Positions 1 to 64,000 of a DNA stretch of 64,000 nucleotides are shown here, piece after piece. This DNA is from Acidimicrobiales bacterium mtb01 (GTDB lineage: Bacteria; Actinomycetota; Acidimicrobiia; Acidimicrobiales; Ilumatobacteraceae), in the NCBI GenBank assembly GCA_004379135.1, contig NBNI01000007.1:1227501-1291500 (forward strand). The letters are read 5' to 3'. How positions within the stretch are numbered: the first letter of the stretch is position 1; each line of letters starts with the position of its first letter. The position numbers and the translations under genes were made by a program. The notes beneath the pieces are model-generated. The model did not search any database and was not told the origin of the DNA. It saw only the letters and a list, made by a program, of their open reading frames with translations.

Positions 1-407
1 TGATCGTCGAGCAGCAGCGGGATCACGAGACGGATGATCCAGTCGGGCGTGAAACTCGTGATGTCCCCGTCGCACCACACCACGATGTCGCCCTTCGAGG
101 CCACCAGGCTGGCCCACAGCGCGTTGCCCTTGCCGTGGGCGCTGCCGTGGAAGAAGTGCACGTAATCGACGGGCACGACCGTCGCCCCGGCCTCGCTGGC
201 CACCACGGACGTACCGTCGGTCGAGCCGTCGTCGAGAACGATCAGTTCGTCGACGAGAGTTCCGACGAGCGCATCGTCGATCATGCGCACGAGGTCGCCG
301 ATCGTCTCGGCTTCGTTGCGACACGGGATGCACACCGACACCGAGACGCCATTCTTCAGAGCCATCGCGGTGGACAAGTCCCAACCGGTCGGATCGAAAG
401 TCTTCAT
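1..407 (-). CDS. Family 2 glycosyltransferase, glucosyl-3-phosphoglycerate synthase-like (C-terminus cut by window edge)
   Basis: The first 135 residues of a GT2 (GT-A fold) enzyme are present; the rest lies left of the window. Visible are the nucleotide-binding strand SVCIPCRNEA (residues 24-33), DDGSTDGT (59-66), the GKGNALW segment (92-98) typical of GpgS, and an acidic CDGD motif (112-115) at the metal-binding position. GpgS enzymes transfer glucose from an NDP-sugar to 3-phosphoglycerate, the first step towards methylglucose lipopolysaccharide or glucosylglycerate. The ATG at 405-407 follows GAGGAG. The neighbour across the divergent 28-base gap is folP2-like, as in mycobacteria (folP2 beside gpgS), which supports the assignment. 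A different GT2 specificity remains possible because the C-terminal half is missing. Confidence 0.72.
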   Translation of the reverse strand, partial: MKTFDPTGWDLSTAMALKNGVSVSVCIPCRNEAETIGDLVRMIDDALVGTLVDELIVLDDGSTDGTSVVASEAGATVVPVDYVHFFHGSAHGKGNALWASLVASKGDIVVWCDGDITSFTPDWIIRLVIPLLLDD

Positions 408-435
408 CGTCTCCTCACCGCCCTAGCCTGACGTC

Positions 436-1185
436 ATGTTCTTGTACGGCGTCGTGAACGCGTCTCCCGACTCGCTCAACACCGATTCAATAGCCACCGA
501 CGCCGCTTCGGCTACCCGCCGCGGTGAATATCTGCTGAACCACGGGTGCCAGGGAATCGACTTGGGTGGCCAAGGATCAACCGACGCCGCCACCGTGGTG
601 CCGTGGCAGGACGAATGGGAACGCCTGCGCGACATCGTGAAGGCGTTGGCGGCCTTCGGCGTGCCCCTCAGCATCGACTCGTGGAAGCCCGAGGTCACCC
701 GACTGGCTCTCGAGCACGGCTGCAACGTCATCAACGCGGCCGATGGCATGCAGACCGACGAGATGTGGCGCGTGGCCGCCGACTTCCAGGTCCCGATCGT
801 GCTTCCGTTCCTGTCGGGACCCAACCCGCGCCAGATGCAAATGGTGAAGGACGATCCGGTCGGGGTGATGATCTCGTTCTTCGACGAGCAGTTGCGCATC
901 GCCGACCGCTACGGGCTTCGCGACCTGTGCATCCTCGATCCGGGCACCGGATTCGCACCGTCGAACTGGCCGTGGGAGGAGCGCTTCGTCTACCAGAAGC
1001 GCGTGTACTCGAGCCTGGGTGAACTGCGGCGCTTCGGCCTTCCGCTCTACATCGCGCTTCCCTGGAAGGAAACCGCTCAACACGACGAACTCCTCGAGAT
1101 CGTCCTGCGCCAACGACCCGAATACGGGCGCGCGCACTACCCCGAGAAGATCCGGCGCGTCGAGCGCGAACTCGGACTCAGTTGA
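436..1185 (+). CDS. Dihydropteroate synthase-like protein, FolP2 type, probably not a true DHPS
   Basis: A 249-residue TIM-barrel pterin-binding domain. Recognisable DHPS landmarks are GVVNASPDSL (5-14; usually GIVNVTPDSF), IDLGGQGSTDA (41-51; usually DVGGESTRPG), LSIDSWKPEV (78-87), INAADGM (99-105) and ILDPGTGFA. The normal GxSRK sulfonamide/pABA loop is replaced by ALPWKET, and the C-terminal RVHDV motif is absent. This resembles mycobacterial FolP2, a paralogue reported to lack DHPS activity. It lies divergent from the gpgS-like gene, so a role near glucosylglycerate/MGLP metabolism is an inference. Its last 8 bases overlap the end of folB-folK on the other strand. The ATG at 436 is the only reasonable start. 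Confidence 0.75.
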   Translation: MFLYGVVNASPDSLNTDSIATDAASATRRGEYLLNHGCQGIDLGGQGSTDAATVVPWQDEWERLRDIVKALAAFGVPLSIDSWKPEVTRLALEHGCNVINAADGMQTDEMWRVAADFQVPIVLPFLSGPNPRQMQMVKDDPVGVMISFFDEQLRIADRYGLRDLCILDPGTGFAPSNWPWEERFVYQKRVYSSLGELRRFGLPLYIALPWKETAQHDELLEIVLRQRPEYGRAHYPEKIRRVERELGLS

Positions 1186-2026
1186 GCGGGCCGCGCGGGT
1201 AGACCGCATCGGGCGGAAGACTCGTCTCCCAGCCCTCGGGACACCGCTCGGGAGCGACCTCGCTCAACGGCGCCAGCACGAAACGTCGCTCGGCGTAACG
1301 CGGGTGCGGCACCGCCAGGTTTCCGCCCTTGATCACCACGTCGTCGAAGAACAGCAGGTCGAGGTCGAGCGTGCGCGGGCCCCAGTGAATGGTGCGAGCA
1401 CGGCCGGCATCGGCTTCGATCCGGTGCAACCATCGCAGCACCGCGTACGGATCCATTTCTGTTTCGATCTCGACCACCATGTTGAGATACGCACCCTGGT
1501 TCTCGGGGCCTCCGACCGGATCGGTTTCGAACACCTGCGACATCTTGCGCACCGAGGCGCCCAGACGATCGATGGCGAAGCGCAGATACGACTCGCGGTC
1601 ACCCAGGTTGGTTCCCAACGCGATGATCGCGCGGTGGGCGGTGAGCGGAGCCGAGGATGCGCGCGTGCGGTGGATGCGCACCGCCGACGACGACAGGTCC
1701 TCCGGAATCGGCGGACGCAACTTCGTGAGCGTCAGATCGACGGCGTTCACATGGGCGAACGACAACACCATGTCGGCCATGCGCTGAGCCAGCCGTTCGA
1801 GCAAGAGGTCGTTCGACTTGCGCGCCACTTCGGCGACTTGCATGCACACTTCGCCGTAGTGAACGGTCTCGGTGAGGTCGTCGCTCTGGCCCGCATCGGT
1901 GAGATCGGCGTGGATGTCGATGTCGACGCGGAGCGGTTGCGGTGCCTCGCGCTCGTGATCGAGAACACCGATGAGTGCCATCACTCGTAGGTCGTCGATG
2001 AGGATGTGATCCGTCACCGGGCACAC
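1178..2026 (-). CDS. folK: Bifunctional dihydroneopterin aldolase / HPPK (FolB-FolK fusion)
   Basis: A 282-residue fusion for two consecutive folate steps. Residues 1-118 are FolB (dihydroneopterin aldolase): GVLDHEREAPQPLRVDI near 20-36, VHYGEV (55-60) and the LTLTKLRPPIP lysine strand near 98-108. After a short linker, residues 133-282 are HPPK, which pyrophosphorylates 6-hydroxymethyl-dihydropterin: ALGTNLGDRESYL (136-148), VFETDPVGGPENQGAYLN (165-182), the HWGPRTLDLDLLFF ATP/Mg loop and PHPRYAERRFVLAPL. The start is GTG at 2026; a second in-frame GTG at 2017 is as good. The divergent neighbour starts 15-24 bases away, leaving almost no room for separate promoters. FolB and FolK are adjacent in many bacteria; here they are one chain. 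Confidence 0.93.
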   Translation of the reverse strand: MCPVTDHILIDDLRVMALIGVLDHEREAPQPLRVDIDIHADLTDAGQSDDLTETVHYGEVCMQVAEVARKSNDLLLERLAQRMADMVLSFAHVNAVDLTLTKLRPPIPEDLSSSAVRIHRTRASSAPLTAHRAIIALGTNLGDRESYLRFAIDRLGASVRKMSQVFETDPVGGPENQGAYLNMVVEIETEMDPYAVLRWLHRIEADAGRARTIHWGPRTLDLDLLFFDDVVIKGGNLAVPHPRYAERRFVLAPLSEVAPERCPEGWETSLPPDAVYPRGPLN

Positions 2027-2040
2027 GGTACCGTTGAGTC

Positions 2041-3297
2041 ATGGCATCCGATACCTCCGTGTCGACGTTCGATCCGCTGCGAGTCATCGCCGATCTCGAA
2101 GGCCTGGCCGCACGCACCGGCGGCCCGGCCGGCTCGCGTCGCCTGGCCTGGACGCCCGAATGGGTCGAGGCGCGCAACCTCCTGCGTGAACATCTGGCCA
2201 CGCTTCCCGTCGACATCGATGTCGACGAAGCCGGCAACTTGTGGGCCTACCTGCGCGGCGAGAGCAGCGACACCCTCGTCGTCGGCAGCCATCTCGACAG
2301 CGTCCCGAAGGGCGGCTGGCTCGACGGTGCGCTCGGCGTGATGTCCGGTCTCGAACTGCTGCGCTCGCTCGCGGCCGAGGGTACCCCGCCCGTCACCGTT
2401 GCGCTCGTCGACTGGGCCGACGAGGAAGGCGCCCGTTTCTCCCGTTCGCTTTTCGGCTCCGCCGCGTTCATGGGAACGGTCGACCCGAAGATCCTGGCCG
2501 GCCTGGTCGACAAGGAGGGCAACCGACTCGTCGACATCCTCCCCCAACACGGTGTCGACATCGACCGACTCGACGGAGCGCAACGGCGTCAGCAGAACGT
2601 GAAGGCCTACGTCGAGGTCCACATCGAACAAGGACCGGTTCTCGAGTCGATGGGCAAGGGAATCTGTACCGTCACCGGAACCAAGGGCATCGAGCGCGAG
2701 CGCCTCGTGTTCCGCGGACAGGCCGCGCACGCCGGCACCATGCCGATGCCGATGCGCCGCGATTCGTTCCGCGCCGCGTCGCGCTTCGCACTCGCGGTGG
2801 CAGAGATCGGCGATCGCCACGACGGTGTCACCACCGTCGGTGCCGTGGCGTGCAAACCCGGCGTGGTCACCGCGGTGGCCGGTGAAACCACGATCACGCT
2901 CGACATGCGCCACATCGACGCCGGAGAACTCGCCGCCATGTTCGCCGAGAGCAAGGCCGCCGCGGACGAAGCCGCCGCGGCCGAGGGGTGCACGGTCGAA
3001 TGGGAGCACATCTTCCGCATTCCGCCGATGCCCTTCCATCCCCTGCTTCTCGACGCCGCGCGCGACAGCGTGCGCGAAGTGGAGGGTCACGACATCGAGT
3101 TGCCGAGTGGAGCTCTGCACGACGCGAGCGAAACCGCGCGATCGATCCCGACCGTGATGATCTTCTCGTCGTCCACCAACGGCCTCAGCCACACACCCGA
3201 AGAAGACACGCCCCGCGATCACCTCGTGATGGCGGCCGACGCGTTCCACCGCACGTGCCGACGCGCGATCGATCTGATCCGCATCGGAAGCCTGTAA
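2041..3297 (+). CDS. M20-family amidase/hydantoinase-carbamoylase (N-carbamoyl-L-amino acid hydrolase or allantoate amidohydrolase type)
   Basis: A 418-residue dinuclear-metal hydrolase of the M20 Zn/Mn carbamoylase family. Metal ligands and catalytic residues are visible: GSHLDSVPKGGWLDGALGVM (H84, D95), DEEGARF (E128/E129), VEVHIEQGP (H194) and the C-terminal GALHDA histidine. AAHAGTMPMPMRRD is the dimerisation-domain signature of this family. Members release CO2 and NH3 from N-carbamoyl amino acids, ureidoglycolate precursors or related compounds. Sequence alone does not separate carbamoyl-amino-acid hydrolase from allantoate amidohydrolase or beta-ureidopropionase, and no other purine or pyrimidine catabolism genes are nearby to decide. 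The protein is cytosolic and full length. Confidence 0.87.
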   Translation: MASDTSVSTFDPLRVIADLEGLAARTGGPAGSRRLAWTPEWVEARNLLREHLATLPVDIDVDEAGNLWAYLRGESSDTLVVGSHLDSVPKGGWLDGALGVMSGLELLRSLAAEGTPPVTVALVDWADEEGARFSRSLFGSAAFMGTVDPKILAGLVDKEGNRLVDILPQHGVDIDRLDGAQRRQQNVKAYVEVHIEQGPVLESMGKGICTVTGTKGIERERLVFRGQAAHAGTMPMPMRRDSFRAASRFALAVAEIGDRHDGVTTVGAVACKPGVVTAVAGETTITLDMRHIDAGELAAMFAESKAAADEAAAAEGCTVEWEHIFRIPPMPFHPLLLDAARDSVREVEGHDIELPSGALHDASETARSIPTVMIFSSSTNGLSHTPEEDTPRDHLVMAADAFHRTCRRAIDLIRIGSL

Positions 3298-3329
3298 GCG
3301 CGAGGGATCGTTTCGCGTGGAGCGACGGC

Positions 3330-4766
3330 TCAGCCGCGCTTCGACTGCAACAGTGCGGTGACGGCCTTGCCGTCGGCCTTGCCCTTGCTGGCCTTCATGA
3401 TCGCGCCGACGAGGGCGCCCATGGCTTTCTCTTCGCCTGCGCAGTACTTGGCCCACGCATCGGCCTGCGCGGCGATGACCTCGTCGACCATCGCTTCGAG
3501 GGCACTGGTGTCCATGGCCTCGAAACCCTTGGCCGCGGCGATCTTCTCGGCGTCGCCGCCGCCGTTGGCCATGATCTCGGCCAACACGATCTTGGCCTGC
3601 GTGGACGTGAGCTTGCCGCTCGTTTCCAGAACGATCATCCGCGCCAGATCGGCCGCGGGCACCGACGGCACGGCGCCCTGTTCGGCGTAGGCCTCCTTCA
3701 CGTGCACGAGAGCGCGTGACGCATCGGCTCCGGCCGACGCCACCGCGAGCACGTAGTCGTCCTGACCGCGCTCGACGACCACCATCACCGCTTCGCCATC
3801 GGCCGGTGCTCCGGTGGCCGACGACAATCGTGCGCGACGTTCGCGCGGAAGCATCGGCAGCGCGGCGCGCACCGCGTCGATCCAGACGGCTTCGGGGGCG
3901 AGGGGAACCAGATCGGGCTCGAGGAAGTAGCGGTAGTCGTCGGCGTCTTCCTTGGTACGAAGTGTGTGCGTGCGACCGTCGGTCTCGTCCCAGTGCCGAG
4001 TTTCCTGACGAACCTTCTCGCCGCCTTCGATGAGGGCGATCTGTCGACGAGCCTCGTATTCGATGGCGCGACCGAGCGAGCGCACCGAGTTCACGTTCTT
4101 GATCTCGCAGCGCGTACCGAGAGGCGCACCGGGCTTGCGCACACTCACATTGGCGTCGCAGCGCATCGAGCCTTCTTCCATCTTGGCGTCGGATGCGCCG
4201 ATGGCCACGAGGATCTGACGCAGTTCGGTGACGTATTGCTTGGCTTCGTCGGGTGTGGCGATGTCGGGTCGGCCCACGATCTCGACGAGCGGAACGCCCG
4301 CGCGATTGAAGTCGATGAGCGAGTAGTCGGAGCCATGGATGCGTCCGCCGGTTCCGCCGATGTGCGTGCTCTTGCCCGTGTCCTCCTCGAGGTGGGCGCG
4401 TTCGATTCCGATACGCTTGCCACCGGGCAACTCGAGCCACCCGTCCACGTTGAGCGGGACGTCGTACTGCGAGATCTGATACGCCTTGGGCATGTCGGGA
4501 TAGAAGTAGTTCTTGCGGTGGAAGGTGCACGCCTGCACCGTGCAGTTGAGGGCCAAGCCGATGCGCATCGCGAACTCGACGGCCTGGCGATTGAGAACCG
4601 GAAGGGCCCCGGGCAGTCCGAGCGTGACCGGGTCGATGTGCGTGTTCGGGTCGTCGCCGAAACGGTTGGCGCTGGCCGAGAACAACTTGGTCGCGGTGGC
4701 CAGTTCGACGTGGACCTCGAGGCCCACCACCAACTCGTAACCGTCGATCATGAACGTCTCGCTCAT
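3330..4766 (-). CDS. gatB: Asp-tRNA(Asn)/Glu-tRNA(Gln) amidotransferase subunit B
   Basis: 478 residues. GatB binds misacylated Glu-tRNA(Gln)/Asp-tRNA(Asn) and phosphorylates the acyl side chain so that ammonia from GatA can be added. The N-terminal cradle domain begins GYELVVGLEVHVEL. The signature DFNRAGVPLVEIVGRPDI follows, and the C-terminal part after about residue 320 is the helical/YqeY-like tRNA-binding tail, ending in ALLQSKRG. The ATG at 4764-4766 overlaps the gatA stop as ATGA, indicating translational coupling. It is the last gene of gatC-gatA-gatB. Confidence 0.96.
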   Translation of the reverse strand: MSETFMIDGYELVVGLEVHVELATATKLFSASANRFGDDPNTHIDPVTLGLPGALPVLNRQAVEFAMRIGLALNCTVQACTFHRKNYFYPDMPKAYQISQYDVPLNVDGWLELPGGKRIGIERAHLEEDTGKSTHIGGTGGRIHGSDYSLIDFNRAGVPLVEIVGRPDIATPDEAKQYVTELRQILVAIGASDAKMEEGSMRCDANVSVRKPGAPLGTRCEIKNVNSVRSLGRAIEYEARRQIALIEGGEKVRQETRHWDETDGRTHTLRTKEDADDYRYFLEPDLVPLAPEAVWIDAVRAALPMLPRERRARLSSATGAPADGEAVMVVVERGQDDYVLAVASAGADASRALVHVKEAYAEQGAVPSVPAADLARMIVLETSGKLTSTQAKIVLAEIMANGGGDAEKIAAAKGFEAMDTSALEAMVDEVIAAQADAWAKYCAGEEKAMGALVGAIMKASKGKADGKAVTALLQSKRG

Positions 4767-6202
4767 TTCGCACCACCCGGCGCGACGCGCTCGAGATGAG
4801 CCGCCACCTGGAACATGACCGACTCGCCCAGTGTGGGTGCCAGCACCTGCACACCCACCGGCAGACCGTGCGCGCCGGTTCCGAACGGCACCGACATGGC
4901 CGGGTGACCGGCGAGGTTGGTGGGAATCGTGAAGACGTCGCACAAGTACATCGACAAAGGGTCGTCGACCTTGGCGCCCACCGGAAACGCGACGATCGGC
5001 GACGTGGGCGTGAGGATGACGTCGGCCTTCTGATACGCGCGCGCGAAGTCGTCGGAAATCAGACGACGCACCTTGAGGGCCTTGCCGTAGTACGCGTCGT
5101 AGTAGCCGGCCGAGAGCGCGTAGGTGCCCAGCATGATGCGGCGCTTCACTTCGTCGCCGAAGCCGGCGGCCCGCGTGGCCATGTACATCGAGTTGGTGTC
5201 GGCGGCGTCGACGCGCAGGCCGTAGCGCACGCCGTCGTAGCGGGCCAGGTTGCTGCTCGCCTCGGCCGGGGCGATGAGGTAGTAGGCGGTGAGGCCGTAC
5301 TTCATCGAGGGCAATTCGACGTCGACGATCGTCGCGCCGGCCGCCGCCAAGGCGTCGAACGATTCGGCCAGCCGCGCTTCGACTTCGGGGTCGCTTCCAC
5401 CCGGCAAGTCGATGATGCGGCCGATGCGCAAACCCTTCACGTCGCGATCGAGCGAACCCTGCAACGACAAGGCGGGCTGTGGAATCGACGTGCTGTCGAG
5501 CGGATCGTGGCCGCTCATCGCCTCGAGCAGGACCGCGGCGTCGCGCACGTCGACCGTGAACGGGCCGATCTGATCGAGACTGCTCGCGAAAGCCACGAGG
5601 CCGTAACGACTGACGGTGCCGTAGGTGGGCTTCACGCCCACCACACCGCACAATGCCGCAGGTTGACGAATGGAACCGCCGGTGTCGCTGCCCAGACTCG
5701 CCGCGGCGAAGCCGGCGGCCACGGCGGCCGCGCTGCCACCACTCGAACCTCCCGACACACGCGAGGTGTCGTGCGGGTTGTAAGTGACGCCGAACGCCGA
5801 GTTCTCGGTGCTCGACCCCATCGCGAACTCGTCGAGGTTGGTCTTGCCCACGAACACAGCACCGGCCCCGGCCAAGCGAGTGACGACGGTGGCGTCGTAC
5901 GGGGGCTTCCAGCCTTCGAGAATGCGCGACGAACACGTGGTGGGCACCCCGCGGGTGCACATGTTGTCCTTCAGCGCGATGGGGACTCCGGCCAGTGGAC
6001 CCGGATCGCGACCGGCCTTCACGTCGGCGTCGACCTGGGCGGCCATGGTGCGGGCCTGTTCGCGCGTCACCAGATTGAAGGCGTGGATCGACGACTCGCG
6101 CGCGTCGATCCGGGCGAGGTATTCGTCGAGTACGGAGACGGCCGACACCGAGCCGTTGCGGACGGCGTTGGCGATGTCGACGGCGTTCGACAGCTCGGTC
6201 AC
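4763..6202 (-). CDS. gatA: Asp-tRNA(Asn)/Glu-tRNA(Gln) amidotransferase subunit A
   Basis: A 479-residue amidase-signature glutaminase. The Ser-cisSer-Lys triad is visible: Lys78 in ALKDN, the GGSSGGSAAA loop with Ser153/154, and nucleophile Ser177 in GSDTGGSIRQ. It hydrolyses Gln and channels ammonia to GatB. It starts with GTG at 6200-6202, one base after the gatC stop, and its TGA overlaps the gatB ATG. Length and motifs are fully typical. Presence of all three subunits implies that the organism makes Gln-tRNA(Gln) and/or Asn-tRNA(Asn) by the indirect route. Confidence 0.96.
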   Translation of the reverse strand: MTELSNAVDIANAVRNGSVSAVSVLDEYLARIDARESSIHAFNLVTREQARTMAAQVDADVKAGRDPGPLAGVPIALKDNMCTRGVPTTCSSRILEGWKPPYDATVVTRLAGAGAVFVGKTNLDEFAMGSSTENSAFGVTYNPHDTSRVSGGSSGGSAAAVAAGFAAASLGSDTGGSIRQPAALCGVVGVKPTYGTVSRYGLVAFASSLDQIGPFTVDVRDAAVLLEAMSGHDPLDSTSIPQPALSLQGSLDRDVKGLRIGRIIDLPGGSDPEVEARLAESFDALAAAGATIVDVELPSMKYGLTAYYLIAPAEASSNLARYDGVRYGLRVDAADTNSMYMATRAAGFGDEVKRRIMLGTYALSAGYYDAYYGKALKVRRLISDDFARAYQKADVILTPTSPIVAFPVGAKVDDPLSMYLCDVFTIPTNLAGHPAMSVPFGTGAHGLPVGVQVLAPTLGESVMFQVAAHLERVAPGGAK

Positions 6203-6203
6203 G

Positions 6204-6518
6204 TCAGCCCTCGAGTCCGATGATCGGTGGCACTCGGAAACGACCGTCCTCGGCGGCCGGGGCCGCGGCCAGGACTTCGTCGCGGTCGAGGCTGGGCTTC
6301 ACGACGTCGTCGCGCATCACGTTCACGAGCGGATACGGCTGCGTCATCGGTTCGGTCGCGGCCAGGTCGAGGGCGTCGATGTCGGCGAAGTGCTCGAGCA
6401 TGCCGGCCAGTTGATTGGTGAGCCGATCGACTTCGGCCGACGACACGTCGAGGCGCGCGAGTCGGGCCACCTTGGCGACGGTGTCGGGAGAGATACGAGC
6501 CTGGGGAGTGTCGGGCAC
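6204..6518 (-). CDS. gatC: Asp-tRNA(Asn)/Glu-tRNA(Gln) amidotransferase subunit C
   Basis: A small 104-residue scaffold subunit that wraps GatA and GatB. It shows the family opening ISPDTVAKVARLARL and the PMTQPYPLVNVMRDDVV segment that inserts at the GatA/GatB interface, and ends RFRVPPIIGLEG. The start is a GTG at 6516-6518 giving VPDTPQARIS; no ATG is available in frame close by and no strong Shine-Dalgarno is seen. It is the first gene of the gatCAB operon; the promoter must lie in the 11-base gap or in the end of the upstream alpha-galactosidase gene, unless it is cotranscribed with that gene. Confidence 0.93.
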   Translation of the reverse strand: MPDTPQARISPDTVAKVARLARLDVSSAEVDRLTNQLAGMLEHFADIDALDLAATEPMTQPYPLVNVMRDDVVKPSLDRDEVLAAAPAAEDGRFRVPPIIGLEG

Positions 6519-6529
6519 GAAGAGCGATT

Positions 6530-8569
6530 CTACGAGGCCGACAGGTGCACCAGCACGGCCGTTTCGGCCGCACCCGCCGGGAACACCAGGTCGCCATCCG
6601 GTCCGAGCCCGATTTCGGTCGGACCGTGTTGGGAGGCGAGAAGAACTCGGACGCGAAGGCCGTCGGCGACGAGTGGCACCCGCACCGAGAACGGCCGAAC
6701 GTCGACGGCGATCCATGCGCACGCCACCACCGCCTCGCGACCATCCATCGACACGACGCCATGCACGATCGTGCCGTCGGGGGACTCGATCCGCAACGAC
6801 CGCCCACCGTGCAACACGTGTCGCAACGACTTGTGGTGCCCGATCGCCGTCGCGAGGTCCGCGCGATCGGCTTCGGACATGGCGGTGAGATCGGCCTCGA
6901 CTCCCATGTGCCCGAAGAAAGCGGTGATCGCGCGAAAGACCATCGACGTCTCGCGACCGGTGGTGTGCGCGGGCGAAGGCCCCACGTGCGTGCCCATGAT
7001 CTCGGGCGGCAGGAAGAGCGAGGCCCCTCGCTGGATCCGTTGACGGGCGATGGGATCGTTGTTGTCGCTGGTCCAGAAGCGCTCGACGCGCGACACGATG
7101 CCGAAGTCGACGCGGCCGCCACCCGACGAGCACGATTCGAACTCGACCTTCGGATGCCGACGGCGGATCTCGTCGAAGAGCCGATACGTCGCCATGGTCT
7201 GATCGTGGGCCGCGGCCTTGCCATCGCGGTTGCTCGCTTGCACGAGCGGACGGTTCATGTCCCACTTCACGTACGAGACGTCGTTCTCCGACAACAACGC
7301 GTCGAGTCGGCCGAGAACGTGGGCGAACACGTCGGCACGAGTCAGATCGAGAACCACTTGCCGACGCCCCAGCACCGGCTCGTAACCGTCGGTCGCGAGC
7401 ACCCAGTCGGGATGCGCGCGCAGCACATCGGAATCCGGGTTCGCCATCTCAGGTTCGACCCAGAGGCCGAATTCCATGCCGAGTCCGCGCACGTGTTCGA
7501 TGAGCGGACGCAATCCGTCCGGATAGACGTCGGACGAGACGAACCAATCACCCAGTCCGGAACGATCGCTGCGCCGCGAGCCGAACCAGCCGTCGTCGAG
7601 GACGAAGCGTTCGATTCCCACGTGCGCGGCCAGATCGGCCAGGTGGAGGAGCTTCGCCTGATCGTGATCGAAGTACACCGCTTCCCACGTGTTCAGCAGT
7701 ACCGGTCGCGGGCCGAGGGTTCGCGGCAGTCGGCGACGCGCCTCGGCGTGGAATCCCCAACTGGCCGGCCCGAATCCGTTCGACGAGTGGACGAGAACGA
7801 CATCGGGAGCGGCGATCGATTCGCCGGGATACACGCACATCTCGCCGGGATGGAACAACTCTCCGAGTTGCACGTAGCGACGGCCGTCGACCAATCGCTC
7901 GGCGTAGGCGACGTGGTTTCCGCTCCAGGCGAGATGGAGCCCCCACACATCGCCGCTCCACTCGGACGCGTCGCGACTCGTCGCCCAGACGAACGGCGGA
8001 TGCTCGTGGGACGTGCGGCCCAGTCGGTTCTCGGCGGTCCAGGCTCCGATCGGCCAGTCGAATCGATGGAAGCGGAACTCGCCGGCCCAGCGACCCGACA
8101 GAACTCCGAGTTCGACCGCCGACTCGTCGATCGGAATCGTCGGTCCGAAAGCGTCGAGCATGTAGGGAGAGTCGCCGTCGTTGCGAAGCGACACCGAAAC
8201 GACGATGACACCATCGGGACGCATCATGAACGTCGAGGTGAGCGTCAGTTCGGCGATCGCGTCGACGGCGGTGATCGTGACGGTCGATTCGTCACGCGTC
8301 ACCGAATGGGGAACGAATCGCGGCGACCACACGCGACCACCGCGACGATGACCGGCCAGTCCGGGTCGGCCCGGAAAGCCGTCGCCGTGCGTCGGGATCA
8401 CGGAGATCGGCGGCGTGACGTCGACACTGCCGGGGCGGGCCGGCGCATCGGGCCACCGCTCGGCCGTGACCGGACCCTCGACGAGTCGACCCCAATGGCG
8501 GATCACCGGAACACCGAACGACGCGTCGATCACGAGGCTGGTCCCGCCTCCGCTCAGATGTTCGACCAC
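6530..8569 (-). CDS. Alpha-galactosidase, glycoside hydrolase family 36
   Basis: A 679-residue GH36 retaining glycosidase removing terminal alpha-1,6-galactose (melibiose, raffinose series). The N-terminal half is the beta-supersandwich and the centre is the (beta/alpha)8 barrel, with FVLDDGWFG, GLWVEPEMANPDSD, the nucleophile Asp437 in VKWDMNRPL, FESCSSGGGRVDFG and the acid/base Asp502 in FWTSDNNDP. GTHVGPSPAHTTGR is the usual following loop. It starts GTG (8567-8569) and has no signal peptide, so it acts on imported sugar. It faces galT across the 8639-8770 inverted repeat, consistent with galactose release and entry into the Leloir pathway. It is 11 bases upstream of gatC on the same strand. 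Confidence 0.92.
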   Translation of the reverse strand: MVEHLSGGGTSLVIDASFGVPVIRHWGRLVEGPVTAERWPDAPARPGSVDVTPPISVIPTHGDGFPGRPGLAGHRRGGRVWSPRFVPHSVTRDESTVTITAVDAIAELTLTSTFMMRPDGVIVVSVSLRNDGDSPYMLDAFGPTIPIDESAVELGVLSGRWAGEFRFHRFDWPIGAWTAENRLGRTSHEHPPFVWATSRDASEWSGDVWGLHLAWSGNHVAYAERLVDGRRYVQLGELFHPGEMCVYPGESIAAPDVVLVHSSNGFGPASWGFHAEARRRLPRTLGPRPVLLNTWEAVYFDHDQAKLLHLADLAAHVGIERFVLDDGWFGSRRSDRSGLGDWFVSSDVYPDGLRPLIEHVRGLGMEFGLWVEPEMANPDSDVLRAHPDWVLATDGYEPVLGRRQVVLDLTRADVFAHVLGRLDALLSENDVSYVKWDMNRPLVQASNRDGKAAAHDQTMATYRLFDEIRRRHPKVEFESCSSGGGRVDFGIVSRVERFWTSDNNDPIARQRIQRGASLFLPPEIMGTHVGPSPAHTTGRETSMVFRAITAFFGHMGVEADLTAMSEADRADLATAIGHHKSLRHVLHGGRSLRIESPDGTIVHGVVSMDGREAVVACAWIAVDVRPFSVRVPLVADGLRVRVLLASQHGPTEIGLGPDGDLVFPAGAAETAVLVHLSAS

Positions 8570-8638
8570 ACCGAATCGCTATCGGATCGCTTCGCTTCCG
8601 TCAACCAGGACCCGCAATCCCAGCCGTGCGCGCTTCCG

Positions 8639-8770
8639 GCCTTGGTGCTTCTGGTGGCAAATCTGCTCCCTATTTCGTGCATTACCGCCACCAGTTCCAC
8701 AACGGCCTCGCGAACCGGTGGCATCTTCCTGCGTTTCACGAGACGAATCTGCCACCAGAAGCACCAAGGC
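8639..8770. repeat. Long nested inverted repeat between alpha-galactosidase and galT
   Basis: Perfect 21-base arms at 8639-8659 and 8750-8770 (core CCTTGGTGCTTCTGG with its complement) flank a 90-base centre. The centre itself contains TCGTG/CACGA and a second inverted pair, GCCACCAGTTC near 8687-8697 and GAACCGGTGGC near 8713-8723 (one mismatch). The whole 132 bases can therefore fold as one branched or stacked hairpin on either strand. The right arm carries the AAGG that would serve as ribosome binding site for galT, 9 bases before its ATG. It may be a transcript-level regulator, a bidirectional terminator/attenuator or a small MITE/REP-like element. No transposase is present. Confidence 0.85.
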
Positions 8771-8778
8771 AAGTCAGA

Positions 8779-9645
8779 ATGAGGGGGATGGGCGACGTGC
8801 GCACGGATCCGTTCCTCGGAACAGTCGTCCATGTGGTCGGCCATCGTCAGACCCGGCCCAATCTGCCCACCAACACCGACGTGGCGGGTTGTCCGTTCTG
8901 TCCGGGTGGTTTGGAAGCGCCCGAACCGTACGACGTGCGGTGGTTCCCCAACCGCTGGCCGGCCATGCCCGACGATCGCTGCGAGGTCGTCCTCTACTCC
9001 CCTGATCACGATGCGACCATTCCGTCGCTCGGCGCCACCGGAATGCGCAAGGTCGTCGACCTGTGGGCCGAGCGCACCGCCGCGCTCGGGCGACGCGACG
9101 ACGTCGCGTTCGTTCTGGTGTTCGAGAACCGCGGCGCATCGGTCGGCGCGACCATCTCGCATCCGCACGGCCAGATCTACGCGTACGACCACGTTCCCGA
9201 TCGCCCGCGTCGTCTCTTCGCCTCCGAATGGAGACCCGATCCCCAAGCATCCGAACGGCGAGTCACCGACAACACCTCGTGGGTCTGCGACGTTCCCTTC
9301 GCCTCCGAATTTCCGCTCGCCCTGTCGATCGCACCCGTTGCCCATGTGGGTGATCTGCCCTCGCTCGACGATCGGCAACGCGACGATCTCGCGGCGATGC
9401 TGGTCGACGTCTTCGATCGTCTCGACCGGCTGTTCGACGAGCCGCTTCCCTACATGATGTGGATCAACCAGCGGCCGTTCGACGGAACCCTCCGAAGCAC
9501 CTGGCTCAGCATCGACATCGTGTCGCCGTGGCGCCAGCGACAACTGCCTCGTTTCATCGCAGCCGCCGAGATCGGCGCCGGCGAGTACTTCAACCCGGTC
9601 GTGCCCGAGGACGTGGCCGCCCGGTTGCGCGATCTCAGCCGCTGA
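8779..9645 (+). CDS. galT: Galactose-1-phosphate uridylyltransferase
   Basis: 288 residues in the HIT-superfamily GalT family, swapping UMP between UDP-glucose and galactose-1-phosphate. Visible are the Zn ligands CPFC (38-41), FPNRWPAM (56-63), the catalytic HPHGQ (128-132, nucleophile His130) and the C-terminal INQRPFDGT region. It is shorter than the approximately 330-350 residue norm, mostly by compact ends. Start: ATG 8779 with AAGG at 8766-8769; the ATG at 8788 is an alternative, but the GAGGGGG before it is too close. The open frame extends back to 8626 through the inverted repeat and is unlikely to be translated. It pairs functionally with the divergent alpha-galactosidase. Confidence 0.88.
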   Translation: MRGMGDVRTDPFLGTVVHVVGHRQTRPNLPTNTDVAGCPFCPGGLEAPEPYDVRWFPNRWPAMPDDRCEVVLYSPDHDATIPSLGATGMRKVVDLWAERTAALGRRDDVAFVLVFENRGASVGATISHPHGQIYAYDHVPDRPRRLFASEWRPDPQASERRVTDNTSWVCDVPFASEFPLALSIAPVAHVGDLPSLDDRQRDDLAAMLVDVFDRLDRLFDEPLPYMMWINQRPFDGTLRSTWLSIDIVSPWRQRQLPRFIAAAEIGAGEYFNPVVPEDVAARLRDLSR

Positions 9646-10432
9646 ACGGCGCGAAGTTCGGCGCGCGCTTGTCGAGATACGACTGCACGCCTTCCTGGAA
9701 ATCGGCTCGCTTCAACGAAGCGTCCATGAGCGGTAGCGAACGTGACGTGGCCTCGTCGGCCGACACCGCATGATCGCCGTACAGCTGCTTCTTCATGACC
9801 GCCCAACTGGTGGGGCTGCAGTTCTGGGCCAGGTCGGACGCGTACGCGAGGGTGTGGCTCATGAGCTGATCGGGTGCGACCACGGCGTTCACGAGTCCGA
9901 TCTCGCCGGCTTCGTCGGACGTGAAAACACGCCCGGAGAGGAGAAGATCGAGAGCACGCGGCAACCCGACCAGTCGGGGCAACGCCCACGAGGCTCCGTA
10001 TTCGGCGATGAGACCGCGACGGCTGAACGCGGTCGTGAACTTGGCGCCGGACGCGGCGAAGCGGATGTCGCAGAACATCGCCAGCACGAGGCCCACACCG
10101 GCCGCGGCGCCGTTGATGGCGGCGATCACGGGCTTCGGATAGTCGATCAGTTCGCTGTAGCGACGCGAACCGACGGCCGCGCCCGATCCACCCCCGGGAT
10201 TGGAGCGAATCTGATTGAGCGTGTCCATGTCGGCGCCCGGGCAGAAGCCGCGACCGGCTCCGGTGACGACGACGACGCGGATGTCGTCACGATCACGCGC
10301 TTCGTCGATCCGCGCCCAGAATCGCTCGGCGATCCGGCCGCTCCAGGCGTTGAGACGATCGGGGTTGTTGAGCGTGATGACGCCCACTCCGGAGACGGGA
10401 ACGTCGAGGAGGGCGAAGTCGTGATCGGTCAT
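9635..10432 (-). CDS. Enoyl-CoA hydratase/isomerase (crotonase) family protein
   Basis: A 265-residue crotonase-fold acyl-CoA enzyme. The oxyanion hole is formed by GFCPGADMD (62-70) and the GAAAGVGL segment (108-115), and a catalytic Glu is visible at 144 in RRGLIAEYGASWALPRLVG. Only this one of the two crotonase glutamates is obvious, so isomerase or hydratase activity is not decided. The ATG overlaps the lgt stop (ATGA), so it is the second gene of an lgt-led pair. Its 3' end overlaps galT by 11 bases on the opposite strand. The likely role is fatty-acid or other acyl-CoA degradation. Confidence 0.86.
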   Translation of the reverse strand: MTDHDFALLDVPVSGVGVITLNNPDRLNAWSGRIAERFWARIDEARDRDDIRVVVVTGAGRGFCPGADMDTLNQIRSNPGGGSGAAVGSRRYSELIDYPKPVIAAINGAAAGVGLVLAMFCDIRFAASGAKFTTAFSRRGLIAEYGASWALPRLVGLPRALDLLLSGRVFTSDEAGEIGLVNAVVAPDQLMSHTLAYASDLAQNCSPTSWAVMKKQLYGDHAVSADEATSRSLPLMDASLKRADFQEGVQSYLDKRAPNFAPFSG

Positions 10433-11283
10433 GGGGCCGACGGTACTTCACCGTCGACCGTCTCGATCGGGGCGGGCCGCAACCGGGCCCACACCAGGTA
10501 CGCCACGCCCCCGACGATCAGCACGATCGACATCCACTGATTGAGGCGCAGGCCGCCGCCTTCCTTGGCCGGGTCGATGCGCAGACCCTCGATCCAGAAA
10601 CGACCGATTCCGTATCCGATCACGTAGCACGCGAGCAGCCGCGCCGGACGCGATGACAGCATGCGGCGACCGAGGACGACGAGAACCACCGCCAGGGCGG
10701 CGTTCCACAACGACTCGTACAAGAACGTCGGATGGAAGAGCGTGCCCGGCGCGTAACCAGCCGATGCGACCTTGTCGGCGTCGATCTCCAGACCCCACGG
10801 AAGGTCGGTGGGACGTCCGAACAACTCCTGGTTGAACCAGTTGCCCCAACGACCGATCGACTGCGCGATCGCCAGCGTGGGTGCCACGGCCCACAACGCG
10901 AGCGGCACCGACACACCGTTCTTCTTGAAGTACCACACACCGACGAGGGTGCCGAGCAGGATGCCGCCCGGGATTCCGAGCCCGCCTTCCCAGATCTTCA
11001 CGATGTCGCCCGGCGAATCGGAGAAGCGATCCCATTCGGTGGCCACGTGATACAGCCGTGATCCGATCACACCGGCCGGCACCGCCCACAACGCCATGCC
11101 CGAAGCGAGTTCGGCATCACCGATTCCCGCCGTTTCGAAGCGGCGGCCGGCCCAGCGCACCGCGACGATCACGCCGAGTGCGATCATCAACCCGTACGCA
11201 CGAAGTTTGAGGGGGCCGATGTCGATCGAACCGCCGCCCGGGCTCGGGAGCGACGCGACGATCGATTCGATGGTGGCGAGCAT
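10429..11283 (-). CDS. lgt: Prolipoprotein diacylglyceryl transferase
   Basis: A 284-residue polytopic membrane enzyme that attaches diacylglycerol from phosphatidylglycerol to the lipobox cysteine of prelipoproteins. Family marks: LRAYGLMIALGV in the first membrane segment, VIGSRLYHV, GGLGIPGGILLG, and the Lgt signature SIGRWGNWFNQELFG with the essential arginine. It ends in a short hydrophilic C-terminus. The ATG at 11281-11283 is used. The stop overlaps the crotonase ATG. lnt, the later lipoprotein-maturation enzyme, lies 2.4 kb away at 13705. Confidence 0.95.
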   Translation of the reverse strand: MLATIESIVASLPSPGGGSIDIGPLKLRAYGLMIALGVIVAVRWAGRRFETAGIGDAELASGMALWAVPAGVIGSRLYHVATEWDRFSDSPGDIVKIWEGGLGIPGGILLGTLVGVWYFKKNGVSVPLALWAVAPTLAIAQSIGRWGNWFNQELFGRPTDLPWGLEIDADKVASAGYAPGTLFHPTFLYESLWNAALAVVLVVLGRRMLSSRPARLLACYVIGYGIGRFWIEGLRIDPAKEGGGLRLNQWMSIVLIVGGVAYLVWARLRPAPIETVDGEVPSAP

Positions 11284-11289
11284 CGCCGA

Positions 11290-12066
11290 CTACGAGGCGG
11301 TGACCTTGGCGGCGAACGCCACGGCCGACTCGAAGATCAATTCCTTGTCGAAGTCCTGAGTGGCCACGTGATAGCTGCGATCGAGCAGGATCCGTTCGAC
11401 CGGACCACCCCATTGCTCGGCCAACTGATCGCTCTGCACCGGATCGACCACGTGGTCGTTGCGCGACGTGATGAGGAGGAGCGGCACGGTGCAATTTCCG
11501 TACATGGGAACCATCGGCGTGATGCCGTCCTTCACGAGCGACACCAGCGGCCGCAGTGGCGTTTCGGGATACGCGGTCTCGGTCACGTTCGGATCGGCGA
11601 TATCCGACCCGATTCCGGGGAACACCTCCGTGCCCTCGGCGATGAGACCCTCGACCATGTCGACCATCTCTTGTGCCTGCGGTTGGGCCGCCGGATTGAC
11701 GCACACGATGCCGCTCACTTCGGGATGCTCGATCGCGGTCCAGAGGGTGAGTGATCCGCCCATCGAGAGACCCGCGACCACGACCTTGTCGACGCGCTGT
11801 GCGAGACGCTGATACGCCGCCTCGACCTCGCCCGACCAATGCGACCAGCGCGTCGCGAGCATGTCGCTCACCGCCGTTCCGTGCCCGGGCAGTCGCGGCA
11901 ATTCCACGTGATAACCCGCGGCCGCGAAGGCCTGGGCGACACCCTTCATGGACGACGGGTTGCCGGTGAAACCATGGATGCACAGGGCACCCACCGACTG
12001 TGTTCCGTGATGACTCCAGGCCTCGGCGCCCGGGATCACCGGCGCATTGTCGATGTGATCGGTCAT
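11290..12066 (-). CDS. Alpha/beta-hydrolase, carboxylesterase / monoacylglycerol lipase type
   Basis: A 258-residue alpha/beta-hydrolase. The oxyanion HGFTGNPSSM (31-40), nucleophile elbow GLSMGG (Ser101), acid in SRNDHVVDP and final His in SYHVATQDFDKE are in the order expected for the Est30/MglB-like carboxylesterase group (COG1647), which cleaves short-chain esters or monoglycerides. No signal peptide is seen. It lies 6 bases upstream of lgt on the same strand, so it probably heads the lipase-lgt-crotonase operon. The ATG at 12066 is back to back with the divergent M48 protease. Confidence 0.84.
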   Translation of the reverse strand: MTDHIDNAPVIPGAEAWSHHGTQSVGALCIHGFTGNPSSMKGVAQAFAAAGYHVELPRLPGHGTAVSDMLATRWSHWSGEVEAAYQRLAQRVDKVVVAGLSMGGSLTLWTAIEHPEVSGIVCVNPAAQPQAQEMVDMVEGLIAEGTEVFPGIGSDIADPNVTETAYPETPLRPLVSLVKDGITPMVPMYGNCTVPLLLITSRNDHVVDPVQSDQLAEQWGGPVERILLDRSYHVATQDFDKELIFESAVAFAAKVTAS

Positions 12067-12103
12067 GACTCTGTTCTACCCCACGAACGGCAAGACTGAC
12101 CCC

Positions 12104-12991
12104 ATGGCCGACCGCCGCGGATCACGGAATTTCGACCGCGCCGCCCTGCTCGCCGCCATTCCGCTGATTTCCGTTCTGCCGCTGTGGGCCGTGGCCATGG
12201 TTCCGTTCTGGCTGGTCCTGAATCTGGTGATCGACGTCTCGTATCCGGCCGCGGCCGGCATCTACGTGCTGGCCGGCCTGACCCTCTTCGTGCCGGTGGT
12301 GCAACGTGTCGTCCTCACCCGTCTGATCGGCGCTCGACGCCCGACCGCAGAAGAGGCCCCTCGACTCCAACGCGCCTTCGACGAAGTCGCGCAGGCGCTC
12401 CACGTGCGCGACCGCGGATTCGCCCTGGGCGTGGTGGACGACGATGCCGTCAACGCGTTCGCCTCGGGAGGACACCTCGTGGTCGTCACGTCGTATGCCG
12501 CCCGCCACCTCGAGCACGACGCGTTGTGCGGCGTGCTCGCGCACGAGTTCTGTCATCACCTCGGATCGCACACCCTCGCGCTCACCATGCAGCAGTGGCT
12601 GATGCTCCCCGTCACCACACTCGCCCGCCTCGGCTCGTATCTGCGCAACGTCGCGCTCGCGGCATCCGACACGTTCGCTCGATCGTCCGGTCCGGCTCGG
12701 CGAACCGGGCGGGTGATCGCGTCGATCTTCAACGGGCTCTCATGGTTCTTCGAGATCGGCAGTGTGGCCAGCCATGCGCTCAGCAATCTGGTCGGACGAT
12801 CGGCCGAGTTCCGGGCCGATCAGCGAGTGATCGCCATGGGGTACGGACGTCAGTTGGCCGAGGCGCTTCGACGCACGACGACACAACAATCCAGTCGGCC
12901 GACGAGGTGGTCACACCTTCTCGAGACGCATCCCCCGGCTCGAACGAGAATCGCCCGCATCGAAGCCACGCTGCGCCGCAAACGCCGCTGA
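12104..12991 (+). CDS. M48-family membrane zinc metalloprotease
   Basis: 295 residues from the ATG at 12104 (MADRRGSR); an in-frame upstream ATG at 12065 would overlap the divergent gene and is less likely. Two hydrophobic segments near the N-terminus (AIPLISVLPLWAVAMVPFWL and GIYVLAGLTLFVPVV) precede the catalytic HEFCHH (HExxH, His147). The third ligand region AEFRADQRVIAMG, with its glutamate, is near residue 240. It resembles HtpX/Ste24-like M48 peptidases acting on membrane proteins at the cytoplasmic face. Context gives no substrate. Confidence 0.85.
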   Translation: MADRRGSRNFDRAALLAAIPLISVLPLWAVAMVPFWLVLNLVIDVSYPAAAGIYVLAGLTLFVPVVQRVVLTRLIGARRPTAEEAPRLQRAFDEVAQALHVRDRGFALGVVDDDAVNAFASGGHLVVVTSYAARHLEHDALCGVLAHEFCHHLGSHTLALTMQQWLMLPVTTLARLGSYLRNVALAASDTFARSSGPARRTGRVIASIFNGLSWFFEIGSVASHALSNLVGRSAEFRADQRVIAMGYGRQLAEALRRTTTQQSSRPTRWSHLLETHPPARTRIARIEATLRRKRR

Positions 12992-13047
12992 GAATTCGAC
13001 TGCGCGCCGACCGACGGCCCTGCGGATCACCTGCGAGACTCTTCCTC

Positions 13048-13692
13048 ATGCGCACGAATTCCCGCGCCTCGCTTCTCATCACGGCCGCCCTCGCTCTTCC
13101 GATCACGGCCTGCGGCTCGGATGAGACCGCGCCTGAAACATCCTCCGCAGCAGTGACGACGACGACCGTGCCGGCGAGCACCACCACGACGATCGCAACG
13201 ACCACCACGACCCTCTGGACCGGGCCGCCGACCCTGGCCCCCGGCGCCACGTTGCCGACGCCGATCGCCCCACCCGGCCCGGACGAAGTCGACCCCGAGG
13301 TGCTCATGGGCACGATGGAGATTCCGGCGCTCATGATGTCGTCGCCGATCTACGAAGGGATCACCGACCCGACGTTCGATCGCGGCGTCGGTTGGTGGCC
13401 CGGTACCGCTCGTCCCGGCGAACCCGGAAACGTCGTGCTCGGAGGCCACCGCACCAGTACCCCCCGACCCTTTCGCCATCTCGAACTCCTCGAACCGGGC
13501 GATGAAATCGTCTTCACCATCGACACGGGCGTGTTCGTCTATCGCGTGACCGGCACGCAGATCGTCGAACCCGAAGCCATGTGGATCGTCGACCAGACAC
13601 CGTTGGCCACCGCGACTCTCTTCGCGTGCCATCCACCCGGATCGACCAAGGAGCGCATCGTCGTGTTCGCCGAGTTCGATCGTCGGGCGTAG
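13048..13692 (+). CDS. Sortase-family transpeptidase with lipoprotein signal (class E/F-like)
   Basis: 214 residues. The N-terminus has a short hydrophobic signal ending in a lipobox-like ITAC (Cys22), then about 50 residues rich in Thr, Ala and Pro (27-75). The sortase core from 85 onwards shows GNVVLGGHRTST with catalytic His134, TLFACHPPG with Cys194 and KER with Arg203: the full His-Cys-Arg triad. Sortases attach surface proteins to peptidoglycan or polymerise pilins; lipid anchoring instead of a transmembrane signal is unusual. No LPxTG substrate is apparent nearby. It sits 12 bases before lnt, an enzyme of lipoprotein maturation. The ATG at 13048 is preceded by a weak GAGAC. Confidence 0.86.
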   Translation: MRTNSRASLLITAALALPITACGSDETAPETSSAAVTTTTVPASTTTTIATTTTTLWTGPPTLAPGATLPTPIAPPGPDEVDPEVLMGTMEIPALMMSSPIYEGITDPTFDRGVGWWPGTARPGEPGNVVLGGHRTSTPRPFRHLELLEPGDEIVFTIDTGVFVYRVTGTQIVEPEAMWIVDQTPLATATLFACHPPGSTKERIVVFAEFDRRA

Positions 13693-13704
13693 CGTTCTCC
13701 TCTC

Positions 13705-15207
13705 ATGACACGCGGCGACTCCTTCTCCCGACGTCGAGTCGGCTGGTCACTGGTTGCCGGCCTGCTCGTCGCGGCGTCGATGCCGCCGTGGGGCTGGTGG
13801 CCGCTGTCGTTCGTGGGTCTGGCGATGTTGGCGCGGCTCGAACTCACCACTCCGCGGGCCCGCGATCGATTCGTTATCGCAACCGTGGCCGGTCTCGGCT
13901 GGTTCGTGCCGGCCCTCTCGTGGATGTGGTTCCTGACCGCTCCGGGCTACCTCATCGCAGCGTTGATCTTCGCAGTGCTGCACGGAGTCGCGTCAGCCGC
14001 GGCCGGCGCGGTCGATCGCGACATGCGCGTGGTGGCTCTGCCCGCGGCTCACACCTTGGTCGAAGCGCTGCGCCTCTCGTTTCCCTTCGGCGGCGTCCCA
14101 CTCGCCACACTTGGCATCGCGCAAGTGGCCGGTCCGCTCGACGACATCGCCCGTGTGGGCGGCGTCGTGCTGCTCACCTGGGTCACCTGGCAGATCGGCG
14201 CACTGCTCGTGCGACGTTCGGGCTCGGGGCCCGCGTTCCGAACCGCGCGGCGCGTCGCGATCATCACGGTGGTCGTGATCTTCTTCGTGGCCATCAACGC
14301 ACCACGCGGATCCGACCTCGGCCGGGCAATCGACATCGCGGCCGTGCAAGGTGGCGGCCCGCAGGGCACACGGGCCATCGACACCGACCCGCGCGACGTC
14401 GTCGAACGTCACCTCGCCGCCACTCGGTTGCTGGTCGATGAAGGTCGATCCCCCGATCTGGTGGTGTGGCCCGAGAACGTGATCGACGTGCCCGATTTCG
14501 AGACGAGTGTCGAACTCACCGAAGTCGCCTCGTTCGCTACACGACTCGACGCGCCGTTCCTCGTGGGCATCACCGAGGACGTCGACTCCGAATCGTTCAC
14601 CAACGCACAGGTGGTGGTCGAACCGTCGTCCGAACGCGTGATCGATCGCTACGACAAGGTTCGCCGGGTGCCGTTCGGTGAATACATGCCGTTGCGCGGT
14701 CTGCTCGACAGCGTGGGCGCTCCGGTCGACTTGGTGCCGAGGGATGCCGTGGCCGGCACCGGCCCCGCCGTGCTGTTGGCACCGAACGTGGCCGGCTCCG
14801 ATCTCCGGGCTGCCGTCGTCATCTCGTGGGAAGTCTTCTTCGGCGGGCGCGCCCGGGAAGGCGTGAAGAACGGCGGCGAGCTCATCATCAATCCCACCAA
14901 CGGCTCGAGTTACACCTGGACGGTTCTGCAGACCCAGCAGATCGCATCGTCGCGCCTGCGCGCGATCGAAACCGGTCGCTGGGTCGTGCAGGTGGCGCCC
15001 ACCGGCTTCAGCGCGTTCGTCTCCCCGAGCGGCCACGTTTACGACCGCACCGCCGTCAGCGAGCAAGTCGTCATCTCCCGATCGATACCACTCCGCTCGG
15101 GAGACACGCTCTACACGTCGATCGGTGACGGCCCGTGGATCGCCGCGGTCGGTGCGGTGCTGGCAATGACCTTCGTTCGTCGGATCAGACTTCGATCACG
15201 ACGGTGA
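13705..15207 (+). CDS. lnt: Apolipoprotein N-acyltransferase homologue with Ser in place of the nucleophilic Cys
   Basis: 500 residues: an N-terminal bundle of about six membrane helices (starting [13 protein letters not shown]), an extracytoplasmic nitrilase-type domain (about 210-460) and a final membrane helix ([14 protein letters not shown]). Lnt N-acylates the diacylglyceryl-cysteine of lipoproteins through a Glu-Lys-Cys triad. Here Glu257 (VVWPENV) and Lys318 ([15 protein letters not shown]) are in place, but the position of the catalytic Cys (ICYE in E. coli, ICWE in many actinobacteria) reads ISWE: codon TCG, Ser374. The gene is otherwise full length and undamaged. Either this homologue works with serine or another residue, or it has another role. 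Confidence 0.85.
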
Positions 15208-15634
15208 CCGGGCCGTCGTTCACGAGCGCGACCTTCATGTCGGTTCGGAATCGACCCGTCGCCACCGACGCACCCAGCCGCTCGAGTTCGGTCACCACTC
15301 GCTGAACGAGGGGTTCGGCGACTTCGGGCCGGGCGGCCGCGATCCAACTCGGCCGGCGACCCGCACTCGTGTCGCCGTACAACGTGAATTGACTGACGAC
15401 GAGCACCGAGCGTGTCGTGTCGGCGATCGACTCGTTCATCACGCCGCGTTCGTCGTCCATCACGCGCAGATTCCAGATCTTGTCGGCCATCCTGGCCGCC
15501 GTTCGCTCGTCGTCGGAGTGCGTGACACCGAGCAGAACCATCAGGCCGGGGCCGATGGACCCGACGCGATCGGTCACGCCATCGACCGTCGAGTCGACCC
15601 AAGCCGACTCGACTCGCTGCACGACCGCCTTCAC
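15185..15634 (-). CDS. dtd: D-aminoacyl-tRNA deacylase
   Basis: 149 residues, the normal DTD length. It removes D-amino acids (and Gly from tRNA-Ala) wrongly loaded on tRNA. The two active-site signatures are present: [17 protein letters not shown] (Ser-Gln-Thr motif) and [10 protein letters not shown] (Gly-cisPro motif) at the C-terminus. The start is a GTG at 15632-15634 giving [13 protein letters not shown]; the open frame continues upstream through the epimerase but without homology. The 3' end overlaps lnt by 23 bases, convergent. Confidence 0.93.
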
Positions 15635-15676
15635 ACCGCGATCGTGCCACACGATCGATCCTGACAAGATGATCGG

Positions 15677-16489
15677 GTGATCGAACTCGCCGCCGGCCCT
15701 CACACCGCTCGCGTCGACGACGAGTGCGGCGGACGGCTGGCGTCGTTGCGCTTCGATGGCCGAGAAGTCCTCGTCACCCACGATGTCGAGACGACCACTT
15801 CTCCGCTCGGCTGGGGGTCGTATCCGATGGTGCCGTTCGCCGGTCGCATCCGACACGGACGGTTCACGTTCGACGGACGCGTTCACTCCCTCCCGCTCAA
15901 CATGCCACCTCACGCCATCCACGGCACGGTGTTCGAATCGCGTTGGGACGTCGTCGACACGGACGACCTGACGTGTCGGCTCCGGTGCGATCTCGGAGAA
16001 CAGTGGCCGTTTCGAGGTCGTGTCGAGCACGTCATCGCGCTGCGCCATGACTCGACCGGCCGCGGAGGCGTCGACCACCGACTCACGGTGTTCGCCGAAG
16101 AACCGATGCCGGCTCAGGTCGGTTGGCATCCTTGGTTCGTCCGACCCGTGTCGAGCCGCCTGCGTTTCAGAGCGATGCATCGGCGCGATGCCGAAGGAAT
16201 CGCGCGACCAGTCGAGTCGCCGATTCCGGATCTCGTTCCCGGCGCGATCGACGACAGTTTCGTCGATCCTCAAGAGATCTTGACGCTCCACTACGACACC
16301 TTCGATCTCGAACTCACGAGCACGTGCCGCGACTGGGTCGTCTACGACGAGCCGACGCATGCGACCTGCGTGGAACCCCAATCCGGCCCACCCGATGCGC
16401 TCAATCACGCCCCTTCCGTGGTGACACCTTCCCAGCCGATGACCCACCGATTCGCCATCGAGTGGGTCGCCCGCGCGGCCCGAGCGTGA
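15677..16489 (+). CDS. Aldose 1-epimerase (galactose mutarotase) family protein
   Basis: A 270-residue beta-supersandwich epimerase. Family motifs: [14 protein letters not shown] with the substrate-binding Arg, [11 protein letters not shown] (His), VGWHPWF (His) and the catalytic Glu in [13 protein letters not shown]. It interconverts alpha and beta anomers of aldoses; galactose would fit the galT and alpha-galactosidase genes 6-7 kb away, but hexose-6-phosphate mutarotases share the fold. It begins with GTG at 15677. The 42-base gap to divergent dtd holds both promoters. Confidence 0.85.
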
Positions 16490-16580
16490 CGTACGTCCCG
16501 CCGACGGGGTGATCGTCGGGCAGACTTTCTGCGAGATCTCCGGACGCCGCGTCTCTTGCTCGACGTGGAGACGACGAAAC

Positions 16581-18377
16581 ATGACCACCACGACCGACGC
16601 CCAACTCGTCTCCGCCTACTTGAGCGGCGATCGCACGGCTCTGGCGACGATCTACGACCGCTACGCACCGGGGCTGTACGACACGGCGCGAGCGATGTTG
16701 TCCGATCGCCACGACGCGTCCGACATGGTGCAGGACGTCTTCGTGATCGCGGCCGAACGCCTCGATCAATTGCGCGAACCCGACCGACTCAAGCCGTGGC
16801 TCTACGCGGTGCTGCGCAACGAGGTGTACCGCCGCACCAAGAAGCGCAAGCGCGCGGTGCCCACCGACTTCCAGAGCGAGACGGTGCCTGACGTGCCGGC
16901 CGCCTACGACCCGCGACAGGCGGGAGAGGCGATCGCCTACGAGGAGTTGGCGTCGATGGTGCGTTCGGCCTCGGCCGGCCTCGACGAACGCGACCGTCTC
17001 GTGCTCGAACTGTCGGTGCGCCAAGGATTGTCGGGGTCCGATCTCGCCGATGCTCTCGGCGTGTCGGCCGAGCAGAGCTACTCGCTCGTTCACCGCATGC
17101 GTGAACGCGTGGAGAAGAGCCTCGGTGCCTACGCCGTCGCCAAGGCCGGCCGACGTGACTGCGCCGATCTCGATCGGTTGCTCGCCGCATGGGACGGCGA
17201 ATTCACCGTGCTCATCCGCAAGCGCGTGAATCGGCACATCGAGGAATGCGAGACCTGCGATCGCAGCCGCAAGACCCTCGCCCCGCTGGCGCTCTTCGGT
17301 GCCGCACCGGCGTTCGTCCTGCCCTTCGGCCTCCGCGATCGTGTTCTCGCGGCCACCGCCAACGTCGGACCCGGTGCCGGTTCGGGCTCGGGCAGCACAT
17401 CGACGAGCAGTTCTTCGTCGACACCGTCGACTTCGTCGACATCGACGCCATCGTCGTCGCGACTGTCGTTCGATGCGCGCACGGGCTTCCCTCGTGCGGC
17501 CCGTCTCGGTCGGCGCGCTCTGTTCGCGCTCTTCGGTTCGTCGATCGCCGTGATCGCGGTGGTGGGTGCCGTCCTGGTGGCGCAAACCGATGGCGACGAG
17601 CAAGCCGGCGATTCTTCGAGCGCCGTCACCGAGGTGAGTACGACGACACCTGACGAGACGACCGTCGGGTCCGACACCGGCGGGTCCGACACCGGCGTCG
17701 GTGTGGTGTCGCCGATGGTGCCGACACCTCCCCCACCCCCACCGGGCGGCTCGGGCAACTCCGGCAACTCGGGCAACTCGGGCAACACGGGCAACACGGG
17801 TGCGGGGGGCCCGCCGGCGGCTCCCACCGACACGAATGCTCCACTCGCACCGGCCGGATCCACCGTCACCACGACCACGATGGTCGCGACGACCACCGCG
17901 CCTGTCGCGCCCGTGGCACCTACGTCCACCGCGGCACGCTCGTCGGCGACGACATCACCACCCAAGACGACAACCACCACGACAACGACATCGCCGCCGA
18001 AGACCACGACCACGACATCAACACCCAAGACGACGACCACGACGACTACGACGACTGCCGCACCTCAGCGCACACTCGTGCTCAGCAAGGTGGCCGGAAC
18101 GTTCCCGTCGTGCAGCACGTTCGGCGTTCAAGGAGTCGTCACCACCACCGAAACTGGCATCCAGGTCTTCGGCGAGGTCGAATTCTTCAACATCGACAAG
18201 AAGACGCTCGGCGTTCGTCAGGTGAAGGTGGCGCTCGCCACCGCGTCCACGTGGCGTGGCACCGTTGCCACCACGCCCACCGGAGCGGTGAGCGCTCGGA
18301 TCCGCCTCACGGCCCGGTCGATGTCGGGTTTGACCAGCACCGGAACCGGATCGGCCACCCAGACCAACACGTGCTGA
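16581..18377 (+). CDS. ECF sigma factor fused to zinc anti-sigma-like motif, membrane span and Thr/Pro-rich exterior domain
   Basis: 598 residues from ATG 16581, with GGAG about 10 bases upstream; the longer start at 16509 lacks homology. Residues 8-85 are sigma region 2 ([20 protein letters not shown]) and about 125-185 region 4 ([20 protein letters not shown] helix-turn-helix). Then comes a zinc-finger anti-sigma-type motif H219-x3-C223-x2-C226, a Ser/Thr linker, one transmembrane helix near 312-334 ([17 protein letters not shown]), a long low-complexity region with GNS/GNT and Thr-Pro repeats (about 345-490), and an approximately 100-residue C-terminal domain with two cysteines. Sigma factor, tether and possible sensor are thus one polypeptide. 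Release by proteolysis is an inference. The terminal domain is not recognised. Confidence 0.88.
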
Positions 18378-18405
18378 AAGTGACCCGCCGGTAGCCTCGG
18401 CTCTC

Positions 18406-19704
18406 ATGCCCGCAGCGCCGGACCCCAATGGTCCCCTTCGCCTCGCGTACCTCACGTACCGCGGCAAGCCGCATGTGGGCGGCCAGGGCGTGTACACCCG
18501 TCACCTCACCAAGGCCCTGGTCGACCTGGGCCACTCGGTCGAGGTGTTCGGCGGACAGCCCTATCCGATCCTCGACGACCGCATCACGCTCACCAAACTC
18601 CCGAGCCTCGATCTGATCAACGACCACTACCCGTTCCGGTTCCCGGCCATCTGGGAACTCAAGACCCGCGAGGACTGGCTCGAGGTCGGCTTGTTCCTCA
18701 CCGGGCAGTTCGCCGAACCGGCCGCGTTCAGCGCGCGCGTGAAGCGCCACCTCGCGCAGCGCGTGTCCGAGTTCGACCTGATCCACGACAACCAATGCCT
18801 CGGCTACGGGATCCTCGGCCTCGAGAAACTCATCCCCACGATCGTCACGTTGCACCACCCCATCACCCGCGACCGCGCGCTCGAGATGGATCACGCGCCG
18901 AACTGGCGCAAGAAGTTCGGAGTCAGCCGCTTCTACTCGTTCGTCAAGATGCAAGGTCGTGTGGCCAGCCGTATGCCGCGCATCGTCGTGGTGAGCGAGA
19001 ACAGCATCAAGGACATCCACGGCGACATGGGCGTGTCGTTCGATCGCATGCGCCTCGTTCCGGTGGGCGTCGATCCCGATCTGTTCAAGCCGCTTCCCGG
19101 CGTCGCGCGGGTTCCGGGCCGCCTCATCACCACCGCATCGGCCGACGTGGCCCTGAAGGGTCTGGCCTATCTGCTCGAGGCGATGGCCAAGTTGCGTACC
19201 GAACGCGATGTCACGCTCACCATCATCGGCAAGCCCAAGCCCGGTAAGAGCATGGACCTCATCGACAAACTGGGTCTGCGCCCGCACATCCAGTTCGTGT
19301 CGGGAGTTCCCGACGAGCGCATCGTCGAGTTGTACGCCGAAGCCGAATTGGCCGTCGTACCGTCGCTCTACGAGGGCTTCAGCCTCCCGGCCATCGAAGC
19401 CATGTGCACCGGCATCTGCCTGGTTGCCACCGACGGCGGGGCACTCCCCGAAGTCACCGGTCGCGATGGCGACACGGTGTTGCAGTGCCGGGCCGGTGAC
19501 TCCGAGGCACTGGCCAGCGCGCTGCGTCGCGGACTCGACGATGCCGAACTCCGGACTCGCGTCGGCGCCAACGGCCGCCAGCGCGTGGTCGACCGCTGGA
19601 CCTGGCGTCGTTGCGCCGAAATGACCGTCGATCAGTACCGCGAGGTCCTCGCGATGCCGGCCAACATCGAGAAGTTGCGTCGCAACGGACGGCTGAAGGG
19701 CTGA
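18406..19704 (+). CDS. Family 4 glycosyltransferase (GT-B fold)
   Basis: A 432-residue GT-B retaining glycosyltransferase. The N-terminal acceptor domain begins RLAYLTYRGKPHVGGQGVYT with the glycine-rich loop. The C-terminal donor domain has PSLYEGFSLPAIEAM, the E-x7-E nucleotide-sugar motif. No membrane segment is seen. It is first in a co-directional cassette with a methyltransferase 4 bases on and a toroid-fold protein overlapping that. The same kind of trio occurs in other actinobacteria with unknown function. It follows the membrane sigma-factor gene by 28 bases and may be cotranscribed. Confidence 0.88.
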   Translation: MPAAPDPNGPLRLAYLTYRGKPHVGGQGVYTRHLTKALVDLGHSVEVFGGQPYPILDDRITLTKLPSLDLINDHYPFRFPAIWELKTREDWLEVGLFLTGQFAEPAAFSARVKRHLAQRVSEFDLIHDNQCLGYGILGLEKLIPTIVTLHHPITRDRALEMDHAPNWRKKFGVSRFYSFVKMQGRVASRMPRIVVVSENSIKDIHGDMGVSFDRMRLVPVGVDPDLFKPLPGVARVPGRLITTASADVALKGLAYLLEAMAKLRTERDVTLTIIGKPKPGKSMDLIDKLGLRPHIQFVSGVPDERIVELYAEAELAVVPSLYEGFSLPAIEAMCTGICLVATDGGALPEVTGRDGDTVLQCRAGDSEALASALRRGLDDAELRTRVGANGRQRVVDRWTWRRCAEMTVDQYREVLAMPANIEKLRRNGRLKG

Positions 19705-19708
19705 CGAC

Positions 19709-20473
19709 GTGCTCACCGTTCGCTTCGAACGTCTCGGACTCACGCCGGGCGATCTCGTTCTCGATGCCGGAGCCGGTTTCGGACGTCACGCGTACGAAGT
19801 CGCGCGGCGAGGCGGCCGGATCGTGGCTCTCGACTACGCCGACGACGAAGTCCGGACCACCCGGGCCACTTTCGCCGCCATGATGCAGGCCGGCGAGATC
19901 GAACGCGACTCGTACGTGGGCGTCATGCGCGGCGACGCCACGAGACTCCCCTTCGACGACGCCACGTTCGACCGCGTGATCACCTCCGAAGTCCTCGAGC
20001 ACATCCAGGACGATGTGTCGGCCATCGCCGAATTGGCCCGGGTGCTGCGCCCGGGCGGAACCTTCGCCTGCACCGTCCCCTCGTGGTGGCCCGAGAAGAT
20101 CAACTGGAAATTGTCCGACGAGTACCACGCCCCCAAGTCGGTGGGCGGACACGTGCGCATCTACAGCCGCACCGAACTCGAGGCCAAGCTGCGCGCCGCC
20201 GGACTCGACGTTCGCGGTCACCATCACGCCCACGCGTTGCATTCGCCGTACTGGTGGCTCAAGTGCGCGGTCGGCCCGCGCCGCGACGATCATCCGCTCG
20301 TCAACGGCTACAAGAAGTTCCTCGAATGGGACATCGTCAAGCAACCCCGTTCGATCCGCGCCGTCGAGCGTGCACTGTCGCCCGTCATGGGCAAGAGCCT
20401 CATCGTCTACGCCGTCAAGCGTCCGGCCCCGGCTCGCCGCTCCGCCCCCGTTCGAGAGCTGGTGAACGCATGA
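19709..20473 (+). CDS. Class I SAM-dependent methyltransferase
   Basis: A 254-residue Rossmann methyltransferase of the Methyltransf_11 type: motif I VLDAGAGFGRHA (17-28), acidic strand-2 end VALDYAD, DATRLPFDDATFD and RVLRPGGTFACTVP. The C-terminal extension (YWWLKCAVGPRRDDHPLVN) is rich in aromatic and basic residues and could contact a lipid or glycan acceptor. The start is GTG at 19709, 4 bases after the glycosyltransferase stop; its TGA overlaps the next ATG. The substrate is unknown and presumably shared with its two partners. Confidence 0.88.
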   Translation: MLTVRFERLGLTPGDLVLDAGAGFGRHAYEVARRGGRIVALDYADDEVRTTRATFAAMMQAGEIERDSYVGVMRGDATRLPFDDATFDRVITSEVLEHIQDDVSAIAELARVLRPGGTFACTVPSWWPEKINWKLSDEYHAPKSVGGHVRIYSRTELEAKLRAAGLDVRGHHHAHALHSPYWWLKCAVGPRRDDHPLVNGYKKFLEWDIVKQPRSIRAVERALSPVMGKSLIVYAVKRPAPARRSAPVRELVNA

Positions 20474-21513
20474 CCCTCATTCGTCATCTCGGCGTCCCGC
20501 ACATCGAAGGCGTCCTCAGCGCCGACGAAGTGGTCCAGACCGCCGAGTCGATCGCTCGCCTGCAACTCGACTCCGGGATGATCCCGTGGTTCGAGGGCGG
20601 ACACTGCGACCCGTGGAACCACGTCGAGACCGCCATGGCGCTCGACATCGCCGGCATGCATTCTCACGCGGAGCGGGCATACGAATGGCTCAAGAACACC
20701 CAGCACCGTGACGGCTGGTGGTTCAACTACTACCTGCCGGGCGGATTCGTCGAGGAGCCCAAACTCGACACCAACGTGTGCGCGTACGTCGCCGCTGGTG
20801 TGTGGCACCACTGGCTGTGCACATGGGATCGCGGTTTCGTCGATCACATGTGGCCCACCGTCGAGCGGGCCATCGAATGGGTGCTCTCGATGCGTCGTCA
20901 CGACGGAACCATCCTGTGGGCCCGTGAAGAGCATGCCTCTCCGTGGGACTACGCGCTCCTCACCGGATCATCGTCCATCTGGCACGCACTTACGTGCGCG
21001 GTCGAACTGGCCGATCTGGTCGGTGACGAACGTCCGCACTGGCGCGAGGCCGCCGACACGTTGCGCAACGTCATCTGCACGCGCCCCGACGCGTTCGAAC
21101 CCAAGACCCGCTGGGCCATGGACTGGTATTACCCGGTGCTCACCAATGCCATGGAGGGCGAGGCCGCGCGGGCACGTCTGGCGCACGGTTGGGGCACCTT
21201 CGCCATGGAGGGTCGCGGCATCCGTTGTGTCAGCGACGAACCGTGGGTCACCGCGGCCGAGACCGCCGAGTGCTCGCTCGCCCACACCGCGGCCGGCGAC
21301 ATCGACACCGCCACCGATCTGCTTCTCTGGACCCGCGCCCATCGTCACGACGACGGCTCGTACTGGACGGGTGTGGTCTATCCGAGTCGCGAGAACTTCC
21401 CGGCCGGCGAGCGCACGGCGTACACCGGAGCGGCGGTGATCCTGGCCGCCGACGCGATCGACTCCGGATCCCCGGCGTCGCGCATCTTCGTCCCCTCGCT
21501 CGTCGTCGACTGA
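20470..21513 (+). CDS. Prenyltransferase/squalene-cyclase-like alpha-alpha-toroid protein
   Basis: 347 residues, almost all helical, with repeated aromatic motifs (AYEWLKNTQHRDGWW, WVLSMRRHDGTI, AHRHDDGSYWTGVVYP) as found in terpene-cyclase/prenyltransferase or six-hairpin glycosidase toroids. The squalene-hopene cyclase DxDD acid motif and protein-prenyltransferase zinc ligands are not evident, so it is not a standard member of either. The ATG at 20470 overlaps the methyltransferase stop. It is annotated simply as prenyltransferase in many actinobacterial genomes. A role in modifying or hydrolysing the glycan made by the preceding two enzymes is an inference. Confidence 0.7.
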   Translation: MTLIRHLGVPHIEGVLSADEVVQTAESIARLQLDSGMIPWFEGGHCDPWNHVETAMALDIAGMHSHAERAYEWLKNTQHRDGWWFNYYLPGGFVEEPKLDTNVCAYVAAGVWHHWLCTWDRGFVDHMWPTVERAIEWVLSMRRHDGTILWAREEHASPWDYALLTGSSSIWHALTCAVELADLVGDERPHWREAADTLRNVICTRPDAFEPKTRWAMDWYYPVLTNAMEGEAARARLAHGWGTFAMEGRGIRCVSDEPWVTAAETAECSLAHTAAGDIDTATDLLLWTRAHRHDDGSYWTGVVYPSRENFPAGERTAYTGAAVILAADAIDSGSPASRIFVPSLVVD

Positions 21514-21531
21514 CTCGAAGGAGTTCCGCCC

Positions 21532-23070
21532 ATGGCCCGCGCGTCGTTCACCGCGTCATCCGCCGCCGACATTCGGCGTCTCGCCGCCGAGGCATTCGAC
21601 GCACTCGGCGCCGGCGACGTACTGGGCGGTTCGGGTGCGATCGCCCGCTCTCCCATCAACGGCCTCGACTACGACCGGGTGGCCGGCACGCACGTGGCGT
21701 CGAGTGTCGAGCACGCCCTCGCCACCGCATCGGAGGTGTTCGTGTCGTGGCGCGACGTTCCGGCCCCGCGTCGCGGCGAAGTGATCCGCCTCCTGGGTGA
21801 AGAACTGCGACGTCACAAGGATCACCTCGCCACCCTCGTCCAGATCGAGGCGGGCAAGATTCGCTCCGAAGCCCTCGGCGAGGTCCAGGAGATGATCGAC
21901 ATCTGCGATTTCGCCGTCGGACTCTCACGCCAGTTGCACGGACTTTCGATCGCGACCGAACGTCCCGGTCATCGCCTCACCGAAACCTGGCACCCGTACG
22001 GGCCGATCGCGGTCGTCACCGCGTTCAACTTCCCGGTCGCGGTGTGGTCGTGGAACGCCGCACTCGCCATCATCTGCGGCGACCCGGTGGTGTGGAAGCC
22101 CTCCGATGCGTCGACCGTGACGGCGGTGGCCACCAACGTTCTCGCCCGTCGCGCCGCGCGCGCTGCCGGTGCGCCGGCCGAGTTGTTCCAGATCGTGTCG
22201 GGGGACGCCGAAGTGGGCAAGGCGCTCGTCGCCGATCGGCGCGCACCACTCGTGTCGGCCACCGGCTCGACCCGCATGGGCCGTGAAGTGGCGCCGGTCG
22301 TCGCGGCCCGCTTCGGACGCTCGATCCTCGAACTCGGAGGCAACAACGCCGCCATCGTCACGCCGAGTGCCGACCTCGATCTCGCAGTGCGCGGCATCAC
22401 CTTCGCGGCCGCCGGTACCGCCGGCCAACGATGCACGACGTTGCGACGACTGCTCGTCCACCGCTCGCGCGTCGACGAAGTGGCCGACCGTGTCTCACGC
22501 GCCTTCGTCTCGCTGCGCATCGGTAACCCGCTCGTCGACGAACCATTGGTCGGTCCGCTCATCTCGATGAGGTCGCTGCAGACCATGCGATCCGCGCTCG
22601 ACCAGGCGCGCGGCGACGGCGGCGTAATCGTCGGTGGCGAGCGTGTGCACGCCGACGCCTCCCCCGAGGCCGCGTACGTATCACCGGCCGTGGTTCGGAT
22701 GCCCGCTCAAACCGACATCGTGCGCACCGAGACCTTCGCGCCGATCCTCTACGTGATGGCGTACGACGACTTCGACGAGGCCATCACGATCCAGAACGAC
22801 GTTCCACAAGGACTCGCATCGAGCATCTTCACCACCGACCTGCGCGAGGCCGAGCGCTTCACCGGCCCGTCGGGTAGCGATTGCGGTATCGCCAACGTGA
22901 ACATCGGCCCATCGGGGGCCGAGATCGGTGGCGCGTTCGGCGGCGAGAAGGAAACCGGTGGCGGACGCGAGAGCGGAAGCGATTCGTGGAAGGCGTACAT
23001 GCGGCGCTCCACCGCGACGGTCAACTACTCGAACGATCTTCCCCTGGCCCAGGGCGTCAAGTTCGAATGA
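21532..23070 (+). CDS. Aldehyde dehydrogenase, ALDH7 / alpha-aminoadipate semialdehyde dehydrogenase type
   Basis: 512-residue NAD(P)-dependent aldehyde dehydrogenase. Catalytic Glu267 is in ILELGGNNAAIV, and the nucleophile Cys301 in GQRCTTLRRLLVH. The sequences EWHP-like TETWHPYGPIAVVTAFNFPVA, ELGGNNA and GQRCTT are characteristic of ALDH7A1/AmaB, which oxidise alpha-aminoadipate semialdehyde (piperideine-6-carboxylate) in lysine catabolism. AAGG (21519-21522) lies about 9 bases before the ATG. It is 18 bases behind the glycosyltransferase cassette and could share its transcript, though the chemistry suggests an independent role. Confidence 0.87.
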   Translation: MARASFTASSAADIRRLAAEAFDALGAGDVLGGSGAIARSPINGLDYDRVAGTHVASSVEHALATASEVFVSWRDVPAPRRGEVIRLLGEELRRHKDHLATLVQIEAGKIRSEALGEVQEMIDICDFAVGLSRQLHGLSIATERPGHRLTETWHPYGPIAVVTAFNFPVAVWSWNAALAIICGDPVVWKPSDASTVTAVATNVLARRAARAAGAPAELFQIVSGDAEVGKALVADRRAPLVSATGSTRMGREVAPVVAARFGRSILELGGNNAAIVTPSADLDLAVRGITFAAAGTAGQRCTTLRRLLVHRSRVDEVADRVSRAFVSLRIGNPLVDEPLVGPLISMRSLQTMRSALDQARGDGGVIVGGERVHADASPEAAYVSPAVVRMPAQTDIVRTETFAPILYVMAYDDFDEAITIQNDVPQGLASSIFTTDLREAERFTGPSGSDCGIANVNIGPSGAEIGGAFGGEKETGGGRESGSDSWKAYMRRSTATVNYSNDLPLAQGVKFE

Positions 23071-23081
23071 TCTGACCTCGA

Positions 23082-23852
23082 TTAGAGGTCGGCCGACGGG
23101 ATGGTGACGGCGACCCGATTCGACCGCGCACCGTCGAGCAGCGCGTCCACCATGCCCTCGAGGACTTCGTCGAGCGCGACGACCGCTTCGTCGGCCGTTC
23201 GTTCGGTCCCTTGCAAGTACACGCTGAGTGCAACACCGTTCTCGCGGTCGACGAAGTCGGCGCCGCAGCCGCTCACTTCCTCACCGCGATAGCAGTAACC
23301 GAACACGTCGCCGTCGAGTCCGGCGATCCCCTGGCGCGTCTGCACGTCGACGGAGACGTCGACGTCCTCGGTGTAGGCGTCGAACGTGAGGAATGATCGG
23401 TACGAACCCGACGGGAGTTCGGACACCGACACACCGAACGCAGTGGGTCCGACGCCGTCGTTCATGTCGCTCGTCACGAAGCACTGGACCAACGCGGGAT
23501 AGTCGGCTGCCCGCTCGTACGCCTCGCTGTACTCCTCGCCGTCGGCCACCTCACCGGACAAGTCGACCGAATCGCTCGCCTCGCGGGCCCACTCCGACGG
23601 CGATCCGATCGGGCACTCGGTGAGTTCGGCGAAGCCGTCGCTCTGGAACTCGATGCCGTCGATGTACGACTGGAACGCCCGACTGATCTCCGATTGATCG
23701 GGATCGTCGTCGCCAAGGAACGCCGCCGCCACGATCACGACCACCGCCGCGACCACCGCCACCAGCAACGTCGAGACCACGAGAGGGCGCCACGACCGTC
23801 GGGGCGGATCGACCCAGGCGGGCGGAGGCGGCAACCACTGGTCATCGGCCAC
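23082..23852 (-). CDS. Single-span membrane protein of unknown function
   Basis: 256 residues from GTG 23852 (VADDQWLPPPP); an ATG at 23897 would push into the divergent start region. A Pro-rich cytosolic head is followed by one transmembrane helix (VVSTLLVAVVAAVVVIVAAA, about 24-43) and an approximately 210-residue acidic exterior domain with cysteines in TECPIG, VQCFV, YCYRG and SGCGAD, probably disulfide-bonded. No family is recognised. It is convergent with the ALDH gene and divergent from the DtxR-type regulator, with a 46-base gap. Confidence 0.75.
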   Translation of the reverse strand: MADDQWLPPPPAWVDPPRRSWRPLVVSTLLVAVVAAVVVIVAAAFLGDDDPDQSEISRAFQSYIDGIEFQSDGFAELTECPIGSPSEWAREASDSVDLSGEVADGEEYSEAYERAADYPALVQCFVTSDMNDGVGPTAFGVSVSELPSGSYRSFLTFDAYTEDVDVSVDVQTRQGIAGLDGDVFGYCYRGEEVSGCGADFVDRENGVALSVYLQGTERTADEAVVALDEVLEGMVDALLDGARSNRVAVTIPSADL

Positions 23853-23898
23853 GTCGCCACAGTAGAGCCGTCGCGGACCCACGACTAGCCTCGGCATC

Positions 23899-24561
23899 GT
23901 GATCCCGTCGTCCGACCGTCACCCCGCCTTCGAGGAGTACTGCGAGTGCATCTTCGAACTGGGCGAGGATGAATTCGATGTGATTCGTGCGCGCATCGCC
24001 GAGCGAATCGGTGTGAGTCGCGCCTCGGTGTCGCAGATGATCGAGAAGATGCGCAAGGCCGGGCTCGTGGCCGCCGACGGCCAAGTGATCTCCCTCACCG
24101 CCGCCGGTCTCGAGCTCGCCCAGAAGGTCGTGCGCCGTCACCGATTGGCCGAGCGTTTCCTCACCGATGTCCTCGGACTCAGTTGGGCCGAAGCCCACCA
24201 GGAAGCCGGCAAGTGGGAGCACGTCATGAGTGACTCGGTCGAAACCGCCATGAATCGACTGCTCGGATCACCCACCACCTGCCCGCACGGGAACCCCATC
24301 CCGGGCTCGAGTTACATCCTCCCCGATCTCTTCCCGCTCGGAAGCCTGACCGCTGGTTCGTCGTTCACGGTCGCGCGCATTCCGGAAGAGCTCGAGTTCA
24401 CCCCCGGTCTCCTCGACTACTTGCAGAGCTCGAGCATGTTGCCCGGCCGCTCCGGCCAGATCGCGCGTATCAACACCGACGGATCGGTCGCGGTCGAAAT
24501 CGAAGGTCGCTCGATCGACGTCGATTCGTTCGCCTCGGCACGAATCCTCGTCACCGCCTGA
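23899..24561 (+). CDS. DtxR/MntR-family metal-dependent transcriptional regulator with altered primary metal site
   Basis: 220 residues: winged helix (ERIGVSRASVSQMIEKM, recognition helix about 39-51), dimerisation/metal domain, and a C-terminal SH3/FeoA-like domain. The ancillary metal site of DtxR is kept (His81, Glu85, His100). In the primary site Glu107 and His108 (WEH) remain, but DtxR Cys102 is Gly104 and Met10 is Glu13. This is neither classical iron-type (Met/Cys) nor manganese-type (Asp/Glu). The family represses metal uptake and storage genes when metal is bound. The start is GTG. A lipoprotein gene follows after 6 bases and may be cotranscribed. Confidence 0.88.
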   Translation: MIPSSDRHPAFEEYCECIFELGEDEFDVIRARIAERIGVSRASVSQMIEKMRKAGLVAADGQVISLTAAGLELAQKVVRRHRLAERFLTDVLGLSWAEAHQEAGKWEHVMSDSVETAMNRLLGSPTTCPHGNPIPGSSYILPDLFPLGSLTAGSSFTVARIPEELEFTPGLLDYLQSSSMLPGRSGQIARINTDGSVAVEIEGRSIDVDSFASARILVTA

Positions 24562-24567
24562 TTTCCG

Positions 24568-25011
24568 ATGCCCGACCGTCGCCTGCTCGCAAGCTGCGCT
24601 CTCATCGCATGTCTCCCCGTCGTCGTCGCTTGCGGCGCCACCACCTTCGACGACTCGCGGATCGCTCCGTCCACCACCGTCGCCGTCGTGGTGACGATTC
24701 CGCAGGGTTCGGCGGCCGAACTGCTTCCGCGACTGGCCGACGAAATGGCGATCCTGTCGTCTCGCATCGGCCCGCGTCCCGACAACGTGGCCAAACCCGA
24801 CGGAACGAAGATCGATCAACTCACCGTGATCGAGGCGATCTGGACCGCGGCGGTGAACGAGGTGGAAGCCAACGATCCGGATGCCGCCGAGACACTGGCT
24901 CGCATGGTCGCGCAGGCCCGGACGGCGGTCGAGCGCAATCGCCCGGCCGATGCCGACAAAGCGGCCAAGTTCGCGCGCATCGTGATCGACGAGTACCTCG
25001 CCGACTTCTGA
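24568..25011 (+). CDS. Small lipoprotein of unknown function
   Basis: 147 residues. The signal peptide ends in a clear lipobox VVACG (Cys22), followed by a Thr/Val linker and a helical, charged domain (LLPRLADEMAILSSRI, AAETLARMVAQARTAVE) resembling a small surface-exposed helical bundle. No catalytic motif is seen. It lies 6 bases downstream of the DtxR-type gene, so it could be metal-regulated. Its stop is 4 bases from the convergent HelD stop. Confidence 0.78.
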   Translation: MPDRRLLASCALIACLPVVVACGATTFDDSRIAPSTTVAVVVTIPQGSAAELLPRLADEMAILSSRIGPRPDNVAKPDGTKIDQLTVIEAIWTAAVNEVEANDPDAAETLARMVAQARTAVERNRPADADKAAKFARIVIDEYLADF

Positions 25012-25015
25012 GCGT

Positions 25016-27181
25016 TTACTCCACGCGCAGAGGCGCCGGCAGCGGGTCGGCGTGGACGATCGTCAGACGTTGCGTCGATCGGGTGAGGGCCACGTAGAGC
25101 GACCGCATGCCTTCTCGCTCGTCGGTGACGATGCGACCGGGCTCGACCACCACTACACCGTCGAGTTCGAGACCTTTCACCAGGCCCACTGGCACCACCG
25201 TGACTCCGGTGTCGAGACCGGTGCGCGACGCGCGACCGTGCTCGATCCGGGCCGCTGACAACGCGAGCGACACGTTCTCGGCCAGACCGTTGGGCGTCAC
25301 GACCGCGACGTTCCCTCCACCGACCACTTCGACCATCCGAGCCGTCGTGGCGACGACCGTCTCGAGCAGATCGCCGTGGGTCGCCGCCACGAACGACGGC
25401 GCCTCGGGCCCGAGTCGCACGGCCGTGGGTGCGCGCAATCCGGGCGTGGCCGCCTCCATCACTCGGTTGGCCAACTCCATGATCTGGCCGGGAATGCGAT
25501 ACCCCACCGAGAGTCCGATGACCCGATTCACGTCGTCGCGGCCGCGACGCGGCGCCGAGAGATGCTGCAGCACGTCGTCCCACGACTCGGGTGCGTGCGG
25601 ACCGGTCGCCTGCGCGATGTCACCGACGATCGTCATCGAACCCGACAGCGAACGACGCGCGACCATGAGCAGCTGCATCGGCGTGAGGTCCTGGACCTCG
25701 TCGACCACGATGTGTCCGTAGGTGCGAATTTCGTCGGCCTCGTCGATCTTGCCGTTCTTGCCCGGTTTGGGTCCGAGCACCACGAACGCCTCGTCGAGCA
25801 ACGCCACATCGGCTTCGGTCCAGCGGACATCGTTGACATCGGCCGAACGCGGGCGGTACAGCGAGTCGACCTCGGCCTCGGAGAGAAATCGCTGGCCCGC
25901 CGACTTGAGCAACGCCTTCGATCCGAACAGGTCGTGCAGCAATTGGGCCGGCGTGAGCAGCGGCCACATGCGTTCGAACGCCGCGCGCATCTCGTCGGTG
26001 CCGCGCAGCGCGTCGCGCATCTCGGTGGCCGACACGTTGCCCTCGCGCCACGACGCCGCGACCGCCGTCCAGACCTCGGTCTCGACCCACTTGCGCCCGG
26101 AGTTGTGGCGTCGGAACCGGCGGCGAGCCGCCTTGATGATGCGGTCGGAGTCGCTGGCCCGCAACCGCACGTAACCGGTGCGGAACGGCAACACGATGTC
26201 GTCGCGCAATGGACGCTCGCGGTCGAGCACCGCCTTGTCGATGACGTCGACCATGCGCACGTCGCCCTTGGTGCGCGCACCGATTGCCGAATCGCGGTAC
26301 GCGTCGACGTCGGCCGGCGACGCGACGAGCACGTCGGGCACCAGATCGGCCAGGACGACCTGCTCGATACCGGCCTCACCGAGCGACGGAAGGACGCGTT
26401 CGATGTAGCGCAGGAACACGCGGTTTGGCCCGATGACGAGAACGCCCTGATCTTCGAGCGGGAACCGATTGGTGTACAAGAGGTACGCGGCGCGGTGCAG
26501 CGCGACCACGGTCTTGCCCGTACCGGGTCCGCCCTGAACGACGAGCACTCCGGCTTGCGGCGAGCGAATGATCTCGTCCTGTTCGGCCTGAATGGTGGCG
26601 ACGATGTCGCCGAGTTGACCGGTGCGCCCGCGTTCGATGGAAGCCATGAGCGTGGAGTAACCGCGCAAGCCGCTCGAGTGGACGACGGCGCCGTCGGCGA
26701 GTCCATCGTCGTGCCCGATGCCGAGGTGACCCTCGCCGAACAACTCGTCCTCGATCCCGAGCAACTTCGGACCCTCGACCACGAAGTGTCGACGACGGGC
26801 GAGGCCCATCGGCTGACGGCCGGTGGCCCGGTAGAACGGCTCGGCGACCGGTGCACGCCAATCGACCACGACCGGGTCGCGATTCTCATCGGCCACGGCC
26901 AATCGCCCGATGTGGAAACTCTCGGTACCCGGAGCGTCATCGCTCACCCGATCGATCCGCCCGAACACCAGGGCCGCGTCACCGAGTTCGAGTTCGGTGA
27001 GGCGGCGAACCAGCTGCTCGTCGATCGCATTGCGCTCGAAGCGGTTCTGGAAGGTGCCGCCGGTTCCGGCCTCGGTGAGGCCCCGGACCTTCCAGGCGTC
27101 CTGCCGACTCCGTTCGAGGCAGTCGTAGGCCCGATCGATGTGCGCCTGCTCGAGGTCGAAATCGGGGTGTTGAGCGGTCAT
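25016..27181 (-). CDS. helD: HelD-type superfamily 1 ATPase (RNA polymerase-associated helicase)
   Basis: 721 residues. HelD proteins bind RNA polymerase, clear stalled complexes and in some actinobacteria (HelR) confer rifampicin tolerance. Seen: an N-terminal coiled part (EQAHIDRAYDCLERSR), the HelD-typical FGRIDR and VVDWRAPVAEPFYRATGR block (about 70-125), Walker A GGPGTGKT (217-224), IGPNRVFLRYIERVLPSLGE, Walker B DEVQD (494-498), GDIAQATGPH and SF1 motif VI VALTRSTQRLTIVH at the end. Size and the class II-like architecture fit actinobacterial HelD. Transcription starts in the 112-base gap shared with ybaK. Confidence 0.9.
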   Translation of the reverse strand: MTAQHPDFDLEQAHIDRAYDCLERSRQDAWKVRGLTEAGTGGTFQNRFERNAIDEQLVRRLTELELGDAALVFGRIDRVSDDAPGTESFHIGRLAVADENRDPVVVDWRAPVAEPFYRATGRQPMGLARRRHFVVEGPKLLGIEDELFGEGHLGIGHDDGLADGAVVHSSGLRGYSTLMASIERGRTGQLGDIVATIQAEQDEIIRSPQAGVLVVQGGPGTGKTVVALHRAAYLLYTNRFPLEDQGVLVIGPNRVFLRYIERVLPSLGEAGIEQVVLADLVPDVLVASPADVDAYRDSAIGARTKGDVRMVDVIDKAVLDRERPLRDDIVLPFRTGYVRLRASDSDRIIKAARRRFRRHNSGRKWVETEVWTAVAASWREGNVSATEMRDALRGTDEMRAAFERMWPLLTPAQLLHDLFGSKALLKSAGQRFLSEAEVDSLYRPRSADVNDVRWTEADVALLDEAFVVLGPKPGKNGKIDEADEIRTYGHIVVDEVQDLTPMQLLMVARRSLSGSMTIVGDIAQATGPHAPESWDDVLQHLSAPRRGRDDVNRVIGLSVGYRIPGQIMELANRVMEAATPGLRAPTAVRLGPEAPSFVAATHGDLLETVVATTARMVEVVGGGNVAVVTPNGLAENVSLALSAARIEHGRASRTGLDTGVTVVPVGLVKGLELDGVVVVEPGRIVTDEREGMRSLYVALTRSTQRLTIVHADPLPAPLRVE

Positions 27182-27293
27182 ACGGGTCCGTCGGGGGGTT
27201 GAGGAACTCTAACGAGTCGGCCCGCGGGTGGGTCGTACCGGAGCGGGACGGACGTAACAAACGCTTGCTGACTAGGGTCGACACCGATTCACC

Positions 27294-27782
27294 ATGGCCG
27301 GCGGAACACCAGCAATCGTGGCCCTCGACGCCGCCGGCGTCGACTACTCGGTGCACGAGTTCGACAACGCCATCGCCCCGGGTGAACTCGGATACGGCAA
27401 GGCGGCCGCCGCCGCGTTGGGGGTCGACGAGGACCGCGTCTTCAAGACGCTGTTGGTGACGCTGCACGGTTCGAGCACCCATCACGCCGTCGGCATCGTG
27501 CCGGTGTCAACGCAGTTGTCGCTCAAGGGCATCGCGCACGCGCTCGGCGCCAAGAAAGCCGAAATGCTCGAACGTCACGACGCCGAACGGCTCACGGGTT
27601 ACGTGGTCGGCGGCATCAGCCCGTTCGGACAACGCAAAAAACTGCCGACGGTGATCGACGAGACGTGCGAGTTGACCGACACCATCTTCGTGTCGGGAGG
27701 ACGACGCGGACTCGACATCGAGATCGAGCCGAGTGTTCTGATCGCGCTCTTGAGCGCGGTGGTGGCGCCGATCGGCGCGTGA
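27294..27782 (+). CDS. ybaK: YbaK/EbsC-family Cys-tRNA(Pro) deacylase
   Basis: A 162-residue trans-editing enzyme that hydrolyses Cys mischarged on tRNA-Pro. The family pattern is complete: VDYSVHEFDN, DRVFKTLLV with the essential Lys, VPVSTQLSLKGIAHALGAKKAEM, TGYVVGGISPFGQRKKLP with the GxxSPxG loop, and FVSGGRRGLDIEI. Start ATG 27294 (MAGGTPA). It is convergent with the cold-shock gene, with 3 bases between the stops. Confidence 0.92.
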   Translation: MAGGTPAIVALDAAGVDYSVHEFDNAIAPGELGYGKAAAAALGVDEDRVFKTLLVTLHGSSTHHAVGIVPVSTQLSLKGIAHALGAKKAEMLERHDAERLTGYVVGGISPFGQRKKLPTVIDETCELTDTIFVSGGRRGLDIEIEPSVLIALLSAVVAPIGA

Positions 27783-27785
27783 TCG

Positions 27786-27989
27786 TCAGTCGATCGAGCG
27801 GACGTCGCGGGCTTCGTCGCCCTTGCGGCCGGGTCCGACTTCGAACTCGACCTTCTGACCCTCTTGCAGGGTCTTGAAGCCCTTCGCCTGGATCTGAGAG
27901 AAGTGGACGAACACGTCGGGGCCGTCCTCGCGGGAGATGAACCCGTAACCCTTCTCTGCATTGAAGAACTTCACTGTGCCGATTGCCAC
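27786..27989 (-). CDS. cspA: Cold-shock domain protein
   Basis: A 67-residue single [18 protein letters not shown] contains RNP1 and [11 protein letters not shown]2. It binds single-stranded RNA/DNA and acts as an RNA chaperone. The C-terminus [16 protein letters not shown] is the usual actinobacterial tail. It starts with GTG (27987-27989); the open frame further upstream is the 5' leader. The 96 bases to the divergent thioesterase hold its promoter and a leader of the kind csp genes often have, but no certain element was identified. Confidence 0.94.
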
Positions 27990-28085
27990 GGCGGTACTCG
28001 TTTCTGTCTGGACCGGGCGACCTGCCCGTCTCCCCCACTTTATGCCAAGAAAACTCCCAATACTCCGGGAAGGTACGGTCATCTC

Positions 28086-28547
28086 GTGTCACCGCGTTCG
28101 CCTGAGCCGACTTCGATTCCTGACCGTGCCTCCGACGCCGATCCCGGCACCTACGCCTTCCGCCACGACATCAGGGTCCGATTCGCCGAAACCGACGCGA
28201 TGGGCATCGTGCACCACAGCCGCTACCTGCCCTACCTGGAAGAGGCCCGTGTGGAGTACCTGCGGTCGATCGGCCATCCGTACGACGCCGAGCGCCGCGA
28301 CGGCGTCGACTTCGCCGTGCTCGAGGCCCACGTCGCCTACCGCCAACCCCTGCGGTTCGACGATGTGGTGACCGTTCACCTGCGCGTCACCTCGGCGACC
28401 CGGGCGTCGTTCACCATCCAGTACCTGCTCGCGGTCGGTGACACGGTCACGTCGCTCGCGACCACTGTTCACGCCTGTGTCAACGACAAGGGTCGTCCGG
28501 TCCGACTGCCCGGCTGGCTGAGCGAACTCGTCGCGCCGTTACGCTGA
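28086..28547 (+). CDS. Acyl-CoA thioesterase, 4HBT/YbgC family
   Basis: A 153-residue hot-dog fold thioesterase. Signature [26 protein letters not shown] contains the catalytic Asp and the YbgC/4-hydroxybenzoyl-CoA thioesterase consensus. The start is GTG 28086 (VSPRSPEP); upstream in-frame sequence runs antisense through the csp gene and is rejected. It is divergent from csp and 4 bases before the cystathionine beta-synthase gene, so it probably leads the sulfur-amino-acid operon. The substrate is unknown. Confidence 0.88.
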
Positions 28548-28551
28548 CCCC

Positions 28552-29982
28552 ATGCCCTGGGGTGACGATTCACTCGACCCTCGTCTGCACGGAACGCACA
28601 TTGCCGACTCTGTGATCGACCTCATCGGCGCCACTCCGCTCGTTCGGCTCCGGAAGATCTCCGAGAAGTACGAGATCCCGTCGGTGCTCACCATGAAAAT
28701 GGAGACCACCAATCCCGGCGGCTCGGCCAAGGATCGGCCGGCCCTCGAGATGATCCTGGCCGCCGAACGCGAAGGGCTCCTGCAACCCGGTGGCACCATC
28801 GTCGAACCGACGAGCGGCAACACCGGTGTCGGCCTGGCCATCGTCGCCGCCCAACGCGGTTATCAATGCGTCTTCGTCATGACCGACAAGGTGGCACCGG
28901 AGAAGGTGTCGCTCCTGCGCGCGTATGGGGCCGAGGTGGTCGTGTGTCCGGTGGCGGTTCCACCCGAGGATCCGGCGAGCTATTACAAGGTGGCCGAACG
29001 CCTCACGTACGAACGCAACGCGTTTCGTCCCAACCAGTACGCCAACCCCAACAACCCGCTCGCACATGTGAAGACGACCGGCCCCGAGATCTGGCAACAG
29101 ACCGGCGGCCGCATCACCCACTTCGTGGCCGGCGCGGGCACCTGCGGCACCATCACCGGCACCGCGCGTTACCTCAAGCAGCAGAACCCGAACGTGCGCA
29201 TCGTGGCTGCCGATCCGGACGCGTCGGTGTTCTCCGGCGGCTCGGGTCGCCCGTATCTCGTGGAGGGTGTCGGAGAAGACTTCTACCCGGCCGCGTGGGA
29301 TCCCGATCTGTACGACGAGGTGATCGCCGTCAGCGACGAGGAAGCGTTCCTCATGGCGCGCGACGTCAGTCGCACCGAGGGAATCCTCATCGGCGGATCG
29401 GGTGGGCTGGCGGTGGCCGCCGCCATTCAGGTCGCCCGGAACGCCAACCCGAACGACATTGTCGTCGTGCTCAATCCCGACTCCGGACGCGGTTATCTGT
29501 CGCGCGTGTTCGACGACGACTGGATGGCCAACTTCGGCTTCCTGCGCGAATGCGACCAGTGCGTCGGCGCCGTGCTCGATACGCGTGGCGACACACCGTC
29601 ATTGCTCTACGTCAACCCGTCGAGCACCGTGCGCCAGGCCATCGACGTGATGCGCGCCAACGGCGTCAGCCAGTTGCCGGTGTGCAAAAACACACCGCCA
29701 TTCGCCAACGCCGAGGTGTCGGGATCGGTCGACGAACTCGAGTTGATGGAAGCGATCTACGCCGATCCATCGGTCATGGACACCGAAGTCGAAAAGGTCA
29801 TGGGGCCCAAACTGCCCACCATCGGTGTGGGCCAGAAGGTCTCGAAGGCGGTCGAGATGCTCGATCGCGCACCCGCGCTTTTGGTGCTGTCGGGTGGACG
29901 GCCGCTGAGCGTTCTCACGCGCACCGACCTCCTGCAGTACTTCGAAGTGGTGGCCAACGAGAACGAGGCGCGCCGTGGGTGA
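28552..29982 (+). CDS. cbs: Cystathionine beta-synthase
   Basis: 476 residues. The fold-type II PLP domain (about 20-330) has the Schiff-base Lys60 in NPGGSAKDRPA and the phosphate loop TSGNTGVGLA. Two CBS domains follow (about 345-470; LPVCKNTPP, VLTRTDLLQYF). It condenses homocysteine with serine to cystathionine, the first transsulfuration step. The CBS pair distinguishes it from plain cysteine synthase. It overlaps the next gene by 8 bases, and together they move sulfur between homocysteine and cysteine. Confidence 0.92.
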   Translation: MPWGDDSLDPRLHGTHIADSVIDLIGATPLVRLRKISEKYEIPSVLTMKMETTNPGGSAKDRPALEMILAAEREGLLQPGGTIVEPTSGNTGVGLAIVAAQRGYQCVFVMTDKVAPEKVSLLRAYGAEVVVCPVAVPPEDPASYYKVAERLTYERNAFRPNQYANPNNPLAHVKTTGPEIWQQTGGRITHFVAGAGTCGTITGTARYLKQQNPNVRIVAADPDASVFSGGSGRPYLVEGVGEDFYPAAWDPDLYDEVIAVSDEEAFLMARDVSRTEGILIGGSGGLAVAAAIQVARNANPNDIVVVLNPDSGRGYLSRVFDDDWMANFGFLRECDQCVGAVLDTRGDTPSLLYVNPSSTVRQAIDVMRANGVSQLPVCKNTPPFANAEVSGSVDELELMEAIYADPSVMDTEVEKVMGPKLPTIGVGQKVSKAVEMLDRAPALLVLSGGRPLSVLTRTDLLQYFEVVANENEARRG

Positions 29983-31138
29983 CCTCGAAGCCGAGACCGG
30001 CTGGGGTTTCGAAACTCGCGCGATCCACGTCGGCCAGGATCCCGACCCGACCACCGGCGCCGTCGTCACCCCCATCACGCTCAGCACGACGTTCGCGCAG
30101 TCGAGCGTGGGCGAGCACAAGGGCTTCGAGTACTCACGAAGCGGAAATCCCACTCGCTCGGCTCTCGAAGCGTGCGTGGCATCGCTCGAGAACGCCAAAC
30201 ACGGCTTGGCCTTCGCCAGCGGACTGGCCGCCGAGGACAACGTCCTGCGTCTGCTTCCGCTCGGCGGTCGCGTTCTCCTCGGCAACGACGCGTACGGCGG
30301 AACCTTCCGCCTCATCGCCAAGGTGTGGTCACCCCTCGGGTTTCCGTGGAGCGCGGTCGATCTCACCGACGTCGCGGCGTTGCAGGCGAACTGGCCGACC
30401 GACACCAGGATCGTGTGGCTCGAAACGCCCACCAATCCATTACTCACGTGCATCGACATCGCGGCGGTGGCCGAGATCGCCCATGCCAACGGCGCGATCG
30501 TCGTGGTCGACAACACGTTCGCCACTCCGTACCTGCAGCAACCGCTCGACCATGGGGCCGACATCGTGGTGCACTCGGCCACGAAGTACCTCGGTGGTCA
30601 CAGCGACGTCGTGGGCGGATTCCTCGCGCTCGACGACGACTCGCTCGCCGAGCGCCTGCGCTACACCCAGAACGCCGCCGGTGGAGTGCCGGCACCCTTC
30701 GACTGCTACCTCGTCCTGCGCGGGGTGAAGACACTCGCGCTGCGCATGGAGCGCCACTGCTCGAACGCCCGCGCCGTGGTCGACCTTCTCCTCGGTCATC
30801 CGGCCGTCGAGCGAGTCCTGTATCCGCAACTCCCCGATCATCCGGGTCACGCCGCGGCGGCCAAGCAGATGAGCGACTTCGGAGGCATGGTCAGCTTCAC
30901 CCTGAAGGGCGGTGTAGACGCCGCTCTCACCGTGGCCAAGAGCACGCGCATCTTCACCCTGGCCGAGTCGCTCGGTGCCGTCGAGAGCCTCATCGAGCAC
31001 CCCGGTCGCATGACCCACGCCTCGGCGGCCGGTTCGCCGTTGCAGGTTCCCGACTCGCTCGTGCGACTGAGCGTGGGTGTCGAGTCGGCCCACGATTTGT
31101 GCGAAGACCTGCGCTCGGCACTGGACCGCATCTCATGA
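29975..31138 (+). CDS. Cystathionine gamma-synthase / gamma-lyase (Cys/Met metabolism PLP enzyme)
   Basis: A 387-residue fold-type I PLP enzyme. Lys204 in VVHSATKYLGGHSDVVGG binds PLP, EYSRSGNPTRSALE is the substrate/PLP-phosphate loop, and RLSVGVESAHDLCEDL the C-terminal signature. Sequence does not reliably split gamma-synthase from gamma-lyase; pairing with cystathionine beta-synthase favours gamma-lyase in reverse transsulfuration (cystathionine to cysteine). The start is GTG inside the cbs 3' end, and the stop overlaps the next ATG. Confidence 0.92.
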   Translation: MGDLEAETGWGFETRAIHVGQDPDPTTGAVVTPITLSTTFAQSSVGEHKGFEYSRSGNPTRSALEACVASLENAKHGLAFASGLAAEDNVLRLLPLGGRVLLGNDAYGGTFRLIAKVWSPLGFPWSAVDLTDVAALQANWPTDTRIVWLETPTNPLLTCIDIAAVAEIAHANGAIVVVDNTFATPYLQQPLDHGADIVVHSATKYLGGHSDVVGGFLALDDDSLAERLRYTQNAAGGVPAPFDCYLVLRGVKTLALRMERHCSNARAVVDLLLGHPAVERVLYPQLPDHPGHAAAAKQMSDFGGMVSFTLKGGVDAALTVAKSTRIFTLAESLGAVESLIEHPGRMTHASAAGSPLQVPDSLVRLSVGVESAHDLCEDLRSALDRIS

Positions 31139-31584
31139 GTTCAGCCGCCCCGTCTCCCATCCACGACAGTCCGACGCCTTTCGTTCGCGAACACATCGAG
31201 CGATACGTCGCGACCAACGGCGAGGACGGGCATCTGTGGCGCGGCCTCCCCTGTCTGCTCGTGACGGTGAAGGGCAAATCATCGGGCAAGTGGACGCGCA
31301 GCGCGCTCATCTACGGGCGCGATGGCGATGACTTCCTTCTCATCGCATCGAAGGGTGGCGCACCCGACAATCCGCTGTGGCTCGACAACATGCTCGCCAA
31401 CCCCGACGTGTGGCTGCAGGTCGCGGCCGACCAGTTCTGGGCCACCGCACACGTCGTCGACGAACCGATCGAGCGTGCGCGTCTGTGGTCGATCATGGCG
31501 GAAATCTTCCCGCAGTACGGCGAGTACGAAGCCAAGGCGGCGCCGCGTGTGATCCCGGTGGTGCGCCTCGTTCGGCGCGCCTGA
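31135..31584 (+). CDS. F420H2-dependent reductase, Ddn/nitroreductase family
   Basis: A 149-residue split beta-barrel flavin/deazaflavin protein of the DUF385/Ddn group. LPCLLVTVKGKSSGKWTRSA, DDFLLIASKGGAPDNPLWL and NMLANPDVWLQV are its conserved strands, and the C-terminal VIPVVRLVRR is usual. Members use reduced F420 to reduce quinones or nitro compounds, an actinobacterial speciality. It is coupled to the transsulfuration gene by ATGA overlap, but a sulfur role is not implied. The ATG is at 31135. Confidence 0.88.
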   Translation: MSSAAPSPIHDSPTPFVREHIERYVATNGEDGHLWRGLPCLLVTVKGKSSGKWTRSALIYGRDGDDFLLIASKGGAPDNPLWLDNMLANPDVWLQVAADQFWATAHVVDEPIERARLWSIMAEIFPQYGEYEAKAAPRVIPVVRLVRRA

Positions 31585-33159
31585 TCAGAGAACCGCTTCG
31601 ATCAAGCGCGGGCCACGCTGGTTCATGGCCGATCGGAACGCACTCGAGAATTCGGCCACGTCGTGGACTCGGACCGCCGACACGCCCATGCCTCCGGCCA
31701 ACTGGACCCAGTCGAGATCGGGGTTCGAGAGATCGAACATCGACAGCGCCTTGTCGTCGCCCTCACCCAGGAGATCGCGGGCACCGGTGCGCGACAGTTC
31801 GATCTGGAGGATGGAATAGGCGCGATTGGAGAAGATGATCGTGGTGACGTCGAGGTTCTCGCGGGCCTGCGTCCAGAGCGACTGCACCGTGTACATCGCA
31901 CCACCGTCGCCGTGCAGACACACCACTTTGCGATCGGGACACGCGACCGCGGCACCACCCGCGAGCGGCAGACCCTGACCGATCGAGCCGCCCGTGAGCG
32001 ACAGGTGATCGTGCGGGCGAGCCGTCGCGAGAGCCAACCCCGGTCCGAGCGAGTTGGTGGCACCTTCATCGGACACGATCGCGTTCTCGGGCAGATGGCG
32101 CGCCACCACCTGGCCGATCGTGAATTGATTGAGCGGCCCCTCTGGTTCGTCGGGCAACACCAGTTCGACCGGAGCGGGTTTGGCCGAGAATTCGGCGGCC
32201 ACTGCTTCGAGGCCGGCTACACCGTCCTCGTGCGCATGGGCCAGATAGGTGATGGCCGCGCCCTCGGGTGTGCACCAACCCGGCTTGCCTGGATACGCGA
32301 AGAACGACACCGGAGGTTTCGAGCCGACGATGATCAAGTGCTCGATCGTCGACAGCGATTCGACGAGTTGCTCGGCGAAGTAAGGCAGACGCTCGACCGC
32401 GACCCGACCCGCTCCGCGCGCCAGACGCGGTGCGAAGGTGTCGCACAGCAGTCGGGCACCGGTGGCGGCCGCGATACGGCCGGCGGCGCGAAGGCCGCGA
32501 TCCTGCAGAGCCTGACCGCGCATCAAGATGGCGGCGCGTGAGCCAGCCGATCTGACCGCGGCGACGGCGGCCGCGACCGCGTCTGCCGACACATCGGCCG
32601 GACCCACCGGCGCGAGGGCCGCTGCGGGCGATGCCCCCTCGTTCCACGCCACGTCGGCCGGAAGAATCAGTGTGGCGATCTGCCCCGGGTACTGACGGGC
32701 CGCTTGGACGGCGCGCGCGGTGTCGGCGCCCACGGTGCGGGCGCTCACGGCCGAGTGGACCCAGGCCGAAACCGGTCGCGCGAATCCGACCACATCGGAT
32801 GCCAACGGCGCGTCGTACTGAGCGTGCGTGACGGCGTGGTCGCCCACCACGTTCACGATCGGCGAGGCAGCCCGCCGCGCGTTGTGCAGATTGGCCAGAC
32901 CGTTGGCGAGCCCGGGTCCGAGGTGCAACAAGGTGACGGGAGGCTTTCCGGCCATGCGGGCGTAACCGTCGGCCATACCGGTGACGACACCTTCGAACAG
33001 ACCGAGCACGGCCCGCATGCCGGGCACCCGGTCGAGGGCGGCCACGAAATGCATCTCGGAGGTACCCGGGTTGGCGAAGCACACGTCGACGTCCGCGGCG
33101 ACCAGGGTGCGCAGCAGGGCTTCGGCGCCGTTCACGAAAAAGAACCTAGTTCCCCCCAT
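31585..33159 (-). CDS. Thiamine diphosphate-dependent enzyme, acetolactate synthase large-subunit-like
   Basis: 524 residues with the three-domain POX/AHAS layout. The N-terminal PYR domain has the catalytic Glu region in VLGLFEGVVTGMADGYARM, the middle domain is shortened, and the C-terminal PP domain has the ThDP motif GDGGAMYTVQSLWTQARENLD...SNRAYS. It resembles the benzoylformate decarboxylase/IlvB-like group in actinobacteria rather than true acetolactate synthase; no regulatory subunit (ilvN) adjoins. The exact keto acid is unknown. The RBS GAGGAGGG lies in the hairpin at 33164-33186. It is convergent, abutting the Ddn-type gene. Confidence 0.87.
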   Translation of the reverse strand: MGGTRFFFVNGAEALLRTLVAADVDVCFANPGTSEMHFVAALDRVPGMRAVLGLFEGVVTGMADGYARMAGKPPVTLLHLGPGLANGLANLHNARRAASPIVNVVGDHAVTHAQYDAPLASDVVGFARPVSAWVHSAVSARTVGADTARAVQAARQYPGQIATLILPADVAWNEGASPAAALAPVGPADVSADAVAAAVAAVRSAGSRAAILMRGQALQDRGLRAAGRIAAATGARLLCDTFAPRLARGAGRVAVERLPYFAEQLVESLSTIEHLIIVGSKPPVSFFAYPGKPGWCTPEGAAITYLAHAHEDGVAGLEAVAAEFSAKPAPVELVLPDEPEGPLNQFTIGQVVARHLPENAIVSDEGATNSLGPGLALATARPHDHLSLTGGSIGQGLPLAGGAAVACPDRKVVCLHGDGGAMYTVQSLWTQARENLDVTTIIFSNRAYSILQIELSRTGARDLLGEGDDKALSMFDLSNPDLDWVQLAGGMGVSAVRVHDVAEFSSAFRSAMNQRGPRLIEAVL

Positions 33160-33163
33160 GTCG

Positions 33164-33186
33164 GTCCCTCCTCGGCAACGAGGGAC
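33164..33186 (-). promoter_or_regulatory. Hairpin covering the ribosome binding site of the ThDP enzyme
   Basis: Inverted arms GTCCCTC (33164-33170) and GAGGGAC (33180-33186) with a 9-base loop. Read on the minus strand, the arm nearer the start contains the GGAGGGAC Shine-Dalgarno of the gene starting at 33159, so folding would mask it. It mirrors a second hairpin serving the divergent gene. Confidence 0.5.
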
Positions 33187-33201
33187 ATCCGTTGGGTGAC
33201 G

Positions 33202-33241
33202 TGTCCTCCTGATCGTTCCTACGGTGACGACCAGGAGGACA
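33202..33241 (+). promoter_or_regulatory. Hairpin covering the ribosome binding site of the release-factor-like gene
   Basis: Perfect 10-base arms TGTCCTCCTG (33202-33211) and CAGGAGGACA (33232-33241) with a 20-base loop. The right arm contains the strong AGGAGG Shine-Dalgarno of the gene at 33246. It could be an RNA switch for translation, or a dyad operator for a regulator such as the TetR protein at 33714. Both readings are inferences. Confidence 0.55.
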
Positions 33242-33245
33242 TGCG

Positions 33246-33674
33246 ATGTCGATCACTGCTCGAACTGCCATGGCGATCGTGGCGATCACCCGCGACGAAG
33301 CACGGGTCTGGAACGCCGGGTTGGAGAAGGGATCGTCGCCGGAGCGCCTGCATGCGCCGAGTGACCTCGGTCAGCACCACCACGTCCGTCAGGCCCAGCA
33401 CAACCGGGGCCACGACACCGATCACGACAACCGGCGGTTCTACGAGTCGATCGCCCAGTCGATCGCCGGCGCGAATGAGGTCCTGATCGTCGGGCACGGG
33501 AAGGGCAAAGCCGACCACATCCTGCGTTTCACGCAGTTCCTCGAGCGCAAGCATCCCGCGACGGCCGCCAAGGTGGTGGGCGCGATGGACAGCAACCTGA
33601 ACGCCATGACCGAGGCGCAGATCCTGGCCACCGCGCGCGAGTGGTTCGACCACTTCCACACCTGGGGCTTCTGA
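33246..33674 (+). CDS. Small eRF1-domain-like protein (baeRF / host-attachment-like), function unknown
   Basis: 142 residues. The pattern ITRDEARVW, a His-rich stretch HHHVRQAQHNRGHDTDHDNRRFYE, then ANEVLIVGHGKGKADHILRFTQFLERKHP and MTEAQILATAREWF resembles the terminal domain of archaeo-eukaryotic release factor homologues found in bacteria (baeRF, linked to ribosome rescue or stress). The GHGKGKAD loop replaces the GPGxAK loop of eRF1 domain 3. There is no GGQ motif, so it cannot itself be a peptide-release factor of the classical kind. AGGAGG lies 7 bases before the ATG, within a hairpin. The family call is tentative. Confidence 0.6.
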   Translation: MSITARTAMAIVAITRDEARVWNAGLEKGSSPERLHAPSDLGQHHHVRQAQHNRGHDTDHDNRRFYESIAQSIAGANEVLIVGHGKGKADHILRFTQFLERKHPATAAKVVGAMDSNLNAMTEAQILATAREWFDHFHTWGF

Positions 33675-33713
33675 ATCCCCCGGATTTCCTTGCAATGGGC
33701 TAATTTTCCACCG

Positions 33714-34340
33714 GTGAAGGTTCGTCAGCGCGCCCCTCGACACGTTCCCGACCTCGAGCAAGTCGTGGCCGCGACGATCACGATTCTCGAGGAATCGGGC
33801 GAGTCGGGCTTCCGGATCGAGACGCTCATGGAGCGCACCGGGATCTCCAAGAGTTCGCTGTACATGGCCTTCGGGTCGCGCGACGGACTCATCGCCGCGG
33901 CTCGCGCCCGCCAGTTCGAGGCCATGATCCTGGAGAGCATCGGCCCCATTCGCCAGATCACCGAACAGGCCACGTCGCGCGAGGAATTGCGCGCCAATCT
34001 CCAGCTGATCACCGCGTTCGTGGCCGATTTGTCCCGGACCGCCCAGCGGGTCGAGCGGTGCGCCGTCATCGCCGGCACCAAGGGGCGGCCGGAGTTCTCG
34101 CAGTGGCTGGCCGAGACCCAGACCCGCCTGTCGACCGAGTTCGCCCGGATCATCGAGGACGCTCAGCTTCGCGGTTTCATCACCCGCAAGCACTCCGCCC
34201 GGATGATCGGCAACTTCATCCAAGCCGTGGTCCTCGGTCGGGTGATCGTCGGCTTCGACCTCGACGCCGGGCCCGACGAACTGGCCCAGTGGACCGAAAT
34301 GGTCAACGACATCTACGACCGGATGCTCTTCGTCGACTGA
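33714..34340 (+). CDS. TetR/AcrR-family transcriptional regulator
   Basis: 208 residues from GTG 33714 (VKVRQRAPRH); a TTG at 33690 is a possible longer start. The N-terminal helix-turn-helix is FRIETLMERTGISKSSLYMAFGSRDGLI, classic TetR; the C-terminal helical ligand domain includes ERCAVIAGTKGRPEFSQW. The target is unknown; the divergent ThDP enzyme/baeRF-like promoter with its dyad repeats, 0.5 kb upstream, is a natural candidate. Confidence 0.88.
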   Translation: MKVRQRAPRHVPDLEQVVAATITILEESGESGFRIETLMERTGISKSSLYMAFGSRDGLIAAARARQFEAMILESIGPIRQITEQATSREELRANLQLITAFVADLSRTAQRVERCAVIAGTKGRPEFSQWLAETQTRLSTEFARIIEDAQLRGFITRKHSARMIGNFIQAVVLGRVIVGFDLDAGPDELAQWTEMVNDIYDRMLFVD

Positions 34341-34442
34341 GAATCGGGCGGATGTACCCGATCCCGAAAAAGTCCGAAAAAACCGTGTGAATCGGCCCGG
34401 GTATCCACCATCGGCCAGAGAGCCCGAACTAGGTTTTCGCCC

Positions 34443-34874
34443 ATGAAGAAACGTGACCTCATCCAGGCAGTAGCACTCCATACCGATGTCGACAACAAGA
34501 CAGCGGGCAAGCTCGTCGAAGGAACCATCGACGTGATCTTGGCCACTGTTGCGAAGGGCGAGATCGTCAACATCTCCGGATTCGCCAAGTTCGCGAAGAT
34601 CAAGCGCCCCGCGCGTATGGCTCGCAACCCAGCGACTGGAGAGCAGATCAAGGTGAAGGCCAAGACCGTCGCCAAGATCACGGCGCTCAAGGGCTTCAAG
34701 GACATCGCGCTCGGAGCTGCTCCTGCACCCAAGTTGAACACCAAGCGTTCGGCTCCGGCTCCGACGAAGGCTGCTCCGAAGAAGACGGCCAAGAAGGCCG
34801 CGCCGAAGAAGGCAGCCCCCAAGAAGACGGCCAAGAAGGCCGCTCCTCGTAAGGCCGCCAAGAAGCGCCGCTAG
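34443..34874 (+). CDS. hup: HU-family nucleoid protein with Lys/Ala-rich histone H1-like tail
   Basis: 143 residues. Positions 1-92 are HU (MKKRDLIQAVALHTDVDNKT, KRPARMARNPATGEQIKVKAK with the DNA-inserting Pro in NPATG). The remaining approximately 50 residues are APKKTAKKAAPKK-type repeats; the DNA carries a near-perfect tandem repeat there (about 34770-34850). Actinobacterial HupB proteins share this layout; the tail binds DNA non-specifically and is acetylated in mycobacteria. It is a single gene ended by a strong terminator. Confidence 0.94.
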   Translation: MKKRDLIQAVALHTDVDNKTAGKLVEGTIDVILATVAKGEIVNISGFAKFAKIKRPARMARNPATGEQIKVKAKTVAKITALKGFKDIALGAAPAPKLNTKRSAPAPTKAAPKKTAKKAAPKKAAPKKTAKKAAPRKAAKKRR

Positions 34875-34906
34875 TCATCGACTCCGCTCTCGGGCGGACT
34901 GATTCG

Positions 34907-35443
34907 TCAGAAGACCCCACCGGTTTCCGGTGGGGTCTTCTGCATTTCCTGGCGAAGTATGTCCAATGAGCGCGACACGATCGCCCGCGTCGCCACATCG
35001 CTCTTTCCCAGGCGCTCGGCGATCTCACGGGTCGGCAGTCCTTCGACGTAGCGCATCTCGATGATCGCTCGCCGTTCGTCGTCGAGAACGGCGAGGAGCT
35101 CGACGACATCATCACTCATCGAGCCGTCGAAGTTCTCGACCGACGTCGCGACATCGTCAAGGTAGTCGATCGGAGTGAAACGACCACCTCGTCGCCACGC
35201 ATCCACGACACGCGCATGGGCGACCACGAACACGAACGACCACAGGTCGCGAGCACCGCCGTCGAATCGGTGAATGGTTCGCACCACCGCTTCCAGAGTT
35301 GCACCAACCACGTCGTCGGGATCGGGATGACCGCGATGACGGGCGTAGTGCGACACGCGTGTGTTGACCGAGCGAACGAACTGCGACCATGCCGAACCAT
35401 CCCCATTTCGCAGACGTTCGACCTGGTCGAGTGGTTCGGTCAT
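34907..35443 (-). CDS. ECF-type RNA polymerase sigma factor, last gene of the Tad operon
   Basis: 178 residues from ATG 35443, which overlaps the prepilin-peptidase stop (ATGA). Region 2: DPDDVVGATLEAVVRTIHRFDGGARDLWSFVFVVAHARVVDAWRR. Region 4: LAVLDDERRAIIEMRYVEGLPTREIAERLGKSDVATRAIVSRSLD, a clear helix-turn-helix. There is no anti-sigma gene beside it. Translational coupling to the pilus genes suggests either autoregulation of the tad locus or coordinate control of other surface genes; this is inferred from position. The 3' codons form a terminator hairpin. Confidence 0.88.
   Translation of the reverse strand: MTEPLDQVERLRNGDGSAWSQFVRSVNTRVSHYARHRGHPDPDDVVGATLEAVVRTIHRFDGGARDLWSFVFVVAHARVVDAWRRGGRFTPIDYLDDVATSVENFDGSMSDDVVELLAVLDDERRAIIEMRYVEGLPTREIAERLGKSDVATRAIVSRSLDILRQEMQKTPPETGGVF
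34908..34942. terminator. Bidirectional intrinsic-type terminator after HU and at the end of the Tad operon
   Basis: A 16-base perfect stem, CAGAAGACCCCACCGG at 34908-34923 and its complement at 34927-34942, with a TTT loop. It follows HU by 33 bases. On the minus strand the stem is inside the last codons of the sigma-factor gene (residues ...KTPPETGGVF), which stops at 34907. T-runs are short on both sides, so some help from Rho or pausing may be needed. Confidence 0.85.
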
Positions 35444-36009
35444 ACGGCGAGCGAAATGGCAATGGCGGAGCCCAGAACGAGAAATGGTCCGTACGGGATG
35501 GTCGACCTTCGGGCGATTCGTCGCGAGCCGAGCAGAAGTGCCGACACCAAACCGCCGACCAGAAGCGTGAAGAACCACGCGATGAGAACGTTCCACGGGT
35601 CGAACCACCCGATGACCAAGCCGAGCAGGGGCGCCACGTGAACGTCTCCACGGCCGAGTCCGGTTCGGAAACGACTCAGCAACCAGGCGATGGCGAACAT
35701 GCTCGTGGCACCTGTCGCCGCAGACCCGATCCCGCTCCAGGTGCTTCGCCAGCTCATTGCGAGAAGTACCGACGCCAAAGCGAGCGACCCGTAGCTGATC
35801 ACGAGCGGGAGCCTTTTCACCGCCACATCGATCGCCACCAGACAGCCGACAGCCGCCGCAACGACTCCGAAGGCGATCCACTCGAGACGATCGAGGTGAC
35901 GTTCATTGTGCGTCGAACTCACGATGGCCGACCATGCGGCGACGGCAATCGACCAGACGGCCCAGAACACGAAGCCGCGACGCGGCACGTAGCGATCGAC
36001 TGAAAGCAC
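35440..36009 (-). CDS. tadV: A24-family prepilin peptidase (TadV/CpaA type)
   Basis: 189 residues, polytopic. The two catalytic aspartates of the aspartyl prepilin peptidases are in LVAIDVAVKRLP and in the GxGD motif FRTGLGRGDVHVAP. It cleaves the leader of the Flp pilin and the TadE/TadG-type pseudopilins. Annotated from GTG 36009. Upstream in-frame codons to about 36069 encode a further hydrophobic stretch (SIAWFIVSLVVATVPL) but contain no ATG, GTG or TTG, so the N-terminus is uncertain. The stop overlaps the sigma-factor ATG. Confidence 0.86.
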   Translation of the reverse strand: MLSVDRYVPRRGFVFWAVWSIAVAAWSAIVSSTHNERHLDRLEWIAFGVVAAAVGCLVAIDVAVKRLPLVISYGSLALASVLLAMSWRSTWSGIGSAATGATSMFAIAWLLSRFRTGLGRGDVHVAPLLGLVIGWFDPWNVLIAWFFTLLVGGLVSALLLGSRRIARRSTIPYGPFLVLGSAIAISLAV

Positions 36010-36099
36010 GAGAGGAACTGTCGCGACGACGAGAGAAACGATGAACCAGGCGATGGAGCAAGTTTCGACTCACCCGGGTGAGTTGTCAGCCCACAGGCG

Positions 36100-36711
36100 T
36101 CACTTAGGCAACGAATCGACGAGCCGGATCACAGCCGGACCAACGATCACCACCATCAGCACCGGAAGAATGCAGAAGATGGTGGGGAACACCATCTTGA
36201 GCGAGATCTTGGCCGCATTCTCCTCCACCGCCTGACGTCGTTGACGACGCGCGGTCTCGGCCTGCCGTCGCAACGTCGCCGCGAGCGGTGCGCCGAGTTT
36301 GCTGTTCTGCTGAACCGCCGAGACGAAGAGTCGAACGGCCGGAGTCGGGTTGCGTGACTCGAAGCCCTGAATCGCGCGCAGGCGACTCATTCCGAGTCGA
36401 ACATCATCGAGAAACGTGCGGAACTCGACTCCGAGCACCGACGGTCGCCTTTCGGAATACGCATCGAGAACCGCTTCGAACGAGAGGCCGGCCTCGAGGC
36501 CCATGACCATCTCCCCGAGAGTGTCGATCAACTCGAGATCGAGTCGACGAAGGCGTTGGAGTTCGCGCTGGTGTCTCAACAATGACGGGAACTGCCATTG
36601 ACTCAGGCGCTCGGCGACCGCGTCACTCACGTGCAGGATCCGCGTCCGCCATGTCGATGACAGCAGTGCCGCGGCGGTGGCGAAGAGAAAGCAGGCGAGA
36701 ATTCGGGTCAC
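36100..36711 (-). CDS. tadC: Type II/Tad secretion inner-membrane protein TadC
   Basis: 203 residues with the T2SSF (GspF) domain: ELIDTLGEMVMGLEAGLSFEAVLDAY and the terminal membrane helix FPTIFCILPVLMVVIVGPAV. TadC partners TadB as the pilus platform. It is shorter than many TadC (about 300) because the N-terminal membrane region is reduced to one helix (ILACFLFATAAALLSS). ATGA overlap with tadB. A 90-base gap follows before the peptidase gene, the only real gap in the operon. Confidence 0.87.
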   Translation of the reverse strand: MTRILACFLFATAAALLSSTWRTRILHVSDAVAERLSQWQFPSLLRHQRELQRLRRLDLELIDTLGEMVMGLEAGLSFEAVLDAYSERRPSVLGVEFRTFLDDVRLGMSRLRAIQGFESRNPTPAVRLFVSAVQQNSKLGAPLAATLRRQAETARRQRRQAVEENAAKISLKMVFPTIFCILPVLMVVIVGPAVIRLVDSLPK

Positions 36712-37541
36712 CCCATCACCTCCGGTCGACTCAGCGTGCGGAGCCAGCGCCAGCCGACCAGACCGAGAACGATCGCCGTGACCGACATGGATCGACCCAA
36801 AGGTTCGGTCACCAATGGCTCGGCATAACGCGGGTTGAACAGGCTCACGAAGGCCAAGGCGAAGGGTGGCATGAGCATCAGCACGAGAGCACTCAGGCGA
36901 CCATCGGCCGTGAGGCTTTTGATGTCGCGCTTCAGCCGGTCCTCCTCCCGAATCGTCTCGATGACGCCTTCGAGAATCTCCACCAGAGAACCACCGTGCC
37001 GGGCGTGCAGCCCGATGGCCGATGCGACGACTCCGAGGTGTCGATCATTCTCTCGCTCGGCGAGTCTGCGGAAGCACTCGTCGATCGACTCGCCGAGCCG
37101 TGCCTGAGAGACCACGTCGGCCAGCATCGATCGCAACGGCTCGCCCGCCGCCTCGACGACTTCGGCGATGGCGGCCGGGAGGTTGCGTCCGATCCGCAGG
37201 TTCCCCACCACCAGTTGGAGAGTTGGAGCGAGTTCGGACGCCAGCAGTTCGGAACGACGCCGTTGCTCAGCCCTCACCTGGGCGCGGCGCACGATCACCG
37301 GTACGGTGCCGAGCCCAAGTCCAACCGGTCCAGCCCAGGCAAAACCGGTCATCGCCGCCGCCGCGCTCCACGCCGTGGTCATCGTCAACCATTCGGGCCG
37401 ACGCGATGGTGATCCGGTGGCGAGACCGACCTGAATGCGAACGCGCCGACGCCACCGACTCGACCGAATGAACGTCGCGAGTTCAGCCGTGACGAGGGCG
37501 ACCGCGACGGCGATCAGAACGATCGCAATTCCCGTTCTCAT
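36708..37541 (-). CDS. tadB: Type II/Tad secretion inner-membrane protein TadB
   Basis: 277 residues: an N-terminal membrane helix, a second hydrophobic pair around MTGFAWAGPVGLGLG, the GspF-type cytosolic domain (LAPTLQLVVGNLRIGRNLPAAI, IGLHARHGGSLVEILEGV) and C-terminal helices (LVLMLMPPFALAFVSLF, SVTAIVLGLVGW). It forms the platform with TadC and couples the ATPase to pilin assembly. Start and stop overlap neighbours as ATGA. Confidence 0.88.
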   Translation of the reverse strand: MRTGIAIVLIAVAVALVTAELATFIRSSRWRRRVRIQVGLATGSPSRRPEWLTMTTAWSAAAAMTGFAWAGPVGLGLGTVPVIVRRAQVRAEQRRRSELLASELAPTLQLVVGNLRIGRNLPAAIAEVVEAAGEPLRSMLADVVSQARLGESIDECFRRLAERENDRHLGVVASAIGLHARHGGSLVEILEGVIETIREEDRLKRDIKSLTADGRLSALVLMLMPPFALAFVSLFNPRYAEPLVTEPLGRSMSVTAIVLGLVGWRWLRTLSRPEVMG

Positions 37542-38836
37542 GCTTCCCCTGAACGTCTGGCCATCCGATGCGACGAGACTGCCGTTCGCTTCAAGGGCCC
37601 GAGATCTCCATTCGATCGGGTACGAGTGAAGAGATCGGCCATCGCCACCACATCGCTCTCCATTCCCTCGACCTCGGCGATCGTCCCGACGAACCGCCGA
37701 CCACGAGCGTCACGCGCCAAGTGCACGATGATGTCGATCGACGAGGCGATCTGCTCGCGGATCGCCCGCAGCGGGAGATCGACTCCGCCCAGGAGCGTCA
37801 TCGTCTCGAGGCGTCGCAGAGCATCACGAGGCGTGTTGGCGTGCACCGTCGACAGCGAACCCTCGTGGCCGGTGTTCATGGCCTGGAGCATGTCGATGGT
37901 TTCCCAGCCACGGACCTCGCCGACCACGATGCGATTGGGTCGCATACGAAGCGAGTTGCGAACGAGATCGCGGATCGTCACTTCGCCGGAACCTTCCGTG
38001 TTGGCCGGTCGCGCCTCGAGCCGCACCAGGTTGGGTAGGTCGAGCGTGAGCTCGACCGCATCCTCGACGGTCACGACACGTTCGTCCCGGTCGATATACG
38101 ACGACAGCACGTTGAGCATGGTCGTCTTGCCGGTGCCGGTTCCTCCGCTCACGAGAACGTTCATCCGGCTCCTCACCGCGGATTCGAGGAACTGGGCCGC
38201 CTCCGCGTCGAGCGAGTCCTGGCGAACGAGATCATCCATGGTGAGACCGGCCGAGGTGAACTTCCGGATCGTCACGGCCGGACCGTCCACCGACAATGGC
38301 GGAAGGATGACGTTGAGACGAGAACCATCGGGAAGGCGGGCGTCCACCATCGGTGAGGCCTGATCGACGCGCCGACCCGCCGAATGAACCATGCGGTCGA
38401 CAACGCGCAACAACTGTTCCATGGTCAAGAACGACCGGGTCGTGCGATGGAGGACTCCATCCGATTCGACCCAGATCCCCTGCAGACCATTCACCATGAC
38501 TTCCGAAATCGACTGGTCGTCGAGGAGGTCCTGCAACACTCCGAATCCCAGCAATTCGTCGAGGACGGCGTTGCGGAGCCCGACGAGGGATTCGGTGCCA
38601 TCGACGTTCGATTCGTCGGCCAACAACAGGGCGGTTTCACCCTCGACCGCGCTTCGAAGTCGCTCGTCGTTCATCGATGCACGATCGGGCAACTCGGCCA
38701 AACGGGAACGAACCGCATCGGCGAGTCGTACGACCCGTGCCGAATCGACGGATGGCCTAAGGGTCGGGCCATCGGGCGGCGCCCCGGGAGACGCGACACC
38801 CCGGCTGCGCCGATCGAGTCGCTCGGCCAGGCTCAT
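37538..38836 (-). CDS. tadA: Tad pilus assembly ATPase TadA/CpaF
   Basis: A 432-residue secretion ATPase of the VirB11/GspE superfamily powering Flp pilus extension. An N-terminal helical domain is followed by ISEVMVNGLQGIWVESDG, Walker A GGTGTGKTT (231-239), the Asp box VEDAVELTL, Walker B region NRIVVGEVRGWETIDMLQAMNTGHEGSLSTVHANT with the His box. Start ATG 38836 overlaps the cpaE stop and is preferred over an in-frame ATG at 38851. Confidence 0.94.
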   Translation of the reverse strand: MSLAERLDRRSRGVASPGAPPDGPTLRPSVDSARVVRLADAVRSRLAELPDRASMNDERLRSAVEGETALLLADESNVDGTESLVGLRNAVLDELLGFGVLQDLLDDQSISEVMVNGLQGIWVESDGVLHRTTRSFLTMEQLLRVVDRMVHSAGRRVDQASPMVDARLPDGSRLNVILPPLSVDGPAVTIRKFTSAGLTMDDLVRQDSLDAEAAQFLESAVRSRMNVLVSGGTGTGKTTMLNVLSSYIDRDERVVTVEDAVELTLDLPNLVRLEARPANTEGSGEVTIRDLVRNSLRMRPNRIVVGEVRGWETIDMLQAMNTGHEGSLSTVHANTPRDALRRLETMTLLGGVDLPLRAIREQIASSIDIIVHLARDARGRRFVGTIAEVEGMESDVVAMADLFTRTRSNGDLGPLKRTAVSSHRMARRSGEA

Positions 38837-39618
38837 GACCCTCGCCCCCATCGTTTGCGTTCGTCACCGTTCCCGGACGAGCGCCCCAGCACCCGATCGG
38901 CGAACTCTTCGAACGGTCGAGCCAGATCGCTCGACCCGTCGAATTCGGAGATCGACGTGCCCACGTTGATGGCTCGGGCGAATCGACGATCGTCGGGCAC
39001 ACGGAGCGACGCCTCGAGCCCGAGCACGTCCTCGACATCGGCCACCGTGAGACCGGTTCCCGCCGTCGCGCGATTGATGACGAGCCGCAACCGAGTCGCG
39101 TCCATGCCGAGCGCTTCCAAGGTGTCGAGGAACTTGCGGCCGGCCTGGACCGAAGCGACATCGGTGCACGTGACGAGCACCGGATGGGTCGAGCGCTCGA
39201 ACGCCCCGATCGTCACCTCGTCGATACCGGTGGCGGTGTCGACGACGAGCGGCTTTTCGTCACGAAGCAGCCGATCGACCACTCGGAGCAGGTCGGGCGC
39301 CTGCAACCGGTCGGCATCGATCGGCGACGCCGGAGCGCACAGCACGCGGAGTCCCGAAGGATGCGGAGTCATGATGCCGCTCACGTCGAAGTGCGGATCT
39401 CCGTCGAGCCGGCGGATCGCATCGTCGAGCCGCTGAATCGGATGGAGGCGCAGCGCGTACTCGAGATCACCACCATGTGCATCGAGATCCACCAGTCCGG
39501 TGTCGCCGTGACGGGCGAGGGCGACGGCAACGTTGAGGGCGATGGTGGTCTTCCCCGTTCCACCCTTTGGCGACAGGACCGCGACCACCGGTGGCAGTGT
39601 TGCAACGGGTGCGCTCAC
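38833..39618 (-). CDS. cpaE: CpaE/TadZ-like MinD-family ATPase
   Basis: A 261-residue ParA/MinD P-loop ATPase: deviant Walker A SPKGGTGKTTIALNVA (16-31), LVDLDAHGGDLEYALR, and switch region VVDTATGIDE. TadZ/CpaE places the Tad machine in the cell. It lacks the N-terminal receiver-like domain of Caulobacter CpaE. ATGA overlaps on both sides. Confidence 0.9.
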   Translation of the reverse strand: MSAPVATLPPVVAVLSPKGGTGKTTIALNVAVALARHGDTGLVDLDAHGGDLEYALRLHPIQRLDDAIRRLDGDPHFDVSGIMTPHPSGLRVLCAPASPIDADRLQAPDLLRVVDRLLRDEKPLVVDTATGIDEVTIGAFERSTHPVLVTCTDVASVQAGRKFLDTLEALGMDATRLRLVINRATAGTGLTVADVEDVLGLEASLRVPDDRRFARAINVGTSISEFDGSSDLARPFEEFADRVLGRSSGNGDERKRWGRGS

Positions 39619-40211
39619 GATCCCACCAGCCAGATCGCGTTGTTGCTGGCGGCCAGAACCACCGCGCCGAGAGCATCCTTCCTGACACCCAGCACCACGA
39701 CTGCGTCGTCCTTCGCTCCGAGGTTCTCAGGGTCGGGTGCGTCGACGATCACCGCGTCGGTCGTGATGAGGCGCACCTCCTCCGCGTCCACCTCGTACAA
39801 GTCCACGATGCGCCCAGTGATGACCAATGGACCGACCCATCGCGGCGAGTCGACTCGTATGGATACCGCGACGAAGTCGTCACCGAGAGCGGCAATTCGA
39901 TCGGCGGCGAACGAACTCGTCAGGATCTGTTGACCGGACTCGTGCGAGTACGCAAGAACTCCATCGGGGATTTCCTCGGCGGCGGAAAGCACGCCGCTCG
40001 CGCGGGCCTCGGGCGGCAGCATTCGCACTTCCACCCGACTTCTGACCCGGGCCGCATCGGTTCCGTCGGCGATGTCGCTGGCCGCGACGAGGGTCGGCAG
40101 ACGCTGATCGTTGGACTCATCCCTGGGAAGGAGGAGCAAACCCCCCACCCCCACGCAGACGAAGGCGACCATCGGTGCGGTCGCTCGTTTGACGATCGAT
40201 TTGAGGTTCAT
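39615..40211 (-). CDS. cpaB: Flp pilus assembly protein CpaB/RcpC (SAF domain)
   Basis: 198 residues from ATG 40211 (MNLKSIVKR), overlapping the upstream stop. One N-terminal membrane helix (PMVAFVCVGVGGLLLL) is followed by a SAF-like domain (TLVAASDIADGTDAARVRSRVEVRMLPPEA) and the RcpC region (ILTSSFAADR, GDDFVAVSIRVDSPRWVGPLV). CpaB is thought to gate or modify the pilus channel at the cell surface. Confidence 0.85.
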   Translation of the reverse strand: MNLKSIVKRATAPMVAFVCVGVGGLLLLPRDESNDQRLPTLVAASDIADGTDAARVRSRVEVRMLPPEARASGVLSAAEEIPDGVLAYSHESGQQILTSSFAADRIAALGDDFVAVSIRVDSPRWVGPLVITGRIVDLYEVDAEEVRLITTDAVIVDAPDPENLGAKDDAVVVLGVRKDALGAVVLAASNNAIWLVGS

Positions 40212-41143
40212 GTGCAACTTCCTGTTCCATCGAGTGAGCACACGCCCACCCCCACCAATCCGAAATTCGTTCCTCCGAGAGAAGACGACGATCCAGTGAT
40301 CGTCCCCGTCTGCAGAGTGATCCTGATGCTTCGACTCGAGGCGCCACCGGTGAACTGGACCGCGTCCACGCGCGCCTTCGCGAAACCGACAATTCGGTAC
40401 TCGACGTTCGAACCGCTCAATTGCGGCGAGCTGTACATCGGCATGATGACGCTCTTACCCACGATCGACTGGATGTCGAGTGAACTCGATGGTGCACCCG
40501 GACTACCGATGATCCAGTCGCCGACCTTCACGACTCCGAGGTATCCGTTGTCGACCCAGTCCTTGGTTTCTGCATTCGACGACGAGCCCCCGTTGAAGTC
40601 GAGAACTCCCCAGTTGCCCGACACCGATCCGCTGCATGTCTGGGTCTGATCTTCGAATCGAATCACGGTGCTGGCGGTGGTCTTCATTCCCGACGCGATC
40701 CAGTCGGACACCGCCTTCACCTGCGAGCACAACCCGAAGGGCCAGACGCCGACGGCAGATCCCGCCGCACCGATACGAACACCCGTGGTGGCAGTGACCG
40801 AGCTCGACGATCGTCCGACCAGACTGGCGAACGTCAATCCGATCTTCTCGGTCGCGGTCACCCATGTGACCCCCGACGTGTTCGAGCCAGTGACCGAGCA
40901 TTGGACCGAAGCGGGTGCTGAGCCGTCGGTGGTCATCACCCCCAATGCCGTCGGTGAGCACGCTTGACCCCTGGTCATCCAGTTCTGCGCCGCCGAGATC
41001 GCGGCTGCTTCCACCGAGTTCTGCAGACGCGTCCGTCCGACCCAGACGCGTCCGCCGTCCACCACGATCGCCACCATCAGACAGAGCGGCAGGAATGCCA
41101 CCGCGGCGATCACTGCGATCGCGCCGTCGTCGCGCCGTCTCAT
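40208..41143 (-). CDS. TadG-like pseudopilin / secreted Tad-locus protein
   Basis: 311 residues. The N-terminus MRRRDDGAIAVIAAVAFLPLCLMVAIVVDGGRVW is the TadG/Flp-like leader (cleavable after the Gly), although the Glu+5 of true pilins is missing. The exterior part is rich in Ser, Thr and Gly with about five cysteines; no von Willebrand A domain like that of classical TadG is recognised. ATG 41143 overlaps the tadE stop; an in-frame GTG lies just upstream at 41152. It is possibly a tip or minor pilin. Confidence 0.78.
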   Translation of the reverse strand: MRRRDDGAIAVIAAVAFLPLCLMVAIVVDGGRVWVGRTRLQNSVEAAAISAAQNWMTRGQACSPTALGVMTTDGSAPASVQCSVTGSNTSGVTWVTATEKIGLTFASLVGRSSSSVTATTGVRIGAAGSAVGVWPFGLCSQVKAVSDWIASGMKTTASTVIRFEDQTQTCSGSVSGNWGVLDFNGGSSSNAETKDWVDNGYLGVVKVGDWIIGSPGAPSSSLDIQSIVGKSVIMPMYSSPQLSGSNVEYRIVGFAKARVDAVQFTGGASSRSIRITLQTGTITGSSSSLGGTNFGLVGVGVCSLDGTGSCT

Positions 41144-41529
41144 GCGGTGCACGAGAAAGTCGATGTGGCCGTGATGTTCACATCGCGATCGCCCAGGAGC
41201 GGAATCGTGACGATTCGGTCGGCCTTCAATTCGACACGGAACCCACCGGTCGCACACGTTCCGAGAACGGTGCACTGCAGATTGCCGACCGACTGGGCCG
41301 CCAACTCGGCCTGGGCCGTGGTGCATGCGGAGGTCGACGAAATGGAACCGGCCCGGGCGGCGTTACGGGCCGCCGATTGAAGATTCAACTGGTCGAGATA
41401 CACCGAGCCGGCGATCACCAGCCCGAAGAGCAGGAGAACGAGCAGAGGGACGACGAGTGCGAATTCCACACTCGCGACTCCCCCGTCGTTCGGCCCCCGG
41501 CGCCCGGGGGCCGAACGACGAAGCCTCAC
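41140..41529 (-). CDS. tadE: TadE-family pseudopilin
   Basis: 129 residues from GTG 41529, which overlaps the pilin stop (GTGA). A short basic leader is followed by NDGGVASVEFALVVPLLVLLLFGLVIAGSVY: a prepilin peptidase site with Glu at +5 and a membrane helix, the TadE signature. The C-terminal part has four cysteines (SACTTA, LQCTVLGTCATG, TFSC) that could pair. TadE and TadF-type pseudopilins initiate or anchor the Flp fibre. Confidence 0.88.
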   Translation of the reverse strand: MRLRRSAPGRRGPNDGGVASVEFALVVPLLVLLLFGLVIAGSVYLDQLNLQSAARNAARAGSISSTSACTTAQAELAAQSVGNLQCTVLGTCATGGFRVELKADRIVTIPLLGDRDVNITATSTFSCTA

Positions 41530-41705
41530 GGCAGGATGGTGTCGAACAGGTCGCTGATGCGACCACCGAGAGCGGCCGCCGCCACCGCAACCACGGCCAC
41601 GATTCCGGCCAGCAGCACGCCGTACTCGGCGGCCACCCCGCCCTCGTCGTCCATGTCGCGGATCGACCGCAACTTGTTCATGATGATCACGTAGGTCCGA
41701 GTCAT
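41526..41705 (-). CDS. flp: Flp/Fap-type pilin
   Basis: 59 residues, first gene and structural subunit of the Tad pilus. The leader MTRTYVIIMNKLRSIRDMDDEG ends at the prepilin peptidase site; the mature N-terminus GVAAEYGVLLAGIVAVVA has the Flp Glu-Tyr pair at +5/+6 in a hydrophobic helix, then a short tail GGRISDLFDTILP. A strong RBS, AAAGGAGAGAG, lies about 4-13 bases upstream, the best in the operon, matching a highly expressed subunit. The promoter must lie in 41706-41826, the gap to pstB; no certain -10/-35 was identified. Confidence 0.92.
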   Translation of the reverse strand: MTRTYVIIMNKLRSIRDMDDEGGVAAEYGVLLAGIVAVVAVAAAALGGRISDLFDTILP

Positions 41706-41826
41706 CGTCTCTCTCCTTTGTTGACGGCACGTCTGGTGACATGCCACCACTGTGATCTCAGAGAGAGCTCATGTGTGACTCAACTGCACCGCATCGGTAC
41801 GAATGCGGAGCAGGTGGCTGACGGAT

Positions 41827-42702
41827 TCAGCCGAAGCGGCCCTGCACGTAATCAGCCGTGCGCGGATCGACCGGATTGGTGAAGATGGTCGACGTGAGAC
41901 CGGCTTCGACGACTCGGCCGGGGCCACCTTCCGAGAGGAAGAACGCGCAGTAATCGGACACCCGGGCCGCCTGCTGCATGTTGTGCGTGACGATGATGAT
42001 GGTCATCGCCTCCGACAACTGAACGATCGTCTCCTCGACGCGCAGCGTCGAACCAGGATCGAGAGCCGAGCAGGGTTCGTCCATCAACAGCACCTCGGGC
42101 TTCACCGCCAGGGCCCGAGCGATGCACAGACGCTGCTGCTGGCCGCCCGACAGCGATCCGGCACTGGCCTTCAGGCGGTCCTTGACTTCCTTCCAGAGGC
42201 CAGCACGAACGAGGCAATCCTCCAGGAGCATGTACTTGTCGGCCGTCTTGATTCGCGCAAGGCGCAGGCCGGCCAGGACGTTGTCGGCGATCGACATCGA
42301 CGGGAACGGATTCGGCTTCTGGAACACCATGCCGACCTTCAAGCGAATCTCGGTGGCGTTCACCTCGGGTGCGTAGATGTCGCGGCCGTCCAGGAGGACC
42401 TGACCGGCGAAGGCCGTGCCGGGAATGAACTCATGCATCCGGTTGAGCAGGCGAAGGAAGGTGCTCTTGCCGCAACCGGAGGGTCCGATCAAACCGGTGA
42501 CCGAGCTCTTCGGAAACCGCAGCGACACGTCTTCGATCGCGTGATGCTTGCCGAACCAAGCGTGGGCTCCGATGGTCTCGAGTCCGGACGCACCCGACGG
42601 AAGCAGATTGCGCGAGTCGCGACCGGTCTCGACCTCGCGCATCGTGCTGCCCACGCCGGACGCGGTGATTTCCGCGCCCTCGAGAGGTGATTCGCTGAAC
42701 AT
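41827..42702 (-). CDS. pstB: Phosphate ABC transporter ATP-binding protein
   Basis: A 291-residue ABC ATPase, last gene of pstCASB. Walker [16 protein letters not shown]-loop [13 protein letters not shown] (the NPFP after Q-loop is a PstB hallmark), signature [15 protein letters not shown], Walker [14 protein letters not shown] and the H-loop [18 protein letters not shown]. An extra approximately 40-residue N-terminal extension precedes the domain. It is separated from pstS by 99 bases carrying two hairpins. No phoU gene follows. Confidence 0.95.
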
Positions 42703-42711
42703 GATTCTCCC

Positions 42712-42734
42712 TTCGGAGGATTCATCCTCCCGAA
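42712..42734 (-). promoter_or_regulatory. Small hairpin just before the pstB ribosome binding site
   Basis: On the minus strand TTCGG(G)AGGAT / ATCCTCCGAA forms a 10-bp stem with one bulged G and a 2-base loop, ending at the GGGAG Shine-Dalgarno of pstB. It may limit pstB translation or trim pstS mRNA. Confidence 0.5.
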
Positions 42735-42741
42735 ATGACCG

Positions 42742-42787
42742 GAGTCGGCACCGATCCGAACCCGAGGATTCGAACCGGCACCGACTC
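42742..42787 (-). promoter_or_regulatory. Strong hairpin after pstS (attenuator / mRNA-stabilising element)
   Basis: Minus-strand RNA: GAGUCGG and CCGACUC outer arms, a UG/UG tandem wobble, then CCGGUUCGAA pairing with UUCGGAUCGG (two G-U pairs) around an 8-base loop. This gives an essentially continuous 19-bp stem over 46 bases, starting 15 bases beyond the pstS stop. There is no U-run, so it is more likely a processing/stability or partial-termination element that keeps PstS in excess over PstB. Confidence 0.7.
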
Positions 42788-42801
42788 GGTCGATTGATCG
42801 A

Positions 42802-44091
42802 TTACCTGGTGACCGTGATCTTGAGGGTGACGTTGGTGGTTCCGACCGTCACGCGGACATCACACGTGCCAGCGCGGGTGCCGCGGATGTCGGTCTTGTT
42901 GACCACGCGGCAAACGTTGCCTCCCTTGGTCACGCGAAGCGTCGGCGTACCGGCCAGACCGGCCGCCGCCACGAGGTTGGCGCCGGTGATGGTCTGGTTG
43001 CGCTTCACGGTGGTGAGCGCCGGGTTGCCGACCACCGAGATGGTGTTGGCCCGGGCCTGAGCGAAGCGCAGCGAGTTGCCGGTGAGGGCCGCGTAGCCCA
43101 ACGACGGAGCCTGCGCCTTGGCGCAGGTGTTGAGGATGTAGTTGAAGAAGTCGCGGACCGAGTCGTTCTTGGCCGAGTAAGTCTTGCGAGCGATACCCAT
43201 GGCCAAGGCCGTGATCGGGTAGGCGTTCGGCACGGTGGTCAAGAAGTCCGGGCTCACCCAACCGGTGGCCTGGTCGTAGTTGGCGGCCGGGAGCGCAGCC
43301 ACGGCCGCCGCGGCAGCGACGGGCGACGGAGCGACGTAGGTGCCGGCGGCGTTGCGAACGCTGGCAGCCTTCACGCCGTCACCGAGGTTCTCCTTCTGGA
43401 AGGACAACTCGACGTAGGTGATCGAACCCTCGGTTGAAGCGACCTTGTTGATCACACCATCGGAACCGGGGGCGGCGATCGAGCCGGCCGGGGCGCCCGA
43501 CGGCATGGCGTTCACGAACGTTCCGCTCGGGGCCTTGGTCCAGATCGAAGCGGCCGCGGCGGTGAGGTACTGGGCGAACACCGTCGAGGTTCCCGAGCTG
43601 TCGGCGCGGTACACCACGACGATGTTGTTGGAGGGCAAGGTGATGCCCGCGTTCTCGGCCGCGATGTCGGCGTGGTTCCAGGTGGTGATCTGGCCGGCGA
43701 AGATCTTGGCGATGGTGGCCGGGCTCAGTTGGAGGGTTCCGGTCAGGTTCGAGTTCTTGTACGCGATGGCCACCGGACCGGCGATGAGGGGGACGTAGGT
43801 GAAGTCTGCCGGCGGCTTCTCGGCCGAGCCGAACCGGGCCTCGGACGCCGCGTAATCGGCGGTGCCGTTGATGAAGGCCGTTCGACCGGCTCCCGAACCG
43901 CCACCGCCGTACGACACGGTGTCATTGGAAATGTCGTTGTACTCCGGGATGCAGGCGTCGAACAGGTTCTTGATGAACGTCGAACCCGCTCCGGTGAGCG
44001 TCTGCTGATTGGCGCTCACGACGGTTCCGCCGGTTCCGGCGATGGTGACGGCTGCGAACAACGCGGCCACCGACTTCTTGCTCAATCTCAC
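42802..44091 (-). CDS. pstS: Phosphate-binding protein of the Pst transporter, with C-terminal extension
   Basis: 429 residues from GTG 44091, with a strong AAAGGAG 6 bases upstream; the longer ATG at 44139 is in the leader. A signal peptide (KKSVAALFAAVTIAGTGGTVVSA) is followed by the PstS fold: LTGAGSTFIKNLFDACIPEY, SYGGGGSGAGRTAFINGTADYAASE and VVYRADSSGTSTVFAQYL, the phosphate-binding loops. There is no lipobox, so it is secreted or surface-held. After about residue 355 comes a 73-residue tail with paired cysteines (GGNVCRV...AGTCDVRVTV) resembling Ig-like repeats of Acidimicrobiia surface proteins; most PstS lack it. Confidence 0.93.
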   Translation of the reverse strand: MRLSKKSVAALFAAVTIAGTGGTVVSANQQTLTGAGSTFIKNLFDACIPEYNDISNDTVSYGGGGSGAGRTAFINGTADYAASEARFGSAEKPPADFTYVPLIAGPVAIAYKNSNLTGTLQLSPATIAKIFAGQITTWNHADIAAENAGITLPSNNIVVVYRADSSGTSTVFAQYLTAAAASIWTKAPSGTFVNAMPSGAPAGSIAAPGSDGVINKVASTEGSITYVELSFQKENLGDGVKAASVRNAAGTYVAPSPVAAAAAVAALPAANYDQATGWVSPDFLTTVPNAYPITALAMGIARKTYSAKNDSVRDFFNYILNTCAKAQAPSLGYAALTGNSLRFAQARANTISVVGNPALTTVKRNQTITGANLVAAAGLAGTPTLRVTKGGNVCRVVNKTDIRGTRAGTCDVRVTVGTTNVTLKITVTR

Positions 44092-44196
44092 TGGAATCTC
44101 CTTTGTCCGTGATTGTTTGAATGTTCTGACGGGACGCACCGAAAGTACGCATGCGACATGACTGACACGTTTTGTTCATGAGTCGGCGAAACGACT

Positions 44197-44218
44197 TCTC
44201 GGTGAACTCCGAGCGAAC
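44197..44218 (-). promoter_or_regulatory. Putative PHO box (two 11-base direct repeats) upstream of pstS
   Basis: On the minus strand GTTCGCTCGGA and GTTCACCGAGA stand in tandem directly after the pstA stop, about 106-127 bases before pstS. Actinobacterial PhoP binds tandem 11-base GTTCACC-like repeats. It suggests a separate phosphate-starvation promoter for pstS. Confidence 0.45.
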
Positions 44219-45280
44219 TCATCGCCGACTCCGACGGCGATCGGCCGACACGGCTCTCGCCAGTGCGAACAGGAACGTGATGAGGATCATCAGAACCATG
44301 GATGCGCCCCAGGCTCGCGTCACCGCGTTGTCGGCGCCGTTCTGGAAGAAGCTGAAGATCACGACCGGGAGGGACCCCAATGGACCATCGAGTGGATTTC
44401 CCTTGGTCGCCAAGAAGACCTGGGCGGTCATGAGGAGCGGCGCCGTCTCACCGGCCACACGCGCCACACCGAGGATGCCCGACGTGACGAGGCCGCTGCG
44501 GACGGTCGGCAGAACGATGCGGAAGACGTTGCTCGCCTGTGACGACCCGAGCGCGTAGCCGGCGAAGCGCAGGTCCTCGGGCACCAACTTCAGGACTTCC
44601 TCCGACGTTCGCGCGACCGTCGGAACCATGAGCACGGCGAGCGCGAGCGCTCCGGCCAGACCGGAGTACGACTTGTTGTAGAGCACGAGCGTCGAATAGA
44701 TGAACAGGCCGGCCACAATGGAAGGAACGCCACTCATCGCCTGCACGATGAAGCGGACGACCTTCGTGAACCGACCGCGAATCTCGGTGATGTAGATGCC
44801 ACTCAGGATTCCGAGGGGTACCGACACGATCGATGCGATCGCAACCATGATCAGCGTGCCCACGATGGCGTGGGCGATTCCACCCGAGGCGAGATCGGCG
44901 TCGGGCGCGGTGATGCGCATGTCGTCGGTGAAGAAGTTCACCGAGATCGCCTGGTAGCCACGTCTGACGACCGTGAAGATGATCGACATCCACGGAACGA
45001 GCAAAACGAGAAACGCCGACCAGATCAGACTGGTGGCGACGTCGTTGCGGGCCGCCACCGATCCGTGTCGTGACGAGCGCGCGACCGACACCGCCATCTG
45101 AAGGGGGATCGCCACCAGCGCGATACCCGCCAAACCGGCCAGAGGGCTCACCAGCACGACGACCGCGGCGGCGGCGACCACGAGTACGACGGTCACGAAG
45201 CGAGCGAATTGCTGCGAAAACGTGGGCCTCCAAGGCCGAAGCGGCTGGACCACGGTCGTCTGATTCGTCGCCGCGGTCAC
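44219..45280 (-). CDS. pstA: Phosphate ABC transporter permease PstA
   Basis: 353 residues. After an N-terminal hydrophobic pair (FVTVVLVVAAAAVVVLV, GLAGIALVAIPLQMAV), longer than in usual PstA (about 290), comes the permease core: GTLIMVAIASIVSVPLGILS, the coupling-loop region SGVPSIVAGLFIYS, VARTSEEVLKLVPEDLRFAGYALGSSQ and TSGILGVARVAGETAPLLMTA. GTG start at 45280 overlaps the pstC stop. PhoP-box-like repeats follow its own stop. Confidence 0.93.
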   Translation of the reverse strand: MTAATNQTTVVQPLRPWRPTFSQQFARFVTVVLVVAAAAVVVLVSPLAGLAGIALVAIPLQMAVSVARSSRHGSVAARNDVATSLIWSAFLVLLVPWMSIIFTVVRRGYQAISVNFFTDDMRITAPDADLASGGIAHAIVGTLIMVAIASIVSVPLGILSGIYITEIRGRFTKVVRFIVQAMSGVPSIVAGLFIYSTLVLYNKSYSGLAGALALAVLMVPTVARTSEEVLKLVPEDLRFAGYALGSSQASNVFRIVLPTVRSGLVTSGILGVARVAGETAPLLMTAQVFLATKGNPLDGPLGSLPVVIFSFFQNGADNAVTRAWGASMVLMILITFLFALARAVSADRRRSRR

Positions 45281-46257
45281 TTGGCCGCCTTTCGCGCGGA
45301 GTTGTTCACGATGGCTGTTGCGATGAGATTCACGATCAGGGTGACGACGAACAACACGAATCCACTCGCGAGTAGCGCTTTCACCTCGTACGGCGATGCT
45401 TCGCCGAACTTGAGGGCGATCATCGACGCGATGTTTCCGGTACCGGTGAAGAGAATCTGCAAGTTGATCTTGAAGACGATGCTCACGACAAGATAGATGG
45501 CCACGGTCTCGCCGAGCGCGCGCCCGAGGCCGAGCATCGCGCCACCGATGACTCCACTGCGTCCGAACGGCAGAACGATGTGTCGGATCGCCGACCACCG
45601 CTCGCCGCCGAGTGCACGTGCGCCGTCGATCAACTCGGGAGGAGTCTGCGAGAAGACCTCACGAGCGACCGAGGTGATGATGGGCGAGATCATCACCGCC
45701 AGAACGAGTCCTCCGATGAAGGGGCTGCCGTCGAAGAAAGTGGCTTCGACCCGGAAGAGCGGGAACCATCCGAGGTGGTCGTTCAAGGCTTCGGCCCATC
45801 CGATGGCCAAGGGGCGAAGGACGAAGAGCCCCCACAATCCGTAGATGACGGACGGGATCGCCGCCGCGAGATCGAGAATCGAGATGAGCACGCGCCGCAA
45901 CCCGGGCGGTGCGTAGAACTCGACGAACAACGCGGTTCCGACCGACAACGGCAGGGCGACGAACACCGCGATCAGAGAGAGCACGATGCTGCCCACCAGC
46001 ATCGGCGCGATCCCGTATTTGGTGAACTCTCCCTCGCCACCCGTCCCTTCCCACGTGGATCCGGTGATGAACCCGAAACCCATGTCGGAGAAGATCTGGA
46101 AACCGCGGTACAGAAGGAATCCCGCGATGGACCCGAGAATCACCAAGGAGGCCAAAGCCCCGGAGGTGACCACAGCGTGCAGGACCTTGTCGACCGGCGG
46201 CTTCTTGGTGACGACTTCACGCTGCTCGATGTCATGCTGTTCGACTGCCACGGCCAC
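45277..46257 (-). CDS. pstC: Phosphate ABC transporter permease PstC
   Basis: 326 residues from GTG 46257 (VAVAVEQHDIE); GTG 46251 is equally possible, and the ATG at 46380 would add a leader without homology. Six membrane helices; PstC marks are GIAPMLVGSIVLSLIAVFVALPLSVG, AAIPSVIYGLWGLFVL, VFSQTPPELIDGARALGGERW (EAA loop) and LGLGRALGETVAIYLVV. First gene of pstC-pstA-pstS-pstB, an order with the binding protein third rather than first. It is divergent from a TetR gene. Confidence 0.93.
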   Translation of the reverse strand: MAVAVEQHDIEQREVVTKKPPVDKVLHAVVTSGALASLVILGSIAGFLLYRGFQIFSDMGFGFITGSTWEGTGGEGEFTKYGIAPMLVGSIVLSLIAVFVALPLSVGTALFVEFYAPPGLRRVLISILDLAAAIPSVIYGLWGLFVLRPLAIGWAEALNDHLGWFPLFRVEATFFDGSPFIGGLVLAVMISPIITSVAREVFSQTPPELIDGARALGGERWSAIRHIVLPFGRSGVIGGAMLGLGRALGETVAIYLVVSIVFKINLQILFTGTGNIASMIALKFGEASPYEVKALLASGFVLFVVTLIVNLIATAIVNNSARKAAK

Positions 46258-46276
46258 GCCGCGATCGTTGCCCGGC

Positions 46277-46320
46277 CAAATTGACGCGAACCTGACCAGA
46301 GGTAGCCAGGAAATGAACAG
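46277..46320 (-). promoter_or_regulatory. Possible PhoP-type repeats upstream of pstC
   Basis: Minus-strand sequence CTGTTCATTTC, CTGGCTACCTC, TGGTCAGGTTC, GCGTCAATTTG can be read as four 11-base units with a loosely repeated (G)TTCA/GTCA core, 20-63 bases before the pstC start. Degenerate; low certainty. Confidence 0.3.
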
Positions 46321-46422
46321 TGACTGGAGATTCGGCGATGCGTCCCTGGTCGGGACGCCACCGGCCGACGCGCACGCCATGCCGATAACGGATTACATTC
46401 GGTTCGTAGATCAAGGGAGCCG

Positions 46423-47157
46423 ATGAGCAAGCGCCGGAACAAGACGTCGACCACCCCAGGGTACGGTGCGGCCTCCGATCTGATCCTTGCTGCCGTCGGC
46501 GAGGCCTTGGCGATGCAGGGCCCGGCCGCGGTCAACGTGGGCGAGATCTGCAGTCGTCTCGGAGTCTCCCCGAGCCTCGTCAATTACCACTTCGAAAGTC
46601 GCGAGCGCCTCATGGCGTTGGCCGTCGTTCGCGAAGCGGAGAAGTTGGTCGAGGACATGGCGACACTCACCTATGCCAAGTGGAGCGACCCCGAGGAGCA
46701 ACTGATCGCTCGCATCAGGTTCCGAATGGAATGGACGCAGAACCATCCCGGCATCGACTCGATGATGAACTACTCGCACATCATCGACCCGGTGGGCGAG
46801 ATCCTTCAGGGCGAACTCGAAGCGCGCATCGCGGCCTTCACACTTGCCGACGCGACCGGTCTGCACACGTCGGTCTACGGCATGTACTTGGGGCGCGCAC
46901 TCGAGCGGCCCGCGCACGAACTCGGCCTCGAAGACGTCCCCGAATTGGTGGCGATCACCGGCTTTCTTTCGCTCGGTTGCATCGGACTCGCCACCTGGAT
47001 GACCGGTCAACATCCGGCCAGTCGCGCGCTCGGTTTCGAGCGGCCCGAAACCATGTTGTTCCTCGCCGATTCGGCGATCGAGCGACTGGTGCGCACGGTG
47101 CGCACCGAGGTCGAGGAGATTCGTGAACGTCGAGCCGGTCAGTACGGCAAGGTGTAG
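46423..47157 (+). CDS. TetR-family transcriptional regulator
   Basis: 244 residues: helix-turn-helix VNVGEICSRLGVSPSLVNYHFESRERLMAL, then an all-helical ligand domain with hydrophobic C-terminal helices (ITGFLSLGCIGLATWM). AAGGGAG is 6 bases before the ATG. It is divergent from pstC, but phosphate control by TetR proteins is not usual, so the true target is unknown. It is convergent with the next gene, with 19 bases of overlap. Confidence 0.88.
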   Translation: MSKRRNKTSTTPGYGAASDLILAAVGEALAMQGPAAVNVGEICSRLGVSPSLVNYHFESRERLMALAVVREAEKLVEDMATLTYAKWSDPEEQLIARIRFRMEWTQNHPGIDSMMNYSHIIDPVGEILQGELEARIAAFTLADATGLHTSVYGMYLGRALERPAHELGLEDVPELVAITGFLSLGCIGLATWMTGQHPASRALGFERPETMLFLADSAIERLVRTVRTEVEEIRERRAGQYGKV

Positions 47158-47771
47158 GAGTTCTCGAACTCGTCCTGCAGAACCGTGGCCATCGTCGACG
47201 TGGTGTCGACCACGAGCTCTTCGTCGAGCAAGCGCGTTCGGTACGACCAGCCCTCGGGTACGGCCAACCGTGAACCGAGCGATGGAAGCACGGCTTCACT
47301 GATTTTGGGGTCGACACCGATGCACAAGGCTTGCATCACGTAGGCCTTCCCGGTCGAATCGACCAATTCGTACACCCGTTTGCCGGCGTCCCAGAAGAAC
47401 ACGGCTCCACGGTCGACCTTGCGCTCGGTGTACGGCATCGCCTGCGGAGAGTTTCCGAGCTCGACCAAAGCGATGCGGCGCATCGTGAGTCCGTTGAAGT
47501 CGCGCAGAACAGGCTCGACCGGAGCCACTTTGGTGCCGAGGCCGTCGAGCACCCAATGGCGCGGGCCGTTGAGCTTCACGAACAGCGCGCCCATGTCGCG
47601 CGCGATGTCGTCGGCCACGAGGGTCTGCCACAGGTGTTGCGGGCAGTCGTTGAGCATCTGTGTCCCATAGACCTCGGCCTGCAATCTGCCGTCGCGGGCG
47701 AACACGGCCAGGACCTCGCCGTAGCGCACCCCGCGCATGTTGTCGATGAGCCGAACCGGCTTGGTGGTCAT
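47139..47771 (-). CDS. Conserved-looking protein of unknown function
   Basis: 210 residues, soluble, no signal peptide or membrane segment. Mixed alpha/beta composition with motifs MRGVRYGEVLAVFARDG, QHLWQTLVADDIARDMGALFVKLNGPRHWVLDG and DRGAVFFWDAGKRVYELVDSTGKAYVMQAL. No family is recognised. ATG 47771 has no strong RBS; 48 bases separate it from the divergent SDR gene. Confidence 0.75.
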   Translation of the reverse strand: MTTKPVRLIDNMRGVRYGEVLAVFARDGRLQAEVYGTQMLNDCPQHLWQTLVADDIARDMGALFVKLNGPRHWVLDGLGTKVAPVEPVLRDFNGLTMRRIALVELGNSPQAMPYTERKVDRGAVFFWDAGKRVYELVDSTGKAYVMQALCIGVDPKISEAVLPSLGSRLAVPEGWSYRTRLLDEELVVDTTSTMATVLQDEFENSYTLPY

Positions 47772-47819
47772 GCCGGAACACTAATTGCGCAGGACCAGTA
47801 CCCCGGCAAGGATGAGGGA

Positions 47820-48599
47820 ATGGACGTCTCCGGAAAGCATGTTCTCGTCACCGGTGCCTCACGCGGCATCGGGGCCGCGATCGCCCGCGCGTTCGCCGGC
47901 GCCGGCGCCCGCGTGACCGTGGTGGCCCGCACCGCCGGGCCCCTCGAAGCGGTCGCAAAGGAGATCGGTGGCCGAGCGCTTGTCGCCGATCTGTTCGACG
48001 CATCCCAAGTGGACGGATTGATCGAGCGCGTCGAGCGCGAGGTCGGACCCATCGACGTGCTGGTGAACAACGCCGGCATGGAGACCACGAAGAGCATCTT
48101 CGACACCACACGAACCGACGTGGACGAATTGCTCGCGCTCAATCTGAGCGTGCCCATTCATCTGTCGCGAGTCGCATTGGCTCGGATGCGGGAGCGCGGT
48201 CGCGGCCACATCGTCAACATCTCATCGATGGCGGCCAACGGCGGCTTCGGCGGAATGAGCGTGTACTCGGCGAGCAAGGCCGGACTCAGCCACTTCACGC
48301 GCATCGTGCGTCAGGATCTGAAGGGCCTCGACGTCCGCGTCACGAACCTCGAAGTCGGACCGGTGCCCACCGATCTTCTCGCCAACCTCACGCATCCGCC
48401 GGCCGTGAAGTCGTTCGCCCGCTTCCGGCGGATGGGATTGATGCCCAACGTTCCCGCCGAACGAGTCGGGTCGGAAGCGGTTCGGGCGGTACGGCGCGGA
48501 AAGCGTGCGGTATGGCTACCCAAGCGCGCGTTCCTGTTCGGCTTCCTGGCCGGCGCGCCCCAGCGCATCGCCGAACCGTTGATCCGCGACATCCGGTGA
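47820..48599 (+). CDS. Short-chain dehydrogenase/reductase
   Basis: A 259-residue classical SDR. NAD(P)-binding TGASRGIGAAIARAF (11-25), NNAG, catalytic Ser in IVNISSMAA and YSASKAGL (Tyr-x3-Lys). A basic residue after the glycine motif and VVARTAG suggest NADPH preference. ATG 47820 follows AAGGATGAGGG. The TGA overlaps the GTG of the next gene. Substrate unknown; possibly a lipid or steroid ketone. Confidence 0.9.
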   Translation: MDVSGKHVLVTGASRGIGAAIARAFAGAGARVTVVARTAGPLEAVAKEIGGRALVADLFDASQVDGLIERVEREVGPIDVLVNNAGMETTKSIFDTTRTDVDELLALNLSVPIHLSRVALARMRERGRGHIVNISSMAANGGFGGMSVYSASKAGLSHFTRIVRQDLKGLDVRVTNLEVGPVPTDLLANLTHPPAVKSFARFRRMGLMPNVPAERVGSEAVRAVRRGKRAVWLPKRAFLFGFLAGAPQRIAEPLIRDIR

Positions 48600-49138
48600 T
48601 TCTCCAGTACTGGGGAGCGACGAGAGGCGAGATCGCGAGTGCTGTTGTCGGCGACGATCTCGTTCCCGACGCCCGACTCGTCGCCACGCGGTCGATCACT
48701 CTTCACGCGCCACCAGCCGACGTGTTCCCTTGGCTGCGGCAAATGGGATTCGGAAGAGCCGGTTGGTACAGCTACGACTTGATCGACAATCTCGGACGAC
48801 GCAGCGCACGAGCCATCGAGTCCGAGTGGCAGAACCTCCAACAAGGTGACGCCGTTCCCGCCGGACCCCTCGACTTCGAAGCCGTGATCGTCGATCCGCC
48901 GCAGGCTTTCGCTCTGCGTCTTCGAGAAGCACCCGGTGAACGCAGACGGACGCAGTTCTCTCTGGCGTACGAACTGCGTCCCGACACGGCTGGCACCCGT
49001 CTCGTCACCCGGGTGAGGGCTCGGGTGGATCTCGCGGGCGGACGACTGGTCGAGAAACTCATCCTCGGCCCCGGTGACGGCATCATGCTGCGCAAGCAAT
49101 TGCTGTCCCTGGCTCGCCGGACCGGCCCGACCCGTTGA
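48596..49138 (+). CDS. SRPBCC-superfamily (START-like) protein
   Basis: 180 residues from GTG 48596 (VILQYWGATRGEIAS), coupled to the SDR by GTGA overlap. The pattern ATRSITLHAPPADVFPWLRQMGFGRAGWYSYDLIDNLGRR is typical of actinobacterial polyketide-cyclase/SRPBCC proteins with a hydrophobic ligand cavity. The C-terminus LRKQLLSLARR is helical, as expected for the fold. Ligand unknown; the SDR partner suggests a hydrophobic metabolite. Confidence 0.78.
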   Translation: MILQYWGATRGEIASAVVGDDLVPDARLVATRSITLHAPPADVFPWLRQMGFGRAGWYSYDLIDNLGRRSARAIESEWQNLQQGDAVPAGPLDFEAVIVDPPQAFALRLREAPGERRRTQFSLAYELRPDTAGTRLVTRVRARVDLAGGRLVEKLILGPGDGIMLRKQLLSLARRTGPTR

Positions 49139-49152
49139 CCTAGGCTCGCGAC

Positions 49153-50448
49153 GTGCTCGGGTCGGCCCTTCAGCGTGCTCGCCAGGACTTCGCCGACCGG
49201 AATCCGAACAGCCGCCGGCACTACGACGACGCCCGCCGGTTCCTCCCGGGCGGCCACACCCGAACGGTTCTCACCCACGCCCCGTTTCCGTTGACCTTCG
49301 TGGCCGGTCGCGGCGCGACACTCACCGATGCCGACGGTCACGAGTACATCGACTTCCTCGGCGACTACACCGCCGGACTCCTGGGTCACAGCGAACGACG
49401 CGTGATCGACGCCGTCACGGCCGCACTCGGGAACAACGCGAGCGTCGGCGGCATCCACCCGGCCGAGGCGCGGCTCGCTCGCCTGATGTGCGAACGATTC
49501 GATCTCGATCGCGTGCGGTTCACGAACTCGGGTACCGAGGCGAATCTGATGGCCATCACCACCGCCATTGCGGCAACCGGACGGAATCGCATCATCGCTT
49601 TCGTGGGCGGATACCACGGTGGCGTGCTGTACTTCGCGAGCGGGGCCGCACCATGGAACGCTCCGTACGACTTCGTCCTCGCGCCGTACAACGATCCGAC
49701 CCGCAGCGAAGCGGTCATCGATGCGAATGCGTCGACTATGGCGGCGGTGATCATGGAGCCCATGCTCGGTTCGGGTGGCTGCGTGCCCGCCTCCCCCGAT
49801 TTCGCACGGAGCGTGGCCAAAGCCGCGAAGAAGGCCGGCGCGGTGTTGATCGCCGATGAAGTCATGACATCGCGTCACGGAACCCGTGGGATGATGGATC
49901 TGCTCGGAGTACGAGCCGACATCACGACTTTCGGCAAGTACATCGGCGGAGGCTTCTCGTTCGGCGCCTTCGGCGGATCGGCCGAACTGCTCGATGTCTT
50001 CGACACCAGCCCCGAATCGGCTCGAACGAACGTGGTGAGCCACGCCGGCACTTTCAACAACAACATCGCGAGCATGACCGCCGGATGCACGGTGCTCGGC
50101 GAAGTGTTCACAGCCGATGTGGCCTCGTCCCACACCGCTCGCGGCGACGAATTCCGCTCGCAAGTCGCCGAGGTGCTGGCTCGACACCGGGCGCCGTTGA
50201 GCGTGAGCGGATTCGGATCGATGATGTCGCTGCACGGAATCCGTCCGACACCGACCGTGCCCGGTGACGTCGCCGGTCGTGACAACGAACTCAACGAAAT
50301 CGTGTACCTCGGACTCCTGCAACGCGGCGTCTACACCGCGGCCCGGGGCATGGTGAACCTGGGCCTGGCTCACACCGACGATCACATGGTCGCGTTGCTC
50401 GATCGCCTCGACGATCTGCTCGACGAACTCGATCCACACTGGTCGTGA
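49153..50448 (+). CDS. Class III PLP aminotransferase, glutamate-1-semialdehyde aminomutase-like
   Basis: 431-residue fold-type I PLP enzyme: FTNSGTEANLMAIT, GGYHGGVLYF, IADEVMTSRHGT and the PLP lysine in TTFGKYIGGGFSFGAFGG. It resembles the HemL-like aspartate aminotransferase family rather than true HemL. Start GTG 49153. It is 34 bases before an aldehyde dehydrogenase; transamination of an amine followed by oxidation of the aldehyde would make an amino-compound degradation pair, as an inference. Confidence 0.88.
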   Translation: MLGSALQRARQDFADRNPNSRRHYDDARRFLPGGHTRTVLTHAPFPLTFVAGRGATLTDADGHEYIDFLGDYTAGLLGHSERRVIDAVTAALGNNASVGGIHPAEARLARLMCERFDLDRVRFTNSGTEANLMAITTAIAATGRNRIIAFVGGYHGGVLYFASGAAPWNAPYDFVLAPYNDPTRSEAVIDANASTMAAVIMEPMLGSGGCVPASPDFARSVAKAAKKAGAVLIADEVMTSRHGTRGMMDLLGVRADITTFGKYIGGGFSFGAFGGSAELLDVFDTSPESARTNVVSHAGTFNNNIASMTAGCTVLGEVFTADVASSHTARGDEFRSQVAEVLARHRAPLSVSGFGSMMSLHGIRPTPTVPGDVAGRDNELNEIVYLGLLQRGVYTAARGMVNLGLAHTDDHMVALLDRLDDLLDELDPHWS

Positions 50449-50482
50449 GCCCCTTCGTCGGGCCGTGACCTATCGTGGACCC

Positions 50483-51988
50483 ATGTCCACTCCGGTCACC
50501 GCTCTCATGGCCGAGCTCTCCGGCCACCTCTATATCGATGGCGAGTACCGCCCGAGCAGCGGCCAGAAGCGTTCGGTGATCGACCCGGCCACCGAACTCG
50601 TGACCGGCGAATTCGCCCTGGCAACGACGGGCGAAGTGGAAGCCGCCGTCGCCGCCGCACGGCGAGCCCAGCGCGAATGGTGGCGACTGAGTTCGCTCGA
50701 GCGCGCCGATGCGCTGCACCGCGTGGCCGACTCCCTCGTGGAACTGGCACCCGTGATCGGCGAGTGTCTCACTCGCGAGATGGGCAAGCCCTACCGCGAG
50801 TCGAACTGGGAGGGCGGCGCGTCGGCGTCGTCGTTCCGCTATTACGCCGAACTGGCCCGTCACGAACAGGGCCGCCTCGCGGGTTCGGCCATCGCCGGCC
50901 AGATGCAGATGGTTCTCAAGGAACCCTTGGGTGTGATCGTGTCGATCGTCCCGTTCAACTTCCCCGTTCTGCTCTTCGGGTGGCAGGCCGCGGCGTCGCT
51001 CGCCGCCGGAAACGCGATCATCGTCAAACCATCCGATCTCACTCCGCTCACTCTTCTCGTGACCATGAAGGCCTTCGCCCATCTGCCACCCGGGCTCGTA
51101 CAGGTGATCACGGGCGACGCTGAAGCCGGACAGGCGTTGGTGGCGCACGAGCACACGCACGGAATCGCCTTCACCGGCAGCGTTCCGGCGGCTCGAGCCG
51201 TCGCACGCACCGCGGCCGAGCGCTTCAAACCCGTGCTCGTGGAAGCGTCGGGGAACGACCCGTTCATCGTGATGCCGTCGGCCCCGATCGACGTCGTCGC
51301 GCGCGGAGCCGCCTTCGCCTCGTTCCTCAATTGCGGCCAGGTGTGCACCTCGGCCGAACGGTTCTACGTGCACACCGACGTGTACGACGAATTCGTGTCG
51401 GCGTTCGCCGAACAGGCCCGCTCGTTGCGGGTGGGCGCTGGTCTCGAACCGGTCGACATGGGCCCGCTCGCCGCCGCGCGTGAACGCGACCGGGTGGAGC
51501 GCATCGTGAACCGGGCCGTCGAACAAGGCGCCCGTGTGGTGTACGGCGCGAAACGACCGACCGAACGACCCAAGGGATGGTTCTACGAGCCGACGGTGCT
51601 CGAAGTGTCGGCCGATTCCGAGATCATGCACGGCGAGACCTTCGGGCCCATCGCACCGATCTGCCGGGTGCGCGACCTCGACGAAGCCATCGAACGAGCC
51701 AACGACTCCGACGTGGGATTGGGCGCCAACATCTACACGTCCGATCTGCGCGAGGCGTTCCGCGCGGTGCACGAGATCGAGACCGGGATCGTCTGGGTGA
51801 ACACTCCACTCAACGACAACGACGCGGTTCCCTTCGGAGGACGCAAACTCACCGGCTCGGGCCGCGAACTCGGCGCCGAGGGGCTCGAGCAGTTCCGCCG
51901 CTCGAAGATGGTGATGATCTCGCCGACCGCCGAATCGGATCCGGAATGGTTTCCGTATCCCGACGAGGACGCGTTCGGGTCGGGTTGA
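50483..51988 (+). CDS. NAD(P)-dependent aldehyde dehydrogenase
   Basis: 501 residues from ATG 50483; an upstream GTG at 50465 is less likely. The substrate/NAD loop IVSIVPFNFPVLLFGWQ, Glu in VLVEASGNDPFIVM (ELGGK-type position) and catalytic Cys288 in NCGQVCTSAERF (with Cys284 four before) are present. The ending GGRKLTGSGRELGAEGLEQF is standard. It acts with the preceding aminotransferase by position. The specificity is unknown. Confidence 0.9.
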   Translation: MSTPVTALMAELSGHLYIDGEYRPSSGQKRSVIDPATELVTGEFALATTGEVEAAVAAARRAQREWWRLSSLERADALHRVADSLVELAPVIGECLTREMGKPYRESNWEGGASASSFRYYAELARHEQGRLAGSAIAGQMQMVLKEPLGVIVSIVPFNFPVLLFGWQAAASLAAGNAIIVKPSDLTPLTLLVTMKAFAHLPPGLVQVITGDAEAGQALVAHEHTHGIAFTGSVPAARAVARTAAERFKPVLVEASGNDPFIVMPSAPIDVVARGAAFASFLNCGQVCTSAERFYVHTDVYDEFVSAFAEQARSLRVGAGLEPVDMGPLAAARERDRVERIVNRAVEQGARVVYGAKRPTERPKGWFYEPTVLEVSADSEIMHGETFGPIAPICRVRDLDEAIERANDSDVGLGANIYTSDLREAFRAVHEIETGIVWVNTPLNDNDAVPFGGRKLTGSGRELGAEGLEQFRRSKMVMISPTAESDPEWFPYPDEDAFGSG

Positions 51989-52010
51989 TTCGTTCGGTCG
52001 AGTCAGCCGT

Positions 52011-52799
52011 TCAGCCGGCCAGGAAATCGATCATCGCCGGCGTCGCCGAACGGTCCTGCAGCATGAACATGTGCCCGCCCGTGAATTCGCGGTAGGTCGC
52101 AGCGGGCAGCCGTTCGGCGAGGCGGCGACAGTTCTCCGGCGGCGCGATGCCGTCGGTGGCCCCCGCGGCGACCATGACCGGACACGTGATCGACGGCAGC
52201 AGATCGAACGCGTCGTGATGGCGACGCGCGTTCATCTGCAGATCGAGTCCGCGTTTGGTTTCACCAGCGAGCGTGGGCCGCGGAGCCGACAGCAGGAGAC
52301 GAGCCATCTCGTCGTTCGCCACGAACTCCGGCGTGAACCGGGTGTCGAGAATGGCCGGGAACCGCTCGGCTCGCACATCATCGGGCAGCGCGTACAACTC
52401 GTGCAATGGATACGACGATCCGCCCGCTCCTCCACTCGACGTGCAGGCCAGAACCATGCGATCGATCCGATCGGGAACCCTTGCTCCGACGTGCTGAGCG
52501 ACCATGCCACCGAAACTGATGCCGAACACCCGGAATCGAGTCCAGCCCACCTCGTCGACCAGCGCGATCGCATCGTCGGCGAGATTGCTCATGGAATAGG
52601 CGGCGTCTGGAACATCGCTTTCGCCCATCCCGCGGTGGTCGAAAGCCAGCACCCTGAACCTCTTGGCGAACGGGCCGAGCATCGGCACGACGTCGGCGAG
52701 CCGCGAACCCGAACCATTGACGTAGAGAAGCCGCGGCGAACCCTCGTCGCCCAGCAACTCGTAGTGGAGCGATCCCCAAGGGCGAGTCGACGTCGGCAC
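52011..52799 (-). CDS. Alpha/beta-hydrolase
   Basis: 262 residues. Oxyanion strand LLYVNGSGSRL, FDHRGMGESDVP, nucleophile elbow GISFGG, acid in GATDGIAPP and final His in TGGHMFML. It resembles 3-oxoadipate enol-lactonase or haloperoxidase-type hydrolases; specificity is not predictable. GTG start at 52799. The convergent ALDH ends 22 bases away, and the collagen-like gene lies 17 bases upstream on the same strand. Confidence 0.87.
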   Translation of the reverse strand: MPTSTRPWGSLHYELLGDEGSPRLLYVNGSGSRLADVVPMLGPFAKRFRVLAFDHRGMGESDVPDAAYSMSNLADDAIALVDEVGWTRFRVFGISFGGMVAQHVGARVPDRIDRMVLACTSSGGAGGSSYPLHELYALPDDVRAERFPAILDTRFTPEFVANDEMARLLLSAPRPTLAGETKRGLDLQMNARRHHDAFDLLPSITCPVMVAAGATDGIAPPENCRRLAERLPAATYREFTGGHMFMLQDRSATPAMIDFLAG

Positions 52800-52816
52800 G
52801 AGGGCACCTTAGACGG

Positions 52817-53611
52817 TCACCCCACTTGGTTGACCGTGAGGATGGTGCTCGGGGTTTCGGGGCGGGCCGGGTTGGTCTGCGGTCCGACGGCTCGAATGAC
52901 CATCTGATCGCTGGTCGTCGATGTCATCACCAACTGGAAGAAGTCGCCGACGGCCGCGGTGACGAAGTAATTCAGCGCGACGAAGTGGCGGCTGTTCGAT
53001 CCACTCGACGTGATCACCACGTCGGTGTTGGTCCAGGAGATGTTCTGTCCGTTCTTGCTCAACCACACGCTCACGAGATCGGTGCCCGCGTCACCCTTCT
53101 CCAATTGCGAGGAGAACAGGATGTTGAATCTCCCCGCGACCGCGAACGTCACCTTGGTGCCGTCGACCACTGACACGCCGCTAGCGAAATCGGTCGTGTT
53201 CAGAGGGACCGGCGTTGCCGCATTTTGCGGAAGTGGCACCGACGTCGTGTCGAAGAATGAACCGTATGCACCGAACCCTCCGGGCGCCCCGGCCGGACCC
53301 GTTGCACCCGCGACTCCCGGTGGACCCGCGGCACCATCGGCACCCGTCGCACCACGCGGACCGGGTTCACCCGCCACACCGGCTGGTCCGGATTCGCCCG
53401 ACGGCCCGGCCGGTCCGGCGACACCTTGCGCACCCGTCGCACCAACCGGACCTTGCGGACCGCGCAATCCTGTCGGCCCGATAACAGTCGCGATACGATC
53501 GTCGCGCGTCGCCACGAAACAGAGCGTCGTCACGAGTAGCGCGACCGACACCAATTCAGCGGTCGCGACGAGGACGACCCCGACCAATTTCCCCTGCCGC
53601 CACGCGAGCAC
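52817..53611 (-). CDS. Collagen-like surface protein with C1q/TNF-like globular domain
   Basis: 264 residues. An N-terminal membrane/signal helix ([20 protein letters not shown]) is followed by 23 uninterrupted Gly-X-Y triplets (45-113; [16 protein letters not shown]...), then a Gly/aromatic hinge and a C-terminal beta-rich domain (about 118-264; [25 protein letters not shown]...[22 protein letters not shown]), the jelly-roll pattern of the C1q/TNF-like or BclA family. It probably trimerises on the cell surface via a triple helix. Starts GTG 53611. Such proteins mediate adhesion or biofilm formation in other bacteria. Confidence 0.88.
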
Positions 53612-53664
53612 GGCGAAGTCTGCCCCTCATCCACCAACGGGGTGGCGGTACGGACGTCCGTTTC

Positions 53665-55038
53665 TCAGTGACTCGTGGTGCGGCCGATACCCAGCGAGAG
53701 CGGTTGGGCGGCCTTGGTGAAACGCAACTTCACATTCAACGTTCCGAGCATGATGCCCGGCTGGTGCAACCAGTCGTTGCCATCGTCGTACTCGATGCTC
53801 TCGAGACGATCGAGCAGGACTCCCCAGGCGACCTGCTGCTCGATCCGCGACAAGTTGGCTCCCGGACACACCCGCGGTCCGGCCGAGAACGCGAGATGTC
53901 GAGTGAGGCCGTCGCGTTCGAGATCGAGGTCGAAGGGGCAGGCGAATTCGTCCTCGTCCACATTGGCCGCCGCGAATCGCAGATGCAGCAACGATCCGGC
54001 GGGCACCGGAACGCCCTGGAACACCTCGTCACGCGAGGTCATGCGTGTCGAGAGTCCGTGCGTCGGCGAGCGCAGGCGCATCGCCTCTTCGGTGAAGGCC
54101 TTCAATTTCGAGCGATCCTGGCGCAGGGCCGCGAAGAGTCCCGGCACCTCGCAGAGCAGTTGAGCCTGCTCCTCGAGCGCGTACTGCGTGGTTTCGAGCG
54201 CACCGATGATCATGGCGTGCACGATGCCGGCGATCTCGAGGTCGGTGAGCTTGCGATCGAGCGCGTCGTAATGCACGTCGCACAGGAAGCTCACCATGTC
54301 GTCCTGCGGATCGCTCCGCTTCTTGCGCACGTGCTCGTAGATGTACTCCTGGAAACCCTCCAACCGGGCGAACATGTCCTTGGCCTGCTCAGGGGTGATC
54401 TCGTGCTTCAATCCGGTGCCGTGCACGAACGGCACGACGATCGCGTTGCCCCATTCGGCCAAGCGCGGAATGTCCTCGAGAGGAAAGCCGAGGATCGTCG
54501 CGAACACTCGTTGCGGCAGAGGCCGAGCGAATCGCTGCACGAACTCCACCGAACCGTCGTCGATCCATTCGTCGAGCAGGTCGTTGGCCAGCCGGGTGAT
54601 CATCTCACGGTGACGCGGCGCTCCGGTTCCGACCCATGGATCGGTGAGCTCCTTGCGGTGCTTGATGTACATCTCTTGAGTGGGCCGCAGCGACACCATC
54701 GATGCGGTCATCAAGTTTCGCGACACTTCGTAGGCCCGCTCGGCGGTCAACCCTTCGTCGGCCCACTCATTGACGCGCCGCTGACCCATCACGATGAACC
54801 GATCGGGATCCTTGACCACCGCGGCGATGTCAGCGTGTTTCGTGAGAACGTAGGCGTCGGTGCCCGGCTTGAGCCCGCCACCGGGAATGCGCAGCACGGG
54901 AGCCTCGCGGTGGAGGATCTCGTACATCTCGTACCAGTGCTCCTGCGCACCGGCACCGAACAAATCGACCGACGCCAAATCAACCGGGCACCGCATCGGA
55001 CCCAGGTCGTGGTTGACGTGGTGCGACCGCGTCGACAT
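53665..55038 (-). CDS. Cytochrome P450
   Basis: 457-residue soluble bacterial-type P450. Heme ligand Cys391 in FSAGPRVCPGANLSR, I-helix GALETTQYALEEQ, and K-helix ExxR in EEAMRLRSP. ATG 55038 (MSTRSHHVNHDLG) is chosen; the open frame extends through the DUF3237 gene but without homology. The substrate is unknown. It is co-directional with the DUF3237 gene 8 bases upstream. No ferredoxin or reductase gene is adjacent. Confidence 0.92.
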   Translation of the reverse strand: MSTRSHHVNHDLGPMRCPVDLASVDLFGAGAQEHWYEMYEILHREAPVLRIPGGGLKPGTDAYVLTKHADIAAVVKDPDRFIVMGQRRVNEWADEGLTAERAYEVSRNLMTASMVSLRPTQEMYIKHRKELTDPWVGTGAPRHREMITRLANDLLDEWIDDGSVEFVQRFARPLPQRVFATILGFPLEDIPRLAEWGNAIVVPFVHGTGLKHEITPEQAKDMFARLEGFQEYIYEHVRKKRSDPQDDMVSFLCDVHYDALDRKLTDLEIAGIVHAMIIGALETTQYALEEQAQLLCEVPGLFAALRQDRSKLKAFTEEAMRLRSPTHGLSTRMTSRDEVFQGVPVPAGSLLHLRFAAANVDEDEFACPFDLDLERDGLTRHLAFSAGPRVCPGANLSRIEQQVAWGVLLDRLESIEYDDGNDWLHQPGIMLGTLNVKLRFTKAAQPLSLGIGRTTSH

Positions 55039-55046
55039 GATGCGGT

Positions 55047-55472
55047 TCAGAGCACGCGGTAGACGTCGTAATGCACTTCGTTGGCACCCGGTGCGCCGAT
55101 GGCCACGGCCTGAACGCCGTTGAGCCACGTGTAGCGCTCGTCGCCGGCTTCGAACAGCGGGGCCGTGATGATGCGCGGTCCGGCCTCGCCCGGTGCCATC
55201 ACACCGAGGTAGTGCATGTGAATCGACGCGCCGTCGTCGGTGGTGATGAGAGCCCGCACGTCCAACTGCGCGGTTCCGTCGGCACGAATGGTGAGCCAGT
55301 CGGCGCCGAGGTGGGCCACGGTGCCGTTGACCTTGGGGCCCTTCGCCGTGCCGCCGTTGATGCCGACGATGACCCGCGTGCCGTGCGGGCCGTTCGGGAT
55401 CACGACCGGCGCGTCGAGGGTTGCGTGGAGGTGGAACAGGAACTCGACCGGGAGGGATGTGATGTCGCTCAT
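55047..55472 (-). CDS. DUF3237-family protein
   Basis: 141 residues. The beta-barrel-like DUF3237 pattern is visible: GPHGTRVIVGINGGTAKGPKVNGTV, GADWLTIRADGTAQLDVRALITTDDGA and the C-terminal TWLNGVQAVAIGA...YDVYRVL. The function of the family is unknown. It directly precedes the P450 with 8 bases between, so the two are likely cotranscribed and may act on the same small molecule. Confidence 0.85.
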   Translation of the reverse strand: MSDITSLPVEFLFHLHATLDAPVVIPNGPHGTRVIVGINGGTAKGPKVNGTVAHLGADWLTIRADGTAQLDVRALITTDDGASIHMHYLGVMAPGEAGPRIITAPLFEAGDERYTWLNGVQAVAIGAPGANEVHYDVYRVL

Positions 55473-55728
55473 GCCCGAACCCTAGTCCTGCTCAGAACCA
55501 CCCGGATCCCCGGGGCCGCTGATTGCGATGCGATAACGCATTGGAGATCGAAGGCATCCGGCACTTCCGTCGAATCCGGGAAGCACGTCGACCTTTGCCG
55601 CAACTGCGGGCTGATCCTGACAATGCGGTGGAACCCCGCGCCAGTGGCACTAGGGGAGCAAAGGGGAGCACCACTTCCGGAGTACGGTTGGTCAAGGAAC
55701 AATCTCCCAAAATGCAAATTTGAATGAC

Positions 55729-57213
55729 ATGAACACGTCAAGTCGACTCGACTGGTTCCGACACAGGCTCCTCTCCGCCTGGCGCATGTTCGGCTTTTCG
55801 CGCGCTCCGCTGGAGCTGTCGGTCATCCTTGCTTCCTTGTTGCTTCTGATGATGAGGCTCTGGCAGGTGGGGAAGATCCCCGCAGGATTTCACTCCGACG
55901 AGACGATGATGTTCGCGAATTCGATGTGCCTGCGCCACACCGGCCACGACATGTGGGGCGAGTCCTGGGGATTCTTCTCCGGGGGTCCCGTCAATTCCTA
56001 CGGCTTTTTCATCGCCGCGCCCTTTCACTTGTCGCTGACCTACGGCGCCTGGCTGTACCTGGCCGGTGACACGATCGCCGCCGCTCGCTCCTTTTCAGTG
56101 TTGATCTCCCTGGTCGTCGTCGCGTGCATTGTGGCGGTCGCCTACAACCTGCTGGGACGACGGGGGGCCGTGTGGACGCTCGCTCTGTCAGCAGTCTCCC
56201 CGTGGACGTGGACAATATCCCGGGTGGCCTGGGTTCACACCGAATTCATCACGATGCATCTATTCATCGCTTTGGTGGTCCTCACCCGCCATTTTCGGCG
56301 CGACAGACCTCCGTCGAACACCGAGCTCTTCTGGGGCGGACTCTTCATCGGAGTTGCTCTGTCTCAGTTCTACTCGACGTTGTCCGCGGCAATCATCGCC
56401 GTTCTTGCCATGGTTTACGTATATCGACCGACGAGAAATCGCGCCAAACCCGCGATTCTCATCGCGGGACTCGTCACGTCCCTTGTCCCCTTTCAAATGG
56501 GTTTCGGCCAATACGCAGGTAACCGCGCACTGCAGATGGCGAGTTTCCAAGAACTCGAGACGAAAAAGGGAATCATCGACAAGACTTGGACCCTCGCTCG
56601 TATCACTCTCGAACATTTTTGGCAGCACGTCGGCCCCGACTTCATGATCTTCGAGGGCGACCCGAATCTTCGCCATCACTCCGGGTGGGGTGGAGAACTG
56701 AGTTGGCCGCAGATCCTCCTCCTCGCATTGTTGCCGATTGCCGCATACGTCATCTACAAGAACTTCACGGTGAATCGTCGCTACGCCATCCCCATCGTTT
56801 TGTCGATGGGCGGAGCCCTCGGCGGCCTTCTCACATCGTCGGCCACCGGCGAACAGGTCAACGCCAATCGAGCCCTTGTCTCGGCGCACTTCCTTGTGTT
56901 GGGCTGCGCGGTGATCGGTTTGGTCGTGTCGCCAGTCCTGAAGAAATTGCCCGTTGTGTGCGTGGTACTCGGACTGGTGTTCAGCGCGTTGTTCCTTCAC
57001 GACTACTTCACCGGATACGGCGATCGATCCCGGGGGTGGTTTCAATACGAAGTCCGTGTCGCCGGCGAACAGGCCCAGCTGACCGGGGATTTCGAGGGCT
57101 TCTACCGTCAAATCCCCGATTTCACTCGGAAATACGGCTTGTTGTCCGAGAGAGGGCTGCTCTTCTACGAAGCGGCCGGGTCTGGGCGGGGCTGCCCCGG
57201 ATACGGGCGTTGA
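55729..57213 (+). CDS. Polytopic GT-C-type glycosyltransferase (ArnT/GT39-like), paralogue of the gene at 58108
   Basis: 494 residues from ATG 55729; TTG 55720 is an alternative and no good RBS is seen. About ten membrane helices. The first exterior loop carries the acidic Asp-Glu pair of GT-C enzymes (KIPAGFHSDETMMFANS). Later, DPNLRHHSGWGGELS recurs almost exactly in the 58108 protein (DANLRHNSGFGGVLS). GT-C enzymes transfer sugars from polyprenyl-phosphate donors outside the membrane. GC is visibly lower than in the left part of the window, suggesting different ancestry. The 256-base upstream gap shows no further feature. Confidence 0.82.
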   Translation: MNTSSRLDWFRHRLLSAWRMFGFSRAPLELSVILASLLLLMMRLWQVGKIPAGFHSDETMMFANSMCLRHTGHDMWGESWGFFSGGPVNSYGFFIAAPFHLSLTYGAWLYLAGDTIAAARSFSVLISLVVVACIVAVAYNLLGRRGAVWTLALSAVSPWTWTISRVAWVHTEFITMHLFIALVVLTRHFRRDRPPSNTELFWGGLFIGVALSQFYSTLSAAIIAVLAMVYVYRPTRNRAKPAILIAGLVTSLVPFQMGFGQYAGNRALQMASFQELETKKGIIDKTWTLARITLEHFWQHVGPDFMIFEGDPNLRHHSGWGGELSWPQILLLALLPIAAYVIYKNFTVNRRYAIPIVLSMGGALGGLLTSSATGEQVNANRALVSAHFLVLGCAVIGLVVSPVLKKLPVVCVVLGLVFSALFLHDYFTGYGDRSRGWFQYEVRVAGEQAQLTGDFEGFYRQIPDFTRKYGLLSERGLLFYEAAGSGRGCPGYGR

Positions 57214-57255
57214 ACCCGATCACAACCGAGTGAACGGACACTTCGGGTCGGCCAC

Positions 57256-57331
57256 TGGCGCCCCCGGCAGGGATCGAACCTGCGGCCTGCGGTTTAGGAA
57301 ACCGTTGCTCTATCCACTGAGCTACGGAGGC
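57256..57331 (-). tRNA. tRNA-Arg (anticodon CCT)
   Basis: 76 bases. Acceptor GCCTCCG/CGGGGGC, D-arm GCTC...GAGC, anticodon loop TTCCTAA (CCT at 57296-57298), T-arm GCAGG-TTCGATC-CCTGC, discriminator G and encoded CCA (57256-57258). The only irregularity is an A-C pair at 27-43. It decodes AGG. A decayed copy lies 752 bases to the right. Confidence 0.95.
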
Positions 57332-57392
57332 GAGGATGGTGCGATAAACGGTGCGAAATTCTCCGACACACACCACGATGTCGAAGCGCAGG

Positions 57393-57950
57393 CTACTCAG
57401 GGTCGGCGGCATCCCAGGGAACAGATCCCGACAACCAATGGGTCACCTTCTCTTCCTGATCATTGCGGTGGAGATGGCGCGGTGGCGTGGCGAACGTGGC
57501 GTACGGGGTGCAGCGCAGGACGACTCGACCCTCCTCCTTGGCCATGGCTTCGACGAACGGCCGTGCGTCATCCCCAAGCGGCTCACCCGACATGCGGCCG
57601 GCGACGGCCATCATCACGTCGACGACTGTGTCGGGGTCACGATCGATGACTGCGGTGCAATAGACCTGCAGGTAGCCCATCGGCCATTTCTCGTCGAGAA
57701 CCAGGATGCTGACCTTCCCGAGCCGCTCGACGGCTTTCGCCTTTGCTCGAGCCCCCATGGTTGCAACAAGAAGATCACCGTCATCGGTGGGGATGTAATA
57801 CACGACCGATTGCGCAGGACCATCCTTCTTCCTCGCATAACCAAGGACACAGGTGCGATGCGTGTGCACGAACGCCCGACGCTCTGACGGCAACATGTCC
57901 CGATCCGTCGGGAGAACGAATGGGTCCTTCGAAATCGGCAACAGAGCCAT
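57393..57950 (-). CDS. Pyridoxamine 5'-phosphate oxidase-like (PPOX) family protein
   Basis: 185-residue split-barrel flavin/F420 fold protein: RRAFVHTHRTCVLGYARKKDGPAQSVVYYIPTDDGDLLVATM is the PPOX opening, and KVSILVLDEKWPMGYLQVYCTAVIDRD the following strands. It may bind FMN or F420; substrate unknown. It lies exactly between the tRNA-Arg and its degenerate duplicate, so it may have been carried in with an insertion or trapped by a duplication. Confidence 0.85.
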   Translation of the reverse strand: MALLPISKDPFVLPTDRDMLPSERRAFVHTHRTCVLGYARKKDGPAQSVVYYIPTDDGDLLVATMGARAKAKAVERLGKVSILVLDEKWPMGYLQVYCTAVIDRDPDTVVDVMMAVAGRMSGEPLGDDARPFVEAMAKEEGRVVLRCTPYATFATPPRHLHRNDQEEKVTHWLSGSVPWDAADPE

Positions 57951-58007
57951 GTGGCCTCCTCGCTAGTGGCTTGACCATCAACATAATCACAACCAGGGCG
58001 CGACCGA

Positions 58008-58083
58008 GGTCTGACCACGAGGGCGTCGAGCGTGCGACCTGCGATTATGGAAACAATTGGTCCATCCACTGAGCTACGGAGGC
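58008..58083 (-). pseudogene. Degenerate tRNA-Arg copy (tRNA pseudogene)
   Basis: Aligns without gaps over all 76 positions with the tRNA-Arg at 57256-57331, about 55 of 76 bases identical. The first 20 bases of the tRNA (plus one flanking base) are unchanged (ATCCACTGAGCTACGGAGGC on the plus strand). The T-loop reads GCTCGACG, the acceptor 3' arm no longer pairs, the anticodon position reads CCA (Trp), the anticodon stem is broken, and CCA is lost. Confidence 0.85.
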
Positions 58084-58107
58084 GCGGCGGTGAGGCTACC
58101 GACCTCG

Positions 58108-59505
58108 TCAACCGGCCTGATCGACCTCGCTGTCCAGGAAACTCCTGCAACTGCGCCCACCTTCGGCCATCTCGAAATACTGCTGTGCCAATGGGCTGTT
58201 CGGACGGGACCATCCTCCCCCGTCACGCCATACGTCGATCGTGTATTGATCGAACCATCCTTGTGACTCCATCGCGTACTGCGAGAAGTAGTTGTTTGCA
58301 AAGGGGACGAAGAACAACAAAGAAAGCCCGCACACAGCCAGAGAACCGCTGCCTCTGGCGCGAAACCGTCGGGAAATCGATTCACCTCCGAGCAGCACCA
58401 GCACAAGCAGCGGGACACTCGCCCCGATCGAACGCAGATAATGCGGAAGCGACCCGCTCGCGCCGCCCTCCCAGGTGAGAGCGGCTGGCAGGAACCCGAT
58501 AGGTACCAGTAGTAAGAGGCGGCTCGGAACACTCTTCGAGCGCCTCAGAACAACCAAGGCGACGGCTAGGAGGGCAAGAGCCTCCACCGGGGAGAGAACT
58601 CCGCCAAACCCACTGTTGTGCCTCAGATTGGCGTCACCATCGATGAAAAGAGACATCGGGTTCAGGTGCCGTAGAAGATTTTCGATGACGACACTCGGGA
58701 GATCCGACAGCGACCAGCCCATGCGTTGGCGGTTCTCGCTCCCCCACACGGCCAGTTCGTCACGACGAGCTCCGAAGGATGAATCTCCGATGGTCACGAT
58801 CAACGGGGACAGGCCAGCAGCGAGACCTCCCACCACCCACTTCAGGGACCGACGTGTCTCGGTCATCCGTTGCGCTCCGGCGAACAAGACGAGCAGCGAC
58901 AAAGGAACCGAAACATAATGTGGCGGGTACGTGGTCATGGCAAGACCACCGAAGAGACCAGCAAGAAATGCCAACCGGGGACGATGAACCTCCCGCCAAG
59001 TGGCCCAAGCCGCGATCATTCCGGCCACGAGTGCGAACGCGAAGATCGGGTCCCAGTACACACGCGACAAGTGGAAGATCCACGGCGTCGTGAGGAGCAA
59101 TATGGCCGCCACGATCCAGTTCAAACGACGACCGAGAATCAGGTAGGCGGCCCAGGCCACCGCACCCAAGCCGACAAGACCCACCAATCCCGCCAGTGCC
59201 CGGAAGACCGAGATGGAGTCGCCAGCAATCCGAACCCACAGGGCGGACGCACCGAGAGTCAACGGGGTGGTGTAGCCGGCGTCAAGAGGGGCGAACAGGC
59301 CAATTTTGCCCTCCGCAGTGCGACCGGTTTCCGCCACGCACATCGATTGACTCGCCACCGCCGCCTCGTCGACCCAGAACCCGGCAGGTGAAGTAGCGAG
59401 ACCCCAGAACCGGATCACGACGAGAAGGACTACGAGTGTAATACCGACGACGCGGCCAATGTTACGGACCGACGCGAGATCGAGCGCTGTCCGCAACGCA
59501 GGCAT
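58108..59505 (-). CDS. Polytopic GT-C-type glycosyltransferase, paralogue of the gene at 55729
   Basis: 465 residues from ATG 59505, which overlaps the upstream stop (TAATG). Eleven or so membrane helices. First-loop Asp-Glu pair in TSPAGFWVDEAAVASQSM and the shared DANLRHNSGFGGVLSP loop match the 55729 protein. The C-terminal SPLAQQYFEMAEGGRSC is exterior. It probably adds sugars from a lipid-linked donor to a surface glycan or protein. It is second in a two-gene minus-strand unit with the next gene. Confidence 0.82.
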   Translation of the reverse strand: MPALRTALDLASVRNIGRVVGITLVVLLVVIRFWGLATSPAGFWVDEAAVASQSMCVAETGRTAEGKIGLFAPLDAGYTTPLTLGASALWVRIAGDSISVFRALAGLVGLVGLGAVAWAAYLILGRRLNWIVAAILLLTTPWIFHLSRVYWDPIFAFALVAGMIAAWATWREVHRPRLAFLAGLFGGLAMTTYPPHYVSVPLSLLVLFAGAQRMTETRRSLKWVVGGLAAGLSPLIVTIGDSSFGARRDELAVWGSENRQRMGWSLSDLPSVVIENLLRHLNPMSLFIDGDANLRHNSGFGGVLSPVEALALLAVALVVLRRSKSVPSRLLLLVPIGFLPAALTWEGGASGSLPHYLRSIGASVPLLVLVLLGGESISRRFRARGSGSLAVCGLSLLFFVPFANNYFSQYAMESQGWFDQYTIDVWRDGGGWSRPNSPLAQQYFEMAEGGRSCRSFLDSEVDQAG

Positions 59506-60950
59506 TACCAACGACCGACCTGAATAACGAACCAGATGAACGAACTGCAGATTGACAAGAAGATGCCGATGTCGAGGGTCATCCGCTTGATGGCCGGCTC
59601 GATCGCATTCGATGCCATCAGCGAGGCCAGTCCGAAGACCGAACCGACGATCAAGAACGGGTAGAAGTCACCGAGGTACCGCACGACGTGGGCGTAACTC
59701 AGCAGAACAGGAACGGTGGCCAGCAGCGCCGAGACCACGAGTGCGAGATCGACCCCGACGCACCGTTGTCTCAAGGCCTTCTTGACTGCGCTTGTGAGGA
59801 AGGCGGCCGAGAGTCCCACTTGGACGAACATTGTGTTCGTAGCACTCACGGCACCGTCGGTCCAGATCCCCTGTTGAACGACTGGGGGAACGACGAAGAC
59901 ATCCGATGGTCGGTTAACGGCAATCCGAAACCATGGATACGCAGACGAGAGCGAAATCGAATCGGGCCTCAGATACTGAACGATGTTCGTCGCAAGGAAT
60001 CGAATACCGGTGAGATGTCCATCGTTTGACCTCTCGATTCCTCTACCTGTGGCATCCCCGAAGTAATTCAATTTGTCGATCGGGGGCGTCACTTGGCCAA
60101 ATTTCGCGAACATGACTCCCCCATACGCCAAGCCAGGAACGATCATCAGCGCGGCTTCGAGAGTCCTCGCTCGCAGATCGGCTCGTCGAGACCGGTTCCG
60201 GAGGCTCCGGTAGACGAGAAAGCCGCCTAGGAAGAACGTGACCGGAACCGCCGAGGGACGCGACGAACTGGCGGCGATACCCGCGGCGAGGGCAAGGACC
60301 AGATGAGTGACATTCTGCTCGTGCACCCATCGCCAGACCATGTTGACGGTGACCATCGTCATCGCAGCGGCCCACAGGATTGCCTCCTCGTACACTGCTG
60401 GCTCACTGAGGAAGGTCAGAACGGTGGCCGGCCCGACGATCAAAATGCCCAACATCAAGACACGGTTGGCGATTGCATCGGAGGCACCCGTGGCACTCGA
60501 AGTCGCCGTGACGACCCGCCGCAGAAGATCGAACGACGCCCAAAAACACAGACCGACCGCAAGGGCGACGTAGATCGGGATGTGATTGACGGAACTCCGA
60601 CCGGTGATGATGAATTCCGGAAACCGAACAAGGCTGGGGAAGACTCCGAAGTAACCGAAGCACTTTCCGTCGACCACCATGCATTCCGTCCACGGGTAAC
60701 CCTTCGCGGGCACGTTGAGACGTCCATCGAGGATCGCCAGCGCTTGATTGCGAAAGAAGTCGGCTCCGAAAGGATTCGGCTGCTTGACTTGGTTGACCGT
60801 GGTCGGGTCCCACGTTCTGCCCGTCGCCAGGAAGAACGAGTACACGCTCATCGCAAGCGTCGCCATGGCCAGGACGACCTTCTGGGTCCGCGAGTTGGCG
60901 GGATCGTAGAAGTCCTCGCCGAGGGTGAAACCCCACTTGTGCGTCTTCAT
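59505..60950 (-). CDS. Polytopic membrane protein, probable GT-C glycosyltransferase
   Basis: 481 residues, about eleven membrane helices. The first exterior loop has FGADFFRNQALAILDGRLNVPAKGYPWTECMVVDGKCFGYFGVFPSLVR with two cysteines and an Asp, a layout seen in DPM-dependent membrane transferases; a further loop has FGQVTPPIDKLNYFG. It lacks the NLRHxSG loop of the two paralogues, so it is a different subfamily. ATG 60950. An 87-base divergent promoter region separates it from the GT2 gene. Confidence 0.75.
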   Translation of the reverse strand: MKTHKWGFTLGEDFYDPANSRTQKVVLAMATLAMSVYSFFLATGRTWDPTTVNQVKQPNPFGADFFRNQALAILDGRLNVPAKGYPWTECMVVDGKCFGYFGVFPSLVRFPEFIITGRSSVNHIPIYVALAVGLCFWASFDLLRRVVTATSSATGASDAIANRVLMLGILIVGPATVLTFLSEPAVYEEAILWAAAMTMVTVNMVWRWVHEQNVTHLVLALAAGIAASSSRPSAVPVTFFLGGFLVYRSLRNRSRRADLRARTLEAALMIVPGLAYGGVMFAKFGQVTPPIDKLNYFGDATGRGIERSNDGHLTGIRFLATNIVQYLRPDSISLSSAYPWFRIAVNRPSDVFVVPPVVQQGIWTDGAVSATNTMFVQVGLSAAFLTSAVKKALRQRCVGVDLALVVSALLATVPVLLSYAHVVRYLGDFYPFLIVGSVFGLASLMASNAIEPAIKRMTLDIGIFLSICSSFIWFVIQVGRW

Positions 60951-61037
60951 CTCCGCATAGTACCGAGCGACCAGAGCGGGATTCCGGTCCCGCCTAAATC
61001 GGGGTGTATCCTAATAACTCGGCTGTCGCTTTTCACT

Positions 61038-62168
61038 ATGGAACCATCGTCGAAGTCAGTTGTCCTCACTCTCATCATGAAAGATGAGGCCGAGGTCATC
61101 GCTCACTGCCTCAATTCGGCCCTCCCTTTCGTGGATGCAGTCGCGATCGTCGACACCGGATCTTCCGACGCCTCGATCGAGATCGCCGAACACGTCCTCA
61201 AGTTCACGCGCGGGGCAATTGCCCGATTGCCCTGGAAAGGTTTCGCCGAAAGTCGTAACGACGCGCTCGAACTCGCCAAGGACTTCGGTGACTACGCTCT
61301 CATGATCGATGCCGACTGCGAATTCGTCGCCGAGGAGGGGTCGAACCCGCAAGCCCTCCGTGACCAGCTGGTCGGCCACGCTCATCAATTGACGATCCGG
61401 TCCGGAACCGTGTCGTACCTGCGACCCGCGATCACCCATCGCGATTCGGGTGCCCGCTATCACGGTGTGCTCCACGAGTTCGTCCGATTTCCCGAAGGCT
61501 CGCCCTACCCGACCGAGATCTCGGGATTTCACATCATCAACAACGTCGGCCAGAGTGCCCGCAACAAGAATCCCCACAAGTACTTCGATGATGCCGCCGT
61601 TCTGCTCCGTGCCCTCGAGTCATGCGAACCCGAGTTACTGCCCCGCTACAACTTCTACTTGGCGCAGTCGTATCGCGACGCCGGCGCGCTCGGACTCGCC
61701 CTTGCCGCGTATGAGCGTCGCATCGCGCTGGGCGGCTGGCACGACGAGGTTTACTTCAGCCAGTGCGTGCGTGGCGACATCAAGCGAACCATCGGTCGGC
61801 CCAAGGAGGAAATAGTCTCCGCCTTCCTCGAAGCCCACGAAACCAACCCGAAGCGCGGTGAGGCTCTCCACCTCCTCGCCGTCTACGCACGATCGATCGA
61901 GGCCTGGAATCTTGCCCACATGGCGGCCTCGCGCGGGGTCGGCCTGGTCGAACCGGCTGGCGCTCTGTTCTCCGACTCGACCGTCTATCGGACTGGCCTC
62001 AAGTTCGAGTTGTCGATCAGTTGTTGGTACGTCGGCGATTTCGAACTGGGCGAGCGTCTTTGCGAGGAACTCCTCCAGGACGAGGCACTTCGGGAGAACG
62101 ACCGAAACGCGACCATGTCCAATCTCGAGTTGTACCGCAATCGCCGTCTTGGACCGACCCCAACCTGA
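61038..62168 (+). CDS. Family 2 glycosyltransferase with TPR-like C-terminal domain
   Basis: 376 residues from ATG 61038. GT-A core (1-190): LIMKDEAEVIAHCLNSALPFVDAVAIVDTGSSD, SRNDALELAKDFGDYALMIDADCEF (DxD). The C-terminal half is helical repeats (RYNFYLAQSYRDAGALGLALAAYERRIALGG), TPR-like, as in SunS-like and other protein or glycan transferases. No signal peptide or membrane span. The TPR part may bind an acceptor or a partner such as the TPR protein downstream. Confidence 0.87.
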   Translation: MEPSSKSVVLTLIMKDEAEVIAHCLNSALPFVDAVAIVDTGSSDASIEIAEHVLKFTRGAIARLPWKGFAESRNDALELAKDFGDYALMIDADCEFVAEEGSNPQALRDQLVGHAHQLTIRSGTVSYLRPAITHRDSGARYHGVLHEFVRFPEGSPYPTEISGFHIINNVGQSARNKNPHKYFDDAAVLLRALESCEPELLPRYNFYLAQSYRDAGALGLALAAYERRIALGGWHDEVYFSQCVRGDIKRTIGRPKEEIVSAFLEAHETNPKRGEALHLLAVYARSIEAWNLAHMAASRGVGLVEPAGALFSDSTVYRTGLKFELSISCWYVGDFELGERLCEELLQDEALRENDRNATMSNLELYRNRRLGPTPT

Positions 62169-62294
62169 TCGTGCGGTTTCCGGAGTCGTTCTCATGGGTC
62201 GACACCCCCGACTTGATGTCCTGGTAGGGTTTCGTTCGTCATGACCGAGTGGTCTCGTCGATCACACAACCAGTGACCCGGAGGTGACCGGATC

Positions 62295-62891
62295 ATGTCC
62301 GACCAAGTCGAGTTGCCCTTGCAGCCTGCAAACCCTCAGCCAAATCCCGACCCGTCCCCGGCTCAGGAACCACGCAAGAAAAAGGGGACGCGGCTTGTCA
62401 TCGGAATCGTTGCGGCCATTGTGGTGGTGGCCGGAGCCGTCCGTCTGTCGGGAACCGACTCGTCGACGACGCAGTCAGGTGACTCGGTCGACTCGGCTGA
62501 GGCGTCGGTGCTCGATCTGATCAATCTCGGGAACTACGACGAGGCGATCGGCATCCTGCAGTCTCTTCTGGCCGAAAACCCCGACGATCCGGTCGCGCTG
62601 TACAACCTCGGGGTCGCTCACCAGTTCTCCGGAAACCTGACCGAGGCCGAATCAGCGTACTCCCGGGCGCTCACCATCGACCCCTCGAACCCCAATTCCC
62701 TCTACAACCGGGGTCTCGCGCGCCGCGATCTCGGCGACCTCGAAGGTGCTCGTGACGACCTTCGGGCCGCGTCCGACCTGGCACCCGAATGGGCAGCCGC
62801 CAAACTCAACCTTGCGGGCGTGCTTCGATCCCTCGGGGCCACCGAGGAAGCCGACACCATCCAGGCCGAAGCCGAAGCTCTCGGCGGCTGA
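62295..62891 (+). CDS. Membrane-anchored TPR protein
   Basis: 198 residues. A Pro/Gln-rich cytosolic head with basic stop (RKKKGT), one transmembrane helix (LVIGIVAAIVVVAGAVRLSG, about 33-52), a Ser/Asp linker, then four tetratricopeptide repeats (YDEAIGILQSLLAENPDD, ALYNLGVAHQFSGNLTEAES, LYNRGLARRDLGDLEGARDD, and a last partial one). A scaffold for envelope assembly is the likely role. It follows the GT2-TPR gene by 126 featureless bases and precedes another GT2 gene by 20. Confidence 0.84.
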   Translation: MSDQVELPLQPANPQPNPDPSPAQEPRKKKGTRLVIGIVAAIVVVAGAVRLSGTDSSTTQSGDSVDSAEASVLDLINLGNYDEAIGILQSLLAENPDDPVALYNLGVAHQFSGNLTEAESAYSRALTIDPSNPNSLYNRGLARRDLGDLEGARDDLRAASDLAPEWAAAKLNLAGVLRSLGATEEADTIQAEAEALGG

Positions 62892-62911
62892 TCCGCCGGC
62901 GGCAGCTCTTC

Positions 62912-63646
62912 GTGAACGTTGTCATCGTCGTCCCGTGTTACAACGAAGCCGAGCGCCTCGACCATGATGAGTTCAGGGGCCTGGTCGAGCGCAACGAGTC
63001 CATCTCCCTCCTCTTCGTGGACGATGGATCCAGCGATGCGACGGCGGCACTTCTTGCATCGCTCTCCGATCATCCGCGCATGTCGGCCCTCTTTCTCCCG
63101 GTCAACGGCGGAAAGGCGGAGGCTGTCCGCCAAGGGCTGATTGCCGCTGGTGGTCATGACGTCGATTGGGTCGGCTACGTGGACGCCGACCTGGCCACTC
63201 CGCCGGCCGAGATCGAACGCTTGATCGACATCGCCACCAGTTCGCCCGGGCTCGATTGTGTCTTCGGATCGCGGATCAGGTTGTGCGGAAGCGACGTCTC
63301 GCGTCATCTGTCGCGACATCTGGCGGGCCGGATCTTCGCAACCCTCGCCGACTTCGTCCTGGGCGCACACGTCTACGACACACAGGCAGGAGCGAAGTTC
63401 CTCCGAAATACGCCGGAGTTGCACCTCTGTCTCCGAACACCATTCGCCGACCGCTGGTCGTTCGACGTGGAGTTGCTCGGTCGGCTGGGTCGAGTCGGCG
63501 TGTTTCCACAGCGGGCTTCCGAGATCCCCATGCGGGTGTGGGTGGACAGAGACGGCTCGAAAGTGAGCCTCCTGGCCGGTATTCGCTCCATGTGGTCACT
63601 CGCCAAAGTGCGGCGACGCCTCCAACGGTTCCCGGCGGAAATCTGA
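62912..63646 (+). CDS. Family 2 glycosyltransferase, dolichyl/polyprenyl-phosphate glycosyltransferase type
   Basis: 244 residues from GTG 62912 (VNVVIVVPCYNEAERLD). Motifs LFVDDGSSDAT, GGKAEAVRQG, YVDADLATPPAEIE (DxD) and DTQAGAKFLR are those of ALG5/DPM1-like enzymes that load glucose or mannose on polyprenyl phosphate. Without a membrane span it is a soluble or peripheral type. Its lipid-linked product would be the natural donor for the neighbouring GT-C enzymes (inference). Confidence 0.87.
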   Translation: MNVVIVVPCYNEAERLDHDEFRGLVERNESISLLFVDDGSSDATAALLASLSDHPRMSALFLPVNGGKAEAVRQGLIAAGGHDVDWVGYVDADLATPPAEIERLIDIATSSPGLDCVFGSRIRLCGSDVSRHLSRHLAGRIFATLADFVLGAHVYDTQAGAKFLRNTPELHLCLRTPFADRWSFDVELLGRLGRVGVFPQRASEIPMRVWVDRDGSKVSLLAGIRSMWSLAKVRRRLQRFPAEI

Positions 63647-63649
63647 CTC

Positions 63650-64000
63650 TTAGCGACAGTCGTAAGCGGAGCCGAGACTGATCCGCTCCGGCCAGAGCAT
63701 GGTTGTCACCCGATCGACTTCGCGACACTCGTTCAACGGACCCAGAAACAGACTGGCGACCTTCGGTGGCCAGTAGTACATCCAGGACGCCCCCACCGCA
63801 GCGGGGCTGATGCCGTCAGTCGGAAACTGATCGGCTACGAGAAAGGGCGACACGGTGTCGAAGGAAGGCACGAACCGGCCCGAGCCGTCGGGCGATTCCC
63901 CACCCCCCATGTAGATCGCCCCGGGACCGAGGTCGCCGAGAGATCGCGCGACTTGCCGACCAGAGATCTGCCAATAGTCGTACTCGAATCGGTCGGGGTA
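63650..64000 (-). CDS. C-terminal end of a probable membrane glycosyltransferase or envelope protein (N-terminus beyond window)
   Basis: At least 117 residues open to the window edge. The visible part has no membrane helix and reads like the exterior C-terminal domain of a GT-C or envelope protein: FEYDYWQISGRQVARSLGDLG, GASWMYYWPPKVASLFLGPLNECREVDRV and final YDCR with paired cysteines. Not assignable to a family from this fragment. It is convergent with the GT2 gene, with 3 bases between the stops. Confidence 0.65.
   Translation of the reverse strand, partial: YPDRFEYDYWQISGRQVARSLGDLGPGAIYMGGGESPDGSGRFVPSFDTVSPFLVADQFPTDGISPAAVGASWMYYWPPKVASLFLGPLNECREVDRVTTMLWPERISLGSAYDCR

Follow-up and report, generated by a model that had tools for sequence, protein, structure and literature searches.

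A fused ECF sigma factor and zinc anti-sigma domain in one predicted membrane protein of Ilumatobacteraceae and other Acidimicrobiia

Several groups of ECF sigma factors in which the sigma part and an anti-sigma part share one chain have already been published. Specifically, the available parts of a 2022 review describe ECF48, ECF52 and ECF53 as sigma factors fused at their C-terminus to a zinc anti-sigma (ZAS) domain and a transmembrane (TM) part, with activation expected to occur by proteolysis (PMC8999054). The ECF52 proteins combine a zinc finger, a TM helix, a proline-rich part and a carbohydrate-binding domain, and one of them, SCO4117 of Streptomyces coelicolor, has been studied experimentally, proteolytic release being proposed in the accessible portion of that work (PMC5826349). 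The predicted fusion in ECF52/53 is also mentioned in the part available of a further review (PMC10766802). Fused membrane sigma factors are thus predicted in several ECF groups, yet IutY is the only fused case with an experimentally shown release mechanism according to the sections available of the 2022 review (PMC8999054).

A protein of this general kind is encoded in the window (the whole stretch of DNA that was analysed, 64 kb in length), directly followed by genes of a putative glycan cassette. For the Acidimicrobiia, many of which are known only from metagenomes, the locus hints at a switch that senses the surface and is coupled to a glycan operon. The features on which the following description relies are:

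16531..16556, + strand, promoter-like motif GCGAGA-N16-CTCT (exact match; ends 24 nt before the ATG)
16581..18377, + strand, fused sigma / anti-sigma membrane protein (598 aa, stop-free translation)
16650..16853, + strand, sigma-70 region 2, residues 24-91 (Pfam Sigma70_r2, 48.9 bits, cut-off 24)
16959..17108, + strand, sigma-70 region 4, residues 127-176 (Pfam Sigma70_r4_2 below cut-off, NCBIfam sigma70-ECF above)
17139..17321, + strand, zinc anti-sigma (ZAS-like) domain, about residues 187-247 (zinc pattern kept in the family; profile matches RsiW)
17364..17492, + strand, Ser/Thr-rich tether between ZAS and TM, about residues 262-304 (composition; length varies in the alignment)
17523..17579, + strand, transmembrane helix, residues 315-333 (mean hydropathy 2.53)
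17580..18062, + strand, Thr/Pro/Ser-rich exterior stretch with GNS repeats (composition, sequence)
18063..18374, + strand, C-terminal beta-sandwich, Ig/FnIII-like, with C511 and C598 (predicted model; Foldseek and VIA matches)
18406..19704, + strand, GT4 glycosyltransferase (Pfam Glycos_transf_1; 28 nt after the sigma gene; conserved neighbour)
19709..20473, + strand, SAM-dependent methyltransferase (Pfam Methyltransf_11)
20470..21513, + strand, GH15-like protein (weak match to TIGR01577, oligosaccharide amylase; its ATG overlaps the methyltransferase stop)

The initial annotation had proposed that sigma regions 2 and 4, a ZAS motif, a TM helix, a Thr/Pro-rich exterior and a C-terminal domain lie in one chain, and this was borne out by the 598-aa frame, in which the sigma, ZAS and TM parts follow each other unbroken, as is required of a fused ECF sigma / anti-sigma factor with a regulatory extension. 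Its statement that such parts are normally separate proteins is too strong: they are fused here, but ECF48, ECF52 and ECF53 fusions had been published (PMC8999054, in the parts available). Nor can the protein be called an undescribed one-component device, given these groups and the study of SCO4117, as described in the available portions of both sources (PMC8999054, PMC5826349).

The sigma part has the general ECF composition, i.e., regions 2 and 4 without region 3. The NCBIfam model sigma70-ECF spans residues 20-180 at 76.7 bits (cut-off 42.9), and the predicted structure of region 2 aligns with region 2 of E. coli sigmaE (VIA Z 14.7, 94 residues aligned, rmsd 2.4). Region 4 is weak in Pfam, with Sigma70_r4_2 scoring 22.0 against a cut-off of 25.7 bits (E 1.2e-4). 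The sigma and ZAS helices are formed in the AlphaFold model of residues 1-345, although with a pTM of 0.37 the model does not demonstrate docking of the ZAS part on the sigma part, and its VIA comparison concerned mostly the sigma part (residues 2-188).

Behind region 4, the chain carries the zinc pattern C194-x24-H219-x3-C223-x2-C226 (HIEECETC at 219-226), in which C194 is a fourth candidate ligand that had been overlooked before. This is the arrangement of class I ZAS domains (C/H-x~24-H-x3-C-x2-C in a helical domain), and the model places helices at 195-241. The Pfam family zf-HC2 remained below its cut-off in the fused protein (11.5 and 15.8 bits versus 22.2), and among 25 ZAS stretches of related proteins it matched ten (up to E 1). 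When a 25-row ZAS profile, composed of 23 rows of the window's lineage and two of the ECF52-like side, was compared with the PDB, five matches up to E 10 were retrieved and all of them were anti-sigma factors: RsiW, DdvA, ChrR twice, and RslA (chain 3hug_B, identified by entry title). Only RsiW was significant (E 8.8e-4), the other four lying at E 0.12-0.44. The invariance of the His and the two Cys in this alignment is built in because its rows were cut around H-x3-C-x2-C; the unselected counts given below come from 30 family loci and 24 class loci found by searching with sigma plus ZAS. Residues 187-247 are accordingly predicted to form a ZAS-like domain with a complete candidate zinc pattern.

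The predicted TM helix is the most hydrophobic segment of the chain, the next best being residues 233-251 (mean 1.84), just past the ZAS part. By the positive-inside rule (RR before the helix, D/E after it) its N-terminal side should face the cytoplasm. The variation in tether length was read from an alignment made without L009, which has ambiguous bases, and L017, which has a deletion. A separately started C-terminal half, raised earlier as an objection to a single protein, was not seen and we rejected it, since no ATG occurs in frame between codons 173 and 379. With GTG/TTG codons in the same frame at 177, 200, 210 and 216 (judged by eye), such a start is unlikely rather than strictly excluded.

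We consider it likely, with a probability of about 0.7, that this protein is a self-inhibited, membrane-tethered ECF sigma factor that carries sigma and zinc anti-sigma parts in one chain, would be freed by proteolysis and would activate its own gene, i.e., a new lineage of a known kind.

The 150 genomes of a family search, drawn from a larger group, included 46 with a match at E <= 1e-20, and the matched places numbered 49. As no matched stretch contained an internal stop, we rejected a pseudogene or frame artefact; the interruption between sigma and ZAS parts that the initial annotation had named as fatal to its proposal likewise did not appear. The best 30 of the 49 places (L065-L094) were read individually. 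All 30 possess a Cys exactly 25 residues before the His, along with H-x3-C-x2-C. Every one of the 23 frames that end within their locus is fused, with the sigma part followed by a hydrophobic segment (mean hydropathy 1.55-2.53) and then by approximately 200-350 outer residues, for a total of 517-670 aa from the match start; among these, L091 is partly masked and L075 is apparently frameshifted near its end, in the outer part. The other seven frames reach a contig end still open, two of them (L082 and L090) before the TM helix. Five weak places among the other 19 (29-35% identity, frames of 268-343 aa) may be unfused sigma factors. Several of the 30 loci share genomes with a set of 13 close loci (L005-L017), and the two sets were kept separate. 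In one of these 13 (L017:5836-7728) an in-frame deletion removes the second Cys of the CxxC and the juxtamembrane part, which may reflect a misassembly or yield a constitutively active factor.

Next to the family, a class search over 247 drawn genomes matched 46, among them members of further families in both the order and the class. H-x3-C-x2-C is kept by all 24 additional loci retrieved in this way, of which L138 and L156 belong to the family and 22 do not; the Cys precedes the His by 25 residues in 19 loci and by 26 in five. A hydrophobic segment follows in 23 of them, L138 stopping at a contig edge before the segment. Two weak matches, whose frames span 192 and 266 aa, could be ordinary sigma factors without a fusion. 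Identity over sigma plus ZAS was 73-96% within the genus; among the other genera with the gene it was mostly 53-69%, falling to about 42-46% in some, and the last ~110 residues of more distant members shared 20-23% identity with the window. Because of these orthologue counts in family and class, the architecture is not a product of chance.

No Pfam match up to E 1 was found in the outer part of the protein. The model of its last domain, built from a six-row alignment, consists of beta strands only (best of five models pLDDT 81.7, the other four 61-67). Foldseek retrieved Ig/FnIII-type domains (best E 4e-4), and VIA gave Z 9.2-10.5 to many such domains among the matches listed, e.g., an FnIII domain of integrin beta4 (Z 9.9, 94 residues aligned, rmsd 2.7). 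Since many Ig/FnIII-type domains match about equally, no family is claimed. The sensor domain of the anti-sigma factor RsgI4 was also among the Foldseek matches, weakly (rank 35, E 5e-3). In many orthologues, inspection by eye of the last ~100 residues showed an early Cys, a middle Trp, ATD-x2-G or similar late in the domain and a terminal Cys, a pattern of which the window's domain resembles a derived version. Outside the family, L142, L143, L147, L149 and L152 have different C-terminal ends, and in L012 the stretch before the outer domain weakly matches the Ig-like family PF22544 (E 8e-4, below cut-off). We infer that an envelope or glycan signal would be the cue of this domain, and its Ig/FnIII-like fold, as modelled, may bind sugars.

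A search for a shared promoter motif upstream of position 16581 and its homologues had been proposed, and one was indeed found. Its two blocks (GCGAGA-like and CTCT) were derived from an alignment of the upstream regions of orthologues. The pattern NNNAGR-N16-CTCY occurs upstream of 33 of 35 orthologous loci (the 30 family loci plus L011, L012, L015, L016 and L017), starting 50-82 nt before the start codon, a count that overstates independence because the motif was read off the same, related sequences. The same blocks at other spacers (8 to 29) were present in 0-8 of the 35 regions. Both loci that lack the pattern are one change away from it, L082 with ATCT for CTCT and L088 with a 17-nt spacer. 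Within its own genome, the 36-nt form of the motif (up to 3 mismatches) was found at the sigma gene and nowhere else. Nine of 12 genomes of the genus have a place of this form, at the sigma gene in eight and elsewhere in G115. The short pattern is not enriched in the 64-kb window (4 places versus 6.7 expected), and a sigma-70 consensus scan of 16300-18700 returned no promoter-like sites. The distantly related family member L156 has no copy of the motif; outside the family, one of 22 loci (L140) carries it. Typical ECF promoter elements are AAC / CGT. The motif is unlike these and could be recognised by another factor. We read the motif as pointing to self-activation of the sigma gene together with the downstream glycosyltransferase operon.

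Regarding that operon, a GT4 gene lies downstream in all seven close loci whose sequence extends far enough; the distance is at most 70 nt in five, ~0.4 kb in L007 (partly masked) and 1.7 kb in L016. On the other side, dtd precedes the sigma gene in 12 of 12 close loci with upstream sequence, and an aldose-epimerase-like gene is inserted between the two in the window, L005 and L006 only (among 13 close loci). The GH15-like protein matches TIGR01577 at E 4.4e-16 with 58.6 bits, far from the cut-off of 820.7, and has no Pfam match. The short flanks of the 24 class-search loci did not reveal GT4, so that, in the loci covered, the sigma-GT4 link belongs to the family. Control of the cassette by the sigma factor, as proposed by the initial annotation, is plausible because of the 28-nt gap, the shared strand, the gene order conserved in the family and the promoter-like motif upstream, and we infer it from this arrangement. 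Farther upstream, a sortase gene occupies window positions 12184-13692 (best NCBIfam match class E, below cut-off), and the order of sortase, lnt and dtd is conserved in related loci.

Further copies of the motif were sought with the long form GCGAGA-N16-CTCTGGAC. Allowing up to 1 mismatch, it was found at 26 places, 10 of them exact, in eight genomes of two genera that have the sigma gene; six of the 26, all exact, are the gene's own promoter. Eight family genomes without a match to the sigma gene yielded five places and none exact. When own promoters are excluded, 20 copies in 37.3 Mb compare with five in 32.0 Mb (binomial p 0.009), and a reversed pattern used as control occurred 12 times in the genomes with the gene versus 14 times in those without. 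Within the genomes with the gene, the 20 copies only modestly exceed the 12 of the reversed pattern, and four additional exact copies versus none do not reach significance by themselves (p 0.13). A run of three A or T just before the site accompanies 12 of the 20 extra copies and one of the five controls, a feature noticed in the same data in which it was counted.

Judged by eye, 13 of the 20 extra copies lie within ~200 nt upstream of genes for exported, membrane or WhiB-like products, two are unclear (L101, L105) and five have no such gene, and by the same look none was seen near the five control places. Among the candidate targets, some of which were compared with Pfam, are a subtilase, an M23 peptidase, lipoproteins, small secreted proteins rich in Cys, and a pair of similar secreted proteins in two genomes. 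Since the genomes are related, matching sites among them are not independent. We regard the motif copies at L095-L120, from two genera of Ilumatobacteraceae, as a candidate surface regulon. In L106 / L116, two divergent copies are located between a subtilase gene and the gene of a Pro-rich protein with one TM helix, which has an Ig-like part by eye and no Pfam match.

These data also bear on whether the motif is the sigma factor's own. It might instead be the site of another regulator, with the fused sigma gene as a mere target and no self-activation, a reading suited by blocks that differ from the ECF promoters usually encountered and by the WhiB-like genes that share the motif in two genomes. 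We find this rather doubtful, as the two blocks with their constant 16-nt spacing, 50-82 nt before the start codon, resemble a -35/-10 pair, and the exact long form follows the presence of the sigma gene (10 places in the eight genomes with it, six of them its own promoter, versus none in the eight without). What is new here is the two-block motif with a 16-nt spacer and its further copies near exported-protein and WhiB-like genes in two related genera. With this conserved candidate promoter and the few candidate targets listed, activation and regulon alike could be tested directly by reporter assays.

In our preferred reading of a self-inhibited sigma factor, the ZAS part would silence the sigma part on the cytoplasmic side of the membrane, and the exterior domain would report on the cell envelope. 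A first cut outside the membrane, followed by a second one by a site-2 (M50) protease, would cost the ZAS part its grip and set the sigma part free. The freed factor would then transcribe its own gene and the GT4, methyltransferase and GH15-like genes in a positive feedback and, in relatives with larger genomes, exported-protein genes as well. The masking and release steps are modelled on the described relatives, as presented in the available parts of two sources (PMC8999054, PMC5826349). M50 proteases are encoded in the own genome, and likewise in all 14 control genomes.

That some release step is needed, as had been argued earlier, is supported by the one-chain architecture, and the step could in principle leave the chain intact: loss of zinc, oxidation of thiols or a conformational change might open the ZAS part, with the sigma part acting at the membrane while still tethered. 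The zinc pattern, complete and with three Cys, would fit such a switch, and the long, flexible Ser/Thr-rich tether on the cytoplasmic side could let a tethered sigma factor work. However, redox sensing would not require the stalk and exterior domain kept in most relatives read, proteolysis is expected for the same architecture, and IutY is cut (PMC8999054, in the parts available), and for these reasons we hold release without proteolysis to be unlikely. A role of the exterior half mainly as a wall-bound adhesin or as a structural element, with the sigma part a vestige, might be suggested by the strong variation of the outer part in length and sequence and by the loss of part of the ZAS region in L017, but is very improbable when sigma and ZAS are well conserved and it is the last ~110 residues of distant members that are reduced to 20-23% identity with the window.

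Searches beyond the class extend the range of the fusion. By tblastn of the inner part against plasmid records, fused proteins were retrieved from Nonomuraea gerenzanensis (37% identity) and Thermomicrobium roseum (WP_012642865.1, 33%), and a fused relative from Cellulosimicrobium bears an AbfB domain. The Thermomicrobium protein (L050:3956-5266) is a sigma-ZAS-TM fusion outside Actinomycetota. Fused relatives in Kitasatospora/Streptomyces carry a CAP domain, identified by Pfam in L052 and L056 and by eye in L051, L054 and L055, and the Streptomyces protein L059 ends in an NPCBM domain (Pfam, 113 bits). Among side observations, Streptomyces sp. S.PB5 (L059-L062, L064) encodes several distinct fusions of sigma, zinc finger and TM parts, some of which seem by eye to bear ricin-like repeats, and two short Streptomyces sigma factors (L021, L057) end directly after the ZAS motif without a TM helix, possibly as soluble self-inhibited forms.

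A tree of sigma plus ZAS revealed one main split with support of 100/100, separating 20 rows on the window's side from eight (L059 and seven others). The Nonomuraea, Thermomicrobium, Kitasatospora/Streptomyces CAP and Cellulosimicrobium fusions all fall on the window's side. The tree has 28 rows, is unrooted and has long branches for which the program warns of possible false joins; L055 (ZAS out of frame) and, for reasons of size, L054 and most close orthologues were left aside. L059 was called ECF52-like from its NPCBM domain and architecture and stands in for SCO4117. Because the fused protein is placed apart from this ECF52-like Streptomyces protein, it is not filed as ECF52, and membership in that group was rejected from the tree split together with the lack of a recognisable carbohydrate-binding C-terminal domain. 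It may belong to ECF48 or ECF53, both of which were compared by description only. No paper on this lineage was found in the literature searched, an absence that says little with subscription papers mostly outside the search.

A broader picture can be offered tentatively, at somewhat less than even odds. The protein would represent a separate, unassigned lineage of self-inhibited sigma/ZAS/TM proteins in several Acidimicrobiia families, with kin in Streptosporangiales, Streptomycetaceae, Promicromonosporaceae and Thermomicrobia, whose outer domains (Ig-like, CAP, AbfB) are exchangeable. In Ilumatobacteraceae the atypical promoter GCGAGA-N16-CTCT would allow the lineage to switch on itself, a glycan-building operon and exported proteins, and thereby to monitor and rebuild the cell surface.

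Compared with the known systems, the zinc part is closest to the class I anti-sigma factors RsiW, ChrR and RslA, which share the H-x3-C-x2-C pattern and the profile match; these are separate proteins, whereas the window's ZAS is fused behind sigma4. Likeness to IutY of Pseudomonas putida (ECF243) is by description alone: it also has sigma and anti-sigma in one chain, serves iron-starvation cell-surface signalling and is reported to be released by Prc and RseP (PMC8999054, in the sections available). ECF48 and ECF53, as the same portions describe them, resemble the window in having ZAS and one or two TM helices C-terminal to sigma (PMC8999054). The ECF52 protein SCO4117 has, like the window's protein, an ECF sigma part, a zinc finger, a TM helix, a proline-rich exterior and a C-terminal domain in one chain (PMC5826349, in the portion available). 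The two differ in that ECF52 has an NPCBM-type carbohydrate-binding end and the window's protein an Ig/FnIII-like fold without a Pfam match, and the ECF52-like L059 and the window's protein lie on opposite sides of the main split of the tree. The fused protein is thus another lineage of the already published fused membrane ECF sigma factors.
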